Positions 1-64,000 of a DNA stretch of 64,000 nucleotides are shown here, one piece after another. The DNA lies in IMG/VR virus record IMGVR_UViG_3300035698_026135, positions 1 to 64,000 of that record; one strand, given 5' to 3'. Source of the DNA: a virus. The notes under the pieces were generated by a model that was not told the origin of the DNA, did not search any database, and worked only from the letters and a program-made list of their open reading frames with translations. A program made the translations under genes and the position numbers. Each line of letters begins with the position of its first letter. Within the stretch, counting starts at the first letter, position 1.

Positions 1-110
1 AATTAATATATATATATATATAAGTATAATAATCATATAGTAATATATATATATATATATAAGTATAATAATCATATAGTAATATATATAATAGTATATA
101 TAGTAATATA
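1..110. repeat. AT-rich direct repeat ahead of the first gene
   Basis: The stretch is almost pure A+T. A 30-nt block starting aagtataataatcatatagt is present at 22-51 and again at 61-90, so the repeat period is 39 nt. Between the copies lie (TA)n runs, and degenerate TA-rich sequence follows to about 110. It lies directly upstream of a small ribbon-helix-helix gene. Such repeats can be operator sites, an AT-rich promoter region or part of an origin; the sequence does not decide between these. The repeat is directly visible, its role is inferred. Confidence 0.8.
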
Positions 111-128
111 CAAAGGAGAACTTAAAGA

Positions 129-299
129 ATGACATTTGAAAAGAAGAAAAAAAGGTTAGTATCAAATACAATTGATCCAGATCTACATGACTGGTACAAA
201 GAATATGCAGCTCATAATCGAAAAAGTGTATCAGGATTATTTAATGATCACATATTTCAGTTATCATGCAGTCTCAATCCAGACAAAGAAATTACTTAG
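129..299 (+). CDS. Small ribbon-helix-helix DNA-binding protein (56 aa)
   Basis: ATG at 129 follows a strong Shine-Dalgarno (aaaggagaa, 112-120). The product has a basic N-terminus (MTFEKKKKRL), a short beta-strand-like stretch (LVSNTID), then two predicted helices around PDLHDWYKEYAAHNRKSV and SGLFNDHIFQL. This order, strand-helix-helix in about 50 residues, is that of Arc/MetJ/CopG repressors, which bind DNA as dimers. Its position next to a 39-nt AT-rich direct repeat suggests that it may bind there and control its own or the downstream operon's transcription; this is inference. The fold call comes from pattern alone, and another small helical protein remains possible. Confidence 0.6.
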   Translation: MTFEKKKKRLVSNTIDPDLHDWYKEYAAHNRKSVSGLFNDHIFQLSCSLNPDKEIT

Positions 300-362
300 C
301 TAAAAAATCTCATAAGAATCATTGCATTTGAGAGAGATGCAGACTATCATTACGAGGAATAA

Positions 363-1661
363 ATGAATAAAGAAAAAGATAAGAAGTTCACAATCGTTAC
401 CATATCAGATCATCCCTTGGCTTCATCAGGTGTCGGCCTTCAAATGCGTTACATCATTGACCATTTAGTCAAGACTGGCAAATTCAGAATCATTGCGATT
501 GCAGGAGCAATCAAACATAAAGATTATCAACCTCAAAAGTTTGAACAATGGGGAGAAGATGCAGTAATTCTTCCAATTGATGGTTATGGCAACAAAGATT
601 TGATGCGTCAGCTTATCGATATCGAGAAACCAGATGCAGTCTTTTTCATTACAGATCCTCGTTTTTATGGTTGGCTTTGGGAAATGGAAGCAGAAGTTCG
701 TCAACAGTGCCCCTTGATCTATTGGCACGTTTGGGACAATGGGCCATATCCAAAATACAATGAGACCGCTTATAAATCTAATAATTTTATTGGGTGCATC
801 AATAGACTTACTCACAAGTTTTTGTGTGAGAATGGATTTGCAGAGACAACCGAATATATTCCTCACGGCGTTCCAGAAGATGATTATAGACCGCTCCCTC
901 AGAAGGAGATAGATCAAGTACGACGCAATCATATTGGTGTCGACTGGAACGTAGAAGATTACTTTTTGATGTTTTACAACTCAAGAAACGCGCTTCGGAA
1001 ACGTACAGGCAACGGACTCTTTGCGTGGAAATTGTTTCTTGAAAAATTGACACCCGAGGAACGTGCAAAGTGCAGGTTTTGTATGCACACTCCACCCAAA
1101 GACCCAGAAGGACAAGACCTATTTAAGGTTTGCAATGCCCTTGGAGTCGAAAAAAATGTCGGGTTTAGCGCGACCAAAGTCGAGAACTCTGTCATGAATG
1201 AATTTTATCACATGTCCGATGTTACGATTTGTCCTAGTTCAGAGGAGGGTTTTGGTCTCTCGTGTCTTGAGAGCCTAATGGCTGGAACTCCAGTGATTGT
1301 AACCAAGACTGGTGGCCTACAGGACCAAGCGACCGACTGGGATACTGGGGAGGTCTTTGGTCATTGTATCGAGCCGGATGCTCGTTCATTGATCGGTTCG
1401 CAGACAACTCCGTACATTTGGAGTGATCATGTAGATCCACACACTATGGCGGATGCAATCCACGATCTCTATAAGAAGAAGATGGAATTTGGGTCCGAAT
1501 ACAAAGAGAAAGTCGCAGGAACCAAAGCTAGAGAGTCTGTGCGTCGTAGATTTGACCTACCCACGATTCAGAAGCAGTGGGAAAGAATTCTGCTTGAACA
1601 AATCGAGAAATTTAAAACTTCGAAAACAGAGAAACGAGTCATTAGATCTGTGACGCTGTGA
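363..1661 (+). CDS. Glycosyltransferase, GT4-like (GT-B fold), 432 aa
   Basis: The product is probably a retaining sugar-nucleotide glycosyltransferase. The N-terminal half has the usual opening of a GT-B enzyme (TIVTISDHPLASSGVGLQMR), and the C-terminal half carries the donor-binding motif EGFGLSCLESLMAGTPVIV at about residues 295-313, with the family's E-x7-E pattern. Length fits GT4 enzymes. ATG at 363 follows gaggaat. The stop overlaps the next start (GTGA, 1658-1661), so the genes are probably translationally coupled. It opens the sugar island. Acceptor and donor cannot be read from the sequence; modification of phage DNA, phage protein or host envelope glycan are all possible. Confidence 0.85.
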   Translation: MNKEKDKKFTIVTISDHPLASSGVGLQMRYIIDHLVKTGKFRIIAIAGAIKHKDYQPQKFEQWGEDAVILPIDGYGNKDLMRQLIDIEKPDAVFFITDPRFYGWLWEMEAEVRQQCPLIYWHVWDNGPYPKYNETAYKSNNFIGCINRLTHKFLCENGFAETTEYIPHGVPEDDYRPLPQKEIDQVRRNHIGVDWNVEDYFLMFYNSRNALRKRTGNGLFAWKLFLEKLTPEERAKCRFCMHTPPKDPEGQDLFKVCNALGVEKNVGFSATKVENSVMNEFYHMSDVTICPSSEEGFGLSCLESLMAGTPVIVTKTGGLQDQATDWDTGEVFGHCIEPDARSLIGSQTTPYIWSDHVDPHTMADAIHDLYKKKMEFGSEYKEKVAGTKARESVRRRFDLPTIQKQWERILLEQIEKFKTSKTEKRVIRSVTL

Positions 1662-1822
1662 GACTTTATAATAAAGAAGAATATGAATTTTCTCTTGATC
1701 TTATTGAAGCTCTAACGAAAAAAGAAGATGGCGAAGAGCTTTCCGAAAAAGAGAAAGACACTCTTAGCAGAGCATCTAATATTGTGATAGAATACGAAGA
1801 GTATATTTTTGGTGAAGAATGA
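1658..1822 (+). CDS. Small acidic hypothetical protein (54 aa)
   Basis: GTG at 1658 overlaps the stop of the glycosyltransferase (GTGA), and its TGA overlaps the next ATG (ATGA, 1819-1822). The peptide is acidic and helical (MRLYNKEEYEFSLDLIEALT at the start, IVIEYEEYIFGEE at the end). No motif identifies a function. The clean double overlap fills what would otherwise be a 157-nt gap and is the main support that the gene is real. Confidence 0.6.
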   Translation: MRLYNKEEYEFSLDLIEALTKKEDGEELSEKEKDTLSRASNIVIEYEEYIFGEE

Positions 1823-2082
1823 AGAGCAACAAAAAAGCGGAGGTACTAATGGAGATGATTAAATCTGATTCGAGTGATTTCGATAGTAAAATGCTTTACC
1901 TCCTTGAGATGCAAAAAAACTTGGCCAGTCAAATGATAGGCATCGTAGAACATAAGGGCGATCTTAAACAAAAAGAGGTTGATAAGACACTCTCTTACTG
2001 TTTGCGCCAATTAACACACGGTATCGACGTTGTTGTCGAATACCTTCAGGACAGAATAGAAAAAGGCTATGGAGTAAATTAG
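1819..2082 (+). CDS. Small helical hypothetical protein (87 aa)
   Basis: The protein is all-helical in appearance, with charged N-terminal sequence (MKSNKKAEVLMEMIKSDSSD) and a C-terminal segment VVVEYLQDRIEKGYG. No catalytic motif or membrane segment is seen. It is coupled to the upstream small gene (ATGA overlap) and is followed directly by the ATG of a large glycosyltransferase, so it travels with the sugar operon. I do not recognise it. Confidence 0.7.
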   Translation: MKSNKKAEVLMEMIKSDSSDFDSKMLYLLEMQKNLASQMIGIVEHKGDLKQKEVDKTLSYCLRQLTHGIDVVVEYLQDRIEKGYGVN

Positions 2083-4338
2083 ATGATTAACGGAAAAATT
2101 TTAGTTCACATTCGCGCACCCTTCCTCTCGCTGTCTGGGTATGGAGTTCACGCCCGACAGATTATAGATTATTTTCTTCAGGACGATAGATTCATCGTTG
2201 CGGGAGAGTCTATTAATTGGGGACATTGCCCATATATTCACAACCACCCAAAACAAGGCGAATATTATCAGGCACGTCAGAGATACGAAGAGGCAAAACA
2301 AAAGAATTTTGAATTTGATCTATCTGTCCATGTGACCATTCCAAACGAGTTTGTAAGAACTGCAACTGTGAACATCGGCGTCACGGCCGGAATTGAAGTT
2401 AATCAATGTACTCACCACTGGCTTGAAAAATGCGAAGAGATGGACATGATTGTTGTCCCAAGCGAGTTTTCAAAAACCGTTCTCTCTTCGACTGTCGCTG
2501 AATGGAAGAATATAGAAACTGGCGAGCAAGGCGTTAAAAGAATTACAAAACCAATTCATGTGATTCATGAATGGTTTGAAAAACCAGAAGAGCTTTCGGA
2601 TCAAATTCTTGATATGAAGTTCAATACAGAGAAAAATCTCCTTCATGTGGGCCAATGGGGCACAAAAGGCGGGTTTGGAGAGGATCGCAAGAACATTGCG
2701 GACCTTATTAAATATTTTTATGAATCTTTCAAGGATCGCTCTGATGTCGGACTTATCCTAAAAGCGAGCATCGTTTCCAATTCTGAGAAGGATTTCGAGG
2801 AACTTCAGAACAGAATCGGCCAAATTAAGAACAATTTTGCTGATGCCAAGTGTAAAGTTCACATTATTCACGACACCCTGACGAGACAAGAGATGTTTAG
2901 TCTCTATTCTCATCCTCAGATTCTCGGTTTTGTCTCGCTAACTCACGGAGAAGGGTATGGTCTGCCATTACTTGAGGCTGCGTCTTGTGGGCTCCCTGTT
3001 ATTGCAACGAATTGGTCTGGTCATCTAGATTTCCTTCGTCCCAAGAAAGGATTTCTACCTCTCGAATTTGATCTCATCCAAGTTCCCGAATGTCAAGTAT
3101 GGGCAGGCGTCATCGACAAAGAAGCCAAGTGGGCCAAAGTAAGAGAGAAGGACGCCAAGCGCGTCATGAAGAAATTTGTAGACAAAGCAGGCCCCGTAAA
3201 AGAAAAGGCTCTAGCAAGTGTCGCTTGGATCGATGAGAACTTCAGTAGAGAGGCAATTCTAAAAGATTGGAAAACTTTTATTGATAAAATCGTTGTCGAA
3301 AACCCTTCCAAAGATGCACCGACAAACAAAGAAGAACAGTATCGAGCTGATAAAAAATCTGCCTCCGAACAACTAAGAGAGAAGTTTGGAATCAAAGATA
3401 ACGGAAAAGAGAAGGTTATCTATATTATGCCCCAGTCAGCAGGCGATGTCCTGATTTCTACTGCTATCATTGAGCCCCTAATGAAGAATAGACATAGAGA
3501 TTCTGACTTTTATTTTGCTACGGCACCCCAATATCAAGAGCTATTAGAAGAGATTCCAGGCATTAACGTTATCGATTATCAACAAGAAATGATGCATATG
3601 GAGCTAATGGCAGATGTCTTCGATGTTGTATACAGCCCAGGAATCAATGTTCAATATTCCTTCTCGAATTGGCGCCTCGGAAACGGAATGTATGGCAACC
3701 TCCTTCTTGACGAATTTGCAAAAAACTGCAACATCTTCCCGAAAGAGATCGGCGACTACAATGCCGTCCCTAAAGAGTGTACTCTTCCAGATGGCGATTA
3801 TGTAACGTTCACTCCTGGTGGATCCAAGAGTGCGAAAGACTACGCATTTTGGGATGATGTTATCTCAAATTTCAAATCGAGCTTTCCTGAACTCAAGATC
3901 GTTCAAACCGGCCTCGACACAGAAAAGCTCTACAATGGAGTTGTTGATTATAGAGGCAAGACACTTAGGGAATCTCTCTACCTCGTCAAGAATGCTCAAC
4001 TACACTTCGGAGTAGAGACCTATACGTCACACGCCGCTGCGGCTTCTCTGACGCCGTACCTTGCACTCTATGGTAATACCGACCTGAACAACGTACAGCC
4101 GCGCCAACTCAGAGGAAAGCGGCCTCTCGGAGTTCTAATTGAGACCTCTGACAGGAACGGTTGCAAGGATGCGTGTTTCAAGGACGTTTGTTCGAACACT
4201 AAAAACGGAATGAATTGCATTTCCAACATTGATCCAAAATCGATTTGGGCCGCACTGATTGGTATGGTAGAACAAATAAATAAAGACGAAAAAGAAGATG
4301 CCGCACTCGTGGCAAAAGAAGCAGGAGCATTTCAATGA
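2083..4338 (+). CDS. Two-domain glycosyltransferase: GT4-like N-terminus fused to GT9 heptosyltransferase-like C-terminus (751 aa)
   Basis: Residues 1 to about 410 form a GT4-like enzyme, with the donor-site motif THGEGYGLPLLEAASCGLPV near residues 287-306. Residues about 440-751 resemble the ADP-heptose:LPS heptosyltransferase family (GT9): IYIMPQSAGDVLIS near 446 matches the family's N-terminal GD motif, TPGGSKSAKDYAFW near 577 its donor-binding loop, and FGVETYTSHAAAAS the C-terminal signature. Two complete transferases in one chain could add two sugars in succession. It overlaps the next gene by 4 nt (ATGA). Heptose as donor is supported by the kinase and nucleotidyltransferase genes at 17-18.5 kb, but remains inferred. 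Confidence 0.85.
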   Translation: MINGKILVHIRAPFLSLSGYGVHARQIIDYFLQDDRFIVAGESINWGHCPYIHNHPKQGEYYQARQRYEEAKQKNFEFDLSVHVTIPNEFVRTATVNIGVTAGIEVNQCTHHWLEKCEEMDMIVVPSEFSKTVLSSTVAEWKNIETGEQGVKRITKPIHVIHEWFEKPEELSDQILDMKFNTEKNLLHVGQWGTKGGFGEDRKNIADLIKYFYESFKDRSDVGLILKASIVSNSEKDFEELQNRIGQIKNNFADAKCKVHIIHDTLTRQEMFSLYSHPQILGFVSLTHGEGYGLPLLEAASCGLPVIATNWSGHLDFLRPKKGFLPLEFDLIQVPECQVWAGVIDKEAKWAKVREKDAKRVMKKFVDKAGPVKEKALASVAWIDENFSREAILKDWKTFIDKIVVENPSKDAPTNKEEQYRADKKSASEQLREKFGIKDNGKEKVIYIMPQSAGDVLISTAIIEPLMKNRHRDSDFYFATAPQYQELLEEIPGINVIDYQQEMMHMELMADVFDVVYSPGINVQYSFSNWRLGNGMYGNLLLDEFAKNCNIFPKEIGDYNAVPKECTLPDGDYVTFTPGGSKSAKDYAFWDDVISNFKSSFPELKIVQTGLDTEKLYNGVVDYRGKTLRESLYLVKNAQLHFGVETYTSHAAAASLTPYLALYGNTDLNNVQPRQLRGKRPLGVLIETSDRNGCKDACFKDVCSNTKNGMNCISNIDPKSIWAALIGMVEQINKDEKEDAALVAKEAGAFQ

Positions 4339-5297
4339 CAATTAAAATAAATTATGATCACAAATTTAAAGAAGGCTATCCTTCTATCGATGCCTATACT
4401 ACAACATATAACTGCTTGTCTGGGAAATATCCGTTCAGGGAAGCTATACGTTCATTCGCCTGGGCAGACAATCTTATCGTACTCGACGGAGGCAGTTCCG
4501 ATGGAACAAGAGAGGCATTAGATAAATTAAAAGAGGAGATCGGCGACCACATGGAAATTGTGGATATGCCCATCGACGAAGAAGATCCAGGAAAAGACGG
4601 AGCACAAAAGGCAATGGCTAGAGCAATGTGCTCGTCAGAGTTCTGTCTACAGTTTGATGCAGACGAGATTTGCGGAAAAGATTGCGAAACAAAATTCAAG
4701 AAGCTCGCAAAGAAATGTCCCTCAAATGTAAACGTTCTCTCGCTCCCCATCTTTGAGCATTGGGGTCCAGCTGAAGACTGGAACCTTAGAACAGATAGAC
4801 ACATTTGGAAGTGGCGCTTGAGTAGGAATTTGCCAGAAATTACACACGGCATCCCTGCGCAAGATCGTCTTGAACTCGACGGAAAAGTCTACTCAAAGGG
4901 CGGATCTGATGGATGTTTTCCTCTGAATATTGTCAACAATCAATTGATTCCAAATCACTTTCCAAACAATTGGATGAATGAGACCCTGGAGGGCGCCAGA
5001 ACATCAGGAGACCTTGTGAAATATAAGGAGATTCTAGAGAAAGTATTCAGCGATCTTCCATACGTCAAACATTACTCCTGGACAAACATCGAACAAAAGC
5101 TCACAATGTTAAGAGGGCCATGGAACAAGCTTTGGTGCGAACTCTACAATAAGGATCCAGAGTCCCCTGACAGCAATGATTATTTTGACGTAGCTTGGAA
5201 GGATGTAACCGACGATATGATTAAAGATAAAGCGATCGAACTATTGGCCCAGGGAGGACAATCTCCTGCACCCTTGCTTAACCTAAAGGTAGAATAA
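4335..5297 (+). CDS. Glycosyltransferase family 2 (GT-A), 320 aa
   Basis: The N-terminal half has the GT2 pattern: PSIDAYTTTYNC, then NLIVLDGGSSDGTREALDKL, then the metal-binding DxD-type site QFDADEICG. This is the layout of inverting nucleotide-sugar transferases such as WaaE-type beta-glucosyltransferases of LPS cores. The C-terminal region is specific to this protein. The start overlaps the upstream stop by 4 nt, so it belongs to the same operon. Donor and acceptor are not determinable. Confidence 0.85.
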   Translation: MTIKINYDHKFKEGYPSIDAYTTTYNCLSGKYPFREAIRSFAWADNLIVLDGGSSDGTREALDKLKEEIGDHMEIVDMPIDEEDPGKDGAQKAMARAMCSSEFCLQFDADEICGKDCETKFKKLAKKCPSNVNVLSLPIFEHWGPAEDWNLRTDRHIWKWRLSRNLPEITHGIPAQDRLELDGKVYSKGGSDGCFPLNIVNNQLIPNHFPNNWMNETLEGARTSGDLVKYKEILEKVFSDLPYVKHYSWTNIEQKLTMLRGPWNKLWCELYNKDPESPDSNDYFDVAWKDVTDDMIKDKAIELLAQGGQSPAPLLNLKVE

Positions 5298-5298
5298 A

Positions 5299-5490
5299 AT
5301 GGAAGAAGAACTCTTCACAGAGGCCCCCAAAACAACGCTTAATTCTAATATGATCATGCTTACTTGCATATCTAAGTTTAGAGAAGACTATAGGATGCTT
5401 TATCCGAACGATGTAAAAATCAACAAACAAATAACGGAGCTTCTGCACTCGATTGCGTGGAAGATAAAGAATCTAGAAGATCGTAAATAA
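5299..5490 (+). CDS. Small hypothetical protein (63 aa)
   Basis: ATG at 5299 lies one base after the GT2 stop. The sequence has an acidic start (MEEELFTEAP) and a helical C-terminal half (KINKQITELLHSIAWKIKNLEDRK). No motif points to a role. Spacing and codon use match the neighbours. Confidence 0.6.
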   Translation: MEEELFTEAPKTTLNSNMIMLTCISKFREDYRMLYPNDVKINKQITELLHSIAWKIKNLEDRK

Positions 5491-5627
5491 TGTCAAAAGT
5501 CATTCATTTCATGTCTCCTGTAAATCTCGTATCTTACTGTAGATTGGAGTTTAAAGATAGTAGTGAAGAAAATTGAGGAAGCAGAAAATATAAAAGATTT
5601 TTAGAGATAGAGGAAATGATTAAATAA
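5490..5627 (+). pseudogene. Broken small ORF with internal TGA, possibly a lost zinc-finger protein
   Basis: An ATG at 5490 overlaps the upstream stop (TAATG) and opens a frame of 28 codons (MSKVIHFMSPVNLVSYCRLE...) that stops at TGA 5574-5576. The same frame then continues for 16 codons (GSRKYKRFLEIEEMIK) up to TAA 5625-5627, which overlaps the next ATG. That layout suggests a former gene of about 45 codons filling the junction exactly. TGA is a normal stop elsewhere here, so recoding is unlikely. The remaining YC could be half of a C..C/C..C finger; that is speculative. Confidence 0.35.
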
Positions 5628-6628
5628 TGCTAAAAATACTATTGAATTTTTATCATCCTGTCAGTTTTGATTTGGCAATAACCCTAAACAAGCTCGGCCA
5701 CAACGTAACGCTTTCTGTTGATATTAGTGTTGCTGACCATTATGGAAAATGGAGCGACGTACTATTGAAGGCACAAAAAGAACATAAAGAATTCGACTCC
5801 ATTTCGCTCAATCAAGCAGCGCTATTTATCAAAAATAAAAAATATGACTTGGTTGGTTTTGATGGTCCGTCAAAATCCGACAAACTCCTTGCGGAAGTGT
5901 GTAAAAAATGTAACGTTCCATTTTTCAACATTGTAGGATATCCAGGCACACCAGATAAAGAGTCTGAAAATCTTCTATCTTTTGGTTGGTTTACGCCAAC
6001 AATTCAATATATTCAAAAAAATCCATCAGAAGGGCACAAAAAACAGATAGATTGGAAGAATATAGCCGAAAAAGGCCGATCTGACATGAAGAATTTTTGT
6101 GTGTTTTGCCCCAATTTTTGGAAAATTAAGAAAACAATATTTGAAGATAATTACAGATTTTTTTCGGAAACTAGAATAATTAGCGGAATTCAGAGATATA
6201 AAGAGTGTAATGAGTACTGTTATGAAGTGTTCGAAAAATTAAAGGAAGATTTGAAGGATTTTTCGATTGATAACATAGAAGGAGAACCAAATGACGTATT
6301 TCAATCGAAATTAAGTCACTCCTCTGCTTTGATCCACTGCAAGGCTCAAGACCAACCCGGCATAGTTCTCCTTGAAGCCCTAATCATGGGAAAACCCGTT
6401 TATACAATGTCCTCCTTCGTCTATTCCTCCTTCAATCAAGACATTTTGATCGATGGATTTAACGCAATAGTTGCAGATTCATATGACGAACTCGTGATGA
6501 GAATAAGGGCGGAACACAACACTTTCGATAGACAGAAGATAGTTGATCACGCTCTTATGATGACGAGCTTCAAGAGACAAAAGGGTAAGATGGAAAGGTT
6601 TTTGAATAGGTGTGTAGATGGAAGTTAA
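5627..6628 (+). CDS. Probable GT-B glycosyltransferase (333 aa)
   Basis: The N-terminus has a GT-B opening (MLKILLNFYHPVSFDLAITL). The C-terminal half resembles the GT4 donor domain: SSALIHCKAQDQPGIVLLEA followed by LIMGKPVYTMSSF, where the usual E-x7-E motif is replaced by a weaker form. A TSFKRQKGKMERFL tail follows. It lies in the sugar operon, with its stop overlapping a NUMOD1-like ORF at 6618. The call as a transferase is reasonable from fold pattern, but key residues are less canonical than in the first gene of the island. Confidence 0.65.
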   Translation: MLKILLNFYHPVSFDLAITLNKLGHNVTLSVDISVADHYGKWSDVLLKAQKEHKEFDSISLNQAALFIKNKKYDLVGFDGPSKSDKLLAEVCKKCNVPFFNIVGYPGTPDKESENLLSFGWFTPTIQYIQKNPSEGHKKQIDWKNIAEKGRSDMKNFCVFCPNFWKIKKTIFEDNYRFFSETRIISGIQRYKECNEYCYEVFEKLKEDLKDFSIDNIEGEPNDVFQSKLSHSSALIHCKAQDQPGIVLLEALIMGKPVYTMSSFVYSSFNQDILIDGFNAIVADSYDELVMRIRAEHNTFDRQKIVDHALMMTSFKRQKGKMERFLNRCVDGS

Positions 6629-6818
6629 ACTCAAAAAAAGAAAAGAGAGAGATCACCTCTTATATATTGTTGAATATATAGCCTTCCTTCTGGATAACGA
6701 AAAATACGACGCCGCCATCGCGGTTGGACTTAGGAATAGCTGCAACATCGGAGAGATGTGTAGGGGTCGAGCCAAAACGGCAAAAGGATACAGATGGAGA
6801 TTCGCAAATGAAGCCTGA
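6618..6818 (+). CDS. Stand-alone NUMOD1-like domain ORF, homing-endonuclease remnant (66 aa)
   Basis: The C-terminal half (DAAIAVGLRNSCNIGEMCRG, then a KTAKGYRWRF ending) matches the NUMOD1 DNA-binding repeat found at the C-terminus of GIY-YIG and HNH homing endonucleases. There is no nuclease domain. It overlaps the upstream glycosyltransferase by 11 nt and the downstream one (start 6808) by 11 nt, so it is inserted flush in a gene junction. It is probably a degraded endonuclease or a free DNA-binding module. Two similar ORFs occur at 11221 and 54053. Confidence 0.6.
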   Translation: MEVKLKKRKERDHLLYIVEYIAFLLDNEKYDAAIAVGLRNSCNIGEMCRGRAKTAKGYRWRFANEA

Positions 6819-7845
6819 AAATTTATGTTTATTGAACGCATCAAATCCTATTAATATAGAAAAAGAATCCGATGTTTATGTAGACTATCGCAAAGGTCCG
6901 TCTTCATATTTTGAGGGCAATAAGATGGTGAAAAAGGCGATTTCCTGGCACTCCATCCCAGCGTCGTTTTCAAGCGAATTTTTCGTCTATAAAAAGACTG
7001 GCTGGCAAGAATCCTTAAAATATGACCACGTTTTGGTCGGAATTAAAGATGATCCAGGTGCGGTTATACCGCTTATCAAAAAATTAAAATTAATGAAGAA
7101 AATTGTCGGGGTTTTTTACCACGAAAACCAGGACTACTTCTCTCTCCAGGCACAGAATCTACAGTGGTTAAAAGCAATGAAAGTTGCGTGCGATAAAGCA
7201 GACTATTTCTGGAACTCAAACATCCCTGCTCATGACTTTTTTGCGTCATTGATCGATAGGCCAGTTTTCTCTTGTTGGCTAGGATTTCCTTATGGCATTT
7301 GGGACCACGATTTCTCCGTTCCAGAAGAGAATCGAGAGGGTATTATTATAGGAACCAGGACCCTGTCTCAACAACTCAGAAGAAATTCTATTTTTGCGAT
7401 AGGAATAGTCAACAAGGTTGCCGAGAATCTTGGCGTTCCTGTCACATATTTTTCAGAAGACGGAATTGCAACAAAAGACCTTCAAGAAATTTTTAAAGAT
7501 ATGGGAATAGGAAACACGAGAATCATCCCTGGTCCTGTGAGCTACGAGGATTGGCTCAAATTGATTGCGGTTCACAAGGTGATGGTCCACGCCGATAGCT
7601 CTGGAACGGTGGGACAGGTCGTAGGAGACGCCGCAATGGTGAATGTTCCGTGTGTTGGGGGTATGACCACCAATAATCTGTTGCTTGGAACAGCATCAAG
7701 TCTCGACAGCCTTTCTGCCCTAGTTGCGGAGGCATACGAGAACCCAGGAAGAGCTGATTTAGAGAAGTTCAAGAAGGGAACAAGCCTAGAATCACTGAAA
7801 AAAGAGCACGAAAACACCCTTTTTCCCATGATTAAGGCGAAATAA
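6808..7845 (+). CDS. GT-B-like glycosyltransferase, paralogue of 10200-11228 (345 aa)
   Basis: I chose ATG 6808 because the paralogue at 10200 starts at the equivalent place: NLCLLNASNPINI here against KICLINASNPNSI there. The two also share WHSIP, an SEFF(V/A)Y block, MIPLIKKLKLM-type and YHE segments, R(T)xxQ(Q/R)xRRNS/T, and a C-terminal GxVGQVVGDAAMV/GQVAVDAALV loop that resembles a GT4 donor site without the E-x7-E motif. The transfer function is inferred from fold pattern and from position in the sugar island. The start overlaps the NUMOD1-like ORF. Confidence 0.65.
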   Translation: MKPENLCLLNASNPINIEKESDVYVDYRKGPSSYFEGNKMVKKAISWHSIPASFSSEFFVYKKTGWQESLKYDHVLVGIKDDPGAVIPLIKKLKLMKKIVGVFYHENQDYFSLQAQNLQWLKAMKVACDKADYFWNSNIPAHDFFASLIDRPVFSCWLGFPYGIWDHDFSVPEENREGIIIGTRTLSQQLRRNSIFAIGIVNKVAENLGVPVTYFSEDGIATKDLQEIFKDMGIGNTRIIPGPVSYEDWLKLIAVHKVMVHADSSGTVGQVVGDAAMVNVPCVGGMTTNNLLLGTASSLDSLSALVAEAYENPGRADLEKFKKGTSLESLKKEHENTLFPMIKAK

Positions 7846-8576
7846 TGCTAAAAACTATCAGTTTTGGCGGTTTAGGCGACGCATTTATCGTTTCTTTAAA
7901 GCTAGACCAGCTCCGAAGAGAGAGGGAGTGCGACATCAGACACCTCTTCGTTGAGTCAAATGAGGCCGCCTGTGGCCTAATAAAAGAGTTTGCGCGCGGA
8001 CATCACGACGTTTTGTGCGATTCGGACTACCAAAGTAACTATTTTAAGGGACAATATCAAGATTATCGAGCAATAAACACGACCTGGCATGGACAATACG
8101 AATTCCCTGGCCCTGACGGTATACAGCTAACCGATAAATTTGCAAAGCTTGACAGCAAAAAAGAAAAGGTTTATGATATATGCATGCAAGTATCTGCTGG
8201 TGCCTCATCTTCTAGGCACTGGAAGTTTTCTAATTTGTTAAAATTTAGAGACATGCTTGTAGCTAGAGGTCTTAAAGTGGCACTTGTCGGAACCGACCCC
8301 AAATATTACGAAAGAGATAATGAGTCAAACTTTGTTTGCAAAACAGATTTGTGGGGCTCGATAGACGTGGTTGAAAAGTCGAAATTCTTCGTCGGTCTCT
8401 CTGGCTTCTTGTCGTTCACGGCCCTGAGCAAGAGTATTCCAACGATACATTTTCAAATAAGTAAAAAACATAACGATCATTATGTCCATCCGTCCTGGGA
8501 AGATAACATTTTTAACATTAAAATAGGCTCCGCTTCGGATGTGATCTCTGGTCTTAACTCGTTTGGCATTTTATGA
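7845..8576 (+). CDS. GT9 heptosyltransferase-like protein, short (243 aa)
   Basis: The N-terminus ISFGGLGDAFIVSLKLDQL has the GD motif of ADP-heptose:LPS heptosyltransferases. A second motif, VSAGASSSRHWKFSNLLKF, is the family's donor-site loop with the usual W-x3-F/L spacing, and SKFFVGLSGFLSFTALSKSI matches the C-terminal signature. At 243 residues it is shorter than cellular GT9 enzymes (about 320-350), with a compressed N-terminal acceptor domain. The start overlaps the upstream TAA (TAATG). Heptose transfer is a family-level expectation, not proven. Confidence 0.7.
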   Translation: MLKTISFGGLGDAFIVSLKLDQLRRERECDIRHLFVESNEAACGLIKEFARGHHDVLCDSDYQSNYFKGQYQDYRAINTTWHGQYEFPGPDGIQLTDKFAKLDSKKEKVYDICMQVSAGASSSRHWKFSNLLKFRDMLVARGLKVALVGTDPKYYERDNESNFVCKTDLWGSIDVVEKSKFFVGLSGFLSFTALSKSIPTIHFQISKKHNDHYVHPSWEDNIFNIKIGSASDVISGLNSFGIL

Positions 8577-9247
8577 TTTGTATTATTTGCAAAGAAGTCA
8601 CCCAACCCTGCTCTTTTTCTGAGAATCACAGCTATTGCGCCTCCTGTGATACGATCTCTCAAAACGACAAAAAGATATCTGTCAATTATGACGACAAATA
8701 TGTAAATCAATACAACCTTTACCATACAACAAGGATGATGTCTCTCTTGAGGTACGGCTACGTTCTAGGTGCGACGGGCGAACAGAAAAAAAAGCGTTCT
8801 ATTTTAGACATAGGTTTTGGAAACGGCGACTTTTTGAAGGTGGCAAAGCATTCTGGGTGGGATGTTTTCGGCCACGACGTAGAAAAACGAGGACTAGCAG
8901 ATATCAAAGAGCTAGATAGAGAACAAATCCAGCACTTCCACTTTGACGTAATAACGTTTTTTGATAGTTTGGAACACTTTGAGGATCCTACGATAGCAAA
9001 TGATCTTAGCGCAAACCATATTATTGTCTCGTGTCCCCTAAAACCACATAACGACCCGTCGCTACTTGATTGGAAACACTGGAAAGAGGGCGAACATCTT
9101 TATCACTTTGGTATACCGGGATTATTGAAGCTGTTTTCTGATTATTCTTATGTTTCTCACTGTTTTGTTGAGGATACAATAAGAGGAAAAATCGATGATA
9201 AGGATAATATTTTAACTATAAGTTTAAAAAGGAGAATTCAGATATGA
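8573..9247 (+). CDS. Class I SAM methyltransferase with N-terminal zinc ribbon (224 aa)
   Basis: Cys3, Cys6, Cys22 and Cys25 form a C-x2-C/C-x2-C zinc ribbon, followed by a Methyltransf_23-type domain with the SAM-binding motif SILDIGFGNGDFLKVAKHSG and the later FDVITFFDSLEHFEDP. This architecture is common among sugar C-methyltransferases and in O-antigen clusters. It overlaps the previous gene by 4 nt and the following methyltransferase by 4 nt. The likely substrate is a sugar or glycan made by the neighbouring enzymes; that is inference. Confidence 0.8.
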   Translation: MICIICKEVTQPCSFSENHSYCASCDTISQNDKKISVNYDDKYVNQYNLYHTTRMMSLLRYGYVLGATGEQKKKRSILDIGFGNGDFLKVAKHSGWDVFGHDVEKRGLADIKELDREQIQHFHFDVITFFDSLEHFEDPTIANDLSANHIIVSCPLKPHNDPSLLDWKHWKEGEHLYHFGIPGLLKLFSDYSYVSHCFVEDTIRGKIDDKDNILTISLKRRIQI

Positions 9248-9792
9248 AAATTAATTTAGGCTGCGGGACGGACTATAGAGAAGGCTATATTAATGTAGAT
9301 TTTTCAACGGTTGCATCAGACCAATCTGAAATCAAACTTGATTTGAACCACGATATGAGATCTGGCCTGCCATGGAAAGATGGAGAGGTAGATGAGATCG
9401 TATTTAGAGAGACTCTTGAGCACTTCAATCGACTTGATGGTTTTGAGGTCTTAAAAGAGATTTATAGGGTCCTTAAACCAGACGGAAAACTTAATTTATC
9501 TGTTCCAAATTCGGTAAGACAATTAAAGCTCCTTTTGGCTCACTCGAATAGGCCTGTTACGTTCAAAGAATTTTTGGACCCGCATTCTCCACCCTGGGGA
9601 TACTTCAAATATCACGAAGATTTGATGGGGGCCACACATAGAACGCTGATAGATGGAGTGGACCTCAAACAGGGAGATAGCCACAAGTCGCTTTATACAA
9701 AAAACGCCCTGCGAATGGTGTTGAAGGCCATCGGTTTTAGCATAGATTCTTTTGAGGAAGGCAGCAGCCTTTACGTCATTGCAAGAAGGTAG
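9244..9792 (+). CDS. SAM-dependent methyltransferase, Methyltransf_11-like (182 aa)
   Basis: Residues 2-18 (KINLGCGTDYREGYINV) are the SAM-binding loop, with VDEIVFRETLEHF and IYRVLKPDGKLNLSVPN as the later motifs. This compact form is typical of phage and O-antigen cluster methyltransferases of about 180-220 residues. The start overlaps the zinc-ribbon methyltransferase by 4 nt. Its 3' end is overlapped by the HNH ORF beginning at 9752. The substrate is unknown. Confidence 0.85.
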   Translation: MKINLGCGTDYREGYINVDFSTVASDQSEIKLDLNHDMRSGLPWKDGEVDEIVFRETLEHFNRLDGFEVLKEIYRVLKPDGKLNLSVPNSVRQLKLLLAHSNRPVTFKEFLDPHSPPWGYFKYHEDLMGATHRTLIDGVDLKQGDSHKSLYTKNALRMVLKAIGFSIDSFEEGSSLYVIARR

Positions 9793-10216
9793 AAAAAAAT
9801 GTCTGACATGCAATGAACACAAGTGTTTGTTGGAGTTTCATAAAAGTATCGCCCGCCCAGATGGCCACGTAAGCACCTGTAAAGATTGTAAGAAAATATC
9901 AAGAAAGAAAAGATGGGAGAAAGATAGGCTAGACCCAAAAAAGATGTTTGAAAAGTATAAGCGCGACGCCAAACGACGCGAATTGGACTTCGGATTAAGC
10001 TATGAAGACTTTTTATCGTTCTGGGCGCAACCGTGCTTATACTGCAATCAAGAAATAAGAGGCGTAGGGATAGATCGAGTCGATAATGATAAGGGATATT
10101 TCTTAAAAAACTGTGTCCCGTGTTGTTCTTTTTGCAATCAACTCAAGGGCATACACGAAAAAGAAGTATTTCTCAAACAATGCAGAAGGATAAACGAAAA
10201 TGCAAACACCAAATAA
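9752..10216 (+). CDS. HNH-type homing endonuclease (154 aa)
   Basis: An N-terminal zinc motif pair (CLTCNEHK and CKDCKK) precedes the nuclease domain: CLYCNQEIRG, then GIDRVDNDKGYFLKNCVPCC and SFCN. In this phage HNH subfamily the first His is replaced by Arg/Asp (IDRVDN), which is commonly seen. The start is uncertain: TTG 9752 overlaps the upstream gene by 41 nt, while TTG 9779 overlaps by 14. The 3' end overlaps the next gene (ATG 10200) by 17 nt. It sits immediately before one of two paralogous glycosyltransferases. Confidence 0.8.
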   Translation: MRKAAAFTSLQEGRKKCLTCNEHKCLLEFHKSIARPDGHVSTCKDCKKISRKKRWEKDRLDPKKMFEKYKRDAKRRELDFGLSYEDFLSFWAQPCLYCNQEIRGVGIDRVDNDKGYFLKNCVPCCSFCNQLKGIHEKEVFLKQCRRINENANTK

Positions 10217-11228
10217 AAAAGACCTTAAAATCTGCCTAATCAACGCATCAAATCCAAACAGCATCCAGGGTAACGACTCCTATACCGACTTCCGACAATA
10301 TTCTTCTTGGCAAGATGCTAAATGGAGGAGTTGGCACTCGATTCCTTGCTCGTTAAAATCGGAATTTTTCGCATATCATGGCGAAAATTTTCATCGAGCC
10401 TACCAATATGATGCTGTTATTGTCCTGGTAAATCACGAGCCAGAAAAGATGATTCCCCTGATTAAAAAATTGAAGCTAATGGGCAAAAAAGTGGCCGTTG
10501 GATATCATGAAGGTGCCGGAGACTTCACTCTAAAGGCGAGCCAAAACTTCGAGTGGATGAACAGCTTCGCCAGAACGTGTAACGAAGCCGACTTTTACCT
10601 AAATATCATCCCTTCGGCTCGAGATTTCTATAGAGGAATCCTATCTGTTCCCGTTATGAACATTGTTCATGGAGCGCCATATGCAGAGTGGAATCACAAG
10701 CTGGAAAAGTCTCCCAAAGACAGGTCTGGCATCCTTATGGCAACAAGGACCTTCGATCAAAGAATCAGAAGAAACACGCTCTCTTGTCTTGGGATGTTGA
10801 ATGCTCTATGCAAGAAGGAGCCGTGGCGAAAAATAACAGTTGTTGGGGAGACGTTTGATAATATTCCGTTTCAGATGCACAATATGAATTTTGTGAAAGC
10901 TCCGCTTCCATACTTGGATTGGCTTGCGCTGATTTCGAAGCACGAACTCGTCGTTCACTATGACAACGCCGAGACTTTGGGCCAGGTAGCAGTAGATGCA
11001 GCACTTGTTGGAGTTGACTGTGTTGGTGGAAATTCTTATAATAATATTATGAGCGACACACAGACCTATATGTATAATTTTCTTGATAGAGTGAAAGAAT
11101 CGCTTGAACCTCCGAGGAGTTATGCCAAACTAAAAGATATGACGACCATGTCGAGAGTAGCAGAGTACGCCAGGGGCTGTTTTGTGGGCTATAAGCTTGA
11201 AGTTGGAGAGAGCGGTTATTATGAGTAG
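10200..11228 (+). CDS. GT-B-like glycosyltransferase, paralogue of 6808-7845 (342 aa)
   Basis: It shares block after block with the gene at 6808: LINASNPNSI, RSWHSIPCSL, MIPLIKKLKLMGKKVAVGYH, RSGILMATRTFDQRIRRNT, and the C-terminal loop TLGQVAVDAALVGVDCVGG. The latter resembles a GT4 donor site but lacks the acidic E-x7-E pair. The pair probably arose by duplication and now has an HNH gene just upstream (to 10216) and a NUMOD1-like ORF just downstream (from 11221). The function as a glycosyltransferase is inferred. Confidence 0.65.
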   Translation: MQTPNKKDLKICLINASNPNSIQGNDSYTDFRQYSSWQDAKWRSWHSIPCSLKSEFFAYHGENFHRAYQYDAVIVLVNHEPEKMIPLIKKLKLMGKKVAVGYHEGAGDFTLKASQNFEWMNSFARTCNEADFYLNIIPSARDFYRGILSVPVMNIVHGAPYAEWNHKLEKSPKDRSGILMATRTFDQRIRRNTLSCLGMLNALCKKEPWRKITVVGETFDNIPFQMHNMNFVKAPLPYLDWLALISKHELVVHYDNAETLGQVAVDAALVGVDCVGGNSYNNIMSDTQTYMYNFLDRVKESLEPPRSYAKLKDMTTMSRVAEYARGCFVGYKLEVGESGYYE

Positions 11229-11583
11229 AAAGTATAATTTTAATATAAGATATTTTCAAGATATAGACTCCTATTATAGATTATATTATTCCGGAAATAA
11301 TAGTTGTTATAAGTTTCTTCATTGGCTTTACGATGACTCGGAATTTTTCCTAAAGAGAAAAAAAGATAAATTTATAAAAAATGAAAAATGGATAAATAAA
11401 AACGCTAGAAGAACTCCACATAGGCGCCCCGTGTGGCAAGTTGGCAAAGAGGGTAAACTCACCACCCTATTTGAGTCAGCGGTTCACATAGAGAGAGCCC
11501 TTGGGATAAAGTATCAAAACATAAGAGCTTGCTGTAATGGGTCACAAAAAACTGCGGGTGGATTTATGTGGGCTTGGGCATGA
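11221..11583 (+). CDS. Stand-alone NUMOD1-like domain protein (120 aa)
   Basis: I chose ATG 11221, with ggagagag upstream, which overlaps the glycosyltransferase stop by 8 nt. The N-terminal part is basic and aromatic (KYNFNIRYFQDIDSYYRLYY) and unrecognised. The C-terminal 50 residues are a full NUMOD1 unit: VWQVGKEGKLTTLFESAVHI then NIRACCNGSQKTAGGFMWAW. No GIY-YIG or HNH residues are present. The stop overlaps the radical SAM gene's ATG (ATGA). It is either a remnant of a homing endonuclease or a DNA-binding module kept without a nuclease. Confidence 0.65.
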   Translation: MSRKYNFNIRYFQDIDSYYRLYYSGNNSCYKFLHWLYDDSEFFLKRKKDKFIKNEKWINKNARRTPHRRPVWQVGKEGKLTTLFESAVHIERALGIKYQNIRACCNGSQKTAGGFMWAWA

Positions 11584-13118
11584 AAAAAATATGTTTAATA
11601 GTTGCCAGGTCAATTTTCCTATTGGATGAGCGAGTTTTTCCCTTTCTTGGAATTCTTCGTTGTGCCGCCTCCTGGGAGAGAGATGGCGCCAAAGTAGACG
11701 TGATTGATCTATCTGGAGTTGAAAATTATTTAGAGGTCTTAGAAGAATATTTTGACCAAAATAAAGATATTGAGTTTGCGGGCGTTACAGCAACCACTCC
11801 ACAAATGAAAAATGCTTACGAAATAGGAAAATTGATAAAAGAAAAATATGGCCACAAGACAGTCATAGGAGGGAGCCATGCAACATTGATGCATACATCA
11901 ATGAAGCAAGAAATAAAGAGGGGCGACTTAGAGGGAAGGGCCAAAAAAGATATTGATTATATTAAAAAGTATTTTGATGTAATTGTCTGCGGCGACGGAG
12001 AACTTGTTCTTGAGGCCATAAGAGAAATAGATAACGGAGTTATTGATGTGGACGACAGATTCTCTCCTTATTTTATGTCTAAGGAGACGTTTTCAGAGTT
12101 ACCAAATCCCGCAAGACACCTGATAGACATGGACAGCTATAAATATACAATTGATGGAGTTTCTGCAACAAGTATGATCTCGCAACTCGGTTGTCCCTAT
12201 CAATGCACGTTTTGCTCGGGGAGAAACTCTCCATACCTTCGAATGGTAAGACAAAGAAGCGTTGGGTCCGTTATTGAAGAGATAGAACTTTTGCACAAGA
12301 CGTATGGATATAAAGCGTTCAACTTCTTTGATGATGAATTGAATTTAACAAAATCTTTTGTTCCGTTAATGAACGGCCTGTCAGACCTACAAGCCAAGCT
12401 TGGGGTAGATTTTAAATTTCGAGGATTTACAAAATCAGAACTTTTCACAAAAGAGCAGGCGAAAGCAATGAAGGCTGCCGGTTTTAGCATTCTTCTTACC
12501 GGATTTGAGTCCGGGGATGATAGAATATTAAAAAACATAAGAAAGCGCGCAACAAGAGATGATAATACTAGGTGTGTAGAAAACGCAAAAGAAGCCGGAC
12601 TTAAAGTTAAGGCACTCATGTCTTGCGGTCACGCTGGCGAAACACCAGAAACAATTGAAAATACTAAAAAGTGGCTTCTTGAGGTAGAGCCCGAAGATTT
12701 CGACTTGACGGTAATTTCAGTTTTTCCTGGATCTCCGTACTTTGATTCGGCCCTCTATAGCAAGGAGGATGATTGTTATATTTACACGCAGCCAGACACT
12801 GGTGACAAATTATATCAAAAAATTGTTGACTATACACAGGAGGCAAATTTTTACAAAGGCATTCCTGGAGAATATGTTTCTTATGTGTGGACCGATTTTA
12901 TGACAGCGGAAGAAATAGTAAAAACTAGAGACGCCCTCGAGTCCGACGTAAGGGCAAAATTAAACATTCCATTTAATCCTTCTGGGGCCACGAGGTCCAT
13001 AGAGCACTCTATGGGATCTAGCAGAAACCTTCCAGACTGGATTCTTCGCTCTAGCGGCGACTATTCCGCTCCCAAGCGAGAGAAGAAAGAAGAGAAGAGG
13101 AGACTTGGCATACTTTAA
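11580..13118 (+). CDS. B12-binding radical SAM enzyme (512 aa)
   Basis: I chose ATG 11580 (ATGA overlap) over GTG 11568. The N-terminal domain looks like the cobalamin-binding fold (VFPFLGILRCAASW, EFAGVTATTPQM, KTVIGGSHATLM), although no DxHxxG motif is apparent. The radical SAM core carries the [4Fe-4S] motif CPYQCTFC (Cys205, Cys209, Cys212), then FNFFDDELNLTKSF and ILLTGFESGDDRIL. Such enzymes methylate unactivated carbons or rearrange sugars and cofactors. In a sugar island, a role in making a modified sugar is plausible but unproven. The C-terminus is a basic tail. Confidence 0.85.
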   Translation: MKKICLIVARSIFLLDERVFPFLGILRCAASWERDGAKVDVIDLSGVENYLEVLEEYFDQNKDIEFAGVTATTPQMKNAYEIGKLIKEKYGHKTVIGGSHATLMHTSMKQEIKRGDLEGRAKKDIDYIKKYFDVIVCGDGELVLEAIREIDNGVIDVDDRFSPYFMSKETFSELPNPARHLIDMDSYKYTIDGVSATSMISQLGCPYQCTFCSGRNSPYLRMVRQRSVGSVIEEIELLHKTYGYKAFNFFDDELNLTKSFVPLMNGLSDLQAKLGVDFKFRGFTKSELFTKEQAKAMKAAGFSILLTGFESGDDRILKNIRKRATRDDNTRCVENAKEAGLKVKALMSCGHAGETPETIENTKKWLLEVEPEDFDLTVISVFPGSPYFDSALYSKEDDCYIYTQPDTGDKLYQKIVDYTQEANFYKGIPGEYVSYVWTDFMTAEEIVKTRDALESDVRAKLNIPFNPSGATRSIEHSMGSSRNLPDWILRSSGDYSAPKREKKEEKRRLGIL

Positions 13119-13501
13119 TGAACATCATAGACTCACTCGACAGAATAAAACAATTGTGTAGCCCAAAACACACAATCATATTGGATTATTACCCAATAAG
13201 ACCAATCCTAAATTTAAACGGAGGCTCAAATTCATCCCTCCAAAGCATTTCTCCCAACAACAGAGTGAAAGCCAGAGACTATAGCTTATCGGCCCTGAGA
13301 GAAATAGAAAACACATCTGTAGCCACAACCCACAGAGACTCTTTGCTGTGTGATGATGACGGATTTGTTATCTCTCCATCGATGTGCGACAGTTATTCGC
13401 ACTATCAACACAGCCATAAAATAGGCGACATCATTTTGGCCGATCATTTGATCGGCAAGATAAAAGACGCCCTAAATAAAAAGAATTTGCGCTGGAAATA
13501 A
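13118..13501 (+). CDS. Hypothetical protein (127 aa)
   Basis: The start overlaps the radical SAM stop (TAATG). Visible segments are HTIILDYYPIRPILNLNGG near the N-terminus and SHKIGDIILADHLIGKIKDA near the C-terminus. There is no known catalytic motif, signal peptide or membrane segment. Position suggests that it belongs to the same pathway as the neighbouring radical SAM and methyltransferase genes. I do not recognise it. Confidence 0.65.
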   Translation: MNIIDSLDRIKQLCSPKHTIILDYYPIRPILNLNGGSNSSLQSISPNNRVKARDYSLSALREIENTSVATTHRDSLLCDDDGFVISPSMCDSYSHYQHSHKIGDIILADHLIGKIKDALNKKNLRWK

Positions 13502-13503
13502 TA

Positions 13504-14166
13504 ATGTCAGTTGAAAAAATAGTTAAATATATCGAATCGTTCGATCAAGGCAAGATCGACAACAAGTACAGGGAGTATTTGGACACTATCAAGGTTATGA
13601 CGGGCGCCGGAATAGTGCAACTACTGAACAATTCTTGTTTTTTGATGGATGAAGGCAATTGCTATTTAGAGGTTGGCTGCCATATGGGAAGCACGCTTCT
13701 AGGAGCTGCTCTCGACAACGATAAACATCTATTTGTCGGCGTGGACAACTTTCAAGATGAGCCGAAAACAAAAATTTACAAGACGTCAGAAGAGGGACTG
13801 AAGGACGTAATTCAAAAAAGAACAAGGGGAAACGTTAAATATTACAACACAACCTATCAGAAATTCTTTTACGGAAAAGATCAAGTCGACAACAGAAAAG
13901 TAGAGATCTATATGTACGACGCCGATCATAGCTGCCACCACCAATACGAAGGGTTAAAAAAAGTAATTCCCTCACTGGCAGATGATGCTATAATCTTTAT
14001 TGATGACTCCAACGAGCAAGATGCACGACATGTTTGGTGGGGTATAAAGAAACTAATGAAAGAGCATCCAGACAACATCTCTATTGTCAGAGAATTTAAG
14101 AACGAAAAACAGAATGACATTGACGGAATGTGGAACGGAACTATTGCTTTGAGATATAAAAAATAA
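13504..14166 (+). CDS. Class I methyltransferase, Methyltransf_24/TylF-like (220 aa)
   Basis: The motif NCYLEVGCHMGSTLLGAAL with LFVGVDNF matches the SAM-binding region of the TylF/Methyltransf_24 group. IYMYDADHSCHHQYEGLK supplies the family's Asp-Ala-Asp-His-Ser block, which binds metal in this group, and IIFIDDSN a later acidic site. These enzymes methylate sugars, lipids or small molecules. It lies 2 nt after the preceding gene and overlaps the GIY-YIG gene by 1 nt (TAATG). Confidence 0.8.
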   Translation: MSVEKIVKYIESFDQGKIDNKYREYLDTIKVMTGAGIVQLLNNSCFLMDEGNCYLEVGCHMGSTLLGAALDNDKHLFVGVDNFQDEPKTKIYKTSEEGLKDVIQKRTRGNVKYYNTTYQKFFYGKDQVDNRKVEIYMYDADHSCHHQYEGLKKVIPSLADDAIIFIDDSNEQDARHVWWGIKKLMKEHPDNISIVREFKNEKQNDIDGMWNGTIALRYKK

Positions 14167-14840
14167 TGACAACGCTCGCACAAATAAAGCGCGATTATTG
14201 CGTATATGTCTTGATTGATCCCAGGCCTAACAAGAACAAGGTTTTTTACGTGGGGAAAAGTAGTTTAGATAGACTACAAAAAAGAAAGTGTGAACACAGA
14301 CATTTCAGAAAGGACGAATCCTCACACAAAAAGAACGTAATAAAAAATATCTTAAAAGAAGGTTGCGAATTTAAGATGAAGGTCGTAAAGTCTGGTCTCA
14401 CGGAACAACAGTCTTTTTATTATAAAGAATTTTTAATCAAATCTTTAAAATATCTTTGCGGCTTCAAGTTGACCAATGGAAATACCAGTGGAAACGGCGG
14501 CACTTCTGGGAGAGTGTGCAAACAGGAACAAAGACAAAATTTGAGCATGAAGAGATTCGGAAAGGGCAATCCTATGTACGGAGCAACACCCTGGAATAAA
14601 GGAAGGGGCCTTACGGACGAACATATACAAAAAATACGCATCGCGAGAAAAAATCAAAAATCTTGGAAAAAAGTTCCCATAATTGCAATAAATAAGGAGA
14701 ATGGTGCTTGCAGTGTTTTTAGGTCTATTTCATCCGCTTCTAAAATTTTAAAAATCAACAAAGGAAAAATTAGAAAACTTCTAGATAAAAATCTAGGAGA
14801 TCTATCGGTTTATTTCTATAGGTGTAACAATGGATCTTAA
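14166..14840 (+). CDS. GIY-YIG homing endonuclease with NUMOD repeats (224 aa)
   Basis: The N-terminal nuclease domain has CVYVLID and FYVGKS (the G/Y-x-Y ... Y-x-G pair), then a conserved Arg/His region (RKCEHRHFRKD) and the catalytic Glu in a QQSFYYKEFLIKS helix. C-terminal to it come NUMOD3-type motifs (NPMYGATPWNKG, LTDEHIQKIRIARK) and a NUMOD1-like end (SSASKILKINKGKIRKLLDK). The gene is fitted between a methyltransferase (1-nt overlap) and a glycosyltransferase (11-nt overlap). Confidence 0.85.
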   Translation: MTTLAQIKRDYCVYVLIDPRPNKNKVFYVGKSSLDRLQKRKCEHRHFRKDESSHKKNVIKNILKEGCEFKMKVVKSGLTEQQSFYYKEFLIKSLKYLCGFKLTNGNTSGNGGTSGRVCKQEQRQNLSMKRFGKGNPMYGATPWNKGRGLTDEHIQKIRIARKNQKSWKKVPIIAINKENGACSVFRSISSASKILKINKGKIRKLLDKNLGDLSVYFYRCNNGS

Positions 14841-15741
14841 TCTTTCGACGCTGACAATGAATGCCTCTGGCCTTTTGATGAATTATTTGGATCATTATTC
14901 GTATTTATTTGATAATATTTTTGTTTGTGACGGCAATTTGACAAAAGAGGCAAGAAAATTCTACTCTAGACGAAGGGAGAACGTCCATGTAATCGATATG
15001 CCCTGGGACGATAATTATGTAGATCGTTACAAAAAAACAGCAGAGCTATCAAACGATGGAGATTGGATTCTCCATTTAGACGATGATGAATTAATATCAA
15101 GCGAGCTGGTTGATTTTTTGCAGTCTAGAAATTTTAATCCTGACCTTAATATGTATTGGCTTCCTTGTATACTACACATAACAGAAGCCGGCGAAAGATA
15201 TTATCCGGCTGAAAAACAGCCCAAAAAAGGATTTGAAGGCCAGTGGACAAAAAAAATTCTTTATAAAAAGACTTCATCTCTAAGATTCGCACACGGGGGG
15301 TCACATGTAGTGCCCAACAACTCACCACACGAATATCTGCCGCTCCCTTATTATCATATGAAATCCCTTGAGAGCTTTGTTTATAACGATGTATGGCAAG
15401 CATTCCTTCACCCCGAAGGGCAAGGGTACAACGCAGTAGAATCAGCCCAGTTTAAACTTTTCGTCAAACAATATAAGACCACCGACGACTTCAAGTTAGC
15501 AACCAAAAATGGCTCTTGGCCCGTCACGTTGCAAAAATTTGCCAAGACACACGCTAAAGAATTCGATCGGCCGATTAGCCGTCTTGCATGGGTCTATTGG
15601 ATACTCGAAGGACATAGAGATTTGTCCCCATTAGACATTAATCTAACTTGGGACGAAGTGAAAAATTACGTTCTCGGCAAAAAAAATATGGAGATAATAG
15701 ATGAAGCTAAAGGCTTGGAAAAATTCATTAAAATCGTGTAA
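14830..15741 (+). CDS. Glycosyltransferase family 2-like protein (303 aa)
   Basis: The protein has the GT-A pattern: NIFVCDGNLTKEARKFYSRR in place of the usual DGSxD loop, then GDWILHLDDDELISSELVDF with the metal-binding DDD near residues 82-84. The rest resembles glycan-modifying GT2 members with a conserved GGSHVVPNNSPHE region. ATG 14830 overlaps the GIY-YIG stop by 11 nt. Its 3' end overlaps the next membrane protein by 41 nt. Confidence 0.8.
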   Translation: MDLNLSTLTMNASGLLMNYLDHYSYLFDNIFVCDGNLTKEARKFYSRRRENVHVIDMPWDDNYVDRYKKTAELSNDGDWILHLDDDELISSELVDFLQSRNFNPDLNMYWLPCILHITEAGERYYPAEKQPKKGFEGQWTKKILYKKTSSLRFAHGGSHVVPNNSPHEYLPLPYYHMKSLESFVYNDVWQAFLHPEGQGYNAVESAQFKLFVKQYKTTDDFKLATKNGSWPVTLQKFAKTHAKEFDRPISRLAWVYWILEGHRDLSPLDINLTWDEVKNYVLGKKNMEIIDEAKGLEKFIKIV

Positions 15742-16021
15742 ATTTCTAGCATTGTTGATTGTTTTTGAAAACTTTCTTGATTGCGTTTTTACATATATCG
15801 GCTTAAATTACGCCGGAGGCAAAGAATTAAATCCTCTTATGGACTATTTGATAAATCATAGTTGGGCAACCTTTTTCGTCGTAAAAATGTCTCTGGTCAC
15901 CGGCTGCACTTATATTTTATATTTTTTCAAACAGAGAAAATTTCTATTTCTCCTCTCTTGCTTTTATGGTGTTTTGGTATTATACTATATTGGCGCGTTT
16001 ATTAAGATTTTTCTATTATGA
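15701..16021 (+). CDS. Small multi-pass membrane protein, DUF5658-like (106 aa)
   Basis: Three hydrophobic segments are visible: LALLIVFENFLDCVFTYIGL, FFVVKMSLVTGCTYILYFF and FLFLLSCFYGVLVLYYIGAF. The first contains the FxxxxDxxxTYIGL pattern and is followed by GKELNPLMDYL, both typical of the DUF5658 group of small membrane proteins. The function is unknown. It overlaps the upstream glycosyltransferase by 41 nt, so an internal start cannot be excluded, and its stop overlaps the next ATG (ATGA). Confidence 0.65.
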   Translation: MKLKAWKNSLKSCKFLALLIVFENFLDCVFTYIGLNYAGGKELNPLMDYLINHSWATFFVVKMSLVTGCTYILYFFKQRKFLFLLSCFYGVLVLYYIGAFIKIFLL

Positions 16022-16197
16022 TGTACGAATATGAGTGTGAAGAGTGCGGAAAACTCTTCGATATAGAACAGAGAATTGTAGAAGACCCGCTCGAAGAATG
16101 TCCTAGTGCGGAATGCAAAGGAAAGCTGAATAGATTAATTTCAAAGACTTCCTTTATACTAAAAGGGAAGAATTGGTTTAATAAAGATGGATATTAA
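16018..16197 (+). CDS. FmdB-type zinc-ribbon protein (59 aa)
   Basis: The start at 16018 overlaps the upstream stop (ATGA); a second ATG follows at once. The product begins MMYEYECEECGKLFDIEQRI and continues with CPSAECKGKLNRLISKTSF, giving C-x2-C and C-x4-C metal ligands. This is the layout of the FmdB/regulatory zinc-ribbon family, which is often carried by phages with unknown role. The stop overlaps the UDP-sugar dehydrogenase start by 11 nt. A second member is at 20497. Confidence 0.75.
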   Translation: MMYEYECEECGKLFDIEQRIVEDPLEECPSAECKGKLNRLISKTSFILKGKNWFNKDGY

Positions 16198-17086
16198 GAA
16201 AATTTGTTGCTTAGGCGGAGGGTTTATCGGATCAACTCTCTATAAAACGTTCTCACAGCTTCATAAATATGATGTTTGCTTGCACGATATCAACCAAGAG
16301 GGCTGTAGAGCCAACAAGGAGCTTGAGAATGTAAATTTCGTAGACCTTGAGGCTGCTGCTTCTTGTGATTTTGTATTTATTGCATTGCCGACCCCCATGG
16401 ATCTCGACACAGGTGAGTGTCATACCAGATTTGTCGAGTCTGCCGTCGCAAACGTGCGTGCACACAACAAAGACAACATAATCATCATTAAATCTACGGT
16501 CCCGCCAGGAACAACGGAAAAATTAAACTTCTCTTACGGAAAAATCATCTTTAATCCTGAGTTTCTTACAGAAAAAACGCCATACAAAGATTTTATTAGC
16601 CTTCCGTACCAAATTCTTGGCGCGCCCACGGCCGAGGAAGCGGTTTGTGCTGATGCTGTCTCCGACATATTTCACGAAGCAAGATTTAAAGACGTGATAA
16701 AGTGCGACAAAGTGTTTGTAACGAGTTCAAGAATGGCCGAGATGACAAAATACGTTCGCAACGCGTATCTCGCAGTTCGATTGTCTTATTTCAACGAGAT
16801 TAAACAAATTTCCGATGAGTTGGGATTGGAATACGACAGTTTAAAATTCTACGCAGGCATGGACAAAAGAATTGGGAACCACTACAACAAGATTGATAAC
16901 GACGAACCAGAGTGGTCCGGATCGTGTCTCCCAAAAGATGTCAATTCTTTAATTTCTATAGCAAAATCTTTAGAGATTGATCCAAAAGTTTTATCTGCCG
17001 CTTGGGATAAGAATGTAGAAATAGCAAAAAAGAAAACCTGGAAAACAATGCCCGGTAGAGCCGTAATCAAAATTGACAAACCCTAA
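16187..17086 (+). CDS. UDP-glucose/GDP-mannose dehydrogenase family protein, short form (299 aa)
   Basis: An N-terminal NAD-binding loop (CCLGGGFIGSTLY), FIALPTPMDLDTGECHTRFV and IIKSTVPPGTTEKL are family hallmarks. The central catalytic helix region contains NAYLAVRLSYFNEI, and the catalytic Cys247 lies in GSCLPKDVNSL. Cellular enzymes are about 390-450 residues and end in a UDP-binding domain; this one stops soon after the catalytic Cys region, so the C-terminal substrate domain is missing or very short. It would oxidise a nucleotide sugar to a uronic acid if active. It may instead act on another substrate. Confidence 0.8.
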   Translation: MDIKKICCLGGGFIGSTLYKTFSQLHKYDVCLHDINQEGCRANKELENVNFVDLEAAASCDFVFIALPTPMDLDTGECHTRFVESAVANVRAHNKDNIIIIKSTVPPGTTEKLNFSYGKIIFNPEFLTEKTPYKDFISLPYQILGAPTAEEAVCADAVSDIFHEARFKDVIKCDKVFVTSSRMAEMTKYVRNAYLAVRLSYFNEIKQISDELGLEYDSLKFYAGMDKRIGNHYNKIDNDEPEWSGSCLPKDVNSLISIAKSLEIDPKVLSAAWDKNVEIAKKKTWKTMPGRAVIKIDKP

Positions 17087-17107
17087 CCGAGAGACTATAG
17101 TTTAAAC

Positions 17108-17647
17108 ATGGTACATATCTTAACGGGCGCCAAGATTTCTGCGCCGTCGAAAAAAGAGCTTCTATATGATCCGAAGGTGCGAGACGCTTTCACGTTAGGT
17201 AATTCAATTAGAGTCCTAAGGACGACTCGCCCCCGGCTCAAGGTTGGATTTACAAATGGTACGTTTAAAATTCTAACCCCAGCCCACTGCGTGTTTTTGA
17301 CGTTATGTAGAACTAAGTGCGACGTTCTTGTTGTTGGAATGAATAGCGATTATTCTCTTCGATTACTTAAGAGAGAGTCTCCTTTCACCACACAGGAGAG
17401 AGCGTTCTCTCTAGCTACGCTTCATCCGGTTGATTATGTAACAACTTTTGATCAAGAGACTCCTGAGCTTTGTATTTCGAAACTAGATGTTGATGTCGTC
17501 TTTAAGGGGCCCGACTATAAGAAGGAGGATGTTGTTTGTATGGGCAAAGAAGTAGAAATCATAGAGCACCCTTTCAATATTCACACGAGTGAGATTCTGA
17601 GGTCCAAGAAGGATTCAGAAAACAAATACTTCAACGTCTGCGAATGA
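17108..17647 (+). CDS. Cytidylyltransferase-like nucleotidyltransferase, HldE C-domain type (179 aa)
   Basis: VGFTNGTFKILTPAHCVFL (about residues 46-64) is the nucleotide-binding loop of the RfaE/HldE and glycerol-3-phosphate cytidylyltransferase family, with the HxGH motif degenerate as TPAH (Thr57-His60). LVVGMNSDYSLRLLK and VVFKGPDYKKED match the family's later motifs. In bacteria this activity attaches AMP to heptose-1-phosphate. It overlaps the sugar kinase by 4 nt (ATGA), so the two parts of HldE are separate coupled genes here. An active enzyme is likely but the His-to-Thr change is unusual. Confidence 0.8.
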   Translation: MVHILTGAKISAPSKKELLYDPKVRDAFTLGNSIRVLRTTRPRLKVGFTNGTFKILTPAHCVFLTLCRTKCDVLVVGMNSDYSLRLLKRESPFTTQERAFSLATLHPVDYVTTFDQETPELCISKLDVDVVFKGPDYKKEDVVCMGKEVEIIEHPFNIHTSEILRSKKDSENKYFNVCE

Positions 17648-18516
17648 ATACCGACGAAAGAATACTTGTTGTCGGAGACAGCATCTTAGATATCTATAGC
17701 TACGGAAGCGTCGATCGCGTGTCTCCAGAGGCTCCCTGCTTCGTTTTAGACCACAGTCATGAAGAACGCACCCTCGGTGGTGCATGCAACACAGCGGCCA
17801 ACATCAGGTCTCTGAGCGGTATGTGCGATTTAAAGATAGATTATTTCGGATATAATTCCCTCGCCCTAGAAAAAATGTTTAGTGAATACAATATTAATTG
17901 TATCGGAATTCCTATCGAGGAAGACAAAATCCTAACAAAGAGACGGTTCGTTTGCAAGAATCAACAGCTTCTCAGGGTCGACAATAGAAAAAGATATGAT
18001 GACAAAGCTATTTCTGCTGCCTCTTCGATGAAGTTTTCGAATATAGATTTTAAAAAATATAATCTCATCGTAGTTTCCGATTATGACAAAGGAACAATTG
18101 GAGTTGAAGAGTTTGAAACGCTGGCAACATCCGGTGTTCCAATAATTGTGGACCTAAAAAGAGTTAGAAAGAGCATGCCAAATTTCAAAGGCCTCTCTTG
18201 CATCTTTAAGTGTAACGAAAAAGAATATGATGAGAACCCTTTCATATCCTTGCTCTCTGACGAGGTTGTTGTTACGCTAGGGAGTAGTGGATATTCTCTT
18301 ATAAACACGAGAGAGGCCTTCCCAGCCACCGTCCAAGGAGGAAGGGTTGTTGATGTTATTGGCGCTGGAGATTCGTATCTTGCAGGAATGTGTGTAAATT
18401 TTATGGAAACCCGCGAGTTTGATGTACATAAGATGACAGCCTTTGGAAACAAGGCCGCAGGAGAGAAGGTAAAGCATTTCGGGACTCTCGCGGTAAAAAG
18501 GAGTATGATTGAGTGA
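17644..18516 (+). CDS. PfkB-family sugar kinase, HldE N-domain type (290 aa)
   Basis: LVVGDSILDIYSYGSVDRVS and TLGGACNTAANIRSL match the N-terminal substrate motifs of D-glycero-D-manno-heptose-7-phosphate kinase. VVDVIGAGDSYLAGM contains the catalytic GAGD at residues 240-243. Length fits the family kinase domain. Together with the nucleotidyltransferase just upstream, it would supply nucleotide-activated heptose for the heptosyltransferase-like genes at 2083 and 7845. Its TGA overlaps the GTG of the HNH-cupin gene (18513-18516). Confidence 0.85.
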   Translation: MNTDERILVVGDSILDIYSYGSVDRVSPEAPCFVLDHSHEERTLGGACNTAANIRSLSGMCDLKIDYFGYNSLALEKMFSEYNINCIGIPIEEDKILTKRRFVCKNQQLLRVDNRKRYDDKAISAASSMKFSNIDFKKYNLIVVSDYDKGTIGVEEFETLATSGVPIIVDLKRVRKSMPNFKGLSCIFKCNEKEYDENPFISLLSDEVVVTLGSSGYSLINTREAFPATVQGGRVVDVIGAGDSYLAGMCVNFMETREFDVHKMTAFGNKAAGEKVKHFGTLAVKRSMIE

Positions 18517-19736
18517 TTTTGTCCGAAAACCCAAAATCAAAATGGTCAAAACAAAAAGTGGATTGTCGCTGCGATAAATGCAATTCTGAATTTGCAAGAA
18601 GATATGATATATTATACAAGAAAAAAGAACACTTATGTCAAACTTGTATTAATTTAGCAAACGGCGACCGTTTGCGAGGCCGCACTAGAATAAGAGTTGC
18701 CGTAGAAAAAGTTGCTGCTGCCCTCCGCGCACTAGGAGAAAGAAATAGGGTAACTCTATCTTGTGTTTATTGTTCAGAATCTTTTGTGGTTCCATATGCC
18801 AAACGAAGCAGGAAGTTTTGTTCAAGAGCCTGTTCTTCGAAAGGACAGGGAAGAAGAGTGGGTAAAAACAAAAATCTTTCTTTGTGCAAAATTTGCAAAG
18901 AAGAATTTAGCCATTATGGATCAAGAGATGTCTGTAGTCGCTCTTGTAATGTTGTAAAAATGAAAAAAGAGCGGCTCGGATCAAATAATCCGTCGTTCAA
19001 AGGAGAGGACAAATACACTAATAGGGAGTGTCCCAACTGCGGCGATGCCTTCAAGTTTTCAAGTGTCGGCCCACACAGAGATCAGGATAGGACCTTTTGC
19101 TCTCAGGAATGTTCTCATCTTTATCAGGTTGGTAAAAATAGTCCCCTCTTCCTTGAGGGGATAGATAGAGAATACCCTACTGAATTTAATAATAAATTAA
19201 GAAAAAAAATTCGAAAAAGAGACGATTTTGAATGCTCTCTCTGCGGAGGCGAAGAAGATAAAAAGCTAAGCATTCATCATATAGATTATAACAAAAGCAA
19301 TTTAAACGAAAACAATCTAATCACTCTTTGCTCTTCGTGTCATGCAACAACAAATTTTAATAGAGAGTTTTGGTCAATTTTTTATTCTGCGGTTTTATCT
19401 GGTTGCAAGATCGTAAAAAAGGGGTGGGGATGTGAAGCACACATCGTTAATAATGAAAGTTATTGTCTTAAATATTTGATATTTTTCCCAGGAAAAAAGT
19501 TTTCAAATCATTATCATTTACAAAAAAAAGAAACGTGGCATTGTTTGATCGGAAGCTTTTGTTGCTACATAGAGGATGACGAAGATACAAATTATTTTGT
19601 ATTTAAAAAAGGCGATATAATCACCCTAGAGAGGGGCGTAAAGCATCAGATTAAGGCGAATCAGTATTCTATTTTAACCGAGGTTTCAACTCAAGACTTT
19701 AAGGAAGACTCCTACAGGATCAAACGTGGAGACTGA
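18513..19736 (+). CDS. HNH endonuclease fused in frame to a sugar-pathway cupin (407 aa)
   Basis: Residues 1 to about 297 look like a complete HNH homing endonuclease: several C-x2-C zinc motifs (CRCDKCNSEF, LSCVYCSE, SLCKICKEEF, CPNCGDAF), NUMOD-like GSNNPSFKG and GKNSPLFLEG, then CSLCGGEED, IHHIDYNKSNLNENNLITLC and SSCH, closing in the usual TNFNREFWSIFY tail. From about residue 298 to 407 a cupin follows directly (KIVKKGWGCEAHIVNNESYC, NHYHLQKKETWHCLIG, FKKGDIITLERGVKHQI), of the mannose-6-phosphate-isomerase type. Codon 298 is TGC (19404) where a stand-alone cupin would have ATG. The cupin belongs naturally after the kinase gene. Confidence 0.85.
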   Translation: MILSENPKSKWSKQKVDCRCDKCNSEFARRYDILYKKKEHLCQTCINLANGDRLRGRTRIRVAVEKVAAALRALGERNRVTLSCVYCSESFVVPYAKRSRKFCSRACSSKGQGRRVGKNKNLSLCKICKEEFSHYGSRDVCSRSCNVVKMKKERLGSNNPSFKGEDKYTNRECPNCGDAFKFSSVGPHRDQDRTFCSQECSHLYQVGKNSPLFLEGIDREYPTEFNNKLRKKIRKRDDFECSLCGGEEDKKLSIHHIDYNKSNLNENNLITLCSSCHATTNFNREFWSIFYSAVLSGCKIVKKGWGCEAHIVNNESYCLKYLIFFPGKKFSNHYHLQKKETWHCLIGSFCCYIEDDEDTNYFVFKKGDIITLERGVKHQIKANQYSILTEVSTQDFKEDSYRIKRGD

Positions 19737-19983
19737 AGAGACGTATTTGTGGCACCATAGCCCATTTTTGTCCTCTATTCCTACCGAGAGAGTGAAACAC
19801 AAACTCAAGATTATAAAGGAGACCGACATAGACGAGGGTGCGGTCTTTAGATTGGAAAATAACAAATTTTTATTTATCAGATTTTACGGAACGAGAAAAG
19901 ATTTAAGTTTGGGCTATACAGACATAAAAGAATTTGACAATTCAGAAGAAGCTGTTAAGATGTATGAGGAATTTTATGAATAA
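19726..19983 (+). CDS. Hypothetical protein (85 aa)
   Basis: GTG 19726 overlaps the upstream stop by 11 nt. The sequence has an aromatic N-terminus (TYLWHHSPFLSSIPTERV) and a beta-rich middle (KFLFIRFYGTRKDLSLGYTD). No catalytic motif or membrane segment is seen. The small overlaps on both sides support it as a real gene. I do not recognise it. Confidence 0.65.
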   Translation: METEETYLWHHSPFLSSIPTERVKHKLKIIKETDIDEGAVFRLENNKFLFIRFYGTRKDLSLGYTDIKEFDNSEEAVKMYEEFYE

Positions 19984-20335
19984 ATTACAAAGAAGAGAAG
20001 AGAAGACATTTCTCAAAGCGGAGATGACAAGAATGATGGCCGACATCGGTATCTCTAGGCGTTTCTTTCAAAGAAATATTCCCAAAGTCTCCGGCGAGGG
20101 TTATGAGTTCGCCCGCACCAAAGATGGCAAGAAGGCAAGCCTTCGACAACAATATTCTTTATTGAAGACCCTTCACGAATCTCACGTAGACATGAAAGAG
20201 ATGCTAAAACAACAAAAGGGAAACATAGAAAAAGATCAAGAATTTAAATCCTTTGGCTCTGATGCCATGGGAGATGGTGGAAGCCAACAAGAATTGTTAA
20301 ATAATGTAAAAAGTGTTTTCGATAGAAACAAATAA
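19976..20335 (+). CDS. Basic helical hypothetical protein (119 aa)
   Basis: ATG 19976 follows gaggaa and overlaps the upstream stop by 8 nt; an earlier in-frame start would overlap by 50 nt and is less likely. The N-terminal half is strongly basic (MNKLQRREEKTFLKAEMTRM, ISRRFFQRNIP), the rest helical, with a short Gly-rich stretch (AMGDGGSQQE). Nucleic acid binding is possible on charge alone. I do not recognise the family. Confidence 0.6.
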   Translation: MNKLQRREEKTFLKAEMTRMMADIGISRRFFQRNIPKVSGEGYEFARTKDGKKASLRQQYSLLKTLHESHVDMKEMLKQQKGNIEKDQEFKSFGSDAMGDGGSQQELLNNVKSVFDRNK

Positions 20336-20347
20336 GGAGATAGAAAA

Positions 20348-20497
20348 ATGCAAAGCAAAGAAGATGTAATGAGAAGTTTTTTTGAGACAAAGCCCGAGGG
20401 CGACGACGGGGAGAATGCGCAGCATCGATACGAAAGAGACAAGTTGCTATTGCTCGCCGTACTTGAGGTCCGCGACCTCCTGAGCCAAAAGAAGTAA
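20348..20497 (+). CDS. Small hypothetical protein (49 aa)
   Basis: ATG 20348 is preceded by an excellent Shine-Dalgarno (aaggag at 20334-20339) and the stop overlaps the next ATG (TAATG). The peptide starts MQSKEDVMRSFFETKPEG and ends in a leucine-rich helix (KLLLLAVLEVRDLLSQKK). There is no recognisable motif. The gene fills the gap between two others precisely, which supports it. Confidence 0.65.
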   Translation: MQSKEDVMRSFFETKPEGDDGENAQHRYERDKLLLLAVLEVRDLLSQKK

Positions 20498-20706
20498 TGC
20501 CTCTTTATGCCTATGAATGTCCTGACTGCGGGAAAGTGGAGGAGCATCTCCTCAAACTCTCAGAGAGAGAGGACCCTGTTTTTTGTGAACAGGATGGGTC
20601 AAAGATGACTCCAATCCTCTCGTGCATAGCGAGAGACAGGAAGGGCGCGGGTCTTTATTCTATTGATACCGCAAACGTTGAGAAATGGGGAGACTACGAT
20701 GGATAG
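20497..20706 (+). CDS. FmdB-type zinc-ribbon protein (69 aa)
   Basis: The start MPLYAYECPDCGKVEEHLLK with CPDC, and the later FCEQDG and MTPILSC, follow the FmdB/zinc-ribbon regulatory family layout, with the second metal pair reduced to single Cys residues. It is the second member in this window (compare 16018), sharing the Y-E-C-x2-C-G-K opening. The role in phages is unknown; protein contact during transcription or metal storage are possible. It overlaps its neighbours by 1 and 8 nt. Confidence 0.75.
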   Translation: MPLYAYECPDCGKVEEHLLKLSEREDPVFCEQDGSKMTPILSCIARDRKGAGLYSIDTANVEKWGDYDG

Positions 20707-21151
20707 CAATATTATTATAGTTTTTTCTGTCTTTTTGACATTCGCAATCGGCGGAGTTTTAATTCTTGCTTTCAAATTAGACAAGCAATCAAAAGATTTA
20801 AAAGATAGAGAATCAGAAATTAAAGACCTACTACACCAAATTGTTGCGTCCAACGACGAGAAAGTCTTGATCCAGCAGGCCTCTCTTGATGTAGTAGGGC
20901 AGAATGCCAACCTAGAAGAGTTAAATAGGGATTTGGTAACACTAACACAGCAGTACGAAGGATTCATCTTTGATGTTTCCAATTTGATAACTACTGACGT
21001 CGACTTTTTGCGCGGGTCTTTGGCAAGAAAGCTTTCTTTGGATATACCTGAAGTTCAGGATTTATACAGAGGCTTAGAGCTTTTCAAGGTCAAGATCAAC
21101 ACTATAAAAGATTTGATTGCAGAAGCGAGAAAGATTAAGGATGTAGAATAA
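20699..21151 (+). CDS. Single-pass membrane-anchored coiled-coil protein (150 aa)
   Basis: ATG 20699 is chosen because it gives an 8-nt overlap and a clean N-terminal anchor: MDSNIIIVFSVFLTFAIGGV then LILAF. After the membrane segment comes a long charged helix (KLDKQSKDLKDRESEIKDLL) likely to form a coiled coil. The topology suits an inner-membrane protein with a soluble helical domain. An i-spanin-like role is possible from shape but nothing in the context (no holin or lysin nearby) supports it. Confidence 0.6.
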   Translation: MDSNIIIVFSVFLTFAIGGVLILAFKLDKQSKDLKDRESEIKDLLHQIVASNDEKVLIQQASLDVVGQNANLEELNRDLVTLTQQYEGFIFDVSNLITTDVDFLRGSLARKLSLDIPEVQDLYRGLELFKVKINTIKDLIAEARKIKDVE

Positions 21152-21154
21152 TAT

Positions 21155-21820
21155 ATGTATTTTGGAGACGATGTAGATCAAGCCATTGTGCTTTTTCAAC
21201 TTGAAACAGATAAAGACTTAAAGAACGAAGTTTTCATAAACGATATAAAGCCGGCCTTCGACAAGCTGATAACATATCATTACTTTAGACTTCCTCCTTC
21301 CATCAGAGAAGAGGAGATGAAGCACGATTGTTTGTCTGACCTGTACGAAAAGATAGGAAAGTTTAATAGCGAACATAAAAGGGCATTCCCTTATTTTAAT
21401 GTTATTACAAAACATTTTTTCATACAGAAGCTAAAAAAGAAGAGAAAAAAGGCTGCCATCGATAAGAGCACAGAGAGTCTCAGTGATTATTATGCCAATC
21501 AAAGCTCTTTTGACGAACATCTATCTGTGGCCGCATTCGATGAAGAATATGAGAAAGTCGAGTTTTTGAACATTTTCAAGGAACATCTCCCTCGCTGGCG
21601 AGATCAATTCGGAAAAGAGCAAGAGAGGTTGGTCGTGGATTCTCTGATCTCTTTGTTCGAAAATGTTGACAAAATAGATATTTATAACAAAAAGGCTATA
21701 TTTTTCTATTTAAAGGAGATGACCGATCTCAATTCTAAACAAATAGCGACAAACCTTAATAAAATCAAGAAGAAATTTGTCCTTTTAAAGAAGCAATATA
21801 ATCACGGAGGAATTAGTTGA
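21155..21820 (+). CDS. Probable late-transcription sigma factor, T4 gp55-like (221 aa)
   Basis: The region from about residue 40 to 110 (YHYFRLPPSIREEEMKHDCL, then GKFNSEHKRAFPYFNVITKH and FFIQKLKKKRKK) follows the arrangement of T4 gp55: a sigma region 2-like helix set in which a D-G/C-L...NF...PYAY-like block is followed by a basic RIKKERK-type segment. The C-terminus (MTDLNSKQIATNLNKIKKKF) looks like a helix-turn-helix. T4 gp55 is 185 residues. If correct, it would direct host RNA polymerase to late promoters for the head and tail genes. The call comes from pattern and context only. Confidence 0.55.
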   Translation: MYFGDDVDQAIVLFQLETDKDLKNEVFINDIKPAFDKLITYHYFRLPPSIREEEMKHDCLSDLYEKIGKFNSEHKRAFPYFNVITKHFFIQKLKKKRKKAAIDKSTESLSDYYANQSSFDEHLSVAAFDEEYEKVEFLNIFKEHLPRWRDQFGKEQERLVVDSLISLFENVDKIDIYNKKAIFFYLKEMTDLNSKQIATNLNKIKKKFVLLKKQYNHGGIS

Positions 21821-22144
21821 TTGTCCAAAAAGAAAAAAGATTTAGAAGAGCTTGTAAATGAAGCCCTCAGAAACGTAGTCGCGGATCGAAATAAGGTCCT
21901 TGAGGCCTATAAGAGCATGGAAGACCTTGGAGTGTTTTCTAACGCCGAACAGACAATGATGGCTGGATCAACAGCAGTTAAGCTTTTGGAGCAACTAACA
22001 AAGGCAAACGATCAAATTGTCAAATTGGCACAGATTAAAGAGCGAGAAGAATCTCGCCAAAAGAAAGTCGATGATGACGGCCCGAACAAGCCTTTTGATA
22101 TCGAAGCCCTCCGCGCACTCCAAGATGCCGAAGAGGCAAACTGA
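21821..22144 (+). CDS. Helical protein, possible gp16-like small terminase subunit (107 aa)
   Basis: TTG 21821 follows a strong Shine-Dalgarno (cggagg, 21805-21810). The protein is helical: RNVVADRNKVLEAYKSMEDL, then TAVKLLEQLTKANDQIVKLA ahead of a basic QIKEREESRQKK. The last helix resembles the central helix of T4 gp16 that ends in a TTTNREILKLHK-type segment, and the acidic C-terminal tail is also similar. T4 gp16 is longer (164 aa). The large terminase is far away (50268), so the assignment is weak; a simple coiled-coil protein is the alternative. Confidence 0.4.
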   Translation: MSKKKKDLEELVNEALRNVVADRNKVLEAYKSMEDLGVFSNAEQTMMAGSTAVKLLEQLTKANDQIVKLAQIKEREESRQKKVDDDGPNKPFDIEALRALQDAEEAN

Positions 22145-22368
22145 TGTCTTTGGAAAATAGTCAGACAGAAGATCTGGAAAGTAGGTGGCAACAACAAATA
22201 AAAAGGTACACCGAAGAATTAAAGCTGTTCAAAAATGCTCTGATCAAAATAAATAAAATAAGGGAAGAGCTTCTTTTGATTCGAGAAGAGCTTGTCTCTC
22301 GAAATATCGAGGTTGACGAAGATATTCCCGAAGGAGCCGAAGAAAAGAGTTGCCAAAACGAAGCGTAG
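22144..22368 (+). CDS. Small coiled-coil hypothetical protein (74 aa)
   Basis: The start overlaps the upstream stop (TGATG). The sequence is a heptad-rich helix (WQQQIKRYTEELKLFKNALI, INKIREELLLIREELVSRN) with an acidic tail. It overlaps the hub gene by 19 nt. Its role is unknown; the position between a possible packaging gene and the baseplate hub gives no firm clue. Confidence 0.6.
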   Translation: MSLENSQTEDLESRWQQQIKRYTEELKLFKNALIKINKIREELLLIREELVSRNIEVDEDIPEGAEEKSCQNEA

Positions 22369-23456
22369 AAGATCTTCTATATCCCGAACGAGGTTTCTTC
22401 AGGATGGTGAAGGACTATTCGGATGGAAAACTTTCTAACGACGACAACACGTTGTTCTACAGAGCAGTTGTGATCGATGTTGATTCTATAGGCGGACAGC
22501 TAGAGTCTAACCCCCCCAATCCCAAAGGGAGCATAAGAGCACGTATCTACACCAGGGGGATGGATTCCACGACTCCCGATGATGCTTTGACTATTTTTCA
22601 TCCCTTCTTCCCCGGTAATATATCTCAGGGCTTGGAGCCTGACGAACACGTTTTTGTTATCTTCGAAGACCCAGGACAGACAAATGGAATGTGGGTAACC
22701 ACGGTTCCTGCGTTCCGAGATCAAAATTTCAGAGATCCCGAAGAGCCGAGGCAAAAGAAAGCAAGCTCCGCTAACACGTTCGAGGGAACAGACCCAGGAT
22801 CGACAAGAGACAGCAATAGAGACTTGGCCTTCGGAGGAACAGCAGAAGCAGACTTTGCAAGAGAAGAGGTCGTAAGCACCTTCGTTGGATCTTCGGACTC
22901 CCTATTTAAGGATAAAAAAGTTTTACATATCGGCGACAGCTTAGCGGGAACAGGCTTCGGAAAAGAGTTGGGAGCCCTCATAAGAGAGGAAGGCGCAAAG
23001 TCATATAAGGCAGACAGCAGAAAGAACTGGGGTGTCGCCGCATGGAATAGGGGATATATCGACAAAAACAACAAACAAACAAACGCCCAAGAGGCCGTAG
23101 AGGAGGAGTCTCCAGATGTCGTACTGATCTCACTGGGCGTCAACGATCATGTCTCTGCGGCCGGGAACCCAGACGACTACACACAAGAAGCAGCAGCCCT
23201 TATGGCATTGGTATCTTCTGCCCCTAAGGTTATTTGGATTACTCCTCCAACCGTAACGGGCAAGGCCTCGCTCAGAAATTCTGGATTGGTCACGGTTAGA
23301 GAGTCTATATATGCCGCAACCCAAGGCCGTTTTGTCGAATCTAAAGATCTCACTGGAGAATCAGAGAGAAACAAAAACGGAATTCAATTCGCAGCTCGTG
23401 GAGCCAAACTGTATGCAGAAGCGATTATGGCTCGACTGAAAAGGGGTTCTTTCTAA
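22350..23456 (+). CDS. Baseplate hub protein, gp5-like OB domain fused to an SGNH-hydrolase domain (368 aa)
   Basis: Residues about 35-125 resemble the gp5 N-terminal OB domain (GSIRARIYTRGMD, FHPFFPGNISQGLEPDEHVF, VIFEDPGQTNGMWV). Residues about 188-365 are an SGNH/GDSL domain: block I HIGDSLAG (Ser197), block III SLGVND (Gly263-Asp266) and a block V helix FAARGAKLYAEAI. The usual catalytic D-G-x-H of block V is N-G-I-Q (343-346), so the Asp-His pair is missing. T4 gp5 carries lysozyme at this place. It probably forms the hub above the spike encoded next. Start TTG 22350 is plausible; ATG 22404 is the alternative. Confidence 0.8.
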   Translation: MPKRSVEDLLYPERGFFRMVKDYSDGKLSNDDNTLFYRAVVIDVDSIGGQLESNPPNPKGSIRARIYTRGMDSTTPDDALTIFHPFFPGNISQGLEPDEHVFVIFEDPGQTNGMWVTTVPAFRDQNFRDPEEPRQKKASSANTFEGTDPGSTRDSNRDLAFGGTAEADFAREEVVSTFVGSSDSLFKDKKVLHIGDSLAGTGFGKELGALIREEGAKSYKADSRKNWGVAAWNRGYIDKNNKQTNAQEAVEEESPDVVLISLGVNDHVSAAGNPDDYTQEAAALMALVSSAPKVIWITPPTVTGKASLRNSGLVTVRESIYAATQGRFVESKDLTGESERNKNGIQFAARGAKLYAEAIMARLKRGSF

Positions 23457-24088
23457 TGGCAATACGAGAAATTATAGCAAACTTTATAGAAAGGGCTTCG
23501 GACGTTGTTTACTACGGGAGAAACGCGTCACGCATCGTGCTCGGAACAGACAGAAAAGATAGAGTTGATTCTGGCTATGGAGATTCGTCTGAGTCGGCCG
23601 AGACCGAAAGTTCCATGATAGATATGGTTGCAGGCTACACCAAACAAAATCCAGATTATATAAACGATAAATCCAGGATTCTCATCGCCGCAAAAACAGA
23701 TCCTGACGATTATTTTACGATGGAGCTGGGAGAAAGTCAGAAAGCCGTAGGTGCAATCGTGTTGGTCTCGGATAATATTTATTTAAAAGCTAGAAATAAT
23801 ATCAAGATAAGAAATGGAAATGCTACGATTTTGATAAAATCTGATGGAAATATTGAGATAGAGACTCCCGAAAATACAAACATTAAGAGCGGAGATTCGG
23901 TTTTGACGATGGAGTCTAATGGAGATATAACTATGGGCTCAGAATCAGGCCAGGCAGTGAGAATTATTACTGAAAACGATACCTGCACTGGGCCAGATAG
24001 CACAACTGGAGCCCCGATAATTTCAAGATTTGTCAAAACTCTTCCCGGCGCGTTGGTCAACAACAATAAAGTTAAAATTAAAATATAG
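23456..24088 (+). CDS. Beta-helix spike / gp5 C-terminal-like protein (210 aa)
   Basis: The second half is a regular beta-helical repeat (IYLKARNNIKIRNGNATILI, KSDGNIEIETPENTNIKSGD, SVLTMESNGDITMGSESG), the pattern of the gp5 C-terminal spike and VgrG-like tips. The N-terminal half (SRIVLGTDRKDRVDSGYGD, SRILIAAKTDPDDYF) resembles the strand-rich entry domain. In T4 the OB domain and spike are one protein; here they are separate genes joined by a 1-nt overlap (TAATG). It probably trimerises as the cell-puncturing needle. Confidence 0.75.
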   Translation: MAIREIIANFIERASDVVYYGRNASRIVLGTDRKDRVDSGYGDSSESAETESSMIDMVAGYTKQNPDYINDKSRILIAAKTDPDDYFTMELGESQKAVGAIVLVSDNIYLKARNNIKIRNGNATILIKSDGNIEIETPENTNIKSGDSVLTMESNGDITMGSESGQAVRIITENDTCTGPDSTTGAPIISRFVKTLPGALVNNNKVKIKI

Positions 24089-24786
24089 TGGAAAAGTCAA
24101 ACTATAGTATCTATTTCCTTAGGTGTCCTATTGAAAATATCGTTAGATATATCGGCATAAGCACCGATCCAGAAAGGAGATATAGAGGACACTTAAAAAA
24201 GTCCAAAAGAGACAATCTACATAAGAGTAACTGGTTCGATAAGATTGAGAAAGAAAACAAAAAACCAATATTGGAAATATATAAATCCGGTCTCTCAAAG
24301 AAGCTAGCTTGCGCTAGAGAAATTGAACTAATAGCCGAATATAGAGATAGACTAGGAAAAAAATTAACAAACATCCATAAAGGGGGAGGCACTCCGCCTC
24401 TTCAGCTAGGCGAAAAAAACTTTAATTATGGAAAATCCTGGGGGCGAAAAGGTCCTCAGCCTCATTTGAAAGGAGGCAATAATCCGTCAAGCAGCGCGGA
24501 AATAAAAAACAAAATATCTCTGGCCAAATCAATCCCCGTTAAACAATATGACTTAGGTGGAAATTTTATAAAGTTGTGGCCCGGAGCTTCTTTTGCCGCC
24601 GCGACCACAAAAATCAAAAGATATAAGACTAGGCCAATACTTCAAATAGATGAAACAGGAAGCGTGATAAGAGAATATGTTTCTGCTCGCGAAGCAAAGA
24701 GGACGACTGGATTCAAGTCTATCGCGGACGTTGTCGACAACCCTAATCGTAAATGCGGCGGTTACATCTGGAAATACAAAGATTAA
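24088..24786 (+). CDS. GIY-YIG homing endonuclease with NUMOD1 repeats (232 aa)
   Basis: The nuclease domain shows SIYFLRCP then RYIGISTDPERRYRGHL with the catalytic Arg, and the conserved Glu in CAREIELIAEY. A GGTPP/NYGKSWGRKG spacer leads to two NUMOD1-like units (IPVKQYDLGGNFIKLWPGAS and RPILQIDETGSVIREYVSAR), ending GGYIWKYKD. GTG 24088 overlaps the spike stop by 1 nt; the TAA abuts the next ATG. It divides the hub/spike pair from the following baseplate genes. Confidence 0.85.
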   Translation: MEKSNYSIYFLRCPIENIVRYIGISTDPERRYRGHLKKSKRDNLHKSNWFDKIEKENKKPILEIYKSGLSKKLACAREIELIAEYRDRLGKKLTNIHKGGGTPPLQLGEKNFNYGKSWGRKGPQPHLKGGNNPSSSAEIKNKISLAKSIPVKQYDLGGNFIKLWPGASFAAATTKIKRYKTRPILQIDETGSVIREYVSAREAKRTTGFKSIADVVDNPNRKCGGYIWKYKD

Positions 24787-25527
24787 ATGTCTAGCCTTAT
24801 TGAAAATTTATCAAAAGAATTCGATGGGTTTCCCAAGAATCTATCCGAAGGCAAGCCGGGCCCAGGAGTTAAAGATATAAACAACGCACTCCTAGAGGCA
24901 ATAAACACGCATATTGCCTCTCCGGATTCTCCGTCTGATTCTTTTTTGCCGCTGGACTTCGGGGAAACCTGGAAAGGCGCATATAAAGCAGAGGGTCTGC
25001 CGACAAAAGATTTAATCTCCCAAGCGAATCATATAGATCCCCTCCTATCTCTTGTCTTGGCGGACGCTGTATCCTCGCTCATGACACTCTTGGCCGCCTC
25101 AATGCTCTCCTCGCCACCACCAATCGCCATCGCATCTGAGGGCGTCGTAGGCGCAGCGTTAACCGCAACAGGCGGAGCGCCAGCTCTAGCAGCCATGACG
25201 GCGGCATCAAAGGCGGCCCAGGCCATCCCAGCAGGAGGAGGGCTCCCTGGGATTCCGGCCATCATAGCAGCAGGAATCACCGCATTGGTGCCTTTGACTC
25301 TAAAAAATCCTCAAAATGCCAATAAAGTCAAAGATTTAGATTTTAAATTAGCAAACGTTGGAGTCCCTGCGGCTGACAAGCAACGCCCTGCGGCCTGGAA
25401 TATAGTGAAATCCCAAGTTCTTCTAATACCTTACGACCCCAAAATGAAGGGGGACTTGGCAGCTAAATATTGGAATGCAATCCTACTTACAATAAATGAA
25501 GGATCTCCCGGGATAAAATCAGAGTGA
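24787..25527 (+). CDS. Ala-rich structural hypothetical protein (246 aa)
   Basis: The middle (about residues 90-175) is unusually rich in Ala, Gly and Pro with hydrophobic helices (ASMLSSPPPIAIASEGVVGA, GLPGIPAIIAAGITALVPLT), which could be membrane-active or a packed helical core. The C-terminus has AAKYWNAILLTINEG. It lies between spike and wedge genes, which suggests a hub or baseplate-associated role. GC content is locally higher than in neighbours, in line with the Ala/Gly codons. The family is not recognised. Confidence 0.65.
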   Translation: MSSLIENLSKEFDGFPKNLSEGKPGPGVKDINNALLEAINTHIASPDSPSDSFLPLDFGETWKGAYKAEGLPTKDLISQANHIDPLLSLVLADAVSSLMTLLAASMLSSPPPIAIASEGVVGAALTATGGAPALAAMTAASKAAQAIPAGGGLPGIPAIIAAGITALVPLTLKNPQNANKVKDLDFKLANVGVPAADKQRPAAWNIVKSQVLLIPYDPKMKGDLAAKYWNAILLTINEGSPGIKSE

Positions 25528-26216
25528 ATCAATATAATCTATATGTACTGGTTGATCCAGGTAAAAAATCTGTGAGATATGTCGGAATTACAAATAATGT
25601 ACAGCGAAGATTTGGGGAACACAAGAGATGTGTTGGTAGAAACAGACGAAAAGACAACTGGATTAAAAAATTAAAAAGAAATAATAAAGAGCCAGAAATA
25701 AAAATATTGAGAGAAGATTTGTCTGTGACCGACGCCTTACGCTTAGAGGAATTTTTGATAAAGTTTTTAATATTTAAGTGCGGATTTAGGCTTTTAAATA
25801 TTATCATAAAAGATTTTTGCTATCCTGCTATAGGAAACAAAAATTGGTTAGGCCGGAAACATAAGCCAGAGACTATAGAAAAAATGAAGGCCAACTTCAC
25901 TCCAGAAAGAAGGGGGTTTTATTCAAAATTACATAAAAACAAAGTCGTTTCAAGAGAGACGAGAAGAAAAATGTCCCTAAAACACGCCGATGTTTCGGGC
26001 GACAACAATCCTTTCTATGGAAAGAGACATACAAAAAAATCTCTAAAAAAAATGAGAAAACCCAAAAAAAGATGTAAAATCAATATTGAGATAGACAAAG
26101 AAATAAAAACTCTCACTCAATGGTCTTTTATTTCTGGCACCAATCGCCACACCATCTACACAAGACTGAGCAGAGGGTGGCCCAAAAGAGACGCTATTTT
26201 TGGGAGGAATTCATAA
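25524..26216 (+). CDS. GIY-YIG homing endonuclease (230 aa)
   Basis: The nuclease domain is NLYVLVDP, then RYVGITNNVQRRFGEHKRC, with the catalytic Glu in LRLEEFLIKFL. NUMOD3-type motifs follow (NKNWLGRKHKPETIEKMK, NPFYGKRHTKKSLKKMRK), and a short NUMOD1-like end (LTQWSFISGTNRHTIYTRLS). GTG 25524 overlaps the upstream stop by 4 nt (GTGA). The stop overlaps the gp25 start by 1 nt (TAATG). It is very rich in Lys and Arg. Confidence 0.85.
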   Translation: MNQYNLYVLVDPGKKSVRYVGITNNVQRRFGEHKRCVGRNRRKDNWIKKLKRNNKEPEIKILREDLSVTDALRLEEFLIKFLIFKCGFRLLNIIIKDFCYPAIGNKNWLGRKHKPETIEKMKANFTPERRGFYSKLHKNKVVSRETRRKMSLKHADVSGDNNPFYGKRHTKKSLKKMRKPKKRCKINIEIDKEIKTLTQWSFISGTNRHTIYTRLSRGWPKRDAIFGRNS

Positions 26217-26650
26217 TGGCCGCAATTTCGAGGATAATTTATGGCTTTCTAAGCCAATCAACAGATCCGATCAACATCTCCGTCCCCTGGGAGATTTCGA
26301 ACAGAGATGGCGCTTTTCGTATGAATTATACGAAAACAGAGGCCGTTTTAGACAACCTTAAGGTCTGGGCAAAGACGAACCGTGGTGATCGACCCATGAG
26401 GTTTGAATTTGGCCTTGATGCTCGAAGGATGCTTTTTGAGCCCGAGCCCATAATTAAAGAAGTTTTACAAAATAGAGCAAAAGAACAACTTTCTAGGTAT
26501 TTTGGCTTTCTTAAAATAATTAAACTAGAAGTTCTTACAAATGGAGACGATTCAGACATCCCTCCCAATGCAATTAGGTTCAATCTCGAAGTCTCCTTTA
26601 AAGATCAGGAAGAGCAAATAATTAAAGTTTCCGAAGATATAGGAAAATAA
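26216..26650 (+). CDS. 25: Baseplate wedge subunit, gp25-like (144 aa)
   Basis: I chose ATG 26216, which has a strong Shine-Dalgarno (gggagg). The product matches the gp25/GpW family: early FLSQSTDPINISVPWEISNR, the core KTNRGDRPMRFEFGLDARRM, then FEPEPIIKEVLQNRAKEQL. In T4 (132 aa) gp25 forms the conserved centre of the wedge and the sheath initiation handshake. The neighbour immediately downstream is gp6-like, as in other contractile systems. Confidence 0.85.
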   Translation: MAAISRIIYGFLSQSTDPINISVPWEISNRDGAFRMNYTKTEAVLDNLKVWAKTNRGDRPMRFEFGLDARRMLFEPEPIIKEVLQNRAKEQLSRYFGFLKIIKLEVLTNGDDSDIPPNAIRFNLEVSFKDQEEQIIKVSEDIGK

Positions 26651-26651
26651 G

Positions 26652-28478
26652 ATGGCAAAAAGTAGAAATTCAAAAATTATAAAATATTTCAATCTTGGAT
26701 TTGATGATTTCAAAAAAGATTTGAAAGATTTTTCTAGGATATATTTCCCAGATAGTTCGAAAGATTTGAGCGAAGCCTCTTCGGCACAAATGATGTTGGA
26801 GCAATCTTCTTACATCGGAGATGTCTTGAGCTTCTATCTTGAGAACCGATTTGCTAATTCTAACCTCTCGACCGCACGCGACCTCGACCAACTCTATATT
26901 CTTGCCCGAGACAGAGGGTATCCTATTGGTGGACCAACCGCCGCGACTGGCGAGACGAATTTTTATGCTGAAGTTCCTGCAACCACAGGCTCGCTCGGAG
27001 GGTATGTCCCCGACATGCGCTTTGCGCCCAACTTCAAGAAGGTTCAACTACAAAACACCAGCGGCATTGTTTTTGAAGCTCTGGATGATGTTAACTTCAA
27101 CGATGTGAATATATCCTCAAGTCTCGAATCCAGAGTTTCTCGAAGGACAGCTGCGGGATTGCCTTCGCACTTTGTGTTAAAGACGGCTCAAACGGTAGCC
27201 GCAGGCAAAACCATAACAGAGACGGTTACTATTGGTGACTTTAAGGCGTTCTATACTTTGGATATTAGCGAGCCTAACGTTTTAGATATCAAATCTATTG
27301 TTGATTCCGATGGCGATAAATATTACGAGGTGGAATACCTCGCAAATAAAACTATATTTGAAGGAGTCAAAAATCTAAGCGGAGATTCAAACCCGGTTCC
27401 CTATTCGCTAAAACTGAAGCCGGTACCAAGAAGATTTATCAAGAGGGTCAATCCCTCAACCGGCAAGACGACTCTTATATTTGGCTCAGGTAAAGAATCT
27501 GACATTGGCAACGCCTTTGTTCCAAACCCCGCAGATATAGCCCTGGATCTAAAGGGCAAGCTTACCTTCGCAGCCCCTTTTATTGATCCTCAAAACTTTT
27601 TAAAATCAAGAACACTAGGTCTCGCTCCGTATAATACCACCCTAACAATCAAGGCCCGAGTCGGCGGAGGAAAGATAACAAACACTTCAACTGGAGGCCT
27701 CAAGGATATTGTCAGCAAAGAACTTGAACTCGACACGTCGGCACTCGACCCCCGAGAGGTGAACAACACCCTTAGCTCTTTCTCTTCGGATAATGACAAA
27801 AGAATAACTGGAGGAAACGAAGCGCAAACAATAGAAGAAATAAGAGAAAACGCGGCCGCTTTCTTCGGAGCACAAGGACGACTCACTTCTCGCGAAGACT
27901 ATATTGCTCGGTCCCTCTCTCTCCCTGCAAAGTTTGGCCAGATTTTCAGAGTCTACCCAACAACAAATTGCACTCCCAACGGCGGTGTTCAACTGTACGT
28001 CATTGCAAAAGATGAAAACAATCAATTGATCGTGCCCCCAATAACCTTAAAGAAAAATTTGAAAACTTATCTCGCTCAATTCTCCAGGCTCAATCAAGGG
28101 ATTGATATCTTGGATGGAAGAATTATAAATATCGGTGTTGAATGGTCCATCGTTGTAGATCCAGACCTAAATAAGACGCAAGTGAAGTTGGAAACACTAC
28201 AGCTCGTCAAAGAGTTCTTTTCTGTCAGCAAATGGCAACTTAATCAACCAATATTTTTGGATGAAATTAGATGCCTGATAAAAGAAGTTGAAGGAGTTCT
28301 CTCAATATCAGAATTAAAAGTGGTAAATAAGAACAATTCAAGAGACGGAAATCAATATTCAGAACACGCTTATTCGATTGAAACAAATACAAAAAATGGT
28401 ATAATCTTCGCTCCCGAAAACGGAATGTTCGAAGTTAAGTTTCCAAATGGAGCCGACTTACGAGTTGGAGTGCTTTAA
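26652..28478 (+). CDS. 6: Baseplate wedge subunit, gp6-like (608 aa)
   Basis: The N-terminal part (FDDFKKDLKDFSRIYFPDSS, then MMLEQSSYIGDVLSFYLENR and TARDLDQLYILARDRGYPIG) is characteristic of the gp6/BaseplateJ group. The central NAAAFFGAQGRLTSREDYIA with FGQIFRVYPTTNCTPNGGVQ is the gp6/BplJ core. T4 gp6 is 660 residues. It forms the ring of the baseplate wedge. Start and length fit, and gp25 lies directly upstream. Confidence 0.9.
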   Translation: MAKSRNSKIIKYFNLGFDDFKKDLKDFSRIYFPDSSKDLSEASSAQMMLEQSSYIGDVLSFYLENRFANSNLSTARDLDQLYILARDRGYPIGGPTAATGETNFYAEVPATTGSLGGYVPDMRFAPNFKKVQLQNTSGIVFEALDDVNFNDVNISSSLESRVSRRTAAGLPSHFVLKTAQTVAAGKTITETVTIGDFKAFYTLDISEPNVLDIKSIVDSDGDKYYEVEYLANKTIFEGVKNLSGDSNPVPYSLKLKPVPRRFIKRVNPSTGKTTLIFGSGKESDIGNAFVPNPADIALDLKGKLTFAAPFIDPQNFLKSRTLGLAPYNTTLTIKARVGGGKITNTSTGGLKDIVSKELELDTSALDPREVNNTLSSFSSDNDKRITGGNEAQTIEEIRENAAAFFGAQGRLTSREDYIARSLSLPAKFGQIFRVYPTTNCTPNGGVQLYVIAKDENNQLIVPPITLKKNLKTYLAQFSRLNQGIDILDGRIINIGVEWSIVVDPDLNKTQVKLETLQLVKEFFSVSKWQLNQPIFLDEIRCLIKEVEGVLSISELKVVNKNNSRDGNQYSEHAYSIETNTKNGIIFAPENGMFEVKFPNGADLRVGVL

Positions 28479-29830
28479 TGTTTAAGATTTTATACGCAAA
28501 TAAAGACAATACCATCACAGATGTCTCCTTGGACGGAAACTCTCCAAAAACCGGATCAAACCAGGGGAAGTCGGAGGTTCTCGAACTCTACGTTCTGCCG
28601 TTTGCAAGCGGGTCTGACGTAGGTATAAGCAGAATATTGATGCAATTTGATCTTTCCGATCTCTCTCAGTCAATTGTGGACGGTGACACCCCCTCTTCTG
28701 GAGTTCAATATATGATGAGGCTCATTGATGCCCCTCATGCCGAAACTCTGCCTACATCCTTCGATATTGAAGTCTATCCCCTGAGTAGATCTTGGGACGA
28801 AGGAATTGGCCTCTCCAATTTCGACGAAAACCTTCAGGATGGCGGGTATTCCAACTGGATGAACGCAACCTCCCTCGTATCTTGGACTCTCACTGGCTCT
28901 GATTACATTGCGGGTGAAGTCTCAGCATCTCAACACTTCGACGGAGGAGAGGGAGACCTATATGTTGACATGACAAATGTTGTTTATGCATGGCTCACAG
29001 GAGGGATGACAAATAACGGCATCGTAATAAAATATTTGGACGCTCACGAAGTTGGCGGCAATAAACTCTTCACTAAAAAGTTTTTCTCAACCCAAGCACA
29101 CGTATTAGGTCGTCATCCACGACTTGAGGCAAGGTGGAACGGATTCAAACAGGACGATCGAGACAACATAAAATACGGAACGAGCGGATCCCTTTTCTAT
29201 TATAGAATGATAAATGGCTCCCCTGAAAACGTCGCCGGCCCCCTATTTGTTGACATCTTCAATTCCAGCAGTGCCGTCGTTCAAACGATAACTTCTTCTC
29301 TGTCAGAGCAAGGAATCTATGAAGCCTCCGGAGTTTTCGTAAATTATACTGGATCAACTCAAATCTACAGAGATGTTTGGTTCACGGCTGCGGACCAAAT
29401 TTTTACTGGCAACTTCGCACCGACATACGCCTCAGGTTCAGATTGTATAAATTGCGACGATATTAATGTTAGCATTCCAAATCTTAAGAGTGAATATATC
29501 CAAGGAAACAAGAGCTTGATAAGAGTTTTTGCACGCCCGAAAGACTATCGTCCAGCAATAAGAAGCAGTGGCAGCATGGAGAACTTTCCAACGTTCCTAA
29601 AGGATGCCTATTATGAGGTCGTAAACGAAAAAACAAACAAAGTCCTCGTCCCCTTCTCGACAGGTAGCGTAAAATTCTCCAAACTCTCTTATGATTCTTC
29701 TGGAAATTATTTCGAGCTAGATACTTCAAATCTACTTCCAGGCGACCTGTATAGAATTAGAATTTTAGCAAACTATAATAAACAATCTCTCATTTTCGAT
29801 AAAAAGAACTGGGTAATCAAGGTTTCATAA
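28478..29830 (+). CDS. Structural protein with DNRLRE/CBM96-like domain (450 aa)
   Basis: The N-terminal 200 residues resemble the DNRLRE beta-sandwich family: SRILMQFDLSDLSQSIV, FDIEVYPLSRSWDEG, VDMTNVVYAWLTGGMTNNGI, VIKYLDAHEVGG. Two further beta-rich parts follow (SGSLFYYRMINGSPENVAGP, KSLIRVFARPKDYRPAIRSS). Such domains bind glycans or act as spacers in extracellular proteins. Placed between gp6 and a very large wedge protein, it is probably a baseplate component with a host-glycan binding surface; that role is inferred. Confidence 0.65.
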   Translation: MFKILYANKDNTITDVSLDGNSPKTGSNQGKSEVLELYVLPFASGSDVGISRILMQFDLSDLSQSIVDGDTPSSGVQYMMRLIDAPHAETLPTSFDIEVYPLSRSWDEGIGLSNFDENLQDGGYSNWMNATSLVSWTLTGSDYIAGEVSASQHFDGGEGDLYVDMTNVVYAWLTGGMTNNGIVIKYLDAHEVGGNKLFTKKFFSTQAHVLGRHPRLEARWNGFKQDDRDNIKYGTSGSLFYYRMINGSPENVAGPLFVDIFNSSSAVVQTITSSLSEQGIYEASGVFVNYTGSTQIYRDVWFTAADQIFTGNFAPTYASGSDCINCDDINVSIPNLKSEYIQGNKSLIRVFARPKDYRPAIRSSGSMENFPTFLKDAYYEVVNEKTNKVLVPFSTGSVKFSKLSYDSSGNYFELDTSNLLPGDLYRIRILANYNKQSLIFDKKNWVIKVS

Positions 29831-29836
29831 AAAGAC

Positions 29837-32800
29837 ATGTCAATCTTTAAATCGTTCGATCCTTCTTTTTTTAAGGAGTTCAAATCATCAACTCGCGAAG
29901 GCTATGATGATATTGCTGCTGACGGAGAAGAGATAGACAAAATCCAGTTTGAGATTAGCGAGAGCAATAAGCTAATGAAGCTCCGGGTGGACTACTCAGA
30001 CTTCGCTAATCATATCTTTTTTGGCTCCGCATACGCTGCGGTGAACTTTTCTTTATCGAGGATGTTAAATGACTATCCTGTCGATGGGGAACTGAAAGAA
30101 AAGAACGAATGGAAAAGAGTTTCCTCTGGGTTTGAAGAGCATTTTTTCAACGAATTTCCAAAACAACAAGGAAATTTATTTCTTGTTAGCGGTTCGGCGA
30201 CGGACACCTGGCTTGAGATTGAAGATCACGAGCATATCATGCGTCCCAATACGTCTTCGTTTGCATTCGATGCCGTCATAAAACCTCATGAAGACATCAC
30301 TTCAGATAACGCAATCTTTTCTTATCGAGAGCCGGACGGCTCCGAGGGTTTTTGGTCCTTTTTAAACACAGATAAAGAACTCAATTTCGTCGTTGCCAAT
30401 GGCGCCGTTTCTTCAATTTTAACAGCCAGCTATCACAACTTTGTCAGTGGCGCCCACTCCGTATCTTTCGTCTTTGATGCAATCGCCCAACAACAATTTA
30501 TTTATATTGACGGCATAGTAGAGAGTTCAAGGTCTGCTGGTGTAACAACGGGAGAAATCAATATTCCCCACAAAAAGTTTTACATTGGGGCCATGTCTGC
30601 TTCGGTATTCGGCTCTTATTATTCCGGAGCGATTGACGACTGCAGAATTTGGGTCGGCCCAACTAGAAAATCAGAGCTTGTAAAAAGAAATTATTACAAA
30701 CCTGTCCACGCAAATTTCTCTGGCGGGCTAAAGGGATATTATAAATTCAACGAGCCACTAGAAGCAGGTAGTGTTGCAATAGATTATTCCGGATATGCAA
30801 ATCACGGAAGTCTGACCGGCGCATTCGACCATTCTACCAACATTATTTCCGGAACCCTCGGAGCATGGTTTAAGGATTCTGGAGATCCTATCTTTGCTCT
30901 CAACAATTCCAGGGTTGATAGTTTCCTCACGGCACAGAGGTTCACTGGATCTCTTTATGACCGCAACAACAACAATTTTATATACAAGTTAATACCTTCC
31001 TTTTTTATAGACGAAGGAGACGAACATGAAGATATGCAAAGATTTCTTCTGTTGGTCGCGCGTCATTACGATCGACTAAAGCTTTATATTCAACACCTAT
31101 CAAATGTCTATAATACCGACCAGTCAGATTACAATAACACGCCAGACGAACTGATTAATCTTGTTGCCAAAAATTACGGCATGGACTTAGGCAATGTGTA
31201 TGCAGGTGCAGGTGCTTTGGAATACTTCTTTGGAGAGGAGGTTCTGCCGTCTGGCAGCTTGGACTCTTCACTGCAACAAATAAGAAATCAACTTCGAAGA
31301 AATCTCTTAACAAATCTAACGTATATTGTAAAAACCAAGTCGACCCGCGAAGCGATCGAGTCCTCGTTGCGTGCAATGGGCCTTGATGATTCTTTGATCA
31401 ATATAAACGAATATAGCACATTCTCTGGAGGTATAACAACCGCATTCGCACAGAAGAGCGTAGAGAGAAGGGTTGCAAATTTCGCCACATCATCAATCGT
31501 TTATGCAAAAAGCGAGAACTTATGGTCTTCAGGATCGAATCCCGATGTCTCCTATGAAACAAGAGTTCTTTTTAATACTGGATCTTCCCACCTAACTTCT
31601 TCGGTGTTCTCTTTTCAGTCTGGATCCAACAGGAGTTTGTATCTAGAGGTCGAAAGGGAAAATTTAACCTCCTCGACCGGTATTGCGAAACTATATTTTA
31701 CCACAGGAGCCGCAGCTGATGGCATAATTTTATCGTCAAGCGCCGCATCATTTTTTGATAATAACTGGGTGAACTTCGGCGCAAAACTTGAAACCACCGC
31801 CACTACAACGACGGTGACAAGTTTTTATGCAAACATTTTAGATCGCGACGAAATAAGTCTTTCTGAATCTATCTCTGGAACTTATATCCATGGATCAGAA
31901 GCGAGTTTTACAACAGGTGCGTTTGGAAACCGTGCCGACGTATCTCCTGACAGCTTCTTTGATGGTAAAATGCAAGAAATCAGAGCATGGTCGGGGCTCC
32001 TGTTGGACGAAAACTTCACGGCACACGCTAGAGATTTTGATTCTTTGGAAAATCCTGATTTTGCCGAATATCAAACAAAACTATCTTCGCATTATAAACT
32101 CGCCGACTTTACGTCCTCGACCTCAGGCGGCGGACCAATTCACGATTATGCAAACGGAGAAGCCGGAGCCACATATGAGGGATTTTCGTCAAGCGCAGCT
32201 TTTAATTTTCCCGGCCTCTACATTGATAAACTTGAGCCTTCATACTCTTATGATTTGGCAATCAATAACGACAAGATAAGAATAAGAGATAGAGACAATT
32301 TCACAAAACAAGACATAATAAGAGATATACCGTATGTGTCCGTTGATATATCTCCTGTAGCATCCCTAAACAAAGAGATAATTAAATGGTTTGGAGATCT
32401 AGAAAAGTTTAGCAATCTCATAGGCAAGCCGTATCTTCGCTATCGAGAGGAGGTTGATACCCTCAACAGCTTGAGATATTCCTTTTTTGAAAATAGACTA
32501 AATTCAAAAATTGATTTTGAATCCTATTTCAATGTACTGAAGTGGTTTGATTCAAATTTCACCTACTTCCTGAAACAGCTTATACCTCTAGATTTGATTT
32601 CAAGTCTTTCTAGTTTTGTTGTTGAGTCGCACCTTCTTGAATACAATCAGGTTCCTCGTATATTTCCGTTCAAGAGAAGGAATAACTCCTTTGATCTCAC
32701 AGGCGCCATAAGCGCCCAACCACTGCTTGATATAGCGCTCACAGCCGACGACCTACCCTTTGCGGACCCAGGCCGCTACGGAGCTGCTGTGAGCGCCAGT

Positions 32801-34033
32801 GGCGAGTTTGTGTCTGAGCTATTGTTTGATACAACTTCCTCTGTCTCGGGAGCCAGAGGAATATCGTTCAATAATCGTATGATAAGAAAGATTTGTACGG
32901 ACATGATGCAAGCGGACTCTGCATCCTCTTCCCCTCCGGGTTATGGTAACGGATTTTATACTCTCACCATTACTGGGTCTGAATATGAAAAAAATACTTA
33001 TAGTGCGATAGAAAATTTTCACATTTCCGGGGTCAACCATGGCGGCGCAGTCGGCGCGCATCCGGAATACCTCCACATGATGACGGCACCTATTAATACC
33101 CACTATACCGGAGCGATCAATGGAGTATTCGATCAAGGTTGGCTATGGACAGAAGCTTTATATAGCGAATTCTCAGCCAGCAACGTTTACATCCGTCCGG
33201 CCTTGGAGAACAGGTATTTCTCAGGAGCAGGGTATCCCTTCGCCGCTCTCCCAAGGGGTATTAAATACGGCGGCGCCTGGGGTCAACTTTTCTCCTTTAG
33301 TCAAAAGGGAGCACACTCTGTTTTTACGACCTTTAGTGGCACAGAAGGCGGGTCATCCAGCCAAACTAAAAGTTTTACAAATGTAAATTTTGTATCAAAC
33401 GCCAAGAATCCCACTTCAACAATAAGGGTAAGAGAGTCGTCAGAAGATTATAAAGAATTTATTCTTTGGCCTAACGAAGAGACCCATGAGCCCATTCTCA
33501 TCAAAAAGGTCGGCGCACTACAAACCGGATCTATTTCAACGACCGACATAACGGGAAAGGAGGTTTTAAAAGAGGCGAGTTTCCTAGGGAGCACGATAGA
33601 AACGGAAGGATTTAGAGATTTCTCTCTAAGTATTCTTGGGAAAAATCTTTGGGCGGATGACAGTCAAAAGATAGTCTTCAAAGTTAAATACCAATTTTAC
33701 GACACCCTTGGCGGAATCAATCGCTTCGAGGCGATATCGTCAGGCTCCATTGTTGTTGCGACTGGAGACGAAGATGACATTCTTGCCAAAACGACTGAAA
33801 TCGAACACGAATATTCCCTGGCCTACAGTGGAGCTTTAGATAAACAAAATGAGTTTGTTTTGCAGACCAATAGAAATATACCTTCAACAAAATATATGAG
33901 AACATTTATTAGAGTCGAATATCCCGACAATGCAGCCACAGAGTGTGGATATAAGATTAAGATTGTCGGCCGCCTAAAAAAGAATTTAGATCCATCAAAC
34001 GATAAGGTTTTTACACTACTGGAAAATAAATAA
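29837..34033 (+). CDS. Very large baseplate protein with two LamG-like domains (1398 aa)
   Basis: Two concanavalin/LamG-type sandwiches are visible: about residues 125-300 (AFDAVIKPHEDITSDNAIFS, QFIYIDGIVESSRSAG, SGAIDDCRIWVGPTRKSELV) and about 570-760 (YETRVLFNTGSSHLTSS, FFDGKMQEIRAWSGLLLDEN). Between them is a helical block (LQQIRNQLRRNLLTNLTYIV, KSTREAIESSLRAMGLD) of the kind seen in wedge proteins that bridge gp6. The C-terminal 600 residues are unassigned. Size and position suggest the place that gp7 (1032 aa) has in T4. LamG domains may bind host glycans. Confidence 0.6.
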   Translation: MSIFKSFDPSFFKEFKSSTREGYDDIAADGEEIDKIQFEISESNKLMKLRVDYSDFANHIFFGSAYAAVNFSLSRMLNDYPVDGELKEKNEWKRVSSGFEEHFFNEFPKQQGNLFLVSGSATDTWLEIEDHEHIMRPNTSSFAFDAVIKPHEDITSDNAIFSYREPDGSEGFWSFLNTDKELNFVVANGAVSSILTASYHNFVSGAHSVSFVFDAIAQQQFIYIDGIVESSRSAGVTTGEINIPHKKFYIGAMSASVFGSYYSGAIDDCRIWVGPTRKSELVKRNYYKPVHANFSGGLKGYYKFNEPLEAGSVAIDYSGYANHGSLTGAFDHSTNIISGTLGAWFKDSGDPIFALNNSRVDSFLTAQRFTGSLYDRNNNNFIYKLIPSFFIDEGDEHEDMQRFLLLVARHYDRLKLYIQHLSNVYNTDQSDYNNTPDELINLVAKNYGMDLGNVYAGAGALEYFFGEEVLPSGSLDSSLQQIRNQLRRNLLTNLTYIVKTKSTREAIESSLRAMGLDDSLININEYSTFSGGITTAFAQKSVERRVANFATSSIVYAKSENLWSSGSNPDVSYETRVLFNTGSSHLTSSVFSFQSGSNRSLYLEVERENLTSSTGIAKLYFTTGAAADGIILSSSAASFFDNNWVNFGAKLETTATTTTVTSFYANILDRDEISLSESISGTYIHGSEASFTTGAFGNRADVSPDSFFDGKMQEIRAWSGLLLDENFTAHARDFDSLENPDFAEYQTKLSSHYKLADFTSSTSGGGPIHDYANGEAGATYEGFSSSAAFNFPGLYIDKLEPSYSYDLAINNDKIRIRDRDNFTKQDIIRDIPYVSVDISPVASLNKEIIKWFGDLEKFSNLIGKPYLRYREEVDTLNSLRYSFFENRLNSKIDFESYFNVLKWFDSNFTYFLKQLIPLDLISSLSSFVVESHLLEYNQVPRIFPFKRRNNSFDLTGAISAQPLLDIALTADDLPFADPGRYGAAVSASGEFVSELLFDTTSSVSGARGISFNNRMIRKICTDMMQADSASSSPPGYGNGFYTLTITGSEYEKNTYSAIENFHISGVNHGGAVGAHPEYLHMMTAPINTHYTGAINGVFDQGWLWTEALYSEFSASNVYIRPALENRYFSGAGYPFAALPRGIKYGGAWGQLFSFSQKGAHSVFTTFSGTEGGSSSQTKSFTNVNFVSNAKNPTSTIRVRESSEDYKEFILWPNEETHEPILIKKVGALQTGSISTTDITGKEVLKEASFLGSTIETEGFRDFSLSILGKNLWADDSQKIVFKVKYQFYDTLGGINRFEAISSGSIVVATGDEDDILAKTTEIEHEYSLAYSGALDKQNEFVLQTNRNIPSTKYMRTFIRVEYPDNAATECGYKIKIVGRLKKNLDPSNDKVFTLLENK

Positions 34034-34272
34034 TGGCATTCCTGGACCCAAAAGAAGAACTATTAAAAATAATACTAACTGACTACGGAAGAAAAAAGCT
34101 TTCGATGGGCGGCCTGGATATTAAATACTATGCCTTTGCTGATGATGAGGTAGATTATACTAATCGCGACACACCTTTAGTCCCAGGCTCAATATTATAT
34201 GCCTCTCTCGCTAATGATGAGGGCGAAGTTTTGATGAATGATGAGGGAGAAATAATTTACGTTATTATTTAA
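34033..34272 (+). CDS. Small structural protein sharing an N-terminal domain with 40324-41040 (79 aa)
   Basis: The first 45 residues (MAFLDPKEELLKIILTDYGR, KKLSMGGLDIKYYAFADDEV, DYT) match the start of the gene at 40324 (MAFIDRSGDIIVDAVLTDAG, REKLARNDGSFRIVGYAFGD, DEIDYT). The pattern is LTDxGRxKL then YAFxDDExDYT. The C-terminus is an acidic repeat (NDEGEVLMNDEGEIIYVII). It lies in the tail gene run and probably belongs to the baseplate or a fibre connector. It could be a trimmed copy of the larger paralogue. Confidence 0.7.
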   Translation: MAFLDPKEELLKIILTDYGRKKLSMGGLDIKYYAFADDEVDYTNRDTPLVPGSILYASLANDEGEVLMNDEGEIIYVII

Positions 34273-34277
34273 TATAA

Positions 34278-34916
34278 ATGGCAAACAATGAACTAACAGG
34301 CTCCGAAACTCATAGATTTTCAAGCATTCATCAAAATTGGCTTATTTTTGAGCCGATGTCTGCGCACGAAAATTCTTTAAATAGTCGTCTCTATACGGTT
34401 CCACTCGGACAAACCAAGAAGCCCGAGCTATACATCTCTACTGGCTCTGTCTCTAGTGTGTCGGGAACAATAACAATAGAGAAAGATATTCATATTTTTG
34501 ATGATGAAGGAGAGGCCGTTGAATTTTTGTCAGAATTAGGAGAGGATTCGATTGCGTCCTATAAGGAGACTAAGGTTTCCGACAAAATAAATGGAGACGT
34601 TGTGCTTTTTGAGATTCACGTTATAAATTATCCGGTAATCGAGTTTGATCTAAATTTTCGAGAGAGGGATGTAGAGAAAGGTTTTGTCGTCGAGCCTTTC
34701 AGAAGCGGAAGCATTTTTGATACAGGCGAAATTGTTAGTTTAGAGCCGGTAACCAGAGAGCTTAATTTTGACCAACAAGGCCGCCTAATTACAGATACAT
34801 ATTTGAGATTTTTTTCAATCACAACCGACGAAGATAACGAAGTGGAAAATACCACAAAGCCTACTGAAAATGTTGACGACGACGAACGAATATCTGATAC
34901 CGATGGGGCACTATAA
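34278..34916 (+). CDS. Structural hypothetical protein (212 aa)
   Basis: The sequence is beta-rich: SRLYTVPLGQTKKPELYIST, GSVSSVSGTITIEKDIHIFD, FEIHVINYPVIEFDLNFRER. It ends in a very acidic, Thr-rich tail (DEDNEVENTTKPTENVDDDE). It has no known domain. Coupling to the 510-aa fibronectin-like gene (TAATG overlap at 34914-34918) places it in the same complex by context. Confidence 0.65.
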   Translation: MANNELTGSETHRFSSIHQNWLIFEPMSAHENSLNSRLYTVPLGQTKKPELYISTGSVSSVSGTITIEKDIHIFDDEGEAVEFLSELGEDSIASYKETKVSDKINGDVVLFEIHVINYPVIEFDLNFRERDVEKGFVVEPFRSGSIFDTGEIVSLEPVTRELNFDQQGRLITDTYLRFFSITTDEDNEVENTTKPTENVDDDERISDTDGAL

Positions 34917-36448
34917 TGAGTATTTTTGATGTCGCTGGAGCACTGAGCAAAAAGAGGGAATCTAAGACCCCAAAAATTAATACCTTTTCTGTCCAAAGGA
35001 ACCTTACGTTCAGGGGATATAAATGCACTTTGAATTGGGAGTCTGACGACAGGAGAATTGTAGGATTTAGAGTTTATAGATCTCGCTCGCAAAAAGTGAT
35101 GCTCAACAGAAGTTATAAAATATCTCAGCTTGCACTAGAAAGGCTATCGACAGTCAAGGCATTTGCCTTGCCGAATTCGACTCTGTTTGACAAGCAGATA
35201 TTTAGCCAAAACTCAAAACTAAAGTTCGAAAACTCTAAATCTACACGATATACAAAGCCAGATGAAGATAATAATGCCAGAGCACACGAATATGAAGAAG
35301 TTGGATTCGTGAAGAGGTCTTCGGACGGAGTTTATACATTCGAAGACAAAAGAGTGAAGTTTGGAGAGACCTACTGCTATGTGATATCGGCCATCGGCCT
35401 ACAAGGCTTTGGTTCGGAGAAGTCTAGTCCAGTTACCGTGAGAATAGAAGATCTAGATTTCCCAGACGCCCCAGCAAACGTCGTATTGACAGAAGGAGCA
35501 GGGAGCATACAGATTGAAATCTGCTCAGAGACAACCGCAAAAGATGTTGAATATTTTGATATATATAAGAGAGACGCAACAGGAAAGGAAGACTTTAAAA
35601 GCATAGGGAAAGTTAAGCTTGGAGGCACTTCCGTCTCCCTGTTTATAGATTCCGAAATTCTCCCAGGCAAGAGATATGAATATAAAATTTATTCCGTTGA
35701 CCTCTTTGGCAACTTCTCTTTGACTGCCAAACAAAACAATGCAAGCTATTTGGGAAACCTAGAAAGAAGGTTGGATATTCCAAATCCGAAATATAAAATC
35801 AGCATTGACTCAATTGGAAATGTTATTTTTTCCGGAGAGAAAAATAGTGACAAAATTATCGGCTATAGAATAGAGAGAAAGGATGCCTGGAGATTTCAAC
35901 AACGTTTTGAATCTAAAACATTGCTCCAAAAGCCGTGGCCATCCGTTGTCAAATTTGACGAAAACGGAGAGATGGAATTTGTTGACAATCGAGCACAACA
36001 AGGCCGAGCCTATCAATATAGAATATCTTCAATAAAGAAAAACGGCCGCCCGGCAACATTCTCTATTACGCCACACATCAGAATAGAGGATGGATATCAA
36101 TTCCCTCCCAGCGGCAGCGCAGGAATCCAAGAGACCGGCGAAGTGGAATTTACAAGACTTAAGGCTAACGCTGTAGAGACCAAACAAAATCCAATATATA
36201 CAAAGCTGCAATGGGAAATAAAAGGAAGTTGGGAATATTTACTTCTAGAAATAAGAGATGCAAAATTGGATCCAGACCCAAATCCCAAAATTGTCAAGAT
36301 AGACAATATAACAGAGAGAAATTTTGTTTTTATCAACAGTCTCAATAGAGATAGGCAATATATCCTAACGGCTAAGATATATGATGTTTTTGATAATCTG
36401 GTTGGAGAATCAAGCTCTCCTATGAATAGAGTGAGGATATCAATATAA
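34916..36448 (+). CDS. Tail protein with fibronectin type III-like repeats (510 aa)
   Basis: Several FnIII-like units can be read: about residues 20-185 (CTLNWESDDRRIVGFRVYRS, with YTFEDKRVKFGETYCYVISA and EKSSPVTVRI), about 185-285 (VEYFDIYKRD, LPGKRYEYKIYSVDLFGN), about 300-400 (KIIGYRIERKDAWRF, QQGRAYQYRISSIKKNGRP) and a last one to 510. The Y-x-Y-x-I/V hallmark of strand F repeats. FnIII domains are common spacers in phage tail and baseplate proteins. The partners are probably the two similar proteins downstream (36448, 37556). Confidence 0.75.
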   Translation: MSIFDVAGALSKKRESKTPKINTFSVQRNLTFRGYKCTLNWESDDRRIVGFRVYRSRSQKVMLNRSYKISQLALERLSTVKAFALPNSTLFDKQIFSQNSKLKFENSKSTRYTKPDEDNNARAHEYEEVGFVKRSSDGVYTFEDKRVKFGETYCYVISAIGLQGFGSEKSSPVTVRIEDLDFPDAPANVVLTEGAGSIQIEICSETTAKDVEYFDIYKRDATGKEDFKSIGKVKLGGTSVSLFIDSEILPGKRYEYKIYSVDLFGNFSLTAKQNNASYLGNLERRLDIPNPKYKISIDSIGNVIFSGEKNSDKIIGYRIERKDAWRFQQRFESKTLLQKPWPSVVKFDENGEMEFVDNRAQQGRAYQYRISSIKKNGRPATFSITPHIRIEDGYQFPPSGSAGIQETGEVEFTRLKANAVETKQNPIYTKLQWEIKGSWEYLLLEIRDAKLDPDPNPKIVKIDNITERNFVFINSLNRDRQYILTAKIYDVFDNLVGESSSPMNRVRISI

Positions 36449-37554
36449 TGGCCTATTTCCCCTTACGTTATGCCTCTCTATATTCTTCTACTCTATACAA
36501 AAAGGCGGCGACAGTAAACAACGTCACCGTGGCGCAAAAAGCCACTGTCTCAACGACCCTCGCTAAAGCTTTCCCGACCGTGTTATTAACACAGATGCTC
36601 AGTGCCGCACCTAGTCTCACTCCCGTTCTCTCGAAACCCGGTGGTACAACCGCAGCCATTACGTCTCCAACGACTGCAACTGCAATCTCTCCAGTTCGTT
36701 TTTTCAGCGGAATAAATGCCGCAGCGACCGCCACCGCACCACTCCAAAACATTCAAGCTGCAACCACAACCGCAACCGCAGCCATCAAGACTTCGACCGC
36801 TGCGAACATGATTCAAATGCCGTCCGCAGGCGTACTAGAGGCACACAACCAAAAGCTCGGAGCAAAAACAGGTGGTCATTCTCTACTTTTTACTTCAGGA
36901 AAGAAGAATGGCGGCATCCTCACCAAAGAAGAGACGGGGAGTCTTTTTGATTTTTCTAAAAAGAAGCCCTCAAACAAGATTCAGATTTCAACAGATGTAC
37001 TCCTTGACACTCGCGAAGCTAAATCTGTTGAAAGGGGAGCCCCGGAGATCCCCCCAGAAGAAAAGGAATTCCAAAGCGACCCTCCAGAGATGAAACTCGC
37101 CGAGAACGAAAAACCCAGAATTTTATCTATTATCGAAGAAAATTTCCGCGACAATGGAGTTCCAGAAAAGATTGTTTTGGTAGTTAAAAAACTCTTCGTT
37201 GGCAAAAAATGGATACCTAAAGGGTATAGGATATTGAAAAAATCTGTCTTCACAGATGAGGATTACACCGAAATCGCACGCCTTGAAGCTAGCCAACCAA
37301 TACCGCAAAGATACCGCAGAACAATTAAAGATGCCGGCCTCAGTATTGAGGACGTCTTCCTCTATGTGGACAACAATATCGAGTCAGGCCAGGTATATGC
37401 CTATAAAATAAGGGCAGAATACGAATCGGTAGCAGAATTAGTTACAGACTTTGTGGTTGCAAACATTACCGCCAATATTGGACTCAACACGTTCAATCTT
37501 CTTCAATTAACTCAGGCTCAACAGGCCGCAGAAAGCAAGAGAATACTTAGATAA
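36448..37554 (+). CDS. Tail protein: Ala/Thr-rich N-terminus with FnIII-like C-terminus (368 aa)
   Basis: The first 135 residues are low-complexity Ala/Thr/Pro (KPGGTTAAITSPTTATAISP, QAATTTATAAIKTSTAANMI), probably extended or a fibrous linker. From about residue 225 an FnIII-like unit follows (PEKIVLVVKKLFVGKKWIPK, ENNIESGQVYAYKIRAEYES at the end with DNNIESG). It is coupled by a 1-nt overlap to the 510-aa FnIII protein. It is probably a tail or baseplate spacer. Confidence 0.65.
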   Translation: MAYFPLRYASLYSSTLYKKAATVNNVTVAQKATVSTTLAKAFPTVLLTQMLSAAPSLTPVLSKPGGTTAAITSPTTATAISPVRFFSGINAAATATAPLQNIQAATTTATAAIKTSTAANMIQMPSAGVLEAHNQKLGAKTGGHSLLFTSGKKNGGILTKEETGSLFDFSKKKPSNKIQISTDVLLDTREAKSVERGAPEIPPEEKEFQSDPPEMKLAENEKPRILSIIEENFRDNGVPEKIVLVVKKLFVGKKWIPKGYRILKKSVFTDEDYTEIARLEASQPIPQRYRRTIKDAGLSIEDVFLYVDNNIESGQVYAYKIRAEYESVAELVTDFVVANITANIGLNTFNLLQLTQAQQAAESKRILR

Positions 37555-37555
37555 G

Positions 37556-40222
37556 ATGCCATCAATAAAAATACAAAATGTAGACAAGGCAGAGGTTCAA
37601 GTAAGAAATCTCTCCATTCCGCCGCCCGATTCAACTGCGGAGGTTGATCTTCGCCAATCTCTGTCCAACACACAAATACGTTCAGTTTTAGGCCCCGGCC
37701 AAGCTTTTTCGTTAACCAACAAGCTTAAAATAGAATTTATTCCCACAAAAAACACGGCCTCACCCGAGAAAGATAACGTATTTTGGGAAGATACCATACT
37801 CGAAGGAATAGGAGCATGGGATGCCGGCCTGTGGTTTAAAGACAAAAACGAAGTTGTCTCTTTCGATCGAGACTTGTACTCTATCGTCTTCCGTGGCCCC
37901 GTAAAAGTAACCCTGAACGGAACGGAGGCTGAACTTGAAATTTCCGACAATTTTAAAAATTATGTAAAAGATTATTTTAAGGGACGAGGAATCAATATTC
38001 CGACCGTAGGATTTCTGAGCCTAAAAATAGAGAGTCATCCTATCGATGTTAATGATGACCTTCAAGACAATCGAAGGGTTGACTACCTTCTGATAAAAAC
38101 CTCCTTTGATCCTCTTGTTATAGAGGGAGATATTGACGAAGCAAATCTCACAAAAGTTCCAGAAAGAGAGCAATGTGAGGTTCGCCCCGTAAAAATGCCC
38201 GATGGCTCCACCAGATATGTGAAAGTCAAACCCGCAAGAAAGAAGTCTGTCCCAGTAACTGCGGCCGAAAGATTCGCGGAGGCCCGCGAAAACGCCACTC
38301 TAGCATATTATGAAACAGAACCCTTTGCATATGAATCCTTGCAAGTTCCTTTGTTGTCCGGACATTTTGTTTATAATTTTTTTGAAGCCAGCGAAGAGTC
38401 CTCGGAGGTCGCCCGCCGTAGAAACTATAAACTAAAAAAAAAGAGAGATATACCCAAATATATACAGTTGAAATGGAGCCCATCTCCTGCCGTTTTGGTG
38501 GTTAAGCCCTCTCCTCCTCCATCAAAATCGCCTACCACCACCAATATTATAAAAACATTTTCACAACAAAAGATAGAACAACAGAAAAAGGGTGTACCTG
38601 TTGATCAATTAAAGAAGGATCCATCGAGATATAGCGAAATAGCTTCTATACCAGCAAAAGATACCTCCGGAATTCAGGCCGTCAACTCCCAAAACAATCA
38701 ATCATCGACTGGCAACTCCACATATTCCTCTCTTATTGGATATTACGGAGGAACAAAGACCAAAACAGAAACCGCAGCCTATACGGGAACTTCTTATTCT
38801 TTGAATGGTACCAATTTGGCCCTTGGCGGGTATAAAAACGAATCAGAGGCGATACTGTCATCAAACACGAGAACTGGAAACCTACTGAAGGCCCAAGTGG
38901 CAGAGAGAGCGTCAGCAGAAGCCATTAAAACCGCCACACTTGAGACCAACAAGACCACTGCGGGTTTCGTTGCCAACAAAGTCCAGACCCTCGCCCGCCC
39001 ACTCAGATCCGCAGGGCAAGAGATTGAATTTGTCGACACGAGCGCCCGCGAACTAGCCGGAGCTTTTGATACCGACTCTTCTCTGTTTGTTGATGGCGAT
39101 CAATTTCAGGGCGTTTCAGATAGAGAAAATCAAATTATCGACAACCTAGTAAAGCTTACAGACCAACCTGATGCCATCGCGGGACCAAACGAGTTCTCTA
39201 GGTATATAGGCTACATCCTTCTGAAAGAGGTATTCAACCCGGAGACAGATCAGTACGATGCCGTCGACCTTCTTGTGGCTCTCGATCGAAGAAAGAGCGA
39301 GATTGTCGATACCAAAGTCTCTTATGATAACACGTATCGATACAAGATTAGGTCTGTCTATAAATTTATCAATGTTGACGAACTTCCCCTTTTTCGGGAT
39401 AAGGATTCCGTGATCACTCGCGATGTCAAAACCGTCTATAACGATGGAGTAACTCTAAAACACGCATATTACTTCGATTCAAAATTTTCAAATTCTATAG
39501 AAGTAACATGCTTGGATGATCGACGACCTGATCCTCCCTATTCCATCAAGATTAATCCAAACTCCAAAAAGAATGAAATATTTATCTCTTGGTCTCAAAG
39601 ATTTCAGAGTAAAGATATCGTAGGATATCACATTTACAGAAGAGAGAACGTAAAAGGCTCTACATTTAAAAGGATTAACAGAAGTTTGATTCCTCCTAGA
39701 AACAACTTTTTTGTTGACAGCTTAATCAAAAGGGACGTTGAATATATTTATACTATAGAAACCTTGGATGTTCATGATAACGAATCCAAATTATCGATTC
39801 AGAATATTGCGTCTACTAGATCTCAAGATTTTTCCCTAGGAAGAGTAGAGAATCCAATAAAGGTTCATCTAAACCAAGAAATCGAGTTTGATGAGGTTGT
39901 CGCAATCAAAAAGAGTGATATAATAAAGCTGAAAACGAATATCAAGATTGCAATTAATCCAATTTTCTTAAATTTGGATCGAGAATCAAACTATTTACTC
40001 AACATTAAGTCTTTAGACACTTTTGATGAAAAGGAAATTAAGTTAAATTTTAAAACGAAAATAATTAATCATAGAAAGGTTTTAGCTAGTAGTGATGAGT
40101 TTGAACGACAAAAAGAGAAAATCTCCAAAAGCTTTGAAATCAACCAACAAGGCCGCTACGGGATCACCGAAGAAGAGGCTCAACGTTTAACTAACAGAAG
40201 AAAGGAAGAATTTGATGAGTAA
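37556..40222 (+). CDS. Large tail/baseplate protein with FnIII-like regions (888 aa)
   Basis: The N-terminal 250 residues are beta-rich (DNVFWEDTILEGIGAWDAGL, FDRDLYSIVFRGPVKVTLNG). A low-complexity Ser/Thr/Gln linker lies around residues 315-400. FnIII-like parts follow: IGYILLKEVFNPETDQYDAV with VSYDNTYRYKIRSVYKFINV near 600, and EIFISWSQRFQSKDIVGYHI with LIKRDVEYIYTIETLDVHDN near 690-745. The C-terminal 60 residues are charged and helical. Shared style with 34916 and 36448 suggests one assembly. Confidence 0.7.
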   Translation: MPSIKIQNVDKAEVQVRNLSIPPPDSTAEVDLRQSLSNTQIRSVLGPGQAFSLTNKLKIEFIPTKNTASPEKDNVFWEDTILEGIGAWDAGLWFKDKNEVVSFDRDLYSIVFRGPVKVTLNGTEAELEISDNFKNYVKDYFKGRGINIPTVGFLSLKIESHPIDVNDDLQDNRRVDYLLIKTSFDPLVIEGDIDEANLTKVPEREQCEVRPVKMPDGSTRYVKVKPARKKSVPVTAAERFAEARENATLAYYETEPFAYESLQVPLLSGHFVYNFFEASEESSEVARRRNYKLKKKRDIPKYIQLKWSPSPAVLVVKPSPPPSKSPTTTNIIKTFSQQKIEQQKKGVPVDQLKKDPSRYSEIASIPAKDTSGIQAVNSQNNQSSTGNSTYSSLIGYYGGTKTKTETAAYTGTSYSLNGTNLALGGYKNESEAILSSNTRTGNLLKAQVAERASAEAIKTATLETNKTTAGFVANKVQTLARPLRSAGQEIEFVDTSARELAGAFDTDSSLFVDGDQFQGVSDRENQIIDNLVKLTDQPDAIAGPNEFSRYIGYILLKEVFNPETDQYDAVDLLVALDRRKSEIVDTKVSYDNTYRYKIRSVYKFINVDELPLFRDKDSVITRDVKTVYNDGVTLKHAYYFDSKFSNSIEVTCLDDRRPDPPYSIKINPNSKKNEIFISWSQRFQSKDIVGYHIYRRENVKGSTFKRINRSLIPPRNNFFVDSLIKRDVEYIYTIETLDVHDNESKLSIQNIASTRSQDFSLGRVENPIKVHLNQEIEFDEVVAIKKSDIIKLKTNIKIAINPIFLNLDRESNYLLNIKSLDTFDEKEIKLNFKTKIINHRKVLASSDEFERQKEKISKSFEINQQGRYGITEEEAQRLTNRRKEEFDE

Positions 40223-40322
40223 GAATATATATAACAAGACAGAGAAAGTAAAGATCGTCAAACTTCTTGACGGACTTTTTGGAAAGTTTGATAATAATAT
40301 CAAATATTTAGGAGAAAAATAA
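40215..40322 (+). CDS. Very small basic hypothetical protein (35 aa)
   Basis: ATG 40215 overlaps the upstream stop by 8 nt and the stop is 1 nt before the next gene. The peptide MSKNIYNKTEKVKIVKLLDG then LFGKFDNNIKYLGEK is basic and helical. It fills the gap exactly, which supports expression, but the small size leaves doubt. Confidence 0.45.
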   Translation: MSKNIYNKTEKVKIVKLLDGLFGKFDNNIKYLGEK

Positions 40323-40323
40323 C

Positions 40324-41040
40324 TTGGCGTTTATAGATCGATCAGGCGACATAATAGTAGATGCGGTGCTCACCGACGCCGGAAGAGAGAAATTAGCACG
40401 TAATGACGGCTCTTTTAGAATCGTAGGATATGCATTTGGCGACGACGAAATAGATTATACCCTATTTAATCCCACGACAGGCTCGGCATTTCAGGATGAA
40501 GAAATTCTAGAAACACCCCTATTTGAGGCTAATGTTAATGAAAAGATTGCCTTAAATTACCCTTTAATGATTATTTCAAATCCTAATTTGAAATATCTTC
40601 CAACTTTATCTCCGGACAACAACCAAGTTAATGTAGGCGAAGAGAAAGGCCTCTCTTCAGGCGTTACTTTAAGGTTTTTTCAGAATACAAATCAGAATGC
40701 TCGCGTTGTTCCTGTAGAGATTCAAGATTCAGGATTTAGAATCGAGATGTCACACGAATTATTGCAGGTTGAAGACGATTCTCCCGTGGATATAACTCCA
40801 TATGGAACTTCCATATACATAAGACAGCGAGACCCGCAGCTAATCCAGGCTACACAGGGGTCTCAAATCACCCTGAAGATCCGCCCCCAGTCTCTAAGCA
40901 ATACGACCTGGGATACTTTTGGCGTGGTCGGGTCGGGCGGAACCAAAAGAGATATAACAACAAAAGTTAAGGCGACCGGACTAAACTCGGGTCTATCCGC
41001 AGAAGTCACTATTGTGATAAATGAAGAATTTAATAGATAA
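40324..41040 (+). CDS. Structural protein, paralogous N-terminus to 34033-34272 (238 aa)
   Basis: TTG 40324 follows aggagaaaaataac. The N-terminal 45 residues share LTDAGREKL and YAFGDDEIDYT with the small protein at 34033. The remainder is beta-rich (GVTLRFFQNTNQNARVVPVE, TSIYIRQRDPQLIQATQGSQ) and ends in a sandwich-like ATGLNSGLSAEVTIVINE. It comes directly before three paralogous tail proteins and may attach them to the baseplate; this is inference from order. Confidence 0.7.
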   Translation: MAFIDRSGDIIVDAVLTDAGREKLARNDGSFRIVGYAFGDDEIDYTLFNPTTGSAFQDEEILETPLFEANVNEKIALNYPLMIISNPNLKYLPTLSPDNNQVNVGEEKGLSSGVTLRFFQNTNQNARVVPVEIQDSGFRIEMSHELLQVEDDSPVDITPYGTSIYIRQRDPQLIQATQGSQITLKIRPQSLSNTTWDTFGVVGSGGTKRDITTKVKATGLNSGLSAEVTIVINEEFNR

Positions 41041-41058
41041 GGGAGATTTATATAAGAA

Positions 41059-42144
41059 ATGTTTAAAAATCTAGATACAGCAAGAGATATCGTCAATCAA
41101 CTCGCAACAGTCAATGAGGTTGCGGTTTATGGTCCCGGAGTCTTTACGGGCTCCTCGGGAGCGAACGGCGAATATAACGTCAAGAAGTTCAATCATTGGA
41201 CCTCTGGCTCCACAACTCCCGAATCAGGTAGCTATTATCACGCTGTTTATTCTGACAATTATTCCGGCTCGTTTTCTGTCGAGTTGGCAAATATTTCTTT
41301 TGGATATTCTATTTCCTCCTCTTTCTATGTGAGTAGAAGTCTCGCCGGAGATTTTGTTCACGCTACCAACTTTCAAGAAAAGAACAGGATTTATAAACTT
41401 TATGCAAAACAGCTCCTCGGAGACGAAAAGTCTCTTTTCTCAATAGGTGGGTCTACGCGTAATGAACTTATCTTCCTGTCTCTTAGGCGAAGTCAATATA
41501 AAGACGAACTTAAAAAAGGTACCGTCGCGATACAAATGATGGCATCTGGAACAGCAAGACCAGCTGGAGGCGCAAACGAAGAAAGAAATAATCAAGTTTT
41601 TATCGACGAAGGAGCATCAACAGCATTTTCTCGCGGGAATCGTGGAGATTATGCATCTCTAACGTCAGGAAGTCTTACGGGCGGCCTCGTGTTTTATCAG
41701 GCTGGAATCGTAGCGCTTGTTCCAGAGATCATTAGTAATACTAGCTCGCTTGCCACGAATCCCGGAAACGAATGGTCCGGATCTAACGACTATCTGTCGA
41801 TGGTCGTGTCTGGTGGAGAGGGAAATTTTGACGATCTACTAAATGCGGTTCGATATAGACTTATAAATCTATCTGTCGTAAATCAGTCTAATCTACATTC
41901 CACTTTCTATTTCTGTCGCGCATTGAATGATGAGTTTAATTATTCTTCCAATCCAACCTTTATAGACTCAGCAGGAAGAATCCTTCCCACCTCTGGAAAC
42001 ACAGACCTCAATACAAGAACTTACATCACCAAAGTTGGCCTCATGGGCGAAAATAGCGAAATGCTCGCTATGGCATCTTTATCTAGACCCTTAAAGAAAA
42101 CTCCAGAATCCGAACTGGTAATAAAGGTAAGACTAGATTATTAG
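41059..42144 (+). CDS. Tail protein, tandem paralogue 1 of 3 (361 aa)
   Basis: It shares a common plan with the next two genes: an N-terminal SGSYYHAVYSDNYSGS-type region, a middle LLGDEKSLFSIGGSTRNELI block with FLSLRRSQYKDELKKGTVAI, and a C-terminal TYITKVGLMGENSEMLAMAS then VIKVRLDY. A FYFCRALNDEFNYSSNPTF segment is also conserved. The beta-rich composition with Gly/Ser suits tail fibre or baseplate periphery proteins. The function is inferred from place and composition. Confidence 0.7.
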   Translation: MFKNLDTARDIVNQLATVNEVAVYGPGVFTGSSGANGEYNVKKFNHWTSGSTTPESGSYYHAVYSDNYSGSFSVELANISFGYSISSSFYVSRSLAGDFVHATNFQEKNRIYKLYAKQLLGDEKSLFSIGGSTRNELIFLSLRRSQYKDELKKGTVAIQMMASGTARPAGGANEERNNQVFIDEGASTAFSRGNRGDYASLTSGSLTGGLVFYQAGIVALVPEIISNTSSLATNPGNEWSGSNDYLSMVVSGGEGNFDDLLNAVRYRLINLSVVNQSNLHSTFYFCRALNDEFNYSSNPTFIDSAGRILPTSGNTDLNTRTYITKVGLMGENSEMLAMASLSRPLKKTPESELVIKVRLDY

Positions 42145-42156
42145 AGATGTCTCAAA

Positions 42157-43287
42157 ATGAAAAAATTCGATCTAAACAAAGATGTAATCTATACCTTCGG
42201 AACGATAACAGCTAACGAAAGATTTGGCTTCGAAGGACAAGGAAATTTCTTCGAGGAAGAATTTAAATACCACCGCGAATACAACTCGTCAGGTTGGACT
42301 GTCGGAAATATCTCAGGAGCGTATTACGTTTCTTGTTTTGACACCTTTCGCTCTGGAACGCTCAATCCATCTCGCCAGGGAGATCTTTCGTTCGGCGTGA
42401 GCGTTTCGTCCTCCATTGCTAGTGCTGCTGGTCAAGAGGCGGGAACCGTAAATTATTTTCCTCAAAAATTAAAAAACTATAGGAGGCATTCACAACTTGT
42501 TTTGGGTGACCCTAATAAGATTTTTAGCTTCAACGGAATTCCAAAAAACGAATTAATTTTTATAAGTTTTCCCCGCTCAAGGGTCTGGGATGGAATAAAG
42601 CCAGGATCATTTGTTTTGCATGCTCGATACTCGGGATCATTTGGCGACGGAGCACGGAAGGCCGGCTTCAATCCCTTCGGGAGCGAAAGGCAGATGCGCG
42701 ATGTACCTTCCGAAGTCATCACTCGTCAAGGCCGCAAGGGAGACATCTACCTAAACACCGACGACGACGGGCAACCGCGAGACCCAGATTACGCAGCAGA
42801 CTCTTTGGAAATCGCCGCCCAAATATATTATGACATCGGCCTCTTGGTGGTTGATCCAACAAAGGTTGGGTTCTCCAGTTCTTTTAGTAAGGATGACTGG
42901 TATCAATCCGGGACAGTTTCGGCATCATATGGAGAACTCGTTTCGAACATTAGCTCTTCAAACACGGGTCTCGAAGAATTGTATACGGCGATGGCCGCAA
43001 GATTTGGATTATTTCAATACGAGAAACAGAGCAAGGTGGCCCAAACCTTCTATATTTGTAAGGCTGATCGCGGAGAATTTTGTTATTCGCCAAATCCCAG
43101 CTTTACCGCAGACGACGGAAGTATCATTACCGTCTCCGGCACACAAAATTTTTCTCCATCAGCCTATATCACTAGGATCGGCCTCTTAGGAGAAAACCAA
43201 GAGACTTTAGCTGTTGCAAATCTCAGTAAGCCGGTAGAAAAAACCTTCGACAACAACGTAGAGATACTTGTGAGGCTAGATTATTAA
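42157..43287 (+). CDS. Tail protein, tandem paralogue 2 of 3 (376 aa)
   Basis: Equivalent blocks to paralogue 1 are SGAYYVSCFDTFRSG, VLGDPNKIFSFNGIPKNELI with FISFPRSRVWDGIKPGSFVL, FYICKADRGEFCYSPNPSF, and the C-terminus AYITRIGLLGENQETLAVAN then ILVRLDY. The similarity spans the full length, so duplication of a whole gene is likely. It is coupled to the next gene by a 1-nt overlap (TAATG). Confidence 0.7.
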   Translation: MKKFDLNKDVIYTFGTITANERFGFEGQGNFFEEEFKYHREYNSSGWTVGNISGAYYVSCFDTFRSGTLNPSRQGDLSFGVSVSSSIASAAGQEAGTVNYFPQKLKNYRRHSQLVLGDPNKIFSFNGIPKNELIFISFPRSRVWDGIKPGSFVLHARYSGSFGDGARKAGFNPFGSERQMRDVPSEVITRQGRKGDIYLNTDDDGQPRDPDYAADSLEIAAQIYYDIGLLVVDPTKVGFSSSFSKDDWYQSGTVSASYGELVSNISSSNTGLEELYTAMAARFGLFQYEKQSKVAQTFYICKADRGEFCYSPNPSFTADDGSIITVSGTQNFSPSAYITRIGLLGENQETLAVANLSKPVEKTFDNNVEILVRLDY

Positions 43288-44138
43288 TGTCCTTCTTTAA
43301 ACTCAGAGATTGCGATGTTATATCAACATCGTATACCGCCCATCCTAATTATGACGTCAATATGTCGGGCGCAAATATTGTAACCGATATTTTTGGATCT
43401 GATCCTTACACCATCTTTAACTCCACGTCTGTTGGGCACCAGAGAACCTTTCAAGACCTTGAAGGAAACACTGTCACTGGATCTTACAACCTAACTGGGA
43501 ACGTCCTCTTTCTTTCTTCTGATATATTGAGCGGCTCCGAAAAACGATCTCTAAGTAGACTAAAGGACATATATGGATCGTCTTCCTTCGTTAAGACAGA
43601 AAATTATTTATCATCGGCGATCTTTAATCCTGCAACAGGAATAGAAGATGAAACGATTCATATCGTCAACATCCCGCAGGTTTTATATGGATCTCAACTT
43701 AAAGGCGGGAGTATAAACATCACAACAAACGGCGGTCAAAAATATCACGATGACTCCTATGGCGGCGTTTTTTCTGGCTCTCTACTTGTTGGTTCTGTTT
43801 TTTATCAACACGGAATCATCCTATTAGGGAGAAAATTTACAACAGGCGGCATTGTTGGTATTTCCGCTTCGTTCAGCGGAACCCACAAGATACCCCTAAA
43901 TCTATATCTCTGCCGTGCCGAAAAGGGCGAACTAAATTTTTCGCAAAACACCTCTTATGTTGAGTTGGTCACCGGATCGAATTATGAAGAGACTTCCACG
44001 ACCAGACCTAAGACGTTCATAACGGGCGTCGGACTTTACGATGAAGATTATAAACTCGTTGGCGTGGCCAAGGTGTCAACGCCCATCCTAAACGAAGAAG
44101 ATACAAATATACTTTTTAAATTAAAATTGGTATTTTAA
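43287..44138 (+). CDS. Tail protein, tandem paralogue 3 of 3, shortened (283 aa)
   Basis: It keeps the C-terminal plan of the family: LYLCRAEKGELNFSQNTSYV, TFITGVGLYDEDYKLVGVAK, VSTPILNEED and ILFKLKLVF, along with VGSVFYQHGIILLG (compare FYQAGIVALV in paralogue 1). The middle block is more diverged (DETIHIVNIPQVLYGSQLKG). It is about 85 residues shorter than the other two. A structural role in fibre or baseplate edge is inferred. Confidence 0.7.
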   Translation: MSFFKLRDCDVISTSYTAHPNYDVNMSGANIVTDIFGSDPYTIFNSTSVGHQRTFQDLEGNTVTGSYNLTGNVLFLSSDILSGSEKRSLSRLKDIYGSSSFVKTENYLSSAIFNPATGIEDETIHIVNIPQVLYGSQLKGGSINITTNGGQKYHDDSYGGVFSGSLLVGSVFYQHGIILLGRKFTTGGIVGISASFSGTHKIPLNLYLCRAEKGELNFSQNTSYVELVTGSNYEETSTTRPKTFITGVGLYDEDYKLVGVAKVSTPILNEEDTNILFKLKLVF

Positions 44139-44671
44139 TGTTTTTGGGCCTGGATATAAGCACAACGACCGTAGGATGGTCTATCTTAGGAAAAGACGGA
44201 AGCCTCGTCGATTACGGACATATCACCTTTTCGAAAAAACTCGGCACGGACCTCCTCTTGAAGATGGACTACTTCTCTGAAGTGTTTTCGAAGATCCTAG
44301 ATCAATACTCCGACAAGATAGATCATTGGGCAGTAGAAGCAGCCGTCAAAAAATTCCAAGGCGGACTATCCACAGCAAACACCATCTATGTCTGTGCATC
44401 TTTCAATTTTGGCGTGACACACTACGTTTACAGCCGCCTGAGAAAGGCTCCCTTATATATTCCGGTATCCACCGCCAGGAAGACGGTTGGAGTCAAAGTT
44501 CCGAGAGGGCTTGACACTTACCATAAAAAAGCACATATTGTAGATTGGTGCATGGCCAAGTTTTCAAATTTCAGCGTCGAGTATACACGAACAGCCCGCT
44601 ACAAGCCCTACATGGGAGACATGGCTGATGCCATAGTCATAGCAGAATCGTCAAGGTTGATGAATGAGTGA
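44138..44671 (+). CDS. RuvC-like Holliday junction resolvase (177 aa)
   Basis: The RNase H-like fold of RuvC is indicated by the first acidic residue in MFLGLDISTTTVGWSI (Asp6), the second in WAVEAAVKKFQGG (Glu67), and the C-terminal pair in MGDMADAIVIAES. ARKTVGVKVPRG gives a basic loop before the end. It would cut branched DNA before packaging, the job of endonuclease VII (gp49) in T4. It is coupled to the primase by an 8-nt overlap and starts the replication/recombination block. Confidence 0.8.
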   Translation: MFLGLDISTTTVGWSILGKDGSLVDYGHITFSKKLGTDLLLKMDYFSEVFSKILDQYSDKIDHWAVEAAVKKFQGGLSTANTIYVCASFNFGVTHYVYSRLRKAPLYIPVSTARKTVGVKVPRGLDTYHKKAHIVDWCMAKFSNFSVEYTRTARYKPYMGDMADAIVIAESSRLMNE

Positions 44672-45599
44672 TGTAGTTTTTGAGCAACGCGTTGAGATAA
44701 TAAAAGAGATTTTCGGAAGTTGTTACTACAACAGGAACAACAACGAAGCTGTGGTGTACTGCCCTGAGCATTCTCACCACAAAAGGAAGCTATCGATCAA
44801 CGTAGAGAAGAATTCTTATCGCTGTTGGGTGTGTGGCCTCGGAGGCTATAAGATATACGGACTTCTGTCTAAGTATGCTTCCTACGACCAAAAGAAGAGA
44901 TACCTAGAGACTCTCGGACAGAAGATAAGAACCTGGGACGAAGAGGAAGCGGTAGAGCTGAGGCTTCCAGATGACTATAAATTCGTTCTAAATCAAAGTA
45001 GTCCTACCGCCCTGGCGGCCCTATCGCTGCTGAGAAACGAGTTAAATCTCGACGACAATACAATCATACAAAACAAGATAGGGTTCTGCGAAGAGGGCAT
45101 GTATCAAGGAAGGGTTCTCTTCCCCTCATTTGACTCCGAAGGAAAACTGAACTACTTTATCACAAGGAAGGTGTTTTCCGACAGCGGAAAGAAATATCTC
45201 GATTGCGCCGCCGAAAAGAAGTCTGTAATATACAACGAGATATTCTTAGACTGGTCTAAGCCTATAATTTTAGTAGAGTCGACAAAGACATACCTGAGAC
45301 ACTTTATGGTACCAAACGTAATACCCCTAATGGGAACAAAGATAGACGAGAGAAATAGATCCTTCCAGGAGATCATTTTGAGAGATTGCCCAAAAGTCTA
45401 TATTGCGTTCGATGCAGACGCCAAACAACATTCTTTGAATTTGGTGAAAAAGTTTAAATCGTATGGAATCGAATGCAGACATGCAAGCCCAGAGGGCAGG
45501 TTGGACTCTATGCCTACAACATCCTTCTTGAGATGCCTCAAGGAATCTAAATCTTTTGATCTCGACGGTCTTTTATTAGAAAGAATGAGAGGAATATAG
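44664..45599 (+). CDS. DnaG-type DNA primase (311 aa)
   Basis: The N-terminal CHC2-type zinc site is Cys33, His36, Cys54 and Cys57 (CPEH and CWVC). The Toprim domain has PIILVESTKTYLRHF with the catalytic Glu, then VYIAFDADAKQHSLNLVKKF with the DxD pair. Length is close to T4 gp61 (342 aa). It would lay RNA primers for lagging-strand synthesis with a replicative helicase that is not in this window. Confidence 0.85.
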   Translation: MSDVVFEQRVEIIKEIFGSCYYNRNNNEAVVYCPEHSHHKRKLSINVEKNSYRCWVCGLGGYKIYGLLSKYASYDQKKRYLETLGQKIRTWDEEEAVELRLPDDYKFVLNQSSPTALAALSLLRNELNLDDNTIIQNKIGFCEEGMYQGRVLFPSFDSEGKLNYFITRKVFSDSGKKYLDCAAEKKSVIYNEIFLDWSKPIILVESTKTYLRHFMVPNVIPLMGTKIDERNRSFQEIILRDCPKVYIAFDADAKQHSLNLVKKFKSYGIECRHASPEGRLDSMPTTSFLRCLKESKSFDLDGLLLERMRGI

Positions 45600-45600
45600 A

Positions 45601-48600
45601 ATGAAAATTGCCGCTATTGCTGATGTCCATATTCGCGCTCTCGAATATCTCGATGAGATGGAATATACTTTTGATCGCCTTTACGAATCTCTAGAGAGGG
45701 AATCCGTGGATCTTGTTGTCATCTGCGGTGACCTCTTCCATAACAAGCTTACTGCAACTCACGAATATTTTGATTGTGCCTTCCGATTTCTTAAGACTCT
45801 TAGTGACAAATATGAGACGGTTGTCATCCCTGGAAATCACGACCTAGCCCTTTCGAATAGAGATCGTCTCGACGCAATCACTCCGGTCGTCCAAGCTGTC
45901 AATAGCCCCAATCTTCACTATTTCCTTACGTCGAAGGAAACTTTCACAAAAGACTTTAATGGTCAACGCTTTGTGTTTCATCACTTTTCGATCATTGATA
46001 AAAAGTCTGACTGGCCTGACTATGAAAATATAATCAAACACAAGGAAGATAGCGTGCACATCGCCCTCTACCATGGAGATATTGATGGTGCGTGCTACGA
46101 CAACGGCTGGGTCAGTAGGGGAAACAAGGATGAAATAAAAATCTTTTCAGGATTTGACTTTGCTATGCTTGGAGACCTTCATAAATACCAGATGTTGACC
46201 GATCGCATTGGCTACCCTGGCTCCCTAAGACAGAATAACTTTGGAGAACTGGAACTCCGAAAGGGATATCTGCTGTGGGACATAGAATCTAAGGAGGAGT
46301 TTTCCGTCAAGAGATCCGTCCTCCCACAGAAGAGGCACTTCTATACCATAAACGTGGATCCCAAAGAGGGAATCCCTAAAGACCTCGACATCAAAAAGGA
46401 TAGTCGGATTAGAGTTGTTCTCACTGCTCGTGCCACCATCTCTGAAGACCTAAAGATTCGAGAGGAAGTAAAAAATAAATTTCTTCCCTCTGGAGAGATC
46501 TCTGTGATTCCTCCCAAGGATGTGGTTCCTCTCGGCGATATCGAGATAGGAGACGAACAGATACCCCAAGGAAATCTAAGGGATTCTTTGACCCAAAAGA
46601 AGCTCATTGAAGACTATTTTTCCGGCCAAGGATTCGACGAAAAGACCATCAAAGGAGTTTGTGACCTTGATCAATTATATAATGGAGAATTGAACTCTGA
46701 CATCCTTAGGGATGTTATTTGGAAGCCCAAGAAATTATCCTTCAATAACATGTTCTCCTACGGCAAGAGTAATTCGATTGATTTTTCGAAAATAAATGGC
46801 CTCGTTGGAATCCTGGGCAAGAACGCTACAGGAAAGTCTTCTGTGATTGAGTCTCTGTGCTACACGATATTCAACAAGATCAACAAAGAGGGCGCCAACA
46901 AGAATGCAGACTATATCAATTCGAAAAAGCGCAAGTGTTCCACGAAGCTAGAGGTTAACTTTGGTGGAGAGGATTACTTCATCGAGCGGTCAACTTCTAA
47001 ATCTAAGTCCTCAAAAACCCCGCCAGTGAATGAGGTTAACTTCTATAAAAAGAGCGAAGGGAAAACATTGTCCCTGAACGGGGAAGACAAGCCATCTACC
47101 AACGCCGCCATCAGATCCATCTTCGGGGACCTGGGAGACTTCGTAACGACCTCTCTGAGCCCACAGGAGGGCCTAATCGAGTTCCTCAAGACCAGAGGTA
47201 CGGACAAAAAGAAGATATTTGCCAAATTTTTAGATCTTGAGATATTTGAGAAGAAATGTAAGTTTGCGGAGTTGGACTACTCTGAACTCAAGTCTAAGGC
47301 AAAAGAATATTCGAACGTGGATTTCTTTCAGGAACTCATATCCCTCAGAGAAAGTAAGTTAGAGATCGATTTATCCACGAAGGAGTCGGTCAAACAAAGG
47401 GACGACCTAAGAAAGCGAGTTGAAAATACATCTTCCAGGATTATCGATAGATCAAGCCATATCAAAGATATTGATTTTGACGTTTCTGCTACTGAGGATT
47501 CCATAAATTCTCTCATCGAAAGAAATCAGAGCGACATCGAATCAACAAAGAGTAGGCTAAAAACATTGAGCGCTGCTACCGAAGGCTTCGAATCGCTCTT
47601 GGCAAACGTCGATAGCCACAATGCGAAAATCGAAGAGATAAACGAAAAACTAAACGGAATCTCTTTGGTTGAGTCAAAAATCAAAGAAAAGAAAAAGAAG
47701 CTCAAAACCCTCGATATTGTTCCTTGTGGAGATGAATATCCCTCCTGTCCTTTTATAATCGAATCCCACCAGGCGAAGGCGGATCTCCGCCAGTTTGATG
47801 AGTCTCGTTTGGATGTGAAGGGAGACCTCAGGATCGAACTGGAATCTTTCAAGGAGTTGGTTGCCGAAGCCAGAGGAAAAAAAGACCAAGCATCGGAGGT
47901 GCCCGTATTGAGCGTGAAGCTTGAGAATTTAAACCTCAAGAGAGATCAGCTCATATCTCAACTTAAATCTTTTCAGAAAAATAAAGATCTGATCATTGAG
48001 AACAAACACACCATTGACGATATTAATAATCTGAAAAAGGAAAAAGAAAAACTAAATCAGGAGCTATGGGCAACAGAAGAGAAAATACTCGACCTTGCTC
48101 GCCGCCAAGAAAACAAAAATAGAGACATACTAGACTGTGAGACAACACAGGAGAAGATTGAGAAGGTCAGAGTTTCCATAAAGAGTTACGAACTCTACCT
48201 CAAAGCAATGGGAAAGAATGGAATTTCTTATAGGATTATATCTCAGAGGCTCCCCGCAATCAATGAAGAGATCAATAGAATCCTGAGCAATGTCGCAACC
48301 TTTAGCATTCTTATTGACGATGATCAGAAGTCTAAGAGCATACAGATCTATCTATATGACGAAGAGAAGGGAAAGAGAACTATGGAGCTTGGGTCGGGTT
48401 TCGAGAAGACGATGGTCTCGCTGGCTATCAGAGCTGCCCTCTGGAACATCTCTTCTCTACCAAAGGCTCCGATACTGATTCTGGACGAGCCATTCGGGTT
48501 TATTGAAGAAGATAAAATTTCTGCTACAATAAGAATGCTGAAGTATTTAAAGAACTACTTTACTCATATCTTTATCATCAGTCATGATGTTAATATGAAA

Positions 48601-48669
48601 AACATCGTAGATTCTACGATCTATATCGAAAAAGGAGATGATGGCTTTGCTACTTGTAGGGTGTCATAA
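45601..48669 (+). CDS. Fused SbcD-SbcC (gp47-gp46) recombination nuclease (1022 aa)
   Basis: Residues 1 to about 330 are a calcineurin-type phosphoesterase (IAAIADVHIRALEYL, VVICGDLFHN, VIPGNHD, IALYHGD, LGDLHKYQ), equal to SbcD/Mre11/gp47. From about residue 376 the chain becomes SbcC/Rad50/gp46: Walker A GILGKNATGKSS near 402, long coiled coils, signature LGSGFEKTMVSLAIR near 928 and Walker B PILILDEPFG near 957. The hook region (PCGDEYPSCPFI, near 708-719) has a C-x6-C spacing in place of the usual C-x2-C. The two are separate genes in T4. It resects DNA ends for recombination. Confidence 0.9.
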   Translation: MKIAAIADVHIRALEYLDEMEYTFDRLYESLERESVDLVVICGDLFHNKLTATHEYFDCAFRFLKTLSDKYETVVIPGNHDLALSNRDRLDAITPVVQAVNSPNLHYFLTSKETFTKDFNGQRFVFHHFSIIDKKSDWPDYENIIKHKEDSVHIALYHGDIDGACYDNGWVSRGNKDEIKIFSGFDFAMLGDLHKYQMLTDRIGYPGSLRQNNFGELELRKGYLLWDIESKEEFSVKRSVLPQKRHFYTINVDPKEGIPKDLDIKKDSRIRVVLTARATISEDLKIREEVKNKFLPSGEISVIPPKDVVPLGDIEIGDEQIPQGNLRDSLTQKKLIEDYFSGQGFDEKTIKGVCDLDQLYNGELNSDILRDVIWKPKKLSFNNMFSYGKSNSIDFSKINGLVGILGKNATGKSSVIESLCYTIFNKINKEGANKNADYINSKKRKCSTKLEVNFGGEDYFIERSTSKSKSSKTPPVNEVNFYKKSEGKTLSLNGEDKPSTNAAIRSIFGDLGDFVTTSLSPQEGLIEFLKTRGTDKKKIFAKFLDLEIFEKKCKFAELDYSELKSKAKEYSNVDFFQELISLRESKLEIDLSTKESVKQRDDLRKRVENTSSRIIDRSSHIKDIDFDVSATEDSINSLIERNQSDIESTKSRLKTLSAATEGFESLLANVDSHNAKIEEINEKLNGISLVESKIKEKKKKLKTLDIVPCGDEYPSCPFIIESHQAKADLRQFDESRLDVKGDLRIELESFKELVAEARGKKDQASEVPVLSVKLENLNLKRDQLISQLKSFQKNKDLIIENKHTIDDINNLKKEKEKLNQELWATEEKILDLARRQENKNRDILDCETTQEKIEKVRVSIKSYELYLKAMGKNGISYRIISQRLPAINEEINRILSNVATFSILIDDDQKSKSIQIYLYDEEKGKRTMELGSGFEKTMVSLAIRAALWNISSLPKAPILILDEPFGFIEEDKISATIRMLKYLKNYFTHIFIISHDVNMKNIVDSTIYIEKGDDGFATCRVS

Positions 48670-48674
48670 AAATT

Positions 48675-49466
48675 ATGTCTAAATTAAACATTGACTGGAA
48701 GAGTATTATTATAGCAATAGTGGTCGCCGCCCTTGGGGCCTTTGGCCTGAGTTCGTTTTTGCGAGCCAACAAAGAGGCCGAGAAGCGAGTTGAGGCTCAA
48801 AATAAGATTGCACAAATGAGTGAAATCTTTCAGGAGTCAGAAAACGTCTGGTCTCGTCTCGCACAACAAAGAAAAGATCTTTCCGACATTCTCCGCCTGG
48901 AAAACGAAGGACTCGCAGACAAAATCGAAGAACGCGATGAGCACATATCAAATCTAATGTTTGCCGTTGGCAAATTTAAATCGATTAAAGTCATAGTCAA
49001 GAGAGAAAATGTCGATCAAACCACAAAGGATGACAGGACCAGGGTAGATTTTGACGAGACGTGGAATGAGTTCATTAGAATCAGTGGCCACACCCTAACC
49101 GACCCCCCAGAAGCAGAGCTGAGCCTGGACTGGTTGCGCCCTGCAAACTTTAAGGTCGTGACAACGCAGCTTGACGATCTGAGCTGGAAGCATTATCTAG
49201 AGTCTGACATCCCCAATTTAGAAATTGGAGAAATTGATGGGTATGTAAACCCTAAAGTTCGAAATAATAAAAGCATACTTAACGGAGTAATCCTTGGAGG
49301 AGCCCTCCAAACATCCTCAGCCCTCGATTCACTCAACGCGAACATCTTTGGGCTATATGAATTTGGTGGAGAAATCGGTATCGGACCTGTTATCGGCGTC
49401 GCCACCATCGAAGATAAGTCCAGATTTAATTTTGGGCTACAATTTCAATGGAGGCCTTGGGACTGA
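48675..49466 (+). CDS. Membrane-anchored coiled-coil protein (263 aa)
   Basis: The N-terminus is a single membrane anchor (WKSIIIAIVVAALGAFGLSS), followed by a coiled coil to about residue 90 (ANKEAEKRVEAQNKIAQMSE, EENEGLADKIEE-like register), and a C-terminal beta-rich part (FGLYEFGGEIGIGPVIGVAT, FNFGLQFQWRPWD) that looks like membrane-barrel strands. A role in envelope contact or lysis is conceivable, but nothing proves it. The family is not recognised. Confidence 0.6.
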   Translation: MSKLNIDWKSIIIAIVVAALGAFGLSSFLRANKEAEKRVEAQNKIAQMSEIFQESENVWSRLAQQRKDLSDILRLENEGLADKIEERDEHISNLMFAVGKFKSIKVIVKRENVDQTTKDDRTRVDFDETWNEFIRISGHTLTDPPEAELSLDWLRPANFKVVTTQLDDLSWKHYLESDIPNLEIGEIDGYVNPKVRNNKSILNGVILGGALQTSSALDSLNANIFGLYEFGGEIGIGPVIGVATIEDKSRFNFGLQFQWRPWD

Positions 49467-49729
49467 TGAAAAAAATAGAACTAGAAGAAAGAGAAGAGCG
49501 GGTCACGCAAGAGGATCGGGATGCATATAAAATTCCCTTTGCTTGCTATGGGTGCAATTCACTAATGTATAACTGGGACCGTAGATGGTTCTATAAACAT
49601 GGAGTATGCGCAGATTGCTCTATAGAATATATAGAGGATAGAGATTTGTCAGAAGATTTATTGAGAGATCGCCCTAAGTTATTGGCGTATGTCAAAGAAA
49701 AAATAACCGAAAGAAAGAAAAAAGAATAA
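49466..49729 (+). CDS. Small zinc-ribbon-like protein (87 aa)
   Basis: ATG 49466 overlaps the upstream stop (TGATG) and is preferred to the in-frame ATG 49448. The middle has two C-x2-C pairs, CYGCNSLMYNW and HGVCADCSIEY, about 20 residues apart, suggesting one zinc ion. The flanks are charged helices (ELEEREERVTQEDRDAYK, LLAYVKEKITERKKKE). The function is unknown; it precedes the packaging genes. Confidence 0.65.
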   Translation: MKKIELEEREERVTQEDRDAYKIPFACYGCNSLMYNWDRRWFYKHGVCADCSIEYIEDRDLSEDLLRDRPKLLAYVKEKITERKKKE

Positions 49730-49754
49730 GTATAGGTATAAATGGAGATTTAAT

Positions 49755-50252
49755 ATGTCTAAACCCCACACAATCACAAAGTTTAAAGAGATGCCCAGAG
49801 AGTTTGTTTACGAACAGGGCAAGGATTTGTCGTCCGTTCTGCACAATATCGTAGTAGATATTCGAGAAGAGGCCGATCAAGCCATGGTCAATGATTGGAG
49901 TATTTCTCCAAGCCAATTAAAGGCCTGCCACGTAAAAGTTCATGGAACAGGAGATCTTCCGAAGGTTGAACTCAGAGTTTCCGAGATGCACGGTGGATAT
50001 TTGGGAGATTTAGCTAACCCCCAGGAGCTTTCCAGGCGCGGAACAGAGACTCTGAAATTGCTTGGTAAATTTGAAAAGGATCTCAAGAAGAAATTCAAAG
50101 AAAGATCCGGTAAGACTCTCTCCCTATCGAAAGGAAAACCCCATGTAGATTGGCAATTAGTCGCAGCAAACGGCCTTTATCAATTTATTGCAACGAAAGT
50201 TTGTGATGTAAAGACGGCGATGCCGGGCCACACATGGGACAAAGACGAGTAA
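49755..50252 (+). CDS. Hypothetical protein upstream of terminase (165 aa)
   Basis: ATG 49755 follows ggagattta. Segments are FKEMPREFVYEQGKDLSSVL, LKACHVKVHGTGDLPKVELR and FEKDLKKKFKERSGKTLSLS. No domain is recognised. The C-terminus HVDWQLVAANGLYQFIATKV is well ordered in appearance, and the central part is basic. Position directly before the large terminase gene makes a packaging-related job possible but not shown. Confidence 0.65.
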   Translation: MSKPHTITKFKEMPREFVYEQGKDLSSVLHNIVVDIREEADQAMVNDWSISPSQLKACHVKVHGTGDLPKVELRVSEMHGGYLGDLANPQELSRRGTETLKLLGKFEKDLKKKFKERSGKTLSLSKGKPHVDWQLVAANGLYQFIATKVCDVKTAMPGHTWDKDE

Positions 50253-50267
50253 GAGGCTCTTCATCGT

Positions 50268-51917
50268 TTGTCGAAAGAAATACTAAAAAACGACGCCATC
50301 AAAGAAGTTCTTAGATGTTCCAGAGACCCAGTTTATTTCATAAACAATTATTGTAAAATCAAGCACCCCCATCGCGGCTTGGTCACCTTTAAACTCTACG
50401 AATATCAAGAAGAGGCAATCCATAACTTCTTGACTTATGACAAAAACATTGTCAATAAATCAAGGCAGTTGGGGTATTCTACATTGCTGGGCGCATTTAT
50501 CGCCTGGCTTATCTTATTTCATAAAGATAAAGAGGTTTTGGTCGTTGCGACAAAGAAGGACGTCTCAACAAATCTTCTGAAGAAGGTTAAATTGATCTTA
50601 AAACACCTTCCCGACTGGATGTATCTTGCTGATATTACGACCAATCAGGCTCATACCCTCGCTTTGAGCAACGGCTCGTCTATGAAGTCTATACCGCGCT
50701 CTGATGACGCCGGACGCTCTGAGTCACTGGCGCTGCTTGTGATCGACGAAGCGGCTCATATCCGTGATATGGACGAGTTATGGAAAGGTTTGGCCTCGAC
50801 AGTAGCAACAGGAGGTAAGGCAATTGCTCTTAGTACGCCCAAGGGCGTTGGTAATTGGTTCTATCACTATTGCAGAGGCGCAAAGTCAAAAGAATTAGCA
50901 TGGAATTATCAAGAAGTTCCGTGGTGGCATAACCCCGATTATGCCCTGGGTCTCGAAGATGATGCCAACGTGCCTGGAGGAAAGACTTCGCCATGGTTCA
51001 GGGAAATGACAGAGGGTTGGTCAAACCAGCAGATCGCTCAAGAGCTTCTGGTCAGCTTCACAGAAACCGGAGATACATATTTTGAGCCATCAACAATAGA
51101 ACAGTATGACAACGCTTCTATCGAACCAATAGAAAGAAAGGGTTTTGACAAAGGTCTTTGGATTTATAAACTCCCAGGGAAAGATGATAAATTTATTTTG
51201 TCAGCAGACGTTGCAAGCGGAACCGCAGAGGACAATAGTTCATTTGTCGTGATGGAAATTAAGGAAATGGAGATCTTTGCCGAATTCAAAGGAAAGATAT
51301 CCCCAGATGTTTTTGGCGAATATATTGTTAACGAAATTTGCCCGACCTATAATAGCCCTTTGGTTGTCGTAGAAAATAATAGTATTGGAATGGTAACTGC
51401 TTTTACTATGAGAAACTTAGATTATAAAAATTTGGCCTACATAGACGAAAAAAGTGGAAAACTTGTAGATAAGTGGTATGCTGAATATAACGACATTCAA
51501 CCTGGATGGCGAACAACTGCAAAAAATAGACCTATAATACTACAAAAATTAGAAGAGTTCCTAAGAAAAGGTCTCATTAAGTCTTATTCTAAGAGAATGG
51601 CTAGCGAGATGCTTTCTTTTGTCTGGAAAAGCGGAAAACCTCAAGCGAGAAAAGGAGAGAACGACGATTTAATTATGGCTTTAGCTATAGCTGTTTGGAT
51701 GCACGAATCCTATTTTGCCCATACCTCATCTGGAAGCGACGTTGCGTCTATGTACGATGCTGTAATAATAAACAGCAATTCGGCATCAGAGAGAATTCCA
51801 AATAGTGGAAATAGAGTAGAATTAGAAAAACAAAGAATTCGTAAGATTGTAGACAATCAATCTAACTTAAGAGTGGGCAACAGCATAATTAATCTAGATT
51901 GGATCTATAAACAATAA
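50268..51917 (+). CDS. 17: Terminase large subunit, gp17-like (549 aa)
   Basis: The ATPase domain has KSRQLGYST at residues 64-72, a deviant Walker A in which the lysine lies at the front (Lys64) and Tyr70 takes the place of the usual Lys, as in lambda gpA. Walker B is LLVIDEAAHI near 160 and motif C is IALSTPKGVGNW. The nuclease domain shows ILSADVASGTAEDNS, PLVVVENNSIG and GENDDLIMALAIAVW with the acidic triad. It powers packaging and cuts concatemers. Start TTG 50268. Confidence 0.9.
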   Translation: MSKEILKNDAIKEVLRCSRDPVYFINNYCKIKHPHRGLVTFKLYEYQEEAIHNFLTYDKNIVNKSRQLGYSTLLGAFIAWLILFHKDKEVLVVATKKDVSTNLLKKVKLILKHLPDWMYLADITTNQAHTLALSNGSSMKSIPRSDDAGRSESLALLVIDEAAHIRDMDELWKGLASTVATGGKAIALSTPKGVGNWFYHYCRGAKSKELAWNYQEVPWWHNPDYALGLEDDANVPGGKTSPWFREMTEGWSNQQIAQELLVSFTETGDTYFEPSTIEQYDNASIEPIERKGFDKGLWIYKLPGKDDKFILSADVASGTAEDNSSFVVMEIKEMEIFAEFKGKISPDVFGEYIVNEICPTYNSPLVVVENNSIGMVTAFTMRNLDYKNLAYIDEKSGKLVDKWYAEYNDIQPGWRTTAKNRPIILQKLEEFLRKGLIKSYSKRMASEMLSFVWKSGKPQARKGENDDLIMALAIAVWMHESYFAHTSSGSDVASMYDAVIINSNSASERIPNSGNRVELEKQRIRKIVDNQSNLRVGNSIINLDWIYKQ

Positions 51918-51918
51918 T

Positions 51919-53940
51919 ATGCCTGAAAATACAAAATCTTTAACTCCTGGACCGAAAGGTCGCAATCCTGTAAAAATGATGCCGGACGGATCTGTCCTAA
52001 AGAAGCTGATAAGGCTCTTCAGAACAAATTCGGTGATGAAACACCACTTTCAGTCTGATGGATCAGCAAAACCCCAAGGAACCGCAAAGGCATTTTTCAA
52101 GAATGCCTACAGTTTCAACCAGAGCGTAATCCCCGGATACAGTGGATATGATAGATTTGCTCGCTATTCAGATTATGCAGAGATGGAATCTCATCCGATT
52201 CTCGCAAATGCCCTAAATATCGTCGCTGACGAGGTAACCCAGAAGAACGAAGACGGAAAAGTCATTCATCTGGTATCTGAGGACCAACAGATAGAGAAGC
52301 TCCTTCGCGAGCTGTTTAGCAACATTCTCAGACTCAACGGCAAACAGGGCTGGAAGCTTGTCCGCAACCTAATCAAATACGGCGATGCCGTCTATCTAAT
52401 TGATATTACTCCGGAAAATGGTGTTGTTGGACTTGTCCACATGCCAGCAAATGAAATCGAGAGAGAGGAGGGCTTCGATCGCGATGAACCTTCTGCTGTC
52501 AGATTCCGCTGGACAGCCAAGCAGAATATCGAAATTCCGAATGCCTACGTGGCACACTTTAGACTAGAAGGGAATGATATGTTTCATCCCTACGGACAGA
52601 GCGTCCTAGAGCCTGCTCGCCGCCCATGGAGGCAGATTGTTCTCCTTGAGGATGCGATGATGGTATATCGAATTACTCGCGCGCCAGAAAGAAGGATTTT
52701 TTATCTAGATGTCATGGGAGCACCACCCGAAGATGTTCCAAACATCATAAACAAGTTCAATGAAACGATTAAGAAAAGTGCCGTAATCGACAACCAAGGA
52801 AGAGTAGACCTTCGTTATGGTGGAACCTTGGCCATGGATGAAGATTATGTCATCCCGGTCAGAGGTGCAGATAGCAGCACGCGAATCGAAACGTTGCCTG
52901 GCGGACAAAACCTGGGAGATGTTGAGGATATTGAATTCATTCGAGCTAACCTATTTTCCGCTCTTGGTATCCCCAAAGCATTCTTGACTTTTGATCAAGA
53001 TATGAAATCAAAACAGGTATTGACACAAGAGGATATTCGCTTCGCTAGAACTGTAGCCAGAATTCAAGAGGTCGTCATTGACGAACTTATCAAAATTGGA
53101 ATGATTCACCTATATGTGAAGGGCCTACGAGGCGAACAGTTGATTAATTTCAAGATTAAAATGACGAATCCCTCGACCGTCGCCGAGCTTCAAAAGATGG
53201 AACTCCTTAGGGCGAGAATGGAACTTGTTATGAATGCCAAAGATGGCGTATTTGATACGACCTACATCTATAAAGAATTTTTAAATCTCTCCGATGATGC
53301 AATCGAGAAGATCAGAAAAGGACAGATTCAAGATAAGATGTTCCAGGCAAAACTTCTTCAGATAGAGAATGCCCAAGGCATGCAACAAGGCATGCCAGGA
53401 ATGGATCCAGGTATGGGCGGCGGAATGCCGATGCCAGGAATGGACCCAGGTATGGGCGGAGCACCACCTCCTATGGGCGGAGCGCCAGGAATGAACCCAG
53501 GAGCAGGAATGCCAGTTGAAGGACTTGAGATCGACGACGAGGCCGAGGAGCTTGACGAATATAAAGATCTGCACAGAGATTCCTCTGGGAATTTCAGAAC
53601 AAAGGCAAAACGAGGACTTGAGGGAACAGATCTCACAGGAGCAGGCGATCCAGACGATGATCCGTATGACATCGCAGGAATCAGAAGAACCTATGCCTCA
53701 CCAATGGGATCAAACGAATCGGTAGAACCGGCCCAGATGACGATGACCGAAGTCTTAAAATTGGTAAAAGAATTTTATAAAGATGAAGATGCGGAGAAGA
53801 AGAAAAATTCCAACGTATCTGAATACCCACTTGGAATGACGGAAGAGAAATTAAAAGAAATATTTGGCGACGATCAATCGGGCGCTCAGACGAAAGAAAT
53901 GCTCACAGAAGCCTACCATGAAAGCATCTGCCGGCTATAA
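51919..53940 (+). CDS. 20: Portal protein, gp20-like (673 aa)
   Basis: It has the gp20 pattern: YSGYDRFARYSDYAEMESHP, ILANALNIVADEVTQKNEDG, IKYGDAVYLIDITPENGVVG, LEDAMMVYRITRAPERRIFY and FYLDVMGAPPEDVPNIINKF, then LPGGQNLGDVEDIEFIRANL. T4 gp20 is 524 residues; the extra C-terminus here contains a Met/Gly/Pro-rich low-complexity tract (about residues 488-535, GMPGMDPGMGGGMPMPGMDP repeated) and an acidic tail ending MLTEAYHESICRL. It forms the dodecameric vertex for packaging and neck attachment. Confidence 0.9.
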   Translation: MPENTKSLTPGPKGRNPVKMMPDGSVLKKLIRLFRTNSVMKHHFQSDGSAKPQGTAKAFFKNAYSFNQSVIPGYSGYDRFARYSDYAEMESHPILANALNIVADEVTQKNEDGKVIHLVSEDQQIEKLLRELFSNILRLNGKQGWKLVRNLIKYGDAVYLIDITPENGVVGLVHMPANEIEREEGFDRDEPSAVRFRWTAKQNIEIPNAYVAHFRLEGNDMFHPYGQSVLEPARRPWRQIVLLEDAMMVYRITRAPERRIFYLDVMGAPPEDVPNIINKFNETIKKSAVIDNQGRVDLRYGGTLAMDEDYVIPVRGADSSTRIETLPGGQNLGDVEDIEFIRANLFSALGIPKAFLTFDQDMKSKQVLTQEDIRFARTVARIQEVVIDELIKIGMIHLYVKGLRGEQLINFKIKMTNPSTVAELQKMELLRARMELVMNAKDGVFDTTYIYKEFLNLSDDAIEKIRKGQIQDKMFQAKLLQIENAQGMQQGMPGMDPGMGGGMPMPGMDPGMGGAPPPMGGAPGMNPGAGMPVEGLEIDDEAEELDEYKDLHRDSSGNFRTKAKRGLEGTDLTGAGDPDDDPYDIAGIRRTYASPMGSNESVEPAQMTMTEVLKLVKEFYKDEDAEKKKNSNVSEYPLGMTEEKLKEIFGDDQSGAQTKEMLTEAYHESICRL

Positions 53941-53946
53941 GAGCCG

Positions 53947-54027
53947 TTGGATTGGGAAGAAACTCTAGAAAGAAACGACGAAAAAGCAAATAAATTATTA
54001 GAAGAAGTCTATTTGCCAAATAAATAA
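53947..54027 (+). CDS. Possible very small ORF or remnant after the portal gene (26 aa)
   Basis: A TTG-start frame reads LDWEETLERNDEKANKLLEE then VYLPNK, acidic and helical. There is no clear Shine-Dalgarno. It ends 25 nt before the NUMOD1-like ORF. It may be the 5' piece of a gene broken by that insertion, or chance. A perfect 5-bp hairpin (CGGCT ataag AGCCG, 53932-53946) spans the portal stop just upstream. Confidence 0.2.
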   Translation: MDWEETLERNDEKANKLLEEVYLPNK

Positions 54028-54052
54028 TAGTAGAAGCGAGAGAAAAAATAGA

Positions 54053-54286
54053 ATGACGCTTAATAATCCCATGAAAAATAAAATTACTGCTAAAAGGGTA
54101 GCTAGGGCAAAAAGAAGGCTGGTTAACCAATATTCTTTGGGTGGAGGTTTTATAAACTCCTACAATTCAGCCATTAATATTGAAGAAAGTCTTGGTTTTT
54201 TTAGGCAAAATATTTCGGCATGTTGTCGAGGAGAATCCAAAACATCTCATGGATATGTTTGGAGACATGAAAATGATACGACATAA
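54053..54286 (+). CDS. Stand-alone NUMOD1-like domain ORF (77 aa)
   Basis: A basic N-terminus (MKNKITAKRVARAKRRLVNQ) leads into a NUMOD1 unit: YSLGGGFINSYNSAINIEES, then FRQNISACCRGESKTSHGYV ending in WRHEND. No nuclease residues are present. It lies between portal and the following head-locus gene, overlapping the latter (ATG 54273) by 14 nt. It is the third such solo domain, probably a remnant of a homing endonuclease. Confidence 0.6.
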   Translation: MTLNNPMKNKITAKRVARAKRRLVNQYSLGGGFINSYNSAINIEESLGFFRQNISACCRGESKTSHGYVWRHENDTT

Positions 54287-55121
54287 CAAAAAAAGAAATA
54301 CATTTATAGTTTACGAACAATTAATTACACTAGTCACACAACTGGCTGCTGGCGGAAATAAAACCGAGGCAAATTTTGTTGTTGAAATCATTAAGGAATG
54401 TTTTCACCCAAAAACACATTTGGGCCGAGAATACAAATTAATGAAGTCCGTCTTCGAAACGAGGCTGGGCTCAAAAGAGGATGCTCAGGATTTACTCAAA
54501 GAGGTTCTTTCAGAATCTAAGATTATTTCCCAAGAAAAACTGGAATTTGAGAAGGGCCGGCTTATAAAAAATATAAATAAATCCTTTTCTAAAGATTTTT
54601 ATAAAATCCCCATTAAAGAATACAAGCAGGCCGCATCCCTGCAAATCTTGATGAACGAATCCAGAACCAAAGATGTTGATACAACTCCCTCAGAGAGAGT
54701 TCAAATCAAGAAGACTTTAATTGAGACCATCACCAGAGCGAAACCTGCTCCCGCCCAAGAGGTTGATAGCCTGACGCTATCTTTGATGATCAAAAAGTTT
54801 AATGGAAGATACGCAAAAATAATGAATGAGGACCAACGACACCTTTTGTCTGCTTGGACAAACTTCATTGTCAACAAGGACGAAACTCAAGCTAAAAAGG
54901 TCATCGAAGAGAAGGTCGATAAGTTGAAAATTTCACTCTCCTCTTTAATGCATTCAAAAAATCATAAAAACAGTGAACTACGAGGCAGTCTAAAAGAAGC
55001 CTACGGCAAACTTGTTGAATCTAAGTTTGAACTAGATGAAAAATCAATTTATGAAGTTATGAGGTATTTTGACCTTACCGAGGACCTTAAAAATTATGAC
55101 CAAGAAGAAAAAGAAGTTTGA
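54273..55121 (+). CDS. Helical head-locus hypothetical protein (282 aa)
   Basis: The start is placed at ATG 54273 because ggag (54261-54264) lies at good distance and earlier starts run far into the NUMOD1-like ORF; ATG 54267 is nearly as likely. The protein is helical and basic: FIVYEQLITLVTQLAAGGNK, EANFVVEIIKECFHPKTHLG, LMKSVFETRLGSKEDAQDLL. No known domain is seen. Location between portal and prohead protease suggests a role in head assembly. It overlaps the next gene by 26 nt. Confidence 0.6.
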   Translation: MIRHNKKRNTFIVYEQLITLVTQLAAGGNKTEANFVVEIIKECFHPKTHLGREYKLMKSVFETRLGSKEDAQDLLKEVLSESKIISQEKLEFEKGRLIKNINKSFSKDFYKIPIKEYKQAASLQILMNESRTKDVDTTPSERVQIKKTLIETITRAKPAPAQEVDSLTLSLMIKKFNGRYAKIMNEDQRHLLSAWTNFIVNKDETQAKKVIEEKVDKLKISLSSLMHSKNHKNSELRGSLKEAYGKLVESKFELDEKSIYEVMRYFDLTEDLKNYDQEEKEV

Positions 55122-57315
55122 TGAAGCATCGGTCACAGCCGATATAACAGGATACCTCGCTTCTCGAAAAGCTTTTGCTAACGGAGAGGTGTATAATAAA
55201 AATAAGAAGAATAAGAAACCGACTCCTTGGTACCTGAAAACGGTCAAGGAAGTCCGTGCTGGCGTTCGTAAAGCGCTCACCGAACACAGGCTCCTAAGCG
55301 AATCTGATTTGAATTCGTTTGATGATCACATTGAAGATCTAGAGAATCAACTCGCCGACGCCGAAGAGAGATATGCCGAAAAGCCAAAAGATGCCGCACG
55401 GCGATTCAAAGTCCGCGAACTAGGTAGTCAAGTTCAACGATCCCACAAAGCGAAAGAGCTTGGCGGAGACGATTGGAGAAGTTATCTCATTGACCCAGAA
55501 GGCCAAAAGAAGATTGACGATACCAAAAAAGAGAAATCTACACGAAACAAAAAACAATCAGTGGTGGACGATTTCGACAAAGATCCCGAAGTAGAAAACT
55601 TTGTCTCTGTTGTGACTCCGGGCATCACAAAGTGGGTAAAGGCCAACAAAAATAAAACTGGTGTTTGGCTTCTGAATAAGTTTCAAAAATATCTCAACCA
55701 GACTAATACGAACGCTAAAGAGCTTAAGGACATTGAGAGCCTCGTCAAAGATGTCCTGATTGGCAAATATGCCAATAGTCCGAACCTTACTTCTCCGCTT
55801 GGAAAACCTGCGGAGAGCGAAGAGGATAAAATTAAATATGGCACGCTCGCATTTCTAAAGGCAAAAGAAGGAGAGAAAACACCAGCGCAGCCAATGGATT
55901 CGCCAGAGATGAAAGTCAAAGGCTCAGGCAAACGCACCGCACCAGGCGCAGGAATGGTACAAAAGGGAAGCGATAGGTACCGCAAAAGAATCGCTAAAGA
56001 GCCAATGCCTGGAGCAATCGGAGACCTTCAAAAGCTTCACAAAAAGATAGACGTTGCACCAGAATTTAAAGGCAAGGCTGTTGTTCCACCCAAGAGCGGT
56101 CGGGGCGGAAGCTTTGATCCAGGAACAGCAGGAAAAGAACTTCAGCAATCTTATGTTAAGATTGTAGATGAGATTCTGTATGGAAAAAATGGCAAGTTTG
56201 ACGAACTCGTAAACATCATTGGCCGTCGCCATGGCATAAACGATATGCCAAAGGTTGTTGCGCACCTTGCAAGCTTCGAAAAAGAAGGCGTTGACATGAC
56301 AGAGAAGAATGTAGAAATGCAGTTTTCAGACAAGGAGATCGAGGCCCTTGGAGAATTGTCTGTCCTTTCCGATCCAACCGAAGTTGCAAAATTACAGAGT
56401 CAGGGATTTACTCAATTTGAGGACGCTCTAGGAAATTACCTAAGAGACCTCTTTGCCGATAGAGGATATGACATTAAAACGTCCGATGAAGACGATGACT
56501 TAGATTCAGATTCCGGCGCCGTGACAGATGGGATGAGAGCACTTCTTGCCATCGAATTGAAGGTTAAGAGAAACGAGGTGGACCAAGCCGCTTCCGAAAT
56601 GAGAAAATCGAATCCAGAAAAGTGGAACAAGGCTGAGACCGCCGCCCTGAGAAGGTTGAGAGATCTTTCTCCGAGCGATTTCACCAAAGAGATTCAGGGC
56701 CGAAAGGGCCGAACCGACGATGCAAAAGAGCTTGAAAAAAGAAAGGCTGCCCTCAAGCCATCAGTAGACAAAAGAAGAGAGGAAGACGAAGCAATAGTTG
56801 CCCCTATGGGAAAATCCGATTTCCAAAGAAGTCTGGATGCACGGGAATATCACCAAAATATGTCTGCAATGGACAGGGTTATTGCGAGGCAAGAGAAAGA
56901 GTCGGCCGAGAATGAAGATCAAGGCCTATTTAATCAGAGAGAAAACAAAATGAGTAAAAAAGAATCATACCAATTTAGCATCCTTGAGCTTTTCGAAGGC
57001 TTCGAGAATTCTTACGATATCGAGACCGACGAAAAAGAAGAAGAGTGGGAGAATGGAACCCTTGCGTCCAAGAAAGAATGGGTTAAAGACCTATCCCTAG
57101 AGTCCCTCATGAGGACTATTGTTGAATCCGAGAAGGATAGACACACCAGAACGCGAAGCCCAGAGCCCGCCGATTGGCTTGAAGGAGATGCAGAAGTAGA
57201 AGAGGAACTAAAAAACGTCAATGTTCCTGATGGTTGGAATAAAGGAAACACTCCAGATTCATGGCTCGCCGTTGGCAAGCATGCCGGAAAGCTTCCTGAC
57301 AACGAAAGGAAATAA
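55096..57315 (+). CDS. Large charged head-locus protein of unknown function (739 aa)
   Basis: The start at ATG 55096 gives a Lys-rich N-terminus (MTKKKKKFDEASVTADITGY); TTG 55069 is the alternative. Nearly the whole chain is charged and helical, with disordered stretches (KKEKSTRNKKQSVVDDFDKD, FKGKAVVPPKSGRGGSFDPG) and KDITEL-like acidic segments near the end (LEGDAEVEEELKNVNVPDGW). It lies directly before the prohead protease. Size, charge and place fit an internal or prohead core protein; no domain supports this, so it is an inference. Confidence 0.6.
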   Translation: MTKKKKKFDEASVTADITGYLASRKAFANGEVYNKNKKNKKPTPWYLKTVKEVRAGVRKALTEHRLLSESDLNSFDDHIEDLENQLADAEERYAEKPKDAARRFKVRELGSQVQRSHKAKELGGDDWRSYLIDPEGQKKIDDTKKEKSTRNKKQSVVDDFDKDPEVENFVSVVTPGITKWVKANKNKTGVWLLNKFQKYLNQTNTNAKELKDIESLVKDVLIGKYANSPNLTSPLGKPAESEEDKIKYGTLAFLKAKEGEKTPAQPMDSPEMKVKGSGKRTAPGAGMVQKGSDRYRKRIAKEPMPGAIGDLQKLHKKIDVAPEFKGKAVVPPKSGRGGSFDPGTAGKELQQSYVKIVDEILYGKNGKFDELVNIIGRRHGINDMPKVVAHLASFEKEGVDMTEKNVEMQFSDKEIEALGELSVLSDPTEVAKLQSQGFTQFEDALGNYLRDLFADRGYDIKTSDEDDDLDSDSGAVTDGMRALLAIELKVKRNEVDQAASEMRKSNPEKWNKAETAALRRLRDLSPSDFTKEIQGRKGRTDDAKELEKRKAALKPSVDKRREEDEAIVAPMGKSDFQRSLDAREYHQNMSAMDRVIARQEKESAENEDQGLFNQRENKMSKKESYQFSILELFEGFENSYDIETDEKEEEWENGTLASKKEWVKDLSLESLMRTIVESEKDRHTRTRSPEPADWLEGDAEVEEELKNVNVPDGWNKGNTPDSWLAVGKHAGKLPDNERK

Positions 57316-57317
57316 AA

Positions 57318-59030
57318 ATGCCAGTCATCCTCAAAGAGTATTATCAGCTCTCCCCAAATAAAGAGACCCTAACAGAAATGAGACAGTCTCTAAGCGAGGG
57401 CAAACCCTTCATCGTAAAGGGTCTCATTCAACGCGCCGATGCACAGAATCAAAATGGAAGAATTTATCCATTCGAAATTCTCAAAAAGGTCTTGGATGGC
57501 TACGACAAAGATTATGTATCGAAAGGTATTGCATTGGGTGAACTCGACCATTGTCTAGCTGGAGATACGGAAGTGTTGACGGAAGATGGCTGGAAAATGC
57601 TTCCAGATGTAGAGGTCGGAGAGAATGTATATTCCTACAAAGAGGGAGAAATCAAACTTGTGCCGGTAACGAAGACTCACAAATTTGCCTATAATGGAAA
57701 AATGATTCGCCTAACCAACGGAAAAAAGATGGATCTACTAATGACCCCTAATCACAGAATGATTTTGTGGGATAGAGATAATAAAGATTACTATATGACA
57801 GCCGAAGATGCAAGAAAGTCATGGAAGACAAAAAGCCCTTCCCTCTCTCATTCTAGCATTAAGTCGTCCGGCGAGTGGAATGACGGAAATAGCGAATCAT
57901 ATTTTGAGATTCCCGATACGGATTATAGAGTTTCGATGAAGGCGTGGGCCGGTTTGATGGGCATATTTTTATCAGATGGACACGTAGAGGGAAGTCGTTC
58001 GGGAAACGTTAGAAACAATAGGGTTACTATTCACCAGAAAAAGGCCGAAAATATATCAAAAATAGAAGAATTGTTGTCGTCGACCGAACTTCCCTGGACT
58101 AAGTTTATTCACGAAAACGGAAAGCATGAGTGGAGCCTTCACAACAAAGGGGTTCATGCTTACTTTTCTCAGTTTGGCAATTCGGAAACCAAGTTTATTC
58201 CAAGGGATCTACTCTTACAAAATAAAGATGTTTTGTCGACCTTGTCAGAATGGCTCCTTGTTGGCGATGGACGAAACAGAATTTCAAAAACCTCGAACTC
58301 CACAAGAGCTATTAAAGAGTATTCGACTGTGTCAACAAGATTGGCTGACGATGTTAGCGAATTGTTTTTCAAATTGGGATATAGGCCCTTCATCAAGACG
58401 GAGATAGCCAAAGAAGATTTGTTGATTGAAGGGAGGGTTGTCAAAAAAGAAAATTGCAAACCTCTCTATACTGTTGCTGGCAACACGACTAGCACATCGC
58501 TGGATGCTCGATTTATAAACTTCGAAGAAATAGAATATGATGATTATGTTTATTGTATTTCGGATGAAAATAAGAACTTTTTAACACGTAGTCCCAATGG
58601 ATATGTTTGCTGGACAGGCAATACCGAAGAGCCCGTTATAGCACTAAAGAATGTCTCCCATAGAATCCTTGAGGTTTGGTGGGAAGGTAAAGATGTGCAT
58701 GGAAAGGTTCAAATTCTGAACACCCCAGCAGGAAAGATCGCCCAAGAGATGACACTAGCAGGAATACCTCTCGGTATTTCATCGAGAGCCGTTGGATCCG
58801 TATCCAAAAACGAGTCTTCTGGTGCCGATATTGTAGAGGATGACCTTCAAATGATTTGTTTCGATCTTGTCGGCACACCATCTACCCACGGCGCCTTCCT
58901 TCACGAGAATCAAAAAGTGCTTAATTCAAAAGCAAAAGAGATTACGGATTTTGATCCAACAAAAGTTTTGCCCGCCAGCGTAAGAGTAAAGCAAACTCTC
59001 GAAGACATCCTGGGCAAAGAAGTAAAATAA
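57318..59030 (+). CDS. 21: Prohead core protease, gp21-like, interrupted by an intein (570 aa precursor, 213 aa after splicing)
   Basis: The exteins (residues 1-78 and 436-570) join into a 213-residue protein, nearly the size of T4 gp21 (212 aa). They show KGLIQRADAQNQNGRIYPFE and the catalytic region GELDH, continuing after the intein with TEEPVIALKNVSHRILEVWW and GIPLGISSRAVGSVSK, then FDLVGTPSTHGAFL. The protease cuts scaffold, capsid and other head proteins during maturation. The intein begins right after the GELDH His, so protease should be inactive until splicing. Neighbours are head genes. Confidence 0.9.
   Translation: MPVILKEYYQLSPNKETLTEMRQSLSEGKPFIVKGLIQRADAQNQNGRIYPFEILKKVLDGYDKDYVSKGIALGELDHCLAGDTEVLTEDGWKMLPDVEVGENVYSYKEGEIKLVPVTKTHKFAYNGKMIRLTNGKKMDLLMTPNHRMILWDRDNKDYYMTAEDARKSWKTKSPSLSHSSIKSSGEWNDGNSESYFEIPDTDYRVSMKAWAGLMGIFLSDGHVEGSRSGNVRNNRVTIHQKKAENISKIEELLSSTELPWTKFIHENGKHEWSLHNKGVHAYFSQFGNSETKFIPRDLLLQNKDVLSTLSEWLLVGDGRNRISKTSNSTRAIKEYSTVSTRLADDVSELFFKLGYRPFIKTEIAKEDLLIEGRVVKKENCKPLYTVAGNTTSTSLDARFINFEEIEYDDYVYCISDENKNFLTRSPNGYVCWTGNTEEPVIALKNVSHRILEVWWEGKDVHGKVQILNTPAGKIAQEMTLAGIPLGISSRAVGSVSKNESSGADIVEDDLQMICFDLVGTPSTHGAFLHENQKVLNSKAKEITDFDPTKVLPASVRVKQTLEDILGKEVK
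57552..58622 (+). mobile_element. Intein with LAGLIDADG-type homing endonuclease domain (357 aa, inside gp21)
   Basis: The block begins at Cys79 (CLAGDTEVLTEDGWKMLPDV, splicing block A), has block B TPNH (LLMTPNHRMIL), two LAGLIDADG-like helices (AGLMGIFLSDGHV and LSEWLLVGDGRNR), and ends with VYCISDENKNFLTRSPNG then YVCWTGN, Asn435. The next residue is Thr436, a valid +1 nucleophile. The penultimate residue is Gly, where His is usual. The endonuclease would cut intein-less gp21 genes. Ends are read by motif. Confidence 0.9.
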
Positions 59031-59062
59031 ATTTTAACAACTAACCCAAAAAGGAAGTATAA

Positions 59063-59413
59063 ATGAATATAAAGAAACTATCTTTGTTAATTGAGCGTAT
59101 GGTAGCGAAGCAACTCCAGAAACACCTTAAGCCCATGATCAACGAGGTTCTTGCAGAAAAATACCTCTCTGTGCTTACAGAGCAGAAGGCTCCCGGCCTA
59201 CAGGATTCTTTTCCAGCATACACACAAGAAACCAGGCCCACAACCGCACCTCCCGTAGAAGACGGCAGAAAACAACTACAGGAAAGAAGGGAAGCTTTGA
59301 TAGCGAAGCTTACCGATGGAGACCCAGGAATGGCTATGCTTTATGAGGGTACAAGCGCACTCGACGAAGTTGTCGATGATGATGGCGTTGATATCTCTCG
59401 GTTTGGATTTTAA
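59063..59413 (+). CDS. Head-locus hypothetical protein (116 aa)
   Basis: ATG 59063 follows aaaggaag (59049-59056). The N-terminal helix (MNIKKLSLLIERMVAKQLQK) leads to EVLAEKYLSVLTEQKAPGLQ, a Pro/Thr linker and a C-terminal helix, ending ISRFGF. VLTEQ and LYEGT fit the L-x-E sites cut by gp21-type proteases, so a prohead core protein is likely by place and motif. No family is recognised. Confidence 0.65.
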   Translation: MNIKKLSLLIERMVAKQLQKHLKPMINEVLAEKYLSVLTEQKAPGLQDSFPAYTQETRPTTAPPVEDGRKQLQERREALIAKLTDGDPGMAMLYEGTSALDEVVDDDGVDISRFGF

Positions 59414-59415
59414 TT

Positions 59416-59748
59416 ATGGATAAATTTAATATATTTGGATTTCTTTTTGAGGGTGGAATGTTGAGCGAAGAGGGAGAAGAGGAAGAGCAACCCGAAGCTG
59501 AACCCGAAGCTCCACAACAGCAACAGCAAGCTGAGCCGACACCAGAGAAAAATGCTGAAGTCGTTAGTCCCACGACAAGTCCTTTCGATCAATTTACTGG
59601 AGAAACAATTCAGAATATTGAATTTCAACCACATGAAAATGGTGGAAGTTTTACAATTAAAGTCGCCAACTCGAATTTGCCAATCATTATTAGTTGGGCT
59701 GGCGATCGAGTCACCATGAAGCACAAGGATATTGTCTCACTAACGTAG
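59416..59748 (+). CDS. Head-locus hypothetical protein with acidic/Gln-rich linker (110 aa)
   Basis: The start lies 2 nt after the previous stop. The N-terminus MDKFNIFGFLFEGGMLSEEG contains two L-x-E-type sites (LFEG, LSEE), then a Glu/Pro/Gln-rich stretch, then a beta-rich C-terminal domain (IEFQPHENGGSFTIKVANSN, IIISWAGDRVTMKHKDIVSL). It is probably a small head or prohead protein; function unknown. Confidence 0.65.
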   Translation: MDKFNIFGFLFEGGMLSEEGEEEEQPEAEPEAPQQQQQAEPTPEKNAEVVSPTTSPFDQFTGETIQNIEFQPHENGGSFTIKVANSNLPIIISWAGDRVTMKHKDIVSLT

Positions 59749-59779
59749 TCAATATATTTTTGTTTTACTATTTAAACAT

Positions 59780-60865
59780 GTGAAACTGAAGCTTACAGAC
59801 ATTCTGAAGGAATTGGTTGGAGGTCCCAGCCTTCGTCCTCAAGGCCCTTCAGGCGCAAACCAACATCTATTCCCACACCATGGCCTATACGGCAAATTGG
59901 GCGGAGGGAAGCCTAAAGCTTCCAATAAAGCCCCATATAACGATAAGGATTCAGATTTAGAGAACGGCGATAAAATGGCCGACGAAGCACAACCAAAAAT
60001 AGAAGAGCTTCCTTTGGAGAATCTATTTAAATTTACCACATCGGCCAACGATAATACATCGTTTCCTCGTCCTCCAACTATGGGAGCGGGATCAATGGCC
60101 GCATATGGAAAAGACACTAATGCGATCGACTCCTTCGATACGAGCGATGAAGGAAATGAGGAGCGATTCAAGACACTTAAGGGCCGCGAAGACCAAAGAG
60201 CTAAGATTACAGAGCTTGCAGGGGGGAGAGAGAGACACCCTCGCGATGACAATGATTACTCCACCAAGCAAGGCTGGGCCAACGGAATTCCTGGCCGAGA
60301 CAAAAAAGACATCGAAGCTGGTGATTTAAAAGTAGATGAAATGATGAAAGATAGAGCACCCGATGCTGACGCTGGAAAGATCTATAAAAGGATTGTAGGA
60401 GAATCTCATGCTGGCCCACTCAAGGAAGGGGGCGCCGATTCGTCCTTTTCGAGAATGAATTTACAAAAAACGATGAAATCGCCCCAAAGTGATTTAAATT
60501 TTTGGAATATTATTGATAGAGAAAATATATATCTATTAACGAACCCTAACAAAAAGGAAAAGAATGACAAAAGGAAAAGAAGAAAAGTACAGATTGATAA
60601 GAGATTCCACAAAGCGGCTGAGCTAACTCACGTCCCCGTTGTGGCTAAGCACCTAGAAGTGAAAGCAGAAGAGGTGAATGGAGACATTAGAAAACTAATA
60701 AAGAAATTTTGCAAAAAAGTGAGAAGAGAAGAAGTTCTTAAACCATTTTATGGAAAATTGATGCACTATACTCCAAAGTCTGAAATCAAAAGACAGAAAA
60801 AACTGTCTGCGATATATTCTCAGAAAAAGAAGGAAGAAAAAGAAGAAAAGGAAGAAATTTTATAA
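59780..60865 (+). CDS. Head-locus protein with C-terminal bS21-like ribosomal protein domain (361 aa)
   Basis: The start is GTG 59780 (MKLKLTDILKELVGGPSLRP). The first 280 residues are hydrophilic and low in order (LFPHHGLYGKLGGGKPKASN, KFTTSANDNTSFPRPPTMGA), with LKEGG as a possible protease site. Residues about 293-350 resemble ribosomal protein bS21: LEVKAEEVNGDIRKLIKKFC, KKVRREEVLKPFYGKLMHYT, PKSEIKRQKKLSAIYSQKKK, matching bS21's D..L..F + Y.KP(S/T)...+.K..A pattern. Phage-encoded bS21 genes are known from large phages; fusion to a long head-locus protein is unusual. Homology should be tested. Confidence 0.6.
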   Translation: MKLKLTDILKELVGGPSLRPQGPSGANQHLFPHHGLYGKLGGGKPKASNKAPYNDKDSDLENGDKMADEAQPKIEELPLENLFKFTTSANDNTSFPRPPTMGAGSMAAYGKDTNAIDSFDTSDEGNEERFKTLKGREDQRAKITELAGGRERHPRDDNDYSTKQGWANGIPGRDKKDIEAGDLKVDEMMKDRAPDADAGKIYKRIVGESHAGPLKEGGADSSFSRMNLQKTMKSPQSDLNFWNIIDRENIYLLTNPNKKEKNDKRKRRKVQIDKRFHKAAELTHVPVVAKHLEVKAEEVNGDIRKLIKKFCKKVRREEVLKPFYGKLMHYTPKSEIKRQKKLSAIYSQKKKEEKEEKEEIL

Positions 60866-60928
60866 TTTCTCTGCCTTTTAGGAAATTATTGCATAATTAA
60901 ATGTAAATCTAAAGGAGTTAAATAAACA

Positions 60929-61888
60929 ATGGCAAAACGCAATATTCTTCAAGAATCGATTGTTGAAGCAAAACAACTAAAAGAGGCTGCTTACGAAAAT
61001 GCCCAGAGTGTGCTCATGGAGCACTTGAAGGATAATGTAAAGCAGTTTGTTGACGACCAGATTAATGAGTCTCTTCTTACTGAAGCTGACGAGGTTTCCG
61101 ACGCAGATTCATGCGGTGACGATGAAGAAGTACAAGAAGAAGGTTACAACATGGAAGGAGAAGAGGACATGACAGACGATGAACTAGACCTAGAGGAAGT
61201 TCCCGAAGAAGAGGAAGAAGACGAAGAAGAAGAGTGTGGAGAAGACGAGGACGTGTCCGAAGGCTTCAGCGAAGAGGATCTAGAAGAAGCGATTAATGCT
61301 GCTTTGTCAGAAGTAACCCACGGCGGACTCGGAGACATGGATTGGATTGAGAACGATGGCGAGAAACACGGCACCGGGATCGAAGATTTTGATTCGAAAG
61401 AAGACGGATGGGAAAAGAAACGCGCTCCCAAAGCAACCGATGCTAAACTGTACGGTGGCGAGCAATACCACGAGAGTCTCAAAGCGAAGATTGCATCTCT
61501 TGTAAAAGAGAATGTTACGCTTAAAAAGGCTCACAAGAAACTCTCAGAGGCTCTTAGTGAAACAAATCTTTTTAACGCAAAATTGTATTACGCTACACAG
61601 CTAATGCAGAATGAGTCGCTTAACTCAGATATCAAGACCAAGATAATTAAAAAAATGGACAAGGCCACGACTCGAAACGAGGCGAAAGGCATTTATGAGT
61701 CCGTAGAATTTGCTATTGGATTAATGGGTGAATCAAAGAAGACTTCCAAGAAGTCAAAACGTTCACTTTCCGAAGCTTATGGTTCTGAAGGCAAGTCAGC
61801 TGGCACAGGTGCCGGCGTAACAAATACAGCTCTTACTGAGTCGTATATACGTCGCAGCCAAATCCTCGCTGGTATTGTCAAAGAATAA
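60929..61888 (+). CDS. 22: Prohead scaffold/core protein, gp22-like (319 aa)
   Basis: ATG 60929 follows aaaggag. The N-terminus is helical (IVEAKQLKEAAYENAQSVLM), residues about 55-120 are a strongly acidic tract (EEVPEEEEEDEEEECGEDED), and the C-terminal half has the gp22 hallmark: IASLVKENVTLKKAHKKLSE, LFNAKLYYATQLMQNESLNS, IIKKMDKATTRNEAKGIYES. It ends in ALTESYIRRSQILAGIVKE. It forms the core on which the capsid assembles and is degraded by gp21. Confidence 0.85.
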   Translation: MAKRNILQESIVEAKQLKEAAYENAQSVLMEHLKDNVKQFVDDQINESLLTEADEVSDADSCGDDEEVQEEGYNMEGEEDMTDDELDLEEVPEEEEEDEEEECGEDEDVSEGFSEEDLEEAINAALSEVTHGGLGDMDWIENDGEKHGTGIEDFDSKEDGWEKKRAPKATDAKLYGGEQYHESLKAKIASLVKENVTLKKAHKKLSEALSETNLFNAKLYYATQLMQNESLNSDIKTKIIKKMDKATTRNEAKGIYESVEFAIGLMGESKKTSKKSKRSLSEAYGSEGKSAGTGAGVTNTALTESYIRRSQILAGIVKE

Positions 61889-61909
61889 TAGGAGGCACAA
61901 GGAAAGAAA

Positions 61910-63538
61910 ATGAATTTTAAAGAATTAACACAAGATACTCGTAACGAGCGAACTTCACAGTCCGCTATCTCACGAAAGAAAGTTGCCAAATGGCAAAAGA
62001 CAGGTCTTCTCGAAGGCTTAAAGGATGCCCGCACGAAAGCCAATATGGCTCGACTGCTTGAGAATCAGGCGGCATCGATGCTTAATGAGGCATCAGACAC
62101 ATCCGACGTAAAGGGATTTCAGGCTATTGCCTTCCCTATGGTACGTCGTGTTTTCGGCAACCTTTTGGTTGGCGAAATTGCATCGGTTCAGCCGATGGCA
62201 CTTCCATCTGGTCTAGTCTTTTGGCTCGACTTTACACATGGTAGTACCGGAAAGGCTGGTACTGGCCGAGACGACTGGTCATCCGGTGGCTCGGTATTTG
62301 GAGATCCCGTTGGACCTCTTACCGGTGGTGCTGATGGAACTGGAGGTCACTACAACCTTCATAATAGTTATACTCAATTCGAAGCTTCGGCTGCGGTTGG
62401 TCTAGCTTCGTCAGGTTCGGCAACTTGGCTTGAGGTCGAATATGATCTTGAGCTTTCGTCCGCTGTAGCTGGCGACACTCTTTGGAAGGTCACTGTTGAC
62501 CTCGACGAGAATGCTGCAATCACAAATGTGGATCAATCAAACTATAAGAGTTTTGCCATCTCGGGAGCAGTGAACGCAGGTGTCACTCGCTACTACAGAC
62601 GTCACAATTTGTTTGATACTGCCACCAATATCCTAACTGTCTTTTACACTGGTGCCGCTGCGCTCGATTCGGGCTCGGCTGTTCAAGTTGCTTATGTCAA
62701 GAAGGATGTTCTTGGAGCAGATACGAATGGTACAACCTTGAGCCCCGCGTTCGAGTATGCATTTGATAGTGCAGATGACATTCCAGAGATTGATATCAAA
62801 ATTACATCTCATCCGGTCACAGCTAACAGTCGTAAGTTGAAAGTCAAGTGGACTCCAGAAGTCGCGCAGGATCTTAACGCTTATCACACTGTTGACGCTG
62901 AAGCTGAGCTTACTCAGGTGATGGCCGATCAGGTGGCACTCGATATTGATTCCGAGGTACTTCAAGATATGGTCAACAATGCGAAAGCAGCGAAATACTA
63001 CTGGGACCGTCGTCCTGGAACGTATGTCGATAAGGCAACAGGCGTGGAGATCACTGGACCTTCCTTCACGGGTAATGTTCAGGAGTGGTATCTTACTCTC
63101 ATGGAAACAGTCCTTGACGTAAGTAACACGATCCACCGCAAGAACTTGCGCTCAGGAGCTAACTTCATGGTGACATCACCTGACGTAGCAACAATCCTTG
63201 AGTCAATGGTTCAATGGCGTCCTTCGATTGATGTTGGCGATCCAAAGCAAACTAAATACTCGATGGGTATTGAGAAAATTGGTACACTTGCAAACCGTTT
63301 CACGGTCTACAAAGCTCCTTTCTTCTTCCGTAATATGATCCTAGTTGGATTTAAGGGAGACGAGTGGCTTGAGACTGGATACGTCTATGCTCCGTACGTT
63401 CCGATGATCGTTACACCAACGATCTACGAGCCCGATAACTTCACTCCACGCAAGGCGGTCATGACCCGTTATGCGAAACAGATCATCCGTGGTGATTATT
63501 ACGGTCTCGTGGTCGTGAAAGGAATGAATATTTTCTAA
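61910..63538 (+). CDS. 23: Major capsid protein, gp23-like (542 aa)
   Basis: ATG 61910 follows aggaggcaca. The N-terminal region (KWQKTGLLEGLKDARTKANM, then ARLLENQAASMLNEASDTSD) contains candidate L-x-E cleavage sites and the LLENQ motif common to T4-like capsids. Then AIAFPMVRRVFGNLLVGEIA and VQPMALPSGLVFWLDF are conserved, and the C-terminus has YVYAPYVPMIVTPTIYEPDN, FTPRKAVMTRYAKQIIRGDY and YGLVVVKGMNIF. T4 gp23 is 521 residues. It is followed by a strong terminator. Confidence 0.95.
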   Translation: MNFKELTQDTRNERTSQSAISRKKVAKWQKTGLLEGLKDARTKANMARLLENQAASMLNEASDTSDVKGFQAIAFPMVRRVFGNLLVGEIASVQPMALPSGLVFWLDFTHGSTGKAGTGRDDWSSGGSVFGDPVGPLTGGADGTGGHYNLHNSYTQFEASAAVGLASSGSATWLEVEYDLELSSAVAGDTLWKVTVDLDENAAITNVDQSNYKSFAISGAVNAGVTRYYRRHNLFDTATNILTVFYTGAAALDSGSAVQVAYVKKDVLGADTNGTTLSPAFEYAFDSADDIPEIDIKITSHPVTANSRKLKVKWTPEVAQDLNAYHTVDAEAELTQVMADQVALDIDSEVLQDMVNNAKAAKYYWDRRPGTYVDKATGVEITGPSFTGNVQEWYLTLMETVLDVSNTIHRKNLRSGANFMVTSPDVATILESMVQWRPSIDVGDPKQTKYSMGIEKIGTLANRFTVYKAPFFFRNMILVGFKGDEWLETGYVYAPYVPMIVTPTIYEPDNFTPRKAVMTRYAKQIIRGDYYGLVVVKGMNIF

Positions 63539-63571
63539 GCAATATCAAGTACTTAGAGAGATCTTAGATAG

Positions 63572-63592
63572 GCCGCCTTCGGGCGGCTTTTC
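63572..63592 (+). terminator. Rho-independent terminator after the capsid gene
   Basis: A 6-bp perfect GC stem (gccgcc / ggcggc) with a ttcg tetraloop lies at 63572-63587, followed by tttt at 63588-63591. The UUCG-type loop and GC stem make this the most stable hairpin noticed in the window. It sits 34 nt behind the major capsid stop and would end the head-gene transcript. Confidence 0.9.
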
Positions 63593-63630
63593 TAATTGTA
63601 TATTATAAAACCTTTGTTGTAGTTACTAGT

Positions 63631-63793
63631 ATGCACAAAGAAGAACTTGAGAGACTATATAACCACAACCACACAAGCTATGGAATGCAAAGAACTATGG
63701 AATACAGATAATGGAACCACTCTATGCATACCCTGTCACAGAAAGACTCCCACTTGGGGATACGGCTCAGTAAAAATATCGAAAAATATATAA
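63631..63793 (+). pseudogene. Collapsed HNH homing endonuclease gene (N- and C-terminal scraps)
   Basis: From ATG 63631 one frame reads MHKEELERLYNHNHTSYGMQ and stops soon after. The +1 frame from 63680 reads ECKELWNTDNGTTLCIPCHR then KTPTWGYGSVKISKN and stops at 63793. The latter is the typical end of an HNH domain (N-G-T-T-L-C-x2-C-H). The start of the first fragment is typical of an endonuclease N-terminus. The middle, with the first HNH residues, is missing, so an internal deletion has left a remnant between the terminator and the next gene. Confidence 0.65.
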
Positions 63794-63929
63794 AATTATC
63801 TATTTAAAGGAGGTAAGACCTAGTAGAGATTGTATTCGAGCAGGTATTTGGGTCCAGGTGGAAATAGAAGCCACGATAGCAGCAATTCTATTGTTGTTTT
63901 ATTTTTCTTTTTAGCTCTATTTAAATACG
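63794..63929 (+). other. Non-coding leader before the last gene; nothing firmly identified
   Basis: This 136-nt stretch follows the HNH remnant. It contains a good but orphan Shine-Dalgarno (aaaggaggt, 63808-63816) with no ATG at the correct distance, and a T-rich run near 63890-63915. Short frames here can be read, one rich in hydrophobic residues (EATIAAILLLFYFSF), but none has a proper start. Its end reads ctatttaaatacg directly before the ATG at 63930. A promoter or small RNA for the next operon is possible. Confidence 0.3.
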
Positions 63930-64000
63930 ATGTCAGAACTATCCTTCGTCTCCTTTAGTGGAAGCACCCGCCCAACAGCCTTCGGAACCTACGACCTAGA
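63930..64000 (+). CDS. Start of the next structural gene (partial, 23 codons visible)
   Basis: ATG 63930 opens a frame that runs off the window: MSELSFVSFSGSTRPTAFGT then YDL. The G-S-T-R-P-T-A-F-G-T-Y-D pattern looks like the N-terminus of a tail or neck protein. Since tail sheath and tail tube genes are not found elsewhere in the window, one of these could begin here, but this is a guess. There is no strong Shine-Dalgarno in front of the ATG. Confidence 0.5.
   Translation, partial: MSELSFVSFSGSTRPTAFGTYDL

Follow-up and report, generated by a model that had tools for sequence, protein, structure and literature searches.

The prohead protease gene of the virus recorded as IMGVR_UViG_3300035698_026135 in IMG/VR carries, between the codon of its catalytic histidine and the next codon, what we read with a probability of about 0.72 as a mobile LAGLIDADG intein, one member of a lineage that homes into Peptidase_S77 prohead proteases and has repeatedly moved its insertion point between four positions. 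The S77 intein looks like a single parasite lineage shifting around an active site, not like a built-in timer of capsid maturation. The DNA analysed here, called the window, is the stretch of 64,000 nucleotides from position 1 to position 64,000 of that record. In the motifs given below, the sign ^ marks an insertion point. The gene has the following features:

57318..59030, + strand: intein-containing S77 prohead protease ORF, 570 aa plus stop
57318..57551, + strand: N-extein, 78 aa, last residues ...ALGELDH (translation, extein join, T4 alignment)
57549..57551, + strand: H78, catalytic His by alignment with T4 gp21 His85, also the splice junction -1 residue
57552..58622, + strand: intein C79-N435, 357 aa, HINT splicing domain with a LAGLIDADG endonuclease inside (profiles, AlphaFold2 model, Foldseek)
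57744..57755, + strand: block B T-P-N-H, T143-H146 (all 64 aligned S77 inteins have this T and H)
57960..57983, + strand: LAGLIDADG-like motif 1 GIFLSDGH, G215-H222 (D or E acid in 64/64)
58254..58274, + strand: LAGLIDADG-like motif 2 LLVGDGR (GDG acid in 64/64)
58548..58562, + strand: block F VYCIS (Cys kept in 61/64)
58617..58622, + strand: intein C-terminus G434-N435 (penultimate Gly in 70/82 S77 inteins listed)
58623..59030, + strand: C-extein, 135 aa plus stop, first residues TEEPVIALKNVSH, with the +1 nucleophile T436 (extein join)
58779..58781, + strand: S488, counterpart of T4 gp21 Ser140 by alignment (GISSR / GVSSR)
58863..58865, + strand: D516, counterpart of T4 Asp168 by alignment, invariant in 57 aligned interrupted proteases

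Translation of 57318-59030 (+) gives a single open frame, in which the intein boundaries proposed by a sequence-only reading of this DNA (Cys79, Gly434, Asn435, and Thr436 at +1) were recovered with exactly the residues and coordinates claimed. That reading had placed the intein within a gp21-like protease of about 213 aa once freed of the insert, and both points hold: S77, intein, and LAGLIDADG models all fall on this one frame, and the joined exteins measure 213 aa versus 212 aa for T4 gp21. The Pfam Peptidase_S77 model scores 62.1 bits (cut-off 27) over two stretches on either side of the insert, a PHROG head maturation protease matches at 1e-36, and the gene sits in a head module with those for terminase, portal, and major head protein. 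Three ORFs located between the portal, protease, and major head protein genes (54180-55121, 55069-57315, and 59063-60865) have no PHROG match and, from their position, are likely to encode scaffold or core proteins. The extein alignment sets the GELDH of the window against the GELNH of T4 gp21, whose histidine is residue 85, in agreement with the earlier proposal that the insert directly follows the catalytic histidine, and all three members of the T4 triad have counterparts (H78, S488, and D516 for H85, S140, and D168). An H/S/D triad has been reported for T4 gp21 and SPN3US gp245 (PMC5694885). Residue 140 is the first serine of T4 gp21 GVSSR; the chain in PDB entry 5JBL reads GVASRG where native T4 has GVSSRG, a reading consistent with an active-site Ser-to-Ala variant. 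Since its catalytic histidine is tied to the intein, the precursor is likely to be inactive before splicing. The model of an uninterrupted relative (L004) has 5JBL as its best match (2.9e-11) and forms the short strand that carries GEL, which is absent from the precursor model, a difference to which we give little weight.

The insert can be confirmed as a class 1-type intein housed in a T4 gp21-like (Peptidase_S77) prohead protease. The NCBIfam model intein_Nterm (TIGR01445) scores 26.7 bits, above its cut-off of 24.5, and its match begins exactly at C79, just after GELDH, at the position where class 1 inteins have Cys or Ser and where all 64 aligned S77 inteins have Cys. At the other end, N435-T436 provides the C-terminal Asn and, after it, one of the expected residues Cys, Ser, or Thr; G434 stands in place of the usual, non-obligatory penultimate His. 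The Pfam model LAGLIDADG_3 reaches 25.6 bits (cut-off 22.5) and Intein_splicing (PF14890) 27.4 bits, below its cut-off of 35.8. Two LAGLIDADG-like helices each supply an acid (SDG and GDG), so that the two motifs announced by the earlier reading were located within the insert. The AlphaFold2 model of the precursor (mean pLDDT 86.7) retrieves intein and homing-endonuclease crystal structures as its top Foldseek matches, the best being TliVMA (4.9e-20) and PI-SceI, both with the HINT fold. As a LAGLIDADG intein seated at an active site, the element is of an ordinary kind. A second intein of the same phage, outside the window, interrupts a peptide deformylase (L176:1184-2743; G000:C1:105184-106743), where it lies inside the zinc-binding motif QHE^CDHLDG, matches LAGLIDADG_2, and has a canonical HN end.

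The idea that the window intein is a unique oddity had to be rejected, as it has dozens of relatives in the S77 proteases of other phages. A tblastn search of annotated phages revealed two more genomes, LR756508 and Desulfovibrio phage 7757, whose S77 protease gene is likewise interrupted by an intein. Used as a single-sequence query against IMG/VR, the window intein gave no match, and intein alignments were needed to detect its relatives. Scans of IMG/VR with such alignments together with a profile of uninterrupted S77 proteases yielded at least 72 different interrupted S77 ORFs, all of them split at approximately the same positions of the protease profile; no intein elsewhere in the protease was seen among the 72 interrupted ORFs listed. 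With a further scan, based on the N-terminal part of the intein, the collection grew to at least 81 distinct S77-protease intein sequences, some of them near-copies, and every one lies five residues or less from the catalytic histidine. The open-licence PMC literature yielded no report of inteins in gp21-type proteases and, as far as it shows, this recurrent intein host gene seems to be novel.

Along the stretch GE-L-D-H-P-E-S, the inteins occupy four insertion points: A (GE^C-DHP), B (H^T or H^S), C (HP^C or HP^S), and D (HP[ED]^S), with 19, 2, 9, and 52 members, respectively, among the inteins listed. Site B contains the window intein and L212 only, and the inteins of LR756508 and Desulfovibrio phage 7757 are found at HPD^S and HPS^S. 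Because both intein boundaries move jointly and the spliced length is preserved across points, the shift of insertion point is real and does not reflect a misread junction. The residue after the insertion is Cys, Ser, or Thr at every point, with L195 as the sole exception. In that protease ORF (from 2626) Tyr-Cys follows the last Asn, leaving no nucleophile at +1, and to judge from these residues the intein may be defective, splice abnormally, or have a shifted junction. At site D the required Ser is native in 73 of 80 uninterrupted relatives. Those 80 proteases, a biased sample, have Leu at the site A position; a pattern scan for GECDHP[DE] recovered at least 112 S77 proteases among 127 matching ORFs listed, which shows that a native Cys exists at site A. 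The view that only site D offers a native nucleophile and that A to C always force a change was dropped for site A on the strength of these uninterrupted GECDHP[DE] proteases. One carrier, L214 (protease ORF from 2722), reads GECDHPE with the site A Cys and yet has its intein at site D; it may once have carried an intein at site A, or it may simply be a natural variant.

Site B has a different history in its flanking residue, as Pro directly follows the histidine in all 80 uninterrupted S77 relatives, a trait general in close relatives and not a formal criterion of the family, and the window protease would instead have Thr436 there after splicing. One pattern scan for uninterrupted GELDHT[DE] returned eight matches, none of them an S77 protease. 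It might be supposed that the window intein no longer splices and that its protease is inactive or has been replaced, given that the family-typical Pro is lost, that the penultimate His is missing, and that the Pfam splicing model stays below its cut-off. We regard such a dead insert as very unlikely, since C1, the block B Thr and His, the terminal Asn, and the Thr nucleophile are all there, the frame is open, the catalytic Ser and Asp are retained, and a penultimate Gly is normal for S77 inteins. For the same reason, the earlier suggestion that Gly434 would slow C-terminal cleavage was abandoned, Gly being the family norm and splicing without the penultimate His being known: a passage of PMC7664689, citing Chen 2000, describes splicing as compatible with substitutions at this position. 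Both splicing and target cleavage by the window intein are predicted to work.

How the four points are related was examined with trees. A quick tree was built from 65 S77 inteins plus 24 other-gene inteins found with S77-derived patterns; in it the S77 inteins separate from the others with the exception of L218. A careful intein tree locates the window intein inside a 13-member set that includes sites A and D (support 100/95), on a long branch (1.3), its nearest relatives being no more than 38% identical to it. The four points require at least nine changes on this tree, three being the least possible. The splicing domain alone and the endonuclease alone each give eight changes and place the window intein alike. 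L194 (site A) and L253 (site D) share 51% identity in their inteins and 69% in their exteins. The main rival to a shifting lineage is a series of separate entries into the same motif by independent inteins that each had a target of their own, without any shift within a lineage. The nucleophiles do differ by site, the C-terminal pairs differ in part (HN, KN, and SN are confined to site A among the S77 inteins listed), and L218 groups apart from the other S77 inteins. We nevertheless consider separate entries rather improbable as a general explanation, because site changes are nested with good support (L234 groups with four site A inteins at 100/100, and L253 and L185 are nested in the site A set), because the splicing and endonuclease parts agree in their number of changes, and because a single origin of site A is rejected by the AU test (p=1e-6). 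Measured against the contrast set of 24 other-gene inteins, the intein family may still have entered S77 proteases from other genes more than once. One member of that contrast set, in a radical SAM protein of an uncultured archaeon plasmid (LC711081, L090:3001-4065), is 28% identical to the full-length window intein and clusters with the other-gene inteins.

The protease genes tell a different story from the inteins that they carry. Their tree requires 15 site changes, conflicts with the intein tree, and mixes intact and interrupted genes; uninterrupted proteases are interspersed among close relatives, with exteins up to 94% identical. The sequence-only reading had advised checking whether related phages lack the insert, and they do: empty sites could be aligned at the DNA level in three pairs (L227/L261, L203/L387, and L284/L431), and the exteins of L203 (site A) are 91% identical to the uninterrupted GECDHPE protease of L387. 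This discordance between trees, together with the interspersed uninterrupted relatives, fits a homing parasite.

In the mechanism that we propose for the shifting lineage, the intein would cut itself out of the precursor and link GELDH with TEEP, which is expected to produce the 213-aa protease. The lineage would pass from one tailed phage to another, homing each time into the conserved codons that surround the catalytic histidine, with an insertion point that shifts among four places within five residues (15 nucleotides), and the change from Pro to Thr after the histidine at H^T would supply the splicing nucleophile. The shift itself could stem from imprecise repair, with an intein-bearing donor, of a break in one shared endonuclease target. 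As homing endonucleases recognize sites of 12-40 bp (PMC2814812), and the four points span 15 bp, a length that such sites nearly reach or exceed, one target could serve all of them. The odds appear to us about even for the full version of this proposal, in which one lineage seated on the catalytic-His codons of prohead proteases moved its point many times over distances of 3 to 15 nucleotides, probably via a tolerant endonuclease target, wherever Cys, Ser, or Thr was available or could be carried in, leaving an altered residue beside the catalytic histidine at H^T and H^S.

A regulatory role had also been suggested for this intein, with splicing as a timer of capsid maturation: the phage would retain the intein since slow or conditional splicing delays the protease until the prohead is complete. 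The position of all of the at least 81 inteins within five residues of the catalytic histidine speaks for it, as do mini-inteins without an endonuclease, 145-163 aa long and located at sites A and D (L268, L271, L278, L283, L301, and L313). These derive from four separate endonuclease losses in the splicing-domain tree and have retained their splicing residues, so that an intein can persist without homing; they reject the idea that every S77 intein has an endonuclease, and their persistence is the sole observation that leaves room for a timer. Against it, both endonuclease acids are kept in 64 of 64 aligned full-length S77 inteins (partly a selection effect, one scan pattern having included the first LAGLIDADG motif), and close uninterrupted relatives are interspersed among the carriers. 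Moreover, T4 gp21 is kept inactive by its own N-terminal region and cleaves itself there once the prohead is finished (PMC9958956). A splicing timer would thus add a second switch to a protease type that already has an activation route. A preference for conserved active-site positions is general among inteins (PMC2814812), and insertion beside the catalytic histidine therefore needs no regulatory reason. The timer has found no positive support, and we deem it very unlikely. The mixture of full and endonuclease-less S77 inteins is what the usual homing cycle would leave, with its phases of invasion, spread, and decay.

The customary classification of inteins rests on a fixed insertion point, alleles that share one being taken as nearest relatives (PMC9957025). 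With one lineage seemingly at four adjoining points, the shift of insertion point becomes a datable and testable phenomenon, and this in the gene of a protease on which phage head maturation depends. If true, the H^T and H^S points leave a changed residue beside the catalytic histidine of an essential viral enzyme, and the full, endonuclease-less, and empty S77 alleles form a ready set for finding out whether active-site splicing ever turns into regulation. The shifting insertion point, with its Pro-to-Thr change beside the catalytic histidine, seems to be the novel part.

Among known systems, T4 gp21 (Peptidase_S77, PDB 5JBL) is the counterpart of the host protein: the window exteins align with it end to end, and in both phages the protease gene lies between those for portal and major head protein, although in the window the protease is split by an intein right after the histidine, with Thr and not Pro as the next residue. 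The inteins of LR756508 and Desulfovibrio phage 7757 share with that of the window the same gene, the same motif, and a GN end; they are 31% and 27% identical to it, respectively, and are inserted two residues further (HP[DS]^S). TliVMA and PI-SceI (PDB 7QSU, 1EF0, and 1VDE) have the same architecture, a HINT domain with an embedded two-motif LAGLIDADG endonuclease, but only 14-17% sequence identity to the window intein, and their host protein is a V-ATPase subunit. Large LAGLIDADG inteins of the TliVMA/PI-SceI type have a canonical penultimate His. The haloarchaeal MCM-d intein offers the nearest precedent: there, uninvaded alleles mostly have Pro after the insertion point and invaded ones Ser; Pro blocks splicing, and the flanking codon must be co-converted, which gives the invaded alleles their Ser (PMC10643990). 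The window has the same pattern with Pro and Thr, in another gene and another intein family. The MCM sites a-d each hold their own intein type (PMC10643990), whereas a single S77 lineage seems to occupy four neighbouring points.

Follow-up and report, generated by a model that had tools for sequence, protein, structure and literature searches.

The window, meaning the whole 64,000-base stretch of DNA analyzed here, is the first part of a 113,329-base virus record and contains a T4-like head cluster consisting of a terminase, a gp20-type portal, a protease, two small open reading frames (ORFs), a 361-amino-acid (aa) ORF, a scaffold-like gene, and a capsid gene. The terminase and portal genes near the 361-aa ORF are T4-like. 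The gp21-type prohead protease gene (57318 to 59030, plus strand) was recognized by Peptidase_S77 and head-maturation-protease matches and is interrupted by an intein; this 570-aa ORF gave Hint and LAGLIDADG-like matches, and the protease frames of relatives are about 200 aa long. Two ORFs follow on the plus strand, one of 116 aa (59063 to 59413), with a weak match (E 0.007) to the gene adjoining bS21 in the related locus L019, and one of 110 aa (59416 to 59748), for which a search of related loci yielded no relative. A gene family starting with MKKSELKxxIKPxxKEC recurs just 5′ of bS21 in related loci, between the protease and capsid genes, and the 116-aa ORF may be a distant member of it. The 361-aa ORF itself (59780 to 60865, plus strand) opens with GTG at 59780, ends with a stop at 60865, and carries a bS21 domain at its C terminus. 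It is separated by 63 nt from the scaffold-like gene (60929 to 61888, plus strand), which was named by its gp22 position, and the gp23-like major capsid gene (61910 to 63538, plus strand) was assigned by homology, being related to those of LR756508.1, Microcystis phage Mel-JY01, Rhodothermus phage RM378, and Flavobacterium immuto phages. The bS21 domain of the window accordingly lies between the gp21-type protease and the capsid gene on the same strand. A preliminary description had placed the ORF between the gp21 and gp22 genes, a location that holds except that the 116- and 110-aa ORFs separate it from the protease. Elsewhere in the window, a radical SAM protein with a B12-binding domain is encoded at 11568 to 13112, and no tRNAs or Rfam families were found. 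Promoter and terminator scans, which returned weak sites at roughly double the mean of shuffled sequences, were set aside.

The bS21 domain was delimited by profile searches and AlphaFold to residues 293 to 361 (60656 to 60862, plus strand). Pfam PF01165 matches residues 300 to 347 at 17.1 bits when the whole protein is searched and at 20.1 bits with the C-terminal fragment, and a search of the whole 113-kb record returned 20.9 bits (E 3.6e-5). The match expected in the preliminary description is therefore present but falls below the curated cut-off of 27 bits, which is also missed by three stand-alone relatives from head cassettes (22.2, 24.8, and 23 bits). A PHROGs search of the 361-aa protein gave no match, whereas 39 of the 42 sequences in alignment A4 match phrog_21469. 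All 42 members of A4, the window sequence among them, match PF01165 at an E value of ≤0.01, and the A4 profile retrieves the bS21 chains of solved ribosomes with E values down to 6.9e-17. A profile built from 28 head-locus bS21s of related phages, with the window sequence excluded, matches the window protein at about residues 287 to 356 with 42.0 bits (E 4.8e-11). Homology was established through these intermediate sequences, and it is they that decide the bS21 identity, PF01165 by itself being no more than suggestive. The bS21-like C terminus first noticed in the translation is thereby upheld, with matches from both the Pfam profile (17 to 21 bits) and the phage profile (42 bits). The nearest relatives by single-sequence search are the bS21s of L041 (E 2e-5) and L046 (E 4e-5); the aligned stretch reads VTVHAEECNGDPEKMVRRFTKKVKREGIIEE in L041 and EVKAEEVNGDIRKLIKKFCKKVRREEVLKP in the window. 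AlphaFold, applied to residues 261 to 361, predicted helices at 303 to 317, 321 to 326, and 333 to 360, at the positions expected for bS21, with pLDDT values of 91 to 98 over the domain in ten-residue blocks and one exception at 72. Foldseek found no match for the domain in the PDB at an E value of ≤0.001, a result that says little for a small, non-globular protein, so the two-helix fold anticipated earlier, with helices predicted in the right places, stays a prediction. Sequence comparison identifies the C-terminal residues, about 70 in number, as a divergent bS21, evidently descended from a head-cassette bS21 gene of T4-like phages.

The N-terminal part is of a different kind. AlphaFold assigned mainly low confidence to the first ~245 residues (pLDDT largely 40 to 57), in agreement with the disordered appearance noted at the outset. 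No relatives of the full protein were found in IMG/VR, and INPHARED gave chance-level matches only (E 0.8); the C-terminal part alone found nothing in INPHARED even at an E value of 10. For the N-terminal ~285 residues, searches of IMG/VR, INPHARED, the record itself, and all ORFs of the related loci turned up neither a relative nor, within the record, a paralogue. Residues 12 to 244 (59813 to 60511, plus strand) are largely predicted to be disordered and gave no relative in homology searches. They are preceded by 11 residues, MKLKLTDILKE (59780 to 59812, plus strand), whose pattern is matched by 26 of the 86 genes lying between the protease and capsid genes and by 11 of the 229 that follow the capsid gene (Fisher P 6.6e-9); this pattern was chosen after viewing the data, many of the matches are orthologues, and similar N termini occur in other genes too. 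A second set gave 16 of 69 versus 26 of 298 (P 0.0025), and none of 33 stand-alone bS21s starts in this way. The motif LKEGG (60419 to 60433, plus strand), which we take to fit the gp21-type cleavage consensus, had been proposed as the point at which the prohead protease releases bS21. One such site was observed and 0.71 is expected in shuffled sequences (P 0.52), and as its frequency is no better than chance, that proposal was dropped.

The link between bS21 and head genes proved firmer than could be known from the letters of the window. Among the best-match loci that span both a gp21-type protease and a major capsid gene, bS21 lies between these two genes in 32 of 48 distinct T4-like cassettes, always on the same strand, and in 11 of those 32 it is within 150 nt of a gp22-like frame. 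Seven duplicates were removed for this count, and L033 and L115 were both kept though nearly identical. Two records fall outside the count because no protease was recognized upstream of their capsid genes: L004 (LR756508.1), in which bS21 immediately precedes the capsid gene, and L005 (phage RM378), which lacks bS21. Among capsid-related IMG/VR records (the best 80 of 595 matches), 30 contain a PF01165 match at an E value of ≤0.05 (24/50 plus 6/30), every one of them upstream of the capsid gene and on its strand. Many of the records without a match end too near the capsid gene to tell; 41 of these 80 extend 3.5 kb or more upstream of it, and 20 of the 41 have bS21 within 4 kb. Two further sets of loci were drawn from bS21 matches (the best 80 of 210 and the best 80 of 166), and because only best matches were taken as loci, the samples lean towards the queries. 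Distances between bS21s correlate with those between capsid proteins in 32 sequences (Mantel r 0.45, reached in 0 of 5,000 permutations), which would fit long residence in the cassette over recent capture. What is firmly established is that a bS21 domain is encoded in a head cassette, a position that bS21 often occupies in related phages too. Given the 32 of 48 cassettes, the correlated distances, and the short frames described below, the domain is a head-cassette gene by inheritance, read in the window as fused to its upstream neighbor.

This fusion is the part that would be new, and it is a single, unverified case read from sequence. A census comprised 149 distinct bS21 frames from 216 sources, with six short loci that repeat others (L001 and L008 to L012) omitted, and removal of five frames touching a locus end left 144 complete frames. 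Measured from stop to stop, 143 of these are 59 to 174 aa long, and the window frame, at 373 aa, is the sole long one. The small stand-alone size (about 60 to 100 aa) is not seen in the window, where the long frame is possibly a sequence artefact. An A/G-rich stretch lies just before the bS21 domain, and if its length is off by a single base, through misassembly or because the sequenced copy was mutated, then a head-locus gene of about 270 aa and a normal stand-alone bS21 gene that in truth overlap have been joined, and no fused protein exists. We consider this unlikely, though a live alternative to the long protein proposed in the preliminary description, which the sequence presents as one frame but as a single case in 144. 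Besides the census, it draws on an AAGGA (60554 to 60558) that precedes by five bases an out-of-frame ATG at 60564, where a stand-alone bS21 would begin; this ATG opens 20 codons to a stop in the +1 frame (60554 to 60626 including the AAGGA, plus strand) and could be the gene's own start or a relic of one. As out-of-frame pairs of this kind occur about 0.4 times per kb of coding DNA here, one within the ~150-nt linker is roughly a 6% event. Stand-alone relatives start with a similar basic N terminus, and genes of 200 to 330 aa often precede bS21 in relatives. However, no frame-switching pair was found between the window and its 595 matching ORFs of relatives, and over the same 20 codons the +1 frame has a codon score of 0.07 versus 0.20 for the fusion frame. 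When codons are scored in 33-codon windows, the fusion frame ranks first in 21 of 22, with its weakest stretch at about residues 226 to 258; codon statistics are nevertheless unable to tell a true fusion from a one-base difference. No in-frame internal start with a clear ribosome-binding site was found for a separate bS21. No Shine-Dalgarno-like site precedes the GTG start, whereas many window genes have one, and the N terminus is therefore uncertain. Searches for a second copy of the phage, in IMG/VR and with a 22-base exact pattern, found none. In our judgment the fused ORF is probably a true feature of the genome, and some of that probability may belong to a fusion that arose recently by mutation, with the former start surviving as a relic. 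If real, it is the only long-extended bS21 among the 144 complete frames compared.

By analogy with published phage bS21s, the most likely role of the domain is that of a late ribosomal protein. We lean towards a head-cassette bS21, read fused with its upstream gene, that is made late and binds the host 30S subunit. The shared frame would yield a bS21 with an extension of about 290 mostly disordered residues, and to judge from its position the protein would probably be made late, together with the capsid proteins. It would dock near the anti-Shine-Dalgarno sequence in place of the host bS21, exchanging into 30S subunits during bulk capsid synthesis, and ribosomes carrying it may keep or favor late phage messages. 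A phage bS21 has been found incorporated into Escherichia coli ribosomes (PMC6375957). Counted against this reading are the missed PF01165 cut-off, the silence of PHROGs, the empty Foldseek search, and a bS21 profile score below those of all other frames; the fusion seen once, the GTG without a ribosome-binding site, and the out-of-frame start before the domain count likewise, as does the finding, in the same report, that ribosomes with this phage bS21 are nearly inactive in E. coli translation in vitro (about 5%; PMC6375957). The domain might instead have lost its ribosomal role and now serve as the basic, nucleic-acid-binding tail of a core protein, which we judge quite improbable. Its profile score is the lowest among the 149 distinct frames, the usual YEKPS-type motif reads YTPKS, and residues 263 to 361 have a net charge of +15; yet its mean distance to other bS21s (0.78) is no outlier, being exceeded in 4 of 32, and core positions such as F310 are conserved.

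Packaging into the virion is possible, the one hint being the head-locus-type N terminus. The protein might be a head protein first, with an N terminus that leads into the prohead core and a basic bS21 domain packaged with the DNA, so that it meets the ribosomes of the next host early. The gene sits between the protease and the scaffold-like gene, its N terminus is of the type enriched between the protease and capsid genes in both sets of loci, and T4 internal proteins reach the core by way of a short capsid targeting sequence (PMC3012670). Against these points, the N-terminal pattern is post hoc, with many orthologous matches and similar N termini elsewhere, and LKEGG occurs at chance level. 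Since the stand-alone bS21s of relatives lack such an N terminus, packaging would be private to the phage of the window, and we hold it very improbable. To the fuller version, in which a head-targeting N terminus and a disordered spacer bring bS21 into the prohead and the next host's ribosomes are re-tuned upon DNA entry, we give the least credence of all. If the fusion is real, it would raise the question of whether ribosomal proteins can be packaged by a virus. For the late ribosomal role, in turn, the presence of bS21 in the cassette and distances that track those of the capsid mean that the idea of ribosomes being tuned for making capsid can be tested directly in cultured relatives.

Tyr346 of the window protein (60815 to 60817) seems equivalent, as judged by eye, to Tyr54 of bS21, which has been linked to anti-Shine-Dalgarno blocking in Flavobacteriia (PMC9723584). 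Tyrosine occupies this position in 4 of 42 aligned sequences, the window included. A Flavobacteriia host was considered on this basis, and no host is claimed because many window genes have Shine-Dalgarno-like sites. Among the other bS21s, that of L002 (4653 to 4829) is only 59 aa long, with most of the second helix region missing, and the longest other complete frame (L210, 2351 to 2872) encodes 174 aa and ends in a long basic tail.

Plastid bS21 is cellular and likewise places the domain behind a long N-terminal stretch, part of which may be a transit peptide. The stretch is shorter than in the window: plastid chains in solved ribosomes (e.g., 5mmj and 4v61) are 137 to 190 aa long, with 41 to 94 residues before the domain. 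An N-terminal extension is therefore no bar in itself. No bS21 domain is known in the T4 internal head proteins. These may resemble the window protein in having a short N-terminal element, a basic character, and a head context, a likeness that indicates a possibility only (PMC3012670). The S21 of pelagimyophages is described as lying outside any specific gene cluster (PMC7029224), and that of Pelagibacter phage HTVC008M, also phage-borne and shown to enter ribosomes, is, unlike that of the window, stand-alone as described (PMC6375957). A limited literature search for S21 with prohead protease found nothing related apart from the work of Chen et al. 2022 on freshwater phages, which reports late-expressed bS21 in the neighborhood of terminase, portal, protease, and capsid genes; the terms fused, fusion, extension, and extended are absent from its main text (PMC9723584). 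In those phages bS21 is on the opposite strand, whereas in the window it shares the strand of the head genes (PMC9723584). By the present comparison, many T4-like phages have bS21 within their core head cassette, on the strand that encodes the scaffold and capsid. Microcystis phage Mel-JY01 (PP395634.1, annotated RpsU) likewise has bS21 between the prohead protease and capsid genes on the same strand, there as a stand-alone protein of 75 aa, unlike that of the window.
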